Positions 1-21,061 of a stretch of DNA of 21,061 nt are shown one piece after another. The translations under genes were made by a program, and so were the position numbers. Under the pieces are notes generated by a model, which was not told where the DNA came from, ran no database searches, and saw nothing but the letters and a program-made list of their open reading frames with translations. Origin of the DNA: a virus. How positions within the stretch are numbered: position 1 is the first letter of the stretch; each line of letters opens with the position of its first letter. The stretch lies in IMG/VR virus record IMGVR_UViG_3300035698_002777, positions 1 to 21,061 of that record; one strand, given 5' to 3'.

Positions 1-393
1 AGCATTCCAAGTAATTTCTTGTCCGCCATCGAAACTTATACCACTAATACTTGTTATCGCATTAGAATTAAAATCTATATCACCTGAGAGCTTATTAGAA
101 ACTGCTCTAGCTTCTTCTAATGTCACAGTATGAGGATTACCTGAAGTAGTAATTCTATGAGCTGTATTTAAATCAGTAGCTGTAGATGGCCAACTATAAT
201 CAGGAATCCAATCATAGATACCTGCGCCAGTTTTCTTATATATAGTTCCAGAAGAACTAGTACACATATAGATAGAGCCCACAGTAGCCTCTACCCCTGT
301 ATTATCTGGAATACCTGCTCCAGCCAAAATCTGGGTAGTACCTGAGCTGTGGAGAATTTCTACTCCATTTTTAGCATTTAAGTAGTTAGTCAT
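1..393 (-). CDS. Tail-fibre-like protein, N-terminal part (runs off left edge)
   Basis: The frame is open from an ATG at 393 to the window edge, giving 131 residues and no stop, so the C-terminus is missing. A TAAGGT ribosome site lies about 11 nt upstream. Residues 30-75 contain GSIYMCTSSSGTIYKKTG followed by DWIPDYSW. This closely resembles GSLYLRSSGVSYKKTG in the 727-aa fibre to the right, so the two proteins probably share an N-terminal module. Further on, NPHTVTLEEA resembles the NPH-x-VT element often seen in phage tail-fibre proteins, followed by a D-I-D-F-N-S-N-A-I-T-S-I segment typical of fibre shafts. I infer a second fibre or appendage protein in the same virion. Its receptor-binding end cannot be assessed. 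Confidence 0.72.
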   Translation of the reverse strand, partial: MTNYLNAKNGVEILHSSGTTQILAGAGIPDNTGVEATVGSIYMCTSSSGTIYKKTGAGIYDWIPDYSWPSTATDLNTAHRITTSGNPHTVTLEEARAVSNKLSGDIDFNSNAITSISGISFDGGQEITWNA

Positions 394-422
394 AGTACAT
401 AGTTACCTTATATGTAAATCTT

Positions 423-590
423 TTATTTTTTTTGATATTTTATTTTCTTTTTACAATATAAATTTCCACAACGAGAACATGCAAAAACATGATATTCTTT
501 ATGGGATTGTACTGGAGTGTCTGATGCTGAATGAAAAGTAAAAGTACAAAATAAAATTCTCATCATAAAATTAAAAATAGTTTTAAACAT
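423..590 (-). CDS. Small 55-aa cysteine-containing protein, unknown function
   Basis: A 55-codon frame starts at ATG 590 with TTTTAGGAGATAATAATT just upstream, a strong AGGAGA ribosome site at about 9 nt spacing, and ends in TAA at 423. The N-terminal 20 residues are hydrophobic (MFKTIFNFMMRILFCTFTF). They are followed by a polar stretch and then C-S-R-C-G-N-L-Y-C, which could bind a metal. The C-terminus is lysine-rich. It lies between the terminator behind the 727-aa fibre gene and the next fibre gene. I do not recognise a family. The hydrophobic start could be a signal or membrane anchor, which is inference only. Support is the ribosome site and the uninterrupted frame. Confidence 0.55.
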   Translation of the reverse strand: MFKTIFNFMMRILFCTFTFHSASDTPVQSHKEYHVFACSRCGNLYCKKKIKYQKK

Positions 591-662
591 AATTATTATC
601 TCCTAAAAATAGTTCTTATTAATTAAGAAGTTACTTTAATAATACCTTCCTACTATATAATA

Positions 663-709
663 GATTAATTAAATATAAAAGGGGTATATATTCAAAAATA
701 CAGACCCCT
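663..709 (-). terminator. Intrinsic-type terminator after the 727-aa fibre gene
   Basis: Read on the minus strand, AGGGGTCTGTATT pairs with AATATATACCCCT around a TTTG tetraloop. The stem is 13 positions with one C/T mismatch and one G-U pair (680-709). It is followed by TTTATATTTAATTAATC, a U-rich tail. It lies about 50 nt past the fibre stop codon at 760. The GC-rich base of the stem stands out in otherwise AT-rich intergenic DNA. The rest of 591-759 shows nothing else I can name. Confidence 0.6.
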
Positions 710-759
710 GCCATAGCTTTAACCAATTATATATAAAATTCAAAAAAACCCTAATCATA

Positions 760-2943
760 TTAGCTAATAACAGCAACAGTATTAATAGAAGTAGTCTGAA
801 CCGTAATTCTTTGAGATTTAACAGTAATAGCACCTACGTCACTATTATCAACAGTTAAACTCATTATAGTTCCATTAGCAGAAACGTCGAAATTGACCCC
901 AAGACTTGTGCCTACAGTAAGAATGGCATATTCAGTTAAGTCTGCAGAAGTTGTACCATTATGCATAGCATAAATCTCGCAAGCATATCTATTACCAGAA
1001 CCATCATAAGCAATTACAAACCATTTCACACCAAGATTTCCCGCCTGAGACACAGTATCAACTACCGTATCATTAGAAGATCCAGCAACCGCAGTGGTTG
1101 CTTCTGTAAGTACAGCGGCTGCCAAATTATCATGAGCAGTGTCTAGATTATCTACATTAGTATCTAGTCTAGCAATACCAGATGTAGTAGCTGTATTTAA
1201 AGTGTCAATAGCACTATCTAAAGTAGAAATAGCTTCAACAACTGAAGTATCAACTGTTACATAGTTTGTTGAAGTAAAATCCATACCAACAAGACCAGTA
1301 GCAGAACCCATAGCAGCTTCAAGATCATCAATATCACCAGCATTCACAGCAATACCAGAAGCATTGGTTGCTATGTCAGTATCATTAGTTGAAATATTAC
1401 CAGCATTGGTTGATATATTACCAGCATTAGTAGAAATATCACCTTCGTTAGTTGATACTCTACTTTCAAGTGAAGAAGCAGCAGTAGTAGCTGCATCTAA
1501 ATTAAAATCTAATTTTTCAACAGCTGTTTCAACAGAGTCAGCAGAAGAAATAGTACCAGAAGTAGCTGTGTAACCAGAAGAGATTGCAATAGAAGCAGCA
1601 GTCTCAAAATCGAAATCAGCAATTTTAATAACCGCTGTTCCAGCAGAATTCATCATATAAGCTGCGCCATCTTCTTGAGAACCTGGGTCATCAAGAAAAT
1701 CATACCGTACAGCTACAGCATTATTAGCGGCAAGTACGGAATCCTGTGACCATTGATCAGCCCCGTCATTCCAGATATAAATAATACCAGAAGTCGTAGC
1801 ATTAGTAGAAAGTACTTTCGCACCATCTGGCCATTCGTCATGAGTCCAAAAAGGTGTACTATCATCTGAAAAATGATCAGTGCCGGCATAGTCAGCTACT
1901 CCAGTAGTAATTACGTCAGCTGTAGCAGCAGTAATAGCTTGTTGCCAATTTACGCCTGCAGCTGAAAGATTATCTACTACCTGTAAGGCAGCATCTAATT
2001 TACTAATAGCTTCTTCTAGAGAATCACCATCAGTAATATAGTTTTCCTGGTTATAATCAGGAGCAGATGCGCCAGCAGAACCAGTATAAGTTTCAAGGTT
2101 ACCAATGTCAGTAACATTAGTAGCAATACCTGAAGCATTAGTAGCAATATTAGTTACATTAGTTGAAATATTACCAGCATTGGTTGAAATATCACCAACA
2201 TTAGTAGAAATATTACTTTCATTCGTGTCTACTCTACCAGAAAGAGTAGTAATATCAGCTTCAAGACCTGAATTAGTAGTATTCAACGCTATATCTAATT
2301 TATCAATAGCATCCTCTAGAGAGTCACCACCAACAATATAGTTTTCTTCAGTAAATTCAGTAATGGCAGGATCTGTGTTATCATCATTTCCAATAAAAGC
2401 CTGAACGTTATCAACATTACCAGACTCATCTGTATTAGAAAGAACCCAACCAGTAGCTGCTTCACCTGTGTAAAGCATTTCAAAATAACAATAGTTTAAG
2501 TCAATGACAAGATCATCGGCAGAGCCATTCATATTTAATCCATTTAAATCAATAGTAACATTATTTGTTTCAATATCACTAAGTCCAGCAAAACCAACAA
2601 CATCTCCTACTTCAGGTGCAGCGGGCATAGTTACCGTAAAGACCGCAGTTGAAGAATCCAGTATATAGCCTTTACTTATTTCAGCGGTAGCTGTTCCAGA
2701 AAGTGTAGACCAAAGTAGCCCACCATCACCACCTTCGATTTCACTGTAAGGTTGCCAAGCCGTATCAGCTACACCAGTTTTTTTATAAGATACACCACTA
2801 GATCTAAGGTATAAAGAACCTAATGGAGCTGCTATACCAGAAGCTGTTGATGGGTCACTAGAACCATTTATTATATTAGCCTCTACATCTGCATCAGTCT
2901 CACTAAATAGTTTTAAACCTTCTTTTATTCCAAAAAGTGCCAT
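760..2943 (-). CDS. Repeat-rich tail fibre / appendage protein
   Basis: This is a 727-residue protein starting at ATG 2943 behind an AAGGGGGG ribosome site. Residues 40-66 (GSLYLRSSGVSYKKTG) match the N-terminal module of the partial fibre at the left edge. Two blocks of seven-residue units built on I-S/A-T-N (about 237-281 and 495-540) look like coiled-coil or trimeric shaft repeats. Four copies of a D-S-x-E-x-A-I-x-K-L-D-x-A-L helix lie near 207, 307, 469 and 566. Helix plus heptad block forms a larger unit of about 90 residues that is duplicated (roughly 200-290 and 460-548), separated by an unrelated stretch from 330 to 455. The C-terminal 100 residues look beta-rich. Composition is low in cysteine and rich in Thr, Asn, Ser, Ala and Asp, as in virion fibres. 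I infer a trimeric tail or head fibre; the receptor is unknown. Confidence 0.75.
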   Translation of the reverse strand: MALFGIKEGLKLFSETDADVEANIINGSSDPSTASGIAAPLGSLYLRSSGVSYKKTGVADTAWQPYSEIEGGDGGLLWSTLSGTATAEISKGYILDSSTAVFTVTMPAAPEVGDVVGFAGLSDIETNNVTIDLNGLNMNGSADDLVIDLNYCYFEMLYTGEAATGWVLSNTDESGNVDNVQAFIGNDDNTDPAITEFTEENYIVGGDSLEDAIDKLDIALNTTNSGLEADITTLSGRVDTNESNISTNVGDISTNAGNISTNVTNIATNASGIATNVTDIGNLETYTGSAGASAPDYNQENYITDGDSLEEAISKLDAALQVVDNLSAAGVNWQQAITAATADVITTGVADYAGTDHFSDDSTPFWTHDEWPDGAKVLSTNATTSGIIYIWNDGADQWSQDSVLAANNAVAVRYDFLDDPGSQEDGAAYMMNSAGTAVIKIADFDFETAASIAISSGYTATSGTISSADSVETAVEKLDFNLDAATTAASSLESRVSTNEGDISTNAGNISTNAGNISTNDTDIATNASGIAVNAGDIDDLEAAMGSATGLVGMDFTSTNYVTVDTSVVEAISTLDSAIDTLNTATTSGIARLDTNVDNLDTAHDNLAAAVLTEATTAVAGSSNDTVVDTVSQAGNLGVKWFVIAYDGSGNRYACEIYAMHNGTTSADLTEYAILTVGTSLGVNFDVSANGTIMSLTVDNSDVGAITVKSQRITVQTTSINTVAVIS
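1324..1461 (-). repeat. 21-bp-period repeat block, second shaft block of the fibre gene
   Basis: Near-identical 21-base units encode successive I-S-T-N-A-G-N / I-A-T-N-A-S-G heptads at about residues 495-540 of the fibre. The pattern 'ttaccagcattggttgatat' recurs with few changes. Such in-frame tandem units can gain or lose copies by recombination and so change shaft length. Confidence 0.75.
2101..2235 (-). repeat. 21-bp-period repeat block, first shaft block of the fibre gene
   Basis: This is a second array of the same 21-base unit, encoding residues of about 237-281. It is similar in sequence to the block at 1324-1461, about 780 bases away, which makes the pair a possible site for in-frame recombination within the gene. 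Confidence 0.75.
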
Positions 2944-2957
2944 GATTTAATCCCCCC

Positions 2958-3284
2958 TTAAAAAGTTTTTAATCGTATAATACATTTTATTAAAGAGAGT
3001 TCATTGTTTGTTATTTCTAATTTACAACGATCTCCCCCAGCCACATATATAACTGTAGCTGTATTAAATCTTTTCCCTAAAAATGCATATGTAGTAGATT
3101 CTATAGTATCATCATTGTATAGACTTGATATCTTTGTAATCTCTTTGAAACTACCACTCAAGATTTTAACTTCCCAATCGAAAGCATCAAACCTACTTAG
3201 ATCAAGATCAAAAAATTCTTCTGTTTGTCCAGGTTGTATAGTTTTTTCTACTAGCTGTGCGTCAACTTTTTTTAGTACAATCAT
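2958..3284 (-). CDS. Small beta-rich protein, possible paralogue of the fibre C-terminal domain
   Basis: This 108-aa protein starts at ATG 3284 behind AGGTGG and ends 14 nt before the fibre start. It has no signal peptide or membrane segment. Alternating hydrophobic positions suggest a beta-sandwich. Its second half (Y-N-D-D-T-I-E-S-T-T-Y-A, then V-I-Y-V-A-G-G-D-R-C-K-L-E-I-T-N-N-E) aligns by eye, in order and spacing, with the C-terminal end of the fibre (H-N-G-T-T-S-A-D-L-T-E-Y-A, then F-D-V-S-A-N-G-T-I-M-S-L-T-V-D-N-S). I infer a single-domain relative of the fibre tip, perhaps an adaptor or cap for the fibre. The similarity is weak and judged by eye; no function is established. Confidence 0.6.
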   Translation of the reverse strand: MIVLKKVDAQLVEKTIQPGQTEEFFDLDLSRFDAFDWEVKILSGSFKEITKISSLYNDDTIESTTYAFLGKRFNTATVIYVAGGDRCKLEITNNELSLIKCIIRLKTF

Positions 3285-3311
3285 AACTTACTACCACCTA
3301 TTTTATTTAAA

Positions 3312-3782
3312 TTATCTTGAAATCTGTAGTTCCCTAACGCGTTTATGTAAAAGTCTACATAAACTGTCTTTATCAGCCATTTGTCTGGCTTCTGACAAAG
3401 AATACTTTAACAATACTAAATCTGTTACTTTTGGTAGTACATCTCTAGCTTTTCTAACAGTAAGGTTAACTACATCTTCTACTTGCATTTTCTTAGCAAC
3501 CATAGGAGTTGTGTGAGAAACAGATTGTCTATTTACCTTTACTTTTATTTCAGGTTCTTTTTTTAATGTAGGATCATTAAAATCATATACCACTTGCCAC
3601 TTACCTGAATTTTTAAGTTTTATTTCCTGTAACCAGTTAATAAATTCATCTCCTGGCTCCATGTCGTACTTCTTACCGTACTGTTCAAAAAGTTCTACCA
3701 GAGGTATTTCTCCTCCAGGCCTCACAGAGCGCTTCATTGCATAAGCCCATTCTTTAGAAATATTCTTTACAAAACCTTCCAT
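3312..3782 (-). CDS. Hypothetical protein, 156 aa
   Basis: The gene starts at ATG 3782, 8 nt after an AAGGAG ribosome site. The N-terminal third contains K-E-W-A-Y-A-M-K-R-S-V-R-P-G-G and an E-L-F-E-Q-Y-G-K-K-Y helix, and reads like a compact alpha-helical domain. The middle (about 60-85) is lysine- and proline-rich with likely beta strands. The C-terminal half is helical and basic (R-K-A-R-D-V-L-P-K-V, L-H-K-R-V-R-E-L). There are no membrane segments. Its place between head genes and fibres suggests a structural or assembly role, but I do not recognise the family. Confidence 0.6.
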   Translation of the reverse strand: MEGFVKNISKEWAYAMKRSVRPGGEIPLVELFEQYGKKYDMEPGDEFINWLQEIKLKNSGKWQVVYDFNDPTLKKEPEIKVKVNRQSVSHTTPMVAKKMQVEDVVNLTVRKARDVLPKVTDLVLLKYSLSEARQMADKDSLCRLLHKRVRELQISR

Positions 3783-3824
3783 AATTTGTTCTCCTTTTCT
3801 TAAATTATTACCTTATCCTATTGT

Positions 3825-4139
3825 TTAATTCTTATTTAAATCTAATCTATCCACTATAAAATGAAATATATTGGACAAACGATGTACAACGATAGTAAGT
3901 ATTAAAAAATCTACAATCCCATAATTAATGAAAAAAATCATTAATGTACTTAATGTAGAGGCCCATACTGAAAAACAGTACCCACAATCTAATATTCTGT
4001 GGAAAAAGTTTAAAATTTTTGAGTTACTTTCAAATAACCATTTTCGTACCGGCCCAAAAAATTCTGACTTAACAACTAATTCCGTTATAGCTTCAGTAGC
4101 TATGACGGCTGCAATTATTTTTACAATTAATACCAACAA
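3825..4139 (-). CDS. DUF1360-like small membrane protein
   Basis: A 104-aa protein with hydrophobic stretches at about 3-22, 56-71 and 74-92, separated by a polar segment (E-F-F-G-P-V-R-K-W-L). At 52-59 it has C-G-Y-C-F-S-V-W, the C-x2-C-x3-W signature I associate with DUF1360-type small membrane proteins, which also occur in phages. The role is unknown; it would sit in the host membrane. The frame opens directly after an in-frame TAA, so the start must be TTG at 4139 or 4136. The nearest ribosome-like sequence (GAGG) lies 14 or more nt upstream, inside the end of the endonuclease gene, so independent translation looks weak and coupling to the endonuclease is plausible. Confidence 0.65.
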   Translation of the reverse strand: MLVLIVKIIAAVIATEAITELVVKSEFFGPVRKWLFESNSKILNFFHRILDCGYCFSVWASTLSTLMIFFINYGIVDFLILTIVVHRLSNIFHFIVDRLDLNKN

Positions 4140-4149
4140 TTATTTATAT

Positions 4150-5667
4150 TTATCCTCTACCTATTAAGTAGTTAGTTAATTCAAATTCATATGTTCTATG
4201 ACCACAGTCCCAAATTCTATCATATCCTTGTTCTAATCTTAATTGATATTCTGTTTTACCTATTAAACGTTCTTCAAAGGTTTTACGTAAAGAATAATTT
4301 CTATACCTTTTTCCTTGTTTAAAATAATGAGGGGTATATTTAGTAAATGTAAGTAATTTAAATCCTAAAGTTTCATATATAGGGTTAAATATATTAGCGT
4401 AACGCATGTCACAATAAGATCTTATTTCAGTATAACCTTCCTCTTTTGCAAATTTAATTGCGTGTTTGAATAATTTACTTGCGCCGCCAACAACCACAGT
4501 ATCTGGTAATGAACAAAGACGTTTTAGTTCTAAAACAGTATCACCAACAGTATGTTTCCTTATTATATTACCAACACTACATACACTAACAATTTCATCA
4601 TTGTAAAATAGTCCCCATCTCTTTTTAGCTGTAGACCTTCCTTGTAAATGATTAGAAACAAAAAAATCATTAGCTTCCTTACTTGAAACTTCCTTTACAA
4701 TACATTTCCTAGCAAAAATTGTTCGACTTGTGGTATTTAAAGCCTGAGCTATTCTAGACATAACAATATCAAAATTATCGTATAACTCATCTTCAAAAAT
4801 AGTTATTAATCTTATACCCTTATCAAAACATGAAATCATTTTTTCATAATGGTAGTTTCTTGGTTTTCCTGATGAATTTTCCCCATGCCAATATAAACCA
4901 CATACTTCAATAGCTAGTTTTTTAGTAGGAAAATACAAATCTAGTTCTTTGGGTGTTATCTGTGTTCTATCATTAAATATAACTTCAATATCTGGGAAAT
5001 TACTTGTAATATAATCTTGAACTGATTTTTCTGGTTTAGATGTATAATTATTTTGTAAATAACAACTCATACATCTAGTACCTTCTTTTCCTGGCAAATC
5101 TCTAAAACAATGGAAAGTAGTTTCCCATACATGTCCCTCTGGGCATTTCAATTTAATTTTAGTTTTACTATTTATATATTTATCTGACAATAACTCATAA
5201 CCACGTTCTTGTATATAACTTTTAATAAATTTAATAGAGTGTTTATTTGTTTTACCTGCAACATAGACTTTAACATCATTATTGACCATCCTATAAGATT
5301 TAGCCTTAGCTTGTAGACACTTCTCTCTATTATCTTTATAATATTTTCTACCTTTAATAATTAATTCTTCTTTACTACGTTTTGCATGAGAATTCTTATT
5401 TTTTAAAATAATTCTATTATTTTCACATTTTTCTGACCCACATGCTACCTGTCTTTCATAATAAGTAGAAAAACTAATACCACAAAACTTACACTGTTTA
5501 GTATATTCAACGTAATTATTTCTTTTTCTGCTTTGATTTCGCCATTGAATTTTTTCTCTAGCCTGTTTAGCTTTTTCTTTACAAGAACTACAATACTTTT
5601 GACTACCTGAAGTAGGTGTAAAAACCTCAGCGCAACCTTCCATTTTACACATTTTATCTTTATACAT
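4150..5667 (-). CDS. Homing endonuclease, Vsr-like (EDxHD) type with zinc modules and GNAT-like C-terminus
   Basis: A 505-aa protein behind a GAGGAA ribosome site. Domains in order: a Cys-rich finger (C7, C12, C26, C29); a second finger (C59, C62, C76, C81); a module at 150-203 (Y-E-L-L-S-D-K-Y-I-N-S, C175-P-E-G-H179, C199-x2-C202); and a nuclease core at about 210-310. The core has E-L-D-L-Y-F at 241-246, A-I-E-V-C-G-L-Y-W-H at 252-261 and I-F-E-D-E-L near 290. It resembles the Vsr patch-repair nuclease core and the EDxHD homing nuclease I-Bth0305I, with D243 and H261 as likely catalytic residues. Residues 315-460 resemble an acyltransferase-like fold often fused to such phage nucleases, and I-W-D-C-G-H near 485 matches the usual end of these proteins. 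I infer a free-standing element that cuts allelic DNA; the target is unknown. It is visibly AT-richer than the capsid gene. Confidence 0.82.
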   Translation of the reverse strand: MYKDKMCKMEGCAEVFTPTSGSQKYCSSCKEKAKQAREKIQWRNQSRKRNNYVEYTKQCKFCGISFSTYYERQVACGSEKCENNRIILKNKNSHAKRSKEELIIKGRKYYKDNREKCLQAKAKSYRMVNNDVKVYVAGKTNKHSIKFIKSYIQERGYELLSDKYINSKTKIKLKCPEGHVWETTFHCFRDLPGKEGTRCMSCYLQNNYTSKPEKSVQDYITSNFPDIEVIFNDRTQITPKELDLYFPTKKLAIEVCGLYWHGENSSGKPRNYHYEKMISCFDKGIRLITIFEDELYDNFDIVMSRIAQALNTTSRTIFARKCIVKEVSSKEANDFFVSNHLQGRSTAKKRWGLFYNDEIVSVCSVGNIIRKHTVGDTVLELKRLCSLPDTVVVGGASKLFKHAIKFAKEEGYTEIRSYCDMRYANIFNPIYETLGFKLLTFTKYTPHYFKQGKRYRNYSLRKTFEERLIGKTEYQLRLEQGYDRIWDCGHRTYEFELTNYLIGRG

Positions 5668-5685
5668 TTTAATTCCTCTACTTAG

Positions 5686-6495
5686 TTAGCAAATCTTATT
5701 TGCTATATTAACTGTAGTACAATCATCACTATGGCCAAATCTATAATGACAGTATACACAACATGCAATACCATTATCTGGATCTAGCGCATAAAATGGC
5801 TCAATTTTTTTAGGTTGTTCGTGATGAGCCGTGTTTGCATCTTTCCCACAATATTCACACCTATAGTTTGCTCTTTTAAGCACCTCTTTAGACCAAGTTC
5901 TTAACTGGCTGTCGCTATAGTATTCAATATTTCTACTTTTTCTTGGATTTTTACCTACAACATATTTGTGTTTATTGAATATAATACAACTAGATTTACA
6001 TTCTTCAGAACAATATAACTTACTTTCACGATCGGTGTTGCCTTTAATAAACTGGGCTCTAGCCTCTACAACAGTTCTTTTAGGAACAAACCATTTATTA
6101 CACAAAACACATCTAACCTCTAATAAATTATTAATATTTCTTCTAACCGATTCCACTTGACTTAATTGTTCCGCATAAGTATCAAATAAAGGAAGATTCT
6201 TTTTAACTACCCCTCCTTTAGACATTCTTTTAGATATAACTATTCTTTCTTTACTAGATCTTTTTATACCTTTCAAAGAAGAAGAGATTTTAGTGCGAAC
6301 AAGCTCTAATTTATTAGAACATTTATTACTACAAACACTTGTTGGGTAAGTCAAACGCATAAAAAACGATTTTCCACACACAACACAAGAAGATATAAAC
6401 TTATAATAAAGATTAGCTTTCCTATAAACATCACGTTTGTATATGTAATGATATTCTTCTAAGCTCTCTAAACCATTAATATATTTTATATTCAT
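5686..6495 (-). CDS. HNH homing endonuclease
   Basis: A 269-aa protein starting at ATG 6495 behind AAGGT. The C-terminal HNH domain (about 200-256) reads W-S-K-E-V-L-K-R-A-N-Y, C213-x2-C216, H224-H225, N241, C246-x2-C249-H250, with G-H at 254-255. This is the beta-beta-alpha metal nuclease with a structural zinc. The N-terminus carries a finger (C37, C40, C55, C59), a NUMOD3-like basic segment (S-L-K-G-I-K-R-S-S-K-E-R) and a third cysteine cluster (C129, C132, C162, C166). These are probably DNA-recognition parts. It lies directly behind the major capsid gene, with an 18-nt gap before the Vsr-like nuclease. It could be a solo mobile gene or the remnant of an intron-borne one; I see no intron core. 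It has its own candidate promoter. Confidence 0.85.
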   Translation of the reverse strand: MNIKYINGLESLEEYHYIYKRDVYRKANLYYKFISSCVVCGKSFFMRLTYPTSVCSNKCSNKLELVRTKISSSLKGIKRSSKERIVISKRMSKGGVVKKNLPLFDTYAEQLSQVESVRRNINNLLEVRCVLCNKWFVPKRTVVEARAQFIKGNTDRESKLYCSEECKSSCIIFNKHKYVVGKNPRKSRNIEYYSDSQLRTWSKEVLKRANYRCEYCGKDANTAHHEQPKKIEPFYALDPDNGIACCVYCHYRFGHSDDCTTVNIANKIC

Positions 6496-6512
6496 AATTA
6501 TACCTTATCTAT

Positions 6513-6540
6513 AATATAATACATAATTTAAAAATGTCAA
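6513..6540 (-). promoter_or_regulatory. Candidate promoter for the HNH endonuclease gene
   Basis: TTGACA (6540-6535) and TATATT (6518-6513) are separated by 16 nt, the same layout as the site before the right-hand operon. The predicted start is near 6506, leaving a very short leader that barely includes the AAGGT ribosome site. The short leader and AT-rich setting lower confidence. Confidence 0.4.
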
Positions 6541-6571
6541 GCAAAAACATGTATTTTATGGTATTTTACAA

Positions 6572-6639
6572 AAACCATGTTTATGGTTTATATAACAATA
6601 CCTTATATATTTAATTAAAAATGTATAAGGTATTGTTAT
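6572..6639 (-). terminator. Tandem hairpins after the major capsid gene
   Basis: Eight bases past the capsid stop, ATAACAATACCTTATA (6592-6607) and its exact reverse complement (6624-6639) form a 16-bp perfect stem. The stem extends by four or five more pairs around an AATTAA loop (6613-6618). A second hairpin follows on the minus strand: AAACCAT, loop AAAC, ATGGTTT (6589-6572), then TT, giving a short run of five Us. The long stem has no U-tract of its own, so it may serve as an RNA-stability or processing element, with the second hairpin supplying termination. Confidence 0.6.
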
Positions 6640-6647
6640 TGTTATAT

Positions 6648-7718
6648 TTAAAGACTTCTATCTATAATTCCTAAGCCTAACATTCTACTATCTAAACACG
6701 CAAATCCGAGCTCAGCCCATCCAAAAAATCCTTGTTTCTGGACTCTTAATAGAGTGGGATCATCATGCGCTTCATATTCTTTACGAATAGGCATAACTAG
6801 TGAATCATTTACACTAAGGTCAAATCCCATAATCTGAGTTTCACCGAGAGCACTAATAGTACCGTCGGCTGCTGTCACATTAGCATTATCAATAGTGTAA
6901 TCATTATAAGTGTCTCCAACTTCAGCAATAAACTTACCATAAGCAGAAGCATTTCCGTTGATATTATAAAGTCCAGTAGCACCAAGATGCTGAATCTCAT
7001 GAAGAGTTACATTCCAAAGGCTGCCCATTCCGGCTGCCTGGAAAATCTCTCTACGAGTTACAGGATCGATATCTGTGTCTGTCCACTCTCTAATATCAGC
7101 AGCATCCTCTGGGGATACATAAAGATCAGTTAGTGTACGTCCGATTCTCTTGAACCCAACAATCATCTTGTTAATAAGTTCTTTAGAGAGATAGCCAGCG
7201 CCTTGAGCACTTGGGCTAATTTCATAAATAGGGGCAGGTCTAGAGCCTAAGAGCCCTTTTCCAGAGAAGCCTGAGGTAGCGGCGGGCATAATGACCCTCC
7301 ATCCACATTCTTCCTCGTAATTCGCTAGATCTTTTGCGGCACGATTTGCAGCTCTAGATGCAATATCAATTCTAGAGTCTCTTGCATAAGTAATCTTCCA
7401 GTCGGCGGCAGCATCAATCGAAAAAGTAGGTACATATACCTCTTCCCCGATACCTTCAATAAAGTTCTGTGCTACGTAACCTAAACCAGGAAGTACCCAT
7501 ACAGGAATTTCAAAATCTTCAGCTACAGGATATACCGCCTGTGCGCCAGGACCTAGTCTTTCCACAGTAAAGAGTTGTCTCATAATTGAGTCCAACTCAA
7601 TTTTTTGTAAAATTGGAGTTGTTAAAGCAGCTGCAAATGCGCGATACGCAGCTAAACCTTCAGGGGTATTAATCTCTGCGGTAGCTCTAAAAAGCTCCAT
7701 CATTTCCTTTCTTTCCAT
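6648..7718 (-). CDS. Major capsid protein (HK97-fold, inferred)
   Basis: This 356-aa protein forms the head shell. The start chosen is ATG 7718, because AGGAGG sits 9 nt upstream; an earlier in-frame ATG at 7772 lacks such a site and would add 18 unlikely residues. The N-terminus is helical (E-L-F-R-A-T-A-E-I-N-T-P-E-G). It is followed by F-T-V-E-R-L-G-P-G-A-Q-A-V-Y-P-V, an E-loop-like region, then a long helix with I-D-I-A-S-R-A-A-N-R-A-A-K-D-L (spine-helix-like) and a beta/alpha C-terminal region. Length, composition and position (after protease, scaffold and a small head protein) fit a major capsid protein. Short sequence motifs alone do not prove the fold. The hairpin behind it would suit a highly expressed message. 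Confidence 0.85.
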   Translation of the reverse strand: MERKEMMELFRATAEINTPEGLAAYRAFAAALTTPILQKIELDSIMRQLFTVERLGPGAQAVYPVAEDFEIPVWVLPGLGYVAQNFIEGIGEEVYVPTFSIDAAADWKITYARDSRIDIASRAANRAAKDLANYEEECGWRVIMPAATSGFSGKGLLGSRPAPIYEISPSAQGAGYLSKELINKMIVGFKRIGRTLTDLYVSPEDAADIREWTDTDIDPVTRREIFQAAGMGSLWNVTLHEIQHLGATGLYNINGNASAYGKFIAEVGDTYNDYTIDNANVTAADGTISALGETQIMGFDLSVNDSLVMPIRKEYEAHDDPTLLRVQKQGFFGWAELGFACLDSRMLGLGIIDRSL

Positions 7719-7790
7719 TATATAGTTCCTCCTATAATATTTATCTAATTTTGGATGTGCTAAACACCACATTAATCCAATTTAATTTTA

Positions 7791-8420
7791 TTAAACTAAC
7801 AGTTTTACCCTAATTGGGAAAAGTGTTACATTGTCCATATTAGCTTGACATTTTGCCAAACTTGCGCCTTTTACAACGCGTGCTACAGCTGTGTTAGATG
7901 CTCTAGTACCTGTTTCGCCTGAAGCGTCAGTAGCTGGTGTAGAATTAGTAGAGTTAGTAACTCTGCCTTGATACGCAGCTGAATATAAAGTCTGACCTGG
8001 GGTCATCTTTAAAGAAGCTGTTCCACCAGAAGCTAAACAAATGTAGTGAACAGTATCAAAAATACCTAAATGGGCTACGCCCACTGGTACTGATTTATGA
8101 CCTGCAATAGCACCTGCACTATTATATAGTGGTTGAGCTATAGCGTCACTGGACCCTAGATCGCCTGGCATAACAAATCCAGTAGGATGTACATTATGGT
8201 ACCCTACTTTTACTTTCTGCATACTAAAACCAAAAGGTGCCTCTGTTACCACTCCAGCCATGGCTTTCACCATTGGCTCTTCGTTGGTAGCAGTTGGATC
8301 TAGATAAACTACAGACCCTGCATAAGCAACAACTCCACCCACTCCGGCTGAGCCGAATGAGTCGTTTGCTGCGTAGCTACAAAATTGATTTTCTACAACT
8401 GGATGTCTTGGAATAAACAT
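7791..8420 (-). CDS. Probable head decoration or structural protein, 209 aa
   Basis: It starts at ATG 8420 with AGGAGG about 10 nt upstream, between scaffold and major capsid genes, where head-decoration proteins are common. The protein is rich in Gly, Ala, Val and Thr with few charged residues, and has no signal peptide or membrane segment. Segments such as G-V-V-A-Y-A-G-S-V-V-Y-L and G-V-V-T-E-A-P-F-G-F-S suggest beta strands. A Ser/Thr/Asn-rich loop lies at about 160-180. I infer a capsid-surface or inner-head structural protein made in high amounts. The family is not recognised with certainty. Confidence 0.65.
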   Translation of the reverse strand: MFIPRHPVVENQFCSYAANDSFGSAGVGGVVAYAGSVVYLDPTATNEEPMVKAMAGVVTEAPFGFSMQKVKVGYHNVHPTGFVMPGDLGSSDAIAQPLYNSAGAIAGHKSVPVGVAHLGIFDTVHYICLASGGTASLKMTPGQTLYSAAYQGRVTNSTNSTPATDASGETGTRASNTAVARVVKGASLAKCQANMDNVTLFPIRVKLLV

Positions 8421-8442
8421 ACCTTATTATCCTCCTAGTTCT

Positions 8443-9195
8443 TTATTTGTCAGATTTTTTAGGTGTTAAAAGGGATGCCATTTCTTTTCCAAGATTAGCA
8501 TATTTCTCTACCATATCATCTGATGGTTTAGTTTCAAAATTCATAGCTGCAGCCATTGCCTGACCTGGAGCTATATTAGCAGGAGGAGTTATAGTACCTT
8601 CTTCTTCAGTAGTAGAACCTTCTGTTGAAGCCGTCTCTTCGTCTTCCTGACTATCAGTATTGGTTTGGACAGCATCAGCAACAACTTTAGCTTGTACTTT
8701 AGCTACCTCTTCTAATTCTTTTTCTACGGCTTGTCGAAGCGCTATTCTATCTTCTTTATAAGAAGCGAACTCTTCTTCAGACAATTCTCTTACTTTAGCT
8801 GCCTGAGCTTTAAGATCGTTAGTCATAGCAACTTTATCATCTTTAAGTTCATTCATTCTAGCTTCTGCAAGCTGATCTTTTTTAATATTTTCCAAAGATT
8901 CTGTAGTAGAAGCTAATTTTGCTTCTGCCTCTTCGACTTTTTTCTGGGCTGCCTCTAGCTCAGTTTGAAGTTCGGAGATTTTAGAATCTTTCTCTTCGTT
9001 ATCTCTAGTCGCAGTTTCTTGCTCGGTAGCAAGTGCTGCTGTGGTTTCCTCTAATTTCTGAGTCAGATTATCAATCGTTTCTGCAGATTCGTTCAGGGCG
9101 TCCTGAGTTTTCTGCATCTGTCCGGCTTGTTCTTTATCAGAGAAAATGCCTTCGACAATAGTCTTGACATCGTTAAGTAATTTTTCGTTTTCCAT
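8443..9195 (-). CDS. Head scaffolding protein (coiled coil)
   Basis: A 250-aa protein behind AAGGAGG. Residues of about 25-170 are an almost unbroken, highly charged helix with heptad spacing (for example I-D-N-L-T-Q-K-L-E-E-T and I-S-E-L-Q-T-E-L-E-A-A-Q-K), indicating a long coiled coil. A Glu/Thr/Ser-rich acidic linker follows (about 178-205). The C-terminal part has P-G-Q-A-M-A-A-A-M-N-F and ends in a basic tail L-L-T-P-K-K-S-D-K, a usual place for capsid contact in scaffolds. Order protease, scaffold, decoration, capsid is classic. It would guide procapsid assembly and be removed by the protease. The call rests on composition and synteny, not on a family motif. Confidence 0.78.
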   Translation of the reverse strand: MENEKLLNDVKTIVEGIFSDKEQAGQMQKTQDALNESAETIDNLTQKLEETTAALATEQETATRDNEEKDSKISELQTELEAAQKKVEEAEAKLASTTESLENIKKDQLAEARMNELKDDKVAMTNDLKAQAAKVRELSEEEFASYKEDRIALRQAVEKELEEVAKVQAKVVADAVQTNTDSQEDEETASTEGSTTEEEGTITPPANIAPGQAMAAAMNFETKPSDDMVEKYANLGKEMASLLTPKKSDK

Positions 9196-9313
9196 TTAGA
9201 GTATTAACCTCCTTATAAATTAGTTAATTCATTTTATTACGTGATTCCAACCTGAAATCTTTTTTATTTAATACTTATACCTTTACCATTTTATTTTAAA
9301 TTGTTTTGTTCAA

Positions 9314-9739
9314 TTAAGGATAACTTTGTGCCGGGGCACCAGTTCCTCTTGTACTTAATTCACTCATATCAATTCCTGGACCCAATAGATATTGGATATT
9401 AAAATCAATATTTCCAGCGGCAGTAGATCCAATAATAAGCGTAATAATATTGGTAGCAGTATCATGATCTATCCAATATCTAGCGCCTGGATCAGACTTT
9501 GCTGTTGCAGTAACATTAGCATAAGAAGCTAAATCCATATCATAAAACTTTACTCCACTTGCTAGTACTACAGTAGTACTACCAGAAGCCACGGTTGCGT
9601 TAGATGCCCATAGCATAGGTACGTAATGATTATTACCCATACATTTGAACATGGCAGCCGCTTTATCTGAAGCAGATAGTTTTAATTGTTTTGGTGTGCT
9701 TCTTAATGATCCTGTTTGTGCTTGTCCTAAATCTGGCAT
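9314..9739 (-). CDS. Small structural protein, 141 aa
   Basis: It starts at ATG 9739, 8 nt after AAGGAGG. The N-terminal 30 residues are polar (Q-A-Q-T-G-S-L-R-S-T-P-K-Q-L-K-L-S). The centre (A-S-G-S-T-T-V-V-L-A-S-G-V-K-F-Y and Y-W-I-D-H-D-T-A-T-N-I-I-T-L-I-I-G) has the alternating pattern of a beta-sandwich like those in phage head-spike or stabilising domains. It sits between the prohead protease and the scaffold. I infer a minor head or decoration protein. The gap behind it (9196-9313) holds no gene or convincing terminator. Confidence 0.55.
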   Translation of the reverse strand: MPDLGQAQTGSLRSTPKQLKLSASDKAAAMFKCMGNNHYVPMLWASNATVASGSTTVVLASGVKFYDMDLASYANVTATAKSDPGARYWIDHDTATNIITLIIGSTAAGNIDFNIQYLLGPGIDMSELSTRGTGAPAQSYP

Positions 9740-9760
9740 AAGATGTTCCTCCTTATAAAA

Positions 9761-10870
9761 TTAGTCGACAAGTTTTTTAGCTTTATCTAAAATACTTTGT
9801 AAGCGTTCTAATGAGTTTGCTGTTAACCTCTGCGAACGTTTACTATTTAAAAGAGTTTCAACATAAGAAGCAGTAGTACTTTTTACTTTATTTCTTAAGC
9901 AACTTTGGTCAGAAGCGTCTCTAGAAAATGAAGTACATGCTTGCGAGTATTCGCTACACCAATTTTCATTAACTACATTTCCTTCTTTATCTTCTACTCT
10001 CTTTTTATAACTTACACAGATTCCAATGGAATCCTTATAGGTGAGTTCAGAAATTTCTTGTTCACCTTCTATCTCTTTAGAGGTTACATTAATAATTTCT
10101 TTTTGAGCCTCAATAGCCGCTTCTTTTTTAAGGGTTATATCAAAAATTATTACCCCATCTTCGTTAGTGCCAGATGCTGTTTCTAATACAACACTTGGTG
10201 GGTTGGCCGGGGTCTTAACAATCCCACAGCCAGAAAAACAAATACCACGAAGTACTCTTTCTATAGTACCTGTGGCAATTTCTTTACCATCTTTTATTAT
10301 ACTTCCTTTCTGGCCAAATATCTTATCATTTGCCGTGTCAATTCCTACCGCGTTTGCTGCATCTTTAGGTAGTATTACATCACCTACCTTAACATCATAG
10401 TCTGTATAAAAACATTCCATACTTACACGCCATTCATCATTAGCTATTTCTTTAGATAGCTCTGGAAATCTGCTTTTATATATAACAGACCCAATTTGTA
10501 TATGCATATCTTGTGTATCTAAAGTAGCAGTCTCGGTAGAAGCTAACTCAGCTATATTAAGTTTATTTCCTGTAGAATTTGTAAAAGCACTTGAATAGAT
10601 ATGACCTATTATTTCATCTTCCACATGCTCAACATCCATTGCTTTACTAATAATTGTATCTTTAGCAGCTACTAACTCACTTCCTAAAAAACAGGCATTA
10701 TTTAAATTGGTACCTGTTGATACCAAAATAGCAGAAAAATAACTTAGATCTGGCTGTTTATCACTTCCTTGTGGTAAGTTAATTACCGAAGCAACTTCCT
10801 TTTGGATAGCATCTGTGACCTCTTCCAGTTTAATACTTGCAGTTAAATAAAATTTATTTTTAGTTTCCAT
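9761..10870 (-). CDS. Prohead (head maturation) protease
   Basis: A 369-aa protein predicted to cleave scaffold and capsid termini during head maturation. The N-terminal half carries two motifs expected for the herpes/HK97-type serine proteases. These are K-A-M-D-V-E-H-V-E-D-E-I-I-G-H at 76-90, with H82 as likely catalytic histidine, and E-W-R-V-S-M-E-C-F-Y at 146-155, with S150 as likely nucleophile. A later G-I-V-K-T-P-A-N-P-P-S at 216-226 resembles the conserved end of the protease core. The remaining C-terminal part (about 235-369) is charged and may act as a delivery or scaffold-like tail. The gene lies between portal and scaffold. Its start codon and its AGGAG ribosome site lie inside the 3' end of the GIY-YIG gene (11-nt overlap). 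Confidence 0.75.
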   Translation of the reverse strand: METKNKFYLTASIKLEEVTDAIQKEVASVINLPQGSDKQPDLSYFSAILVSTGTNLNNACFLGSELVAAKDTIISKAMDVEHVEDEIIGHIYSSAFTNSTGNKLNIAELASTETATLDTQDMHIQIGSVIYKSRFPELSKEIANDEWRVSMECFYTDYDVKVGDVILPKDAANAVGIDTANDKIFGQKGSIIKDGKEIATGTIERVLRGICFSGCGIVKTPANPPSVVLETASGTNEDGVIIFDITLKKEAAIEAQKEIINVTSKEIEGEQEISELTYKDSIGICVSYKKRVEDKEGNVVNENWCSEYSQACTSFSRDASDQSCLRNKVKSTTASYVETLLNSKRSQRLTANSLERLQSILDKAKKLVD

Positions 10871-12293
10871 TTATTGCTCCTATATTATCTACTTTTTTAC
10901 ATTTAAACCCTTTGTGATGATTTCTTCTATTATGTGCTACAAGCCACATACCTCTATCACTCAAATTATTATCTCTACAAAAAGCACTTAAATTTTTTAT
11001 TATCTCAACATTACCATTAGGATATATTATTTCCCAGTACTCACTCTTTGCTGCAGCCACATTTGCTACATGTTCTTTAGATTTTTTGACTCCACGTCTC
11101 TGTACTGACATTCTTTTCTTACTCTCTTCAGACATTATTACTCCGGTTTTAGATTTAGAAATTTTACGTTTAGTGCTTTCTTTACATACTCTTCCTATAG
11201 TACCTTCACCCCCCAAAGTCATATTGTATCCATTTTTATATGAATCGTAATATTTTATATAATATATCTCTTTCTCATCTAGTTTGGATTTAGTCCCACA
11301 TTCACATAAAATTTGCCATGTGAAATTATCTTTTCCATGTTTATTAATGGATCTATGAAAGTGTGTTTTTACATTTAACTTATTAGATAAACTAATATGT
11401 TTAATTTTTCTACTATGTAAATCTCCACATGTCTGTCCAATATATACTTTATCAGTTATTTTATTTGTTACCTTATATATAATACCGTCTATTTTTATAT
11501 TTGAATGAGCTTTGTTTTCATATTTAGGTTTGCCAGAATTATTTTCATAACTACAGTATTTACATATATGACCATTTTTCCATGATTTCCATGACATACT
11601 ATTAGAATGACCTCTATCACAAATAAATTCCAATTTTGTATCTGTATTCATATATCCTTTAGACAGCAGTTTATATCCTTTAGATTCAAAGGATTTTCTT
11701 ATTTCTTCTACTGTAGGCTGTGAGTTTTTTGGATCTTTCCATGGGCGTTTTCCTTGTCTCCATGACAACCAAGTAGTATAATATTCTTCTTTATTACTTA
11801 ACCTTAATTTCAATTTTTGCCTATTATTTATATAAGTATCTTCTAATAAAATGCAACCTTCTGATTCTATAATATTTTTTATATAATTAAAATTTATTCT
11901 TTTAGGCTTTTTAGTCCTATACCGTATACTACATTTATCACAACCGCATCTATGTCCTTGCTGCCAATCATTCCATCTAATATAATACTTGTTACCATTA
12001 GGACATATACAATCAATTAACTGTTTATTATTTAAATATTCTTTAGTTAAAATAGTGTAGTTTTCAGACTTAAATGATTTCCCTATCTCACCTATATTAA
12101 TTTTAGTTTTTTTAGAACAGTATGGGCATCTATTACCAAATCTCCACATAGACCATGTAATTCTATGTTTATGCCCCTTAGGACAAATATAATTAAGCTT
12201 ACTTCCTGAATTTATATACTCGTTACTGAGTAAAATATAATCCTCATTTTCAAACTGCTCTTTAACAAACCCTAATGTTAGTTTTTTACTCAT
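10860..12293 (-). CDS. GIY-YIG homing endonuclease with four zinc-ribbon-like repeats
   Basis: A 477-aa protein. Four copies of a module of about 50 residues fill 9-247, each reading Y-x-L-L-S/T-x-x-Y-I/L/M-N, then C-P-x-G, W-x-x-W-x-x-G and C-x2-C. The third copy (138-183) has lost its cysteines. The GIY-YIG nuclease follows at 268-362: G-I-I-Y-K-V-T-N-K at 270, K-V-Y-I-G-Q-T at 282, R295, E342 and G-Y-N-M-T-L-G-G-E-G at 355-364. NUMOD3-like segments (S-T-K-R-K-I-S-K-S-K-T-G and S-E-E-S-K-K-R-M-S) and a NUMOD1-like helix (N-L-S-A-F-C-R-D-N-N-L) complete the DNA-binding tail. The ATG at 12293 overlaps the portal stop by 8 nt, with GGAGA 10 nt upstream. The 3' end overlaps the protease start by 11 nt. 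It interrupts the usual portal-protease order and most likely spreads by cutting alleles without it. Confidence 0.87.
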   Translation of the reverse strand: MSKKLTLGFVKEQFENEDYILLSNEYINSGSKLNYICPKGHKHRITWSMWRFGNRCPYCSKKTKINIGEIGKSFKSENYTILTKEYLNNKQLIDCICPNGNKYYIRWNDWQQGHRCGCDKCSIRYRTKKPKRINFNYIKNIIESEGCILLEDTYINNRQKLKLRLSNKEEYYTTWLSWRQGKRPWKDPKNSQPTVEEIRKSFESKGYKLLSKGYMNTDTKLEFICDRGHSNSMSWKSWKNGHICKYCSYENNSGKPKYENKAHSNIKIDGIIYKVTNKITDKVYIGQTCGDLHSRKIKHISLSNKLNVKTHFHRSINKHGKDNFTWQILCECGTKSKLDEKEIYYIKYYDSYKNGYNMTLGGEGTIGRVCKESTKRKISKSKTGVIMSEESKKRMSVQRRGVKKSKEHVANVAAAKSEYWEIIYPNGNVEIIKNLSAFCRDNNLSDRGMWLVAHNRRNHHKGFKCKKVDNIGAINGN

Positions 12294-14271
12294 CCCTTAA
12301 AGTCTCCATATTAGAAAAGAAATCTATAAATTCTTCAGCATTAAGAATTTCTTTAGCACCACTTAAAAATGACATGTATTGAACTTCTGTCATATATTTT
12401 ACATCATCAATAGATGCTGTCTTTTTTGTAGGTTTGGACCCTGGTTGTTTAGAAGGATCAGTGTTAGTTTTTTTCTTTGTTTTTGTTTCTCCAGCAGGTC
12501 TACCTTTACTTGGTGTACCAGTAGGTGATTTTTGTTTAGGTTGAACTCCAGGTCCTTCTGCAGCCTTTTGCCATGGGCTACCAATTATACCCAGCGTTCC
12601 GTCCTCTACTAAAGGCATTTCTGTTTGCATATTTTTAAGCTCATTATCATAATCAAATCCAAGAGCTTCGAGTGCTGTATTGTAACTTAACATTCTTCTA
12701 TCAACGAGAGAACTCAATGTTGCCATATATAAAATTTCATCCCGTAAAACTGATTCGTCCCATCGAACTTTAGGAAAACGATCAAACCCCATAGCTTCTG
12801 AAATTAATCTATATTCTTTGTAAATCCACTTCTCTACCTGACGTCTAGCATAATTAATTTCTTCCATTATACCTTTAGTAAGTAGTCCTATTTCAGCAGT
12901 ACTAACATCACCGGCACCATCTATAATAGCACGAGTAATTGCTAAACCACCTGTTATATCTTCATTAACTTGTTTATATTTATCCTGCCCTAGTATCTTG
13001 TCTATTTCAGGAGATACAATTTTCTCAACTTCTAAAGTATGATTCCAAACAACATCAAACGACTTACTTGGTGTATCGAATAATTTAGCTACTGTCTCTA
13101 ATTCTGTTTGGCTAACTACAGGGTACTCATCATTACCTATAGTTATCTTTAAAATATAATTAGATATACCATCCAAAGTACTAATATCTGCTTCTTTTAA
13201 TTTCTGTTTGTAATTTAATGATTCGAATATTCTTGTGGAACGTGGCCTAGCATAACGTTCATAGGGCTGTTTCCTGTAGGTTACCATACCTACCAGTCTT
13301 GAGTCTAATTGGAACTCTCCACCCTTTTCTGATGCTGCTTTAAGCTCTGTAGGTAAAGCTTTAATAAGTTCTTTCTCTTCTTCAGTCAGCTCAGCTTTAT
13401 CTTTCTTTAACATCTGGCCTAATTCTTGAGGAGGGGTAAGTTTTACTGCTACTTTATCAAATAATAAGTTGCCTTCTATGTTTACTAGTTGTGGATTTAA
13501 TACTGTATATGACACAGGTAAGTGTCCTTTTGACCATATATTTTTCTTAGCCGCTTTTTCAATATTAGCTAATGCTTTAACACCAAGCCCTTGTAGTTTT
13601 GCTTCAGCTATAATTGTTTTTATAACCTCTTGCTTATCTGCAGCGAACTCGCCATGTAATTTATGAAGTCGTTCTATCTCGGCTGACGCACCTGTCTTAC
13701 TAGTCTTTGTTTTCTGACCAGGTACAGGTGACATATAAGATACTCTAGGTTCATATTTAGCCAGTACTTTATATGTAGTAACATGACCAATCTTGAAAAA
13801 GTCTAAAAATATCCATTCTAATAGATCATCAAAATTAACATCAAATGCCCAAGTATCAAAAAACTGTTTAATATTGGCATCGTCAATATCATTCTCAAAT
13901 CCTTTCATGGATAAAGAGGCCAATACATTAGTAACAGCACCTATTAAAGGATCTGTATAATAATACTCATCAGCTTGTTTATACAGCGCTTTAGGATCTT
14001 CTGCGTAAGGACTTTTGGCTAAACCTAAATCTAGTGTTTGCCTAGATAGAAAATCCCTGTTTATAGTAGCTGCTGACTCTCTACCATAGACATGGGGTTT
14101 AATAGCTTGGCCCGGCTTATCTAAAAAAGCTAAATTCTGTTTAGTGGGGTCTAATATGAATGTAGACTTACCAGTGGTATTGTCGACTTCTATAGATTTT
14201 ATCCCGGCGTTAGGAAATTTAGATTTTAGATCAGCTGTTAGTTTATTTACATCTAATATTTCTTTTGACAT
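12286..14271 (-). CDS. Portal protein
   Basis: A 661-aa protein predicted to form the dodecameric DNA gate at the head vertex. I chose ATG 14271 because AAAGGA sits 5 nt upstream; an in-frame ATG at 14289 has no ribosome site and would overlap the small gene before it. Near residue 102, D-E-Y-Y-Y-T-D-P-L-I-G-A-V-T-N-V-L is a typical portal N-terminal segment. L-E-W-I-F-L-D-F-F-K-I-G-H-V follows, and a long helical stretch (D-I-T-G-G-L-A-I-T-R-A-I onward) probably includes the stem and crown. Residues of about 574-617 form a Pro/Lys/Thr-rich flexible linker, followed by a short conserved-looking helical tail. Position after terminase and before the protease supports the call. Confidence 0.83.
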   Translation of the reverse strand: MSKEILDVNKLTADLKSKFPNAGIKSIEVDNTTGKSTFILDPTKQNLAFLDKPGQAIKPHVYGRESAATINRDFLSRQTLDLGLAKSPYAEDPKALYKQADEYYYTDPLIGAVTNVLASLSMKGFENDIDDANIKQFFDTWAFDVNFDDLLEWIFLDFFKIGHVTTYKVLAKYEPRVSYMSPVPGQKTKTSKTGASAEIERLHKLHGEFAADKQEVIKTIIAEAKLQGLGVKALANIEKAAKKNIWSKGHLPVSYTVLNPQLVNIEGNLLFDKVAVKLTPPQELGQMLKKDKAELTEEEKELIKALPTELKAASEKGGEFQLDSRLVGMVTYRKQPYERYARPRSTRIFESLNYKQKLKEADISTLDGISNYILKITIGNDEYPVVSQTELETVAKLFDTPSKSFDVVWNHTLEVEKIVSPEIDKILGQDKYKQVNEDITGGLAITRAIIDGAGDVSTAEIGLLTKGIMEEINYARRQVEKWIYKEYRLISEAMGFDRFPKVRWDESVLRDEILYMATLSSLVDRRMLSYNTALEALGFDYDNELKNMQTEMPLVEDGTLGIIGSPWQKAAEGPGVQPKQKSPTGTPSKGRPAGETKTKKKTNTDPSKQPGSKPTKKTASIDDVKYMTEVQYMSFLSGAKEILNAEEFIDFFSNMETLRDE

Positions 14272-14272
14272 C

Positions 14273-14392
14273 TTAGTCCTTTTTGCCATATTTTTCTTTT
14301 AATATTTGTAAAGCTTTATAAAAAGTATAACCTTTCTCAATCAACTGGTTAAATTCTATATAAAATGTTTTATAATCTACACAATAAATCAC
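14273..14392 (-). CDS. Overlooked 39-aa protein between the 68-aa gene and portal
   Basis: A 40-codon frame opens with GTG at 14392, directly after the TAA of the 68-aa gene, and ends in TAA one base before the portal ATG at 14271. The product looks like a real small protein: an aromatic N-terminus (V-I-Y-C-V-D-Y-K-T-F-Y-I-E-F) and an amphipathic helix (Q-L-I-E-K-G-Y-T-F-Y-K-A-L-Q-I-L-K-E-K-Y). The exact fit between its neighbours, filling an otherwise empty gap, suggests translational coupling. The portal ribosome site lies in its last codons. The weak points are the GTG start and no clear ribosome site. Function unknown. Confidence 0.5.
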   Translation of the reverse strand: MIYCVDYKTFYIEFNQLIEKGYTFYKALQILKEKYGKKD

Positions 14393-14393
14393 T

Positions 14394-14600
14394 TTATATC
14401 AAAACTGTGCCCGGTGTCCCTGTAACTGTAGTAGGATCTGTAGTTGTTAACGTGAATTTATTTGTGTCTTTTCTGCCTATAATATCATCTGGACTAGTAT
14501 AAGTGGTGGATACACCAGTTCTATATTTTGTATAATCTCCATTACCGGAAGCTGTTGTCCACCAAGGTGGTGCTACAAAATCTCCTCTATCATCTGCCAT
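14394..14600 (-). CDS. Hypothetical small protein, 68 aa
   Basis: It starts at ATG 14600, 8 nt behind AAGGAG, so translation is well supported. The sequence is Thr-, Gly- and Asp-rich, with an aromatic P-P-W-W near residue 11 and a run of T-L-T-T-T-D-P-T-T-V-T-G-T-P near the end, suggesting an extended, poorly folded protein. It has no membrane segment. It lies between large terminase and portal genes. I do not recognise it; a minor virion component or packaging accessory is possible. Confidence 0.6.
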   Translation of the reverse strand: MADDRGDFVAPPWWTTASGNGDYTKYRTGVSTTYTSPDDIIGRKDTNKFTLTTTDPTTVTGTPGTVLI

Positions 14601-14694
14601 AAGTGTTCTCCTTATATGAAGTCATGATAGGATTACCAGAGCTGAGACGATAATTTAATTTTAGCCACAGATTAGAAACCCTACCACATAACAT
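14590..14694 (-). CDS. Weak candidate: 34-aa open frame upstream of the 68-aa gene
   Basis: An ATG at 14694 opens a 35-codon frame ending in TGA at 14590, overlapping the start of the next gene by 11 nt. The product (M-L-C-G-R-V-S-N-L-W-L-K-L-N-Y-R-L-S-S-G) is mildly protein-like, but the upstream AAAAGA is a poor ribosome site. The rest of the 135-nt gap (14601-14735) shows nothing else. Confidence 0.2.
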   Translation of the reverse strand: MLCGRVSNLWLKLNYRLSSGNPIMTSYKENTYGR

Positions 14695-14735
14695 TCTTTT
14701 GTTTCTCTATTTACTAAAGAGGTTAGTTAAATAGT

Positions 14736-17700
14736 CTACTTCTTCTTCTTTGTTAGCACTGCTGCTCCTAAACCAAATCTTGCTAAACCAGGACTTCCAG
14801 CACCTAAACCTGATGCAGAATTTAATGCATTGAAAGCATGACCTCCACCTCTTTGTCTAACCAACCCGCTTTCATTATAGAGTACAGGTTCGCCTTCTTC
14901 CTCTAATTCTCTTTCAACGTGTCTTGTGCCATGAGCTGCTAAAATTAGCGCAGAATATAAATCTTTCTTCATACTTTTCGTGGGGGTATCAAAATGTAAT
15001 AAACCTGAAGCAGTTTGAGTAACAACTATACTAAGTAATTGAGATTTCAATGTAGTAACATTGTTATAGTGTTTAGCCATCATATCATCTGCTGATACTG
15101 AAAGTTCTGGAAAACGTAGACTACCATCCTCAAACATAGCTTTAGTTGTGAAATTGGCATCTGCTATCCAGGTAGGATTAAAATTAACCATCTCTAATAT
15201 ATGTCTACCATCTTTATGAACATTATCAGGATTTGTTCTATCTAAAATAGGTTCTTTATTACCATAACCTTCCTCTAATAAATCCATTATGGCTTTACCG
15301 CCGCCGCCCTTATCCATAAATATTCTTAATACGTTGTATTGGTCTACTAATCCCTGAATAGATTTAGTTAGTTCTTGTGTAGTTTTAGTTTTTAACTCTA
15401 CAGCATTTACTATTCTATTAGGACTTCCCATCTCACTTATAATCACACCACAGCTATCTGCTCCACCTTGATTGGGATCAACACCCATAATATAACTTTT
15501 CTTTGAGCTGCCTTTATACATTAAGGAAAACCCAGAATCTAATGTACAACTATCCAGTAAGGATGCCTTAAAGAATCCTTCTGAATCTGATACCATAGCT
15601 CCTTCGTACTCCATTCTGTATTCATGGCTGGTCATAATACGCTTCGCTTCTGCAATGTTCTTTTTGTCTAAGAAACCATCAGGAGCATCCCAATAAGGCA
15701 CTTGCCAAACAGAATATTCACTCTCTTCTCCCTTAGCCTCAGCTTCATTCATCATCTTCCAATGATCCTGCATTCTGCGCCACATGTGATTAAACTTATA
15801 GTAACCTGAAGATGTCATTACCATCTTATTTACTTTACCTGCTATGAAATCTGACTCTTGTGCTAAACCAGCGTTTATCAACCTATTTTGTTCTTCTAAT
15901 TGACGTACTCTTTCCATAGGTGCTAATGCTGTTGCGCCCATAGGCCTGATTACCAAATCTAATGTCTGATCTGGTACCTGAGCTAACTCATCCACCAATA
16001 TCAAATAGAAACGTGACCCACGAATCTTAGATCCATCGCCAAGAGGAAGTCCTTCGATGTATGAGGGTGTCTTACCAGCCACTGATTTAAATTTTAAGAA
16101 GCTTCTATCTGAAGCGTTTGTCGGTTTCTTTGAAGAAGCCTCTCTAAGAATAGATGATTGATCATATAATTTCTCTACTTCTGAAAATATCATTTTTGAA
16201 TTATGATTAATGAATCCATTTGCCCAATAACAATGTTCATTTTCTACTTCTATGTCTATTGTTTCTGACATAAAATGCTCGAATTCTTCAACCTGCACGA
16301 AATATAATTTATTATCTATTATTTTCTTTAATTTAAAATAATTAGTATCTTTAATATTCAACGATTCGGCGAACTTAAGTAAAGAATCAATTCTATTATA
16401 ACTATAATTAGTTTTTCTATATTTTTTGTGTCTATTTAAGTACCAAGACGTAAACTCTGCCCCATCAGAGGCTATCTTACATTCAGTGGCCAAATTCCAC
16501 ACGCACTCAAAAGAACCAGGTATAGTATTATTAAAATCTTCTTTAGTAATACTATCTATATAATTATTTAAAAGATTATTTTTTCTAGTTAAACCAAAGG
16601 CTATTTCATCACTAAACATTGTAATATTACTAGTTCCAATAATCCGTAATCTATAACACTCCTTACAAGTGTAAAACTTTCCTCTGTTAGCAAAGTACTT
16701 ACGCTGATTCTTACTCTTTATTTTAAATGAACTTATTATACCGATGTTCAACAACACAGACTGAATTTCTTTACATAATCTTTTACTTGTAGATACATAA
16801 CTTACTGTACATGATTTGTTATTACCAGATGTATTTATCTCACAACAACCATCTGTATCGAAAGCTCCTGATAGAAAAGAAGTTATATTTACCTTAGAGG
16901 ATCTTTTTAATTGTTTAGGTATAATTTTATCTATAGAAGTAGTAGATGACATACCTAAATCCTTAAGAAAATTCCAAAGAACTATACTATATATTTGTAC
17001 TATATATGTATTTTCACGCTTAGTTACACGTAGTCTATCATCTTTTATATTAAATTCTTTTTCTAAGATATGTTTGTATCTATTTATTAACTCAATATCT
17101 TCACTACAAAAACTTACTTCCCATAATCTTCTTTTTACATCTTCATTTTCTATAAATCCATCACCACACAATAAACCCAATAAATAAGAAATGTTCTTAT
17201 TTATTGAAACTGGTAAAACTATATCACCTATATATCTACTATAAGTATTAATTACATGTGAATTATCTAGTAAGGTATTATTACCAAAATAATTAAATCC
17301 TGTTTTAATAGCTACAATATCTTTTTTATTTAAATACTGCAACTCTTTATATTCTAAATCTAGTTTTTCATTTAAAATCAACACTCTATGATCTATAGTA
17401 CCAGATATCTCAAACCCTTTGGTACAACTAACAGTAGTACAAGGTCTTTCTGGATTCTTCCATTTATTTTTAATTATATTTTGTGATTCCATTGATTGTA
17501 CTGAAGTATTATCTATATCTACTGAATCATAAAATTCCTTTGTAGTAGAAAATAATCCATCAGAAGTCCAAAAAGTATCATAAGTATCTGAAATCATTGG
17601 AAAACATTGTCTAAAAACGGGCCCAATCAGTCCTACACGATATCCTGGATATAATAAACAACTAAGGGTGGCTAGTACACCAAGCATATACGTTTTCCCC

Positions 17701-17885
17701 CCGCCACGACCCATTACAGCTATAACGTAGTTCTTAAACCACATGTCCCTAAATACCATACGCTGGATAGGAGCTAAATCCACACCCAGCAGTTCATAAG
17801 CTGCCGTACATGGATGAGCTCTGTAAAATTCTATTAATTGTTTACCTTTGGTTAATAACTCATCTAAGTTGCGGCGTTGTTTCAT
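14736..17885 (-). CDS. terL: Terminase large subunit with in-frame intein
   Basis: A 1049-aa precursor; removal of the intein (residues 94-562) leaves a 580-aa ATPase-nuclease that pumps DNA into the procapsid. The ATPase has Walker A at 58-65 (M-G-R-G-G-G-K-T) and Walker B F-Y-L-I-L-V-D-E-L-A at 626-635. The RNase-H-like nuclease shows I-M-G-V-D-P-N-Q at 799-806 (D803), I-F-M-D-K-G-G-G-G-K near 855-864 (D858) and K-K-D-L-Y-S-A near 973-979 (D975). Joined exteins read G-L-I-G-P-V-F-R-Q then S-K-M-I-F-S-E-V-E-K, which makes a continuous terminase segment just after the first ATPase strand. The C-terminus is Gly-rich and ends K-K-K-K. The start is ATG 17885, 3 nt after the previous stop, with only a distant GGAG, so coupling is likely. 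Confidence 0.93.
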   Translation of the reverse strand: MKQRRNLDELLTKGKQLIEFYRAHPCTAAYELLGVDLAPIQRMVFRDMWFKNYVIAVMGRGGGKTYMLGVLATLSCLLYPGYRVGLIGPVFRQCFPMISDTYDTFWTSDGLFSTTKEFYDSVDIDNTSVQSMESQNIIKNKWKNPERPCTTVSCTKGFEISGTIDHRVLILNEKLDLEYKELQYLNKKDIVAIKTGFNYFGNNTLLDNSHVINTYSRYIGDIVLPVSINKNISYLLGLLCGDGFIENEDVKRRLWEVSFCSEDIELINRYKHILEKEFNIKDDRLRVTKRENTYIVQIYSIVLWNFLKDLGMSSTTSIDKIIPKQLKRSSKVNITSFLSGAFDTDGCCEINTSGNNKSCTVSYVSTSKRLCKEIQSVLLNIGIISSFKIKSKNQRKYFANRGKFYTCKECYRLRIIGTSNITMFSDEIAFGLTRKNNLLNNYIDSITKEDFNNTIPGSFECVWNLATECKIASDGAEFTSWYLNRHKKYRKTNYSYNRIDSLLKFAESLNIKDTNYFKLKKIIDNKLYFVQVEEFEHFMSETIDIEVENEHCYWANGFINHNSKMIFSEVEKLYDQSSILREASSKKPTNASDRSFLKFKSVAGKTPSYIEGLPLGDGSKIRGSRFYLILVDELAQVPDQTLDLVIRPMGATALAPMERVRQLEEQNRLINAGLAQESDFIAGKVNKMVMTSSGYYKFNHMWRRMQDHWKMMNEAEAKGEESEYSVWQVPYWDAPDGFLDKKNIAEAKRIMTSHEYRMEYEGAMVSDSEGFFKASLLDSCTLDSGFSLMYKGSSKKSYIMGVDPNQGGADSCGVIISEMGSPNRIVNAVELKTKTTQELTKSIQGLVDQYNVLRIFMDKGGGGKAIMDLLEEGYGNKEPILDRTNPDNVHKDGRHILEMVNFNPTWIADANFTTKAMFEDGSLRFPELSVSADDMMAKHYNNVTTLKSQLLSIVVTQTASGLLHFDTPTKSMKKDLYSALILAAHGTRHVERELEEEGEPVLYNESGLVRQRGGGHAFNALNSASGLGAGSPGLARFGLGAAVLTKKKK
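16200..17606 (-). mobile_element. Intein with LAGLIDADG homing endonuclease inside terL
   Basis: A 469-residue class 1 intein. It begins at C94 of the precursor (C-F-P-M-I-S-D-T-Y-D-T-F-W-T-S-D-G, block A) and ends with H561-N562 before S563 (block G, W-A-N-G-F-I-N-H-N). Block B is G-F-E-I-S-G-T-I-D-H at 157-166. The endonuclease has two LAGLIDADG helices, Y-L-L-G-L-L-C-G-D-G at 234-243 and F-L-S-G-A-F-D-T-D-G at 337-346, with block D-like K-I-I-P-K-Q-L between them. Block F is I-D-I-E-V-E-N-E-H-C-Y. All key splicing residues (Cys1, block B Thr and His, terminal His-Asn, Ser+1) and both acidic nuclease residues are present, so splicing and homing could be active. An additional C-x2-C at 407-410 is unexplained. 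Confidence 0.92.
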
Positions 17886-17888
17886 AGT

Positions 17889-18428
17889 TTATTTATAGTC
17901 TCCATCTGTTCTATCTTCTAAATTATCTTCTATATCATATCTATTACCCGTGTAGTCTTCTCGTTTCTTTGCCATAGCTTTTTCTTCTTTACGAAGCTTC
18001 TCTAACTTATCTGCATGTTTATTTTGTACATCCTGGTCATACGCCACAGCTAAATCTACGATAGAAAAACCCTTTAACTCATTAGGATTTATTCTATCTC
18101 TTCTACGTGTAGATAAACTTTCTTTTATCTTTTCATTTCTTTTATCTAATTTTTCTAAAGTGGCTGCAATATCTATTTGTCTATCTGTATCATTTTTACT
18201 TTCTTTAAGGAGTCGTAAAGCTAAAACCTTGTTCATAGCAATATTCATTATATCATCCATATCACTAGAAATTAATTCATCAGCATCAAAATCAGAAAGA
18301 TAAGCCTCAATATAATCATCATATAGACTAGATTCATCAGGAGTAAAAATGGCATCCTTAGGTAAGATATCTTTTATAAGTTTTCTAAATATTATTTTTT
18401 TTGGTTTACCACTACCTTCTCCACCCAT
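17889..18428 (-). CDS. Probable terminase small subunit
   Basis: A 179-aa, highly charged helical protein whose stop lies 3 nt before terL. It starts at ATG 18428, one base into the previous stop (TAATG), with GAGGGGG upstream. The N-terminus is G-G-E-G-S-G-K-P-K-K and basic. An acidic helical region follows (D-D-Y-I-E-A-Y-L-S-D-F-D-A-D-E-L). Then come a long helix with L-E-K-L-D-K-R-N-E-K-I-K-E-S-L and a basic R-R-R-D-R-I-N-P-N-E element like that seen in several small terminases. Position immediately before terL is the main support. The neighbouring 150-aa protein, which has a DNA-binding motif, is a competing candidate. Confidence 0.6.
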   Translation of the reverse strand: MGGEGSGKPKKIIFRKLIKDILPKDAIFTPDESSLYDDYIEAYLSDFDADELISSDMDDIMNIAMNKVLALRLLKESKNDTDRQIDIAATLEKLDKRNEKIKESLSTRRRDRINPNELKGFSIVDLAVAYDQDVQNKHADKLEKLRKEEKAMAKKREDYTGNRYDIEDNLEDRTDGDYK

Positions 18429-18874
18429 TAGCTTATTTCCCCCTCATACACCTCATCTTCTATTTCTACTCCAGAAGAAGCAGTTTCCTGTTTAAACATT
18501 AATAACAATTCTGGAGTAATAGAATGACTAAATATTTCTTCTATATTATTCCCGTATGATATTTCTATCCTTAATTTATTATACATTGATTTAGAAGTTA
18601 ACACGTCACATAAATCATCTAAATCATCACTAACATCATAAAACCATTGGCACAGCTCATCATCATCAGGCCTACCATAAGTATTAACAAGTTCCTCTGA
18701 TAGAGGATACTTTCTTTTAAAATAATGCTGCAAAGATTTAGATATCTTATCTTTAGTAGCCTCCTTATGTTTTTGTCCTTTTTTTGCCTCACTTATGGCT
18801 CTCTTACTGGCTTCAGTTAACTTAAATCCCATAGGACGTCCTTTTCTACCACGCATAACAATGGAAGGTTCCAA
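18428..18874 (-). CDS. NUMOD3-like DNA-binding protein upstream of terminase genes
   Basis: Residues 1-60 hold G-R-K-G-R-P-M-G-F-K-L-T-E-A-S-K-R-A-I-S, then E-A-K-K-G-Q-K-H-K-E-A-T-K-D-K-I-S-K-S-L. This is a tandem NUMOD3-type motif usually found in the DNA-binding tails of homing endonucleases, yet no nuclease domain is present. The rest is acidic and helical (D-D-D-E-L-C-Q-W-F-Y-D-V-S-D-D-L-D-D-L). TTG at 18874 has GGAGG 7 nt upstream and is my choice; GTG 18880 is too close to that site, and ATG 18856 lacks a good one. It may recognise packaging-site DNA with the terminase, or be a remnant of a mobile gene. Function is inference. Confidence 0.6.
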   Translation of the reverse strand: MEPSIVMRGRKGRPMGFKLTEASKRAISEAKKGQKHKEATKDKISKSLQHYFKRKYPLSEELVNTYGRPDDDELCQWFYDVSDDLDDLCDVLTSKSMYNKLRIEISYGNNIEEIFSHSITPELLLMFKQETASSGVEIEDEVYEGEIS

Positions 18875-18876
18875 TA

Positions 18877-19176
18877 TCACACCTCCGTTACTTTAGAGAA
18901 TTTATTACATTTCTTACATATAATACCAACAGTAGCTGTAGTACCACAAGTTACATTACCACAGTTATTACAGCGTATTAATGAGTTTCCACCTAGAGGT
19001 TTATAAGGTTTTCTAAAGGAAAATGGAAGATTTTTATGGGTATCTGCATATTTACTTTCTTTATGTATACGATTGTTAAGTTTACCTATTCCCTCTTCAG
19101 GTTCCCATCTTCTTGGTGTTGCTCCTGGTTTTAATTCTCCTATACCCGCTTCATCAAAAGTATATTTATCACTCAT
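18877..19176 (-). CDS. Zinc-ribbon protein, 99 aa
   Basis: It starts at ATG 19176, 4 nt after AAGGAG. The first 60 residues are polar, with G-I-G-E-L-K-P-G-A-T-P-R-R-W-E-P-E-E-G-I-G-K. The C-terminal 35 contain C69-N-N-C72-G and C87-K-K-C90-N, a four-cysteine zinc ribbon likely to bind nucleic acid or protein. The stop overlaps the neighbourhood of the next start. Its position ahead of the DNA-binding protein and terminases suggests a role in packaging or transcription of this operon, but no enzymatic motif is present and the role is unknown. Confidence 0.6.
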   Translation of the reverse strand: MSDKYTFDEAGIGELKPGATPRRWEPEEGIGKLNNRIHKESKYADTHKNLPFSFRKPYKPLGGNSLIRCNNCGNVTCGTTATVGIICKKCNKFSKVTEV

Positions 19177-19184
19177 ATAACTCC

Positions 19185-19589
19185 TTATATTTCTAAGTCT
19201 ATTTTTAAAATAGTTAATATATCCCTGGCTTCTACCTTTAAGAAATGTCTAGCTTCATCTATGCCCATTTCAAAATCTTCTCGCATCTTAGCTGGTAATT
19301 CAGCAAGAGACTTAAACATTGTTCCTGATTCTACATTTTCAGATGCTTGTCTTTCATATAATGTTAGATTTGCTTCATGTTTTTTAGTCATAAAAACCAT
19401 AGCTGATTCTAATACATTATTAATCAAACGAGACTTTTCTCCATCTGTTATATTAGTAATACTGCATATACTTAAAATAAACGCAAAAAGTCCACAATAA
19501 CCTTTGACGTCAGCCATGACCTCTTTAGTTACTAGACCTTTTTCGTCTAACATTAACTTATCTAAGTATTCAGTACTACTGTTATTCAT
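19185..19589 (-). CDS. Hypothetical helical protein, 134 aa
   Basis: It starts at ATG 19589, whose AAGGAT ribosome site lies within the last codons of the HD-domain gene (8-nt overlap), so the two are probably coupled. A hydrophobic segment at about 33-44 (G-L-F-A-F-I-L-S-I-C-S-I) could be a buried helix or single membrane segment. The rest is amphipathic and charged helix. No cofactor or catalytic motif was found and no family is recognised. Confidence 0.55.
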   Translation of the reverse strand: MNNSSTEYLDKLMLDEKGLVTKEVMADVKGYCGLFAFILSICSITNITDGEKSRLINNVLESAMVFMTKKHEANLTLYERQASENVESGTMFKSLAELPAKMREDFEMGIDEARHFLKVEARDILTILKIDLEI

Positions 19590-20151
19590 GTTCTACATCC
19601 TTATATTGAACCTCCAGAAAACGTTTTGATGCTACATAATCTGCTATATATAAACAAAGTTCCTCTAAAGTATAATCAGTCATAGGTTTAGCTACAGCTT
19701 TAGTAGTCCAAGGACCGTAGTGATGGAATACACTCTCTCTAATTATTTTATATTCCTCGTCAGTAAGTAACTGAGTATCTTTCTGTATATTATCTACTAG
19801 TTCAGCTGCCAACTGAGGATGGTTCTTCTGTACCCATTGACCGCCTTTCCACCCTTTCTTAATCAAGTCGTGTATTACACATGCACTTAATATAGAATCT
19901 CTATTCTCTTCCACACCTAAGCCTCTTGACAAAGCATAAGCCACATTAAAAACCTTCTTAGTGTGAATTATAGTACCATCCCAACTAATTTCATTTAATG
20001 GATGATACTTACCTGTCGAGCTTGCAGGGCAATCTGTGAAGAAATAATCCGGCGCAGATGCAATGCAAAGTTTTGTGAACTCTCTAACTCTGTTATCAGT
20101 AATAGCTGCTAATTCTGTAGCAAAAACAACTTCTCGTTCTTGTATATTCAT
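19582..20151 (-). CDS. HD-domain phosphohydrolase-like protein
   Basis: A 189-aa protein starting at ATG 20151 behind AGGAA. The HD metal-binding set is present in order: H63 (G-T-I-I-H-T-K-K-V), H94-D95 (C-V-I-H-D-L-I-K-K-G), H111 (N-H-P-Q-L), H143-H144, and D171 (Y-I-A-D-Y-V-A-S-K). Proteins of this superfamily hydrolyse phosphate esters of nucleotides or related metabolites; the exact substrate here is unknown. It has no membrane segment or fused domain. A nucleotide-metabolising or signal-degrading role during infection is possible, but its place in an operon of packaging genes does not decide between these. Confidence 0.82.
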   Translation of the reverse strand: MNIQEREVVFATELAAITDNRVREFTKLCIASAPDYFFTDCPASSTGKYHPLNEISWDGTIIHTKKVFNVAYALSRGLGVEENRDSILSACVIHDLIKKGWKGGQWVQKNHPQLAAELVDNIQKDTQLLTDEEYKIIRESVFHHYGPWTTKAVAKPMTDYTLEELCLYIADYVASKRFLEVQYKDVEHE

Positions 20152-20168
20152 TTGTAATTCCTGTTCTT

Positions 20169-20414
20169 TTAATAAGCTCTAAATGTTGGACTATCTGTAG
20201 TTAGATTGACTCTTTCTACAGTAGTAGAATTATGATTAGGGTTATAGCCTGGGGCCTTCCAACCAGTACCATCAATACTATTGGATCTGCCAGTAAAAAC
20301 TCTAGGATTTACTACGGTAGCAGTATAACGCTCATTCTTATCATAAGACATTGGATAACGCTCTTGATACTTAACAAACCGTGGTTCTCTATATTCGTTC
20401 TCACCTACAGGCAT
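20169..20414 (-). CDS. Hypothetical protein, 81 aa
   Basis: It starts at ATG 20414, 7 nt after GGGAGG, a strong site. The protein is rich in Tyr, Arg, Asn and Pro (for example Y-R-E-P-R-F-V-K-Y-Q-E-R-Y-P) with no hydrophobic core, which suggests an extended polypeptide. It has neither cysteines nor a membrane segment. Its neighbours are the HD protein and the charged-tail protein. Role unknown; a minor virion protein is possible. Confidence 0.6.
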   Translation of the reverse strand: MPVGENEYREPRFVKYQERYPMSYDKNERYTATVVNPRVFTGRSNSIDGTGWKAPGYNPNHNSTTVERVNLTTDSPTFRAY

Positions 20415-20439
20415 AATTTAACCTCCCTTAACAGTCTTT

Positions 20440-20829
20440 TTACTTCTTAGTTTCTTTCTTATCTTTTTTATCTTTCTTTTTAGGATCTTCTTCGTCTTCC
20501 ATGTCTTTATCTTTATCTTTAACAAAAGGGTTTTCTTTCTTTGTCTTAGCCGCCAAATCTGTCAACACTTTAGCTGCTCTTTCAAGGTATGCTACAGCAT
20601 CCTCATCTACACTTGCTTTCTCCATACCTAAAGCTTTCATGATGTCCATAGCCTGTAATGCAAATTCTGGGATCTGTTTACCCTTCCATTCGTAATGAAT
20701 ACTCATGTACTCATTGTCTGCCACCTGAGATGATATACTTGCGTAATTGTACCCATCAGCATATCTACTAATGTTGACACTTTTTACCTGGTCTACCATA
20801 ATATTTACTGCATAATCTTTATCTGCCAT
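20440..20829 (-). CDS. Charged-tail protein, 129 aa, first gene of the head operon
   Basis: ATG 20829 is the start because GGAG sits 7 nt upstream; a TTG two codons earlier would abut that site. Residues 1-60 form a compact domain (Y-A-V-N-I-M-V-D-Q-V-K-S-V-N-I-S-R-Y-A-D), followed by helices (A-L-Q-A-M-D-I-M-K-A-L-G-M). The last 30 residues are almost only Lys, Asp and Glu, likely disordered. It is the first gene behind the candidate promoter. Function unknown. Confidence 0.62.
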   Translation of the reverse strand: MADKDYAVNIMVDQVKSVNISRYADGYNYASISSQVADNEYMSIHYEWKGKQIPEFALQAMDIMKALGMEKASVDEDAVAYLERAAKVLTDLAAKTKKENPFVKDKDKDMEDEEDPKKKDKKDKKETKK

Positions 20830-20870
20830 TTTCAATCTCCTTTTTTATGTATTATTAATCATATACTACT

Positions 20871-20898
20871 AATATAAACACTTTTGTGTATTTGTCAA
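20871..20898 (-). promoter_or_regulatory. Candidate sigma70-type promoter of the packaging/head operon
   Basis: TTGACA (20898-20893), a 16-nt spacer, and TATATT (20876-20871) match the consensus at 6/6 and 5/6 positions. The predicted start near 20864 leaves a leader of about 35 nt that includes the GGAG site of the first gene. The spacer contains a short palindrome (ACACAAAAGTGT). It lies in the only sizeable gap between the FG-GAP gene and the leftward operon, which is where a promoter is expected. Confidence 0.55.
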
Positions 20899-20918
20899 AT
20901 AAATCCTCCTTAAATTTA

Positions 20919-21061
20919 TTATAAATTAAAAATGTAGGCTTTGCCTGAAGCTCCTCCGCCGGCATCATCTTCATAACGGGCACCTACTACAGTATAAGTT
21001 TCTGAAATTGATACTGCAACACCAAATTGATCACTTACACTTGTATTATAAGCATTTGGAT
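20919..21061 (-). CDS. FG-GAP repeat protein, C-terminal end (runs off right edge)
   Basis: An open frame enters from the window edge and ends in TAA at 20919, giving 46 visible residues. D-Q-F-G-V-A-V-S-I-S-E-T-Y-T-V-V-G-A then G-K-A-Y-I-F-N matches an FG-GAP repeat, the blade unit of integrin-like beta-propellers, and the protein ends right after the blade. I infer a large extracellular-type or virion protein, perhaps for adhesion. The number of blades and the N-terminus lie outside the window. Confidence 0.72.
   Translation of the reverse strand, partial: PNAYNTSVSDQFGVAVSISETYTVVGARYEDDAGGGASGKAYIFNL

Follow-up and report, generated by a model that had tools for sequence, protein, structure and literature searches.

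The gene for the terminase large subunit in the window (the whole stretch of 21,061 nucleotides analysed here) is proposed to carry a full-length, apparently splicing-competent class-1 intein with an intact LAGLIDADG endonuclease, which behaves as a mobile selfish element at the motif FRQ/SK (the slash marks the insertion point); from sequence comparison and structure prediction we put the probability of this reading at about 0.95. The terminase large subunit is 1049 aa long, and its minus-strand open reading frame, 14736-17885, stays open through all 1049 codons. The exteins contain the Walker A motif GRGGGKT, the Walker B motif VDE and a nuclease domain, as is characteristic of terminase large subunits; the non-intein remainder of the frame matches terminase large subunits in PHROGs, and the orthologues resemble T4 gp17 and P74-26 TerL both by profile and by fold. 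Precursor residues 94-562 form the intein of 469 aa, and the spliced terminase would be 580 aa long. The junction codons on the minus strand are C94 (17604-17606), N562 (16200-16202) and S563 (16197-16199). The gene is divided as follows.

17607..17885, minus strand: N-extein, terminase residues 1-93, with a profile match to T4 gp17 and P74-26 TerL
17691-17711, minus strand: Walker A GRGGGKT, terminase residues 59-65, a motif in the N-extein
16200..17606, minus strand: intein of 469 aa (precursor residues 94-562), running from Cys1 to His-Asn (Pfam, alignment, AlphaFold2, Foldseek)
17304..17606, minus strand: N-terminal portion of the Hint splicing domain, covering roughly intein residues 1-101 and including block B GTIDH (model secondary structure, alignment)
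16602..17198, minus strand: LAGLIDADG homing endonuclease at roughly intein residues 137-335, with D149 and D252 (Pfam LAGLIDADG_3, model)
16314..16589, minus strand: all-helical segment that follows the endonuclease, at roughly intein residues 340-431 (alignment, model)
16200..16307, minus strand: C-terminal portion of the splicing domain with blocks F and G, DIEVENEHCYWANGFINHN (NCBIfam intein_Cterm, alignment, model)
14736..16199, minus strand: C-extein, terminase residues 563-1049, Ser+1 first, with the nuclease domain (orthologue fold: T4 gp17, P74-26 ATPase, G20c nuclease)
within 14736..16199, minus strand: Walker B VDE, precursor residues 631-633, a motif in the C-extein

The original prediction had described a complete, apparently active intein within the terminase ATPase domain, beginning at Cys94 about 30 residues after Walker A, ending at His-Asn before Ser563 and having all splicing residues and both LAGLIDADG acids intact. 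Sequence, predicted fold and relatives agree with this assignment, both ends are exact on the minus strand, and the intactness of the residues is seen in the alignment; the placement after Walker A also stands, with the precise gap from the Walker A lysine (residue 64) being 29 residues.

The intein is complete and almost certainly functional; its splicing is predicted from the residues it retains and from its modelled fold. Pfam finds Intein_splicing (1.9e-10) and LAGLIDADG_3 (4.3e-16, in two stretches), both exceeding the curated cut-offs and far beyond chance, and NCBIfam intein_Cterm, at 16.6 bits, passes its cut-off of 15.6. The position-1 nucleophile is Cys94 of the precursor, a position occupied by Cys or Ser in every complete sister intein. 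Block B has the TxxH pattern in GTIDH (intein T70 and H73), the block F Asp is present, and the C-terminal His-Asn, of which H468 and N469 are invariant across 13 inteins at this site, is followed by Ser+1. Extein residues beyond +1 can also block splicing. Both LAGLIDADG motifs keep their catalytic acids, LLGLLCGDG with intein D149 (precursor D242) and SGAFDTDG with intein D252 (precursor D345), and the all-helical segment that follows them is reduced or absent in several aligned sister inteins. An AlphaFold2 model built with 26 related inteins adopts the Hint fold (pLDDT 90.5, pTM 0.92); the best solved structures found by Foldseek are the TliVMA intein (7qss, E 3.3e-22) and PI-PfuI (1dq3, E 6.8e-21), and a profile built from the intein set has PI-PfuI as its top match (9e-22), reaching the C-terminal HN. 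A direct PDB search with the full 1049-aa precursor gave no matches, and the structural relatives emerged from profiles. PI-PfuI and TliVMA share the architecture of a Hint domain with an inserted LAGLIDADG endonuclease, but they are only about 17% identical to the intein of the window, have a different extra helical segment and reside in archaeal host proteins, V-ATPase for TliVMA and what we take to be ribonucleotide reductase for PI-PfuI.

The insertion lies between Gln93 and the Ser of the invariant FRQ/SK motif and separates Walker A from Walker B. Alignment to P74-26 places it at IIAPTYDQ/AEIIF, equivalent to the start of the helix after the strand that follows the P-loop helix. The model of an intein-free orthologue (L013) matches the folds of T4 gp17, Sf6 gp2 and the P74-26 ATPase; its confidence is moderate overall (pLDDT 77, pTM 0.57) and higher over the initial portion of the ATPase domain. 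Because a 469-aa insert parts Walker A from Walker B inside the invariant FRQ, there are good grounds to expect that the unspliced precursor would be unable to pack DNA and that splicing must come before ATPase activity and packaging. Mycobacteriophage TerL insertion sites have been mapped on the P74-26 pentamer, and the authors likewise held the precursor unable to pack (Kelley et al. 2016, PMC5050341).

Scans of IMG/VR yielded more than 70 orthologue contigs. The terminase tree has 79 rows, of which 63 lack an insert at FRQ/SK and 16 have one (three contigs ending inside the intein included). In the intein-free orthologues residue 93 joins residue 563 directly and the flanks abut exactly, leaving a continuous extein, from which it follows that the intein boundaries are exact. 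In 35 intein-free orthologues neither FRQ nor the Lys two positions after it varies. The +1 residue of the empty alleles is nearly always Ser; it is Ala in three (L041, L044 and L094), which, judged from their sequence, could not support this splicing chemistry unless changed. The nearest intein-free orthologues are L012 and L013 (78%), and among other phage records Microcystis phage MaeS and Bacillus phage Slash have the nearest terminases without an intein. Empty sites are up to 42/48 nt identical to the joined site of the window and are candidate endonuclease targets. The host signal comes from only three binned metagenome contigs, which belong to unrelated candidate phyla. Besides the full terminase, L022 has a second, short terminase-like ORF a few genes further upstream (429-1148), as do L047 and L104 and, more weakly, L064; that of L022 has 240 aa, with a P-loop and a DE box, no nuclease domain and Ala after FRQ.

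Inteins in this terminase occupy three sites within the same ATPase domain: site A within Walker A, where it parts K from T, site B at FRQ/S as in the window, and site C at GDG/SKIRG before Walker B. The inteins of each site form one clade with full support, that of site B being monophyletic (100/99), and a site-B profile scan finds full-length relatives solely in TerL at FRQ/S. Two inteins in the ATPase domain are found in the orthologous terminases of L011, L030, L054, L071, L087, L096, L144, L145, L148 and L149. Every pairwise combination occurs, A+B in eight distinct genes and also A+C and B+C, whereas none of the orthologues examined has inteins at all three sites. Both endonuclease acids are intact in 20/22 distinct site-B inteins versus 8/18 site-A inteins (p 0.002, a guide only since the rows are related), and endonuclease decay shows only a trend with double occupancy (p 0.16 and 0.64).

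The distribution of the intein is sporadic. Labels are scattered over the terminase tree, where, judged by the starred branches, the B-only label must have changed at least 8 times and the "empty" label at least 13 times. L001 and L003 share flanks of 7.6 kb at 99.5% identity and of 1.8 kb at 98.9% (~9 kb in all), and their C-exteins are identical (1461/1461 nt), yet the two carry different inteins at the same site (1718-3121 and 2268-3512, respectively) that are only about 40% alike. These inteins differ over most of their length and identity resumes in the last C-terminal splicing block, indicating a breakpoint inside that block. L010 has the intein and its close relative L062 (85-87% DNA identity) lacks it, and L092 equals L091 except that 84 aa are deleted within the site-A endonuclease. 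Compared with L001, the intein of the window has a dN/dS of about 0.2, which points to purifying selection, with silent sites near saturation. The low raw silent divergence from L001 (dS 0.95 for the intein, 2.3 for the extein) was considered as a sign of recent transfer and rejected; as the dS of distant intein pairs is no different, the low intein value reflects AT-bias saturation. A codon-shuffle control gave 0.66 against 0.55 expected for the intein (z 5.6) and 0.50 against 0.45 for the C-extein (z 2.3), an excess that hints at transfer of the intein after the terminases diverged. Taken from these sequence patterns, the site-B intein looks like a mobile parasite and not a fixed regulator.

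It had also been suggested that the intein delays or conditions packaging during infection. On this explanation slow or conditional splicing (responding to redox, temperature or DNA) would time packaging, and the FRQ/S intein, alone or jointly with the inteins that relatives carry at Walker A and before Walker B, would be a post-translational checkpoint keeping the motor inactive until a trigger late in infection. The location in the ATPase core, where the unspliced precursor should be inactive, agrees with it, as does Cys1, which could be redox-sensitive; a similar proposal was made for the TerL of Mic1 (PMC7156551) and was raised for mycobacteriophages too (PMC5050341). However, most orthologues manage without the intein, the nearest intein-free ones (L012 and L013) included, occupancy is sporadic with alleles swapped between near-identical phages or missing, and many sister inteins begin with Ser, which leaves a redox switch at Cys1 unconserved. 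Moreover, seven mycobacteriophage TerL and related inteins have been described (TerL1-a to -e, TerL6-f and Pham3880-g), five of which were shown to splice, all of those tested in E. coli doing so readily, and two to cut intein-free DNA (Kelley et al. 2016, PMC5050341). The suggestion thus finds no support here, and we regard such a checkpoint as very improbable.

Still less probable is a degenerate, non-splicing remnant in a dead terminase or a defective phage: endonucleases do decay in relatives and the window is only a 21-kb fragment, but the frame is open over 1049 codons with all splicing residues present, the exteins are strongly conserved (dN/dS about 0.05-0.1) and the surrounding head genes are intact. 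That residues 94-562 are a genuine terminase domain, as the uninterrupted reading frame might suggest, has a negligible probability and is ruled out by the 63/79 terminase rows without the segment and by the matches to intein families and folds.

For the mobile intein we infer splicing, DNA cleavage and the dependence of packaging on splicing, and we propose the following course. After translation the intein would excise itself by the standard chemistry of Cys1, Asn cyclisation and Ser+1, and the flanks would be ligated to the normal 580-aa terminase. In mixed infections the endonuclease would cut intein-free terminase genes at FRQ/SK, and repair of the cut would copy the intein into the empty allele. 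The element could then persist as a selfish one because the motif it occupies is essential and any imprecise loss there would be lethal. The pattern of occupancy and decay fits a homing cycle of invasion, decay and loss, with the element of the window in its intact phase; intact residues in one sequence are no proof of recent homing, since the sister inteins of L071 and L087 have lost catalytic acids.

Inteins in phage packaging motors are already well known. As in the family described here, those of mycobacteriophage TerL occupy several neighbouring sites in the ATPase domain, including Walker A K/T and Walker B, but in another terminase family and in other hosts (PMC5050341). The c and d sites of that study lie in a poorly conserved helix, whereas FRQ/SK is invariant and follows the P-loop strand; by this comparison of descriptions the FRQ/SK insertion point may be undescribed. 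Microcystis phage Mic1 and a crAss-like Delta phage have TerL with two inteins (PMC7156551, PMC7886860), as do relatives of the window, unlike the terminase of the window itself with one; the inteins of Mic1 are in the ATPase and nuclease domains (PMC7156551), whereas all three sites of the present family are in the ATPase domain. Haloarchaeal MCM also has neighbouring intein sites in one ATPase gene, filled singly or in pairs (PMC10643990); the present family differs in being a phage gene, and its homing is predicted from sequence. As a single case the intein of the window is ordinary. The terminase family, in contrast, is a natural record of phage intein dynamics, with three adjacent sites each holding its own clade, and it combines cleanly empty alleles with alleles swapped between near-identical genomes and with decaying endonucleases, so that co-homing and interference between adjacent inteins are testable by sequence comparison within the family.

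Three free-standing endonuclease-like genes sit among the head genes of the window, and the region is thus heavily loaded with selfish endonucleases.

4150-5667, minus strand: Vsr-like, free-standing homing-endonuclease-like gene (phrog_559/3339)
5686-6495, minus strand: HNH, free-standing homing-endonuclease-like gene
10860-12293, minus strand: GIY-YIG of the group I intron type, free-standing

There is an 8-base overlap between the GIY-YIG ORF and the end of the portal-like gene. The minus-strand gene 18428-18880, which lies two genes upstream of the terminase, encodes a small conserved protein with a NUMOD3 DNA-binding motif at its start (GRPMGFKLTEASKRAISEAKKGQKH). It is syntenic in L022 (1465-1896) and may be a DNA binder related to the small terminase and made from an endonuclease motif. 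In L160 (5001-5069 and the 556-aa ORF around it), a RecA-like phage protein has a short intein just before the Walker A TGKS.
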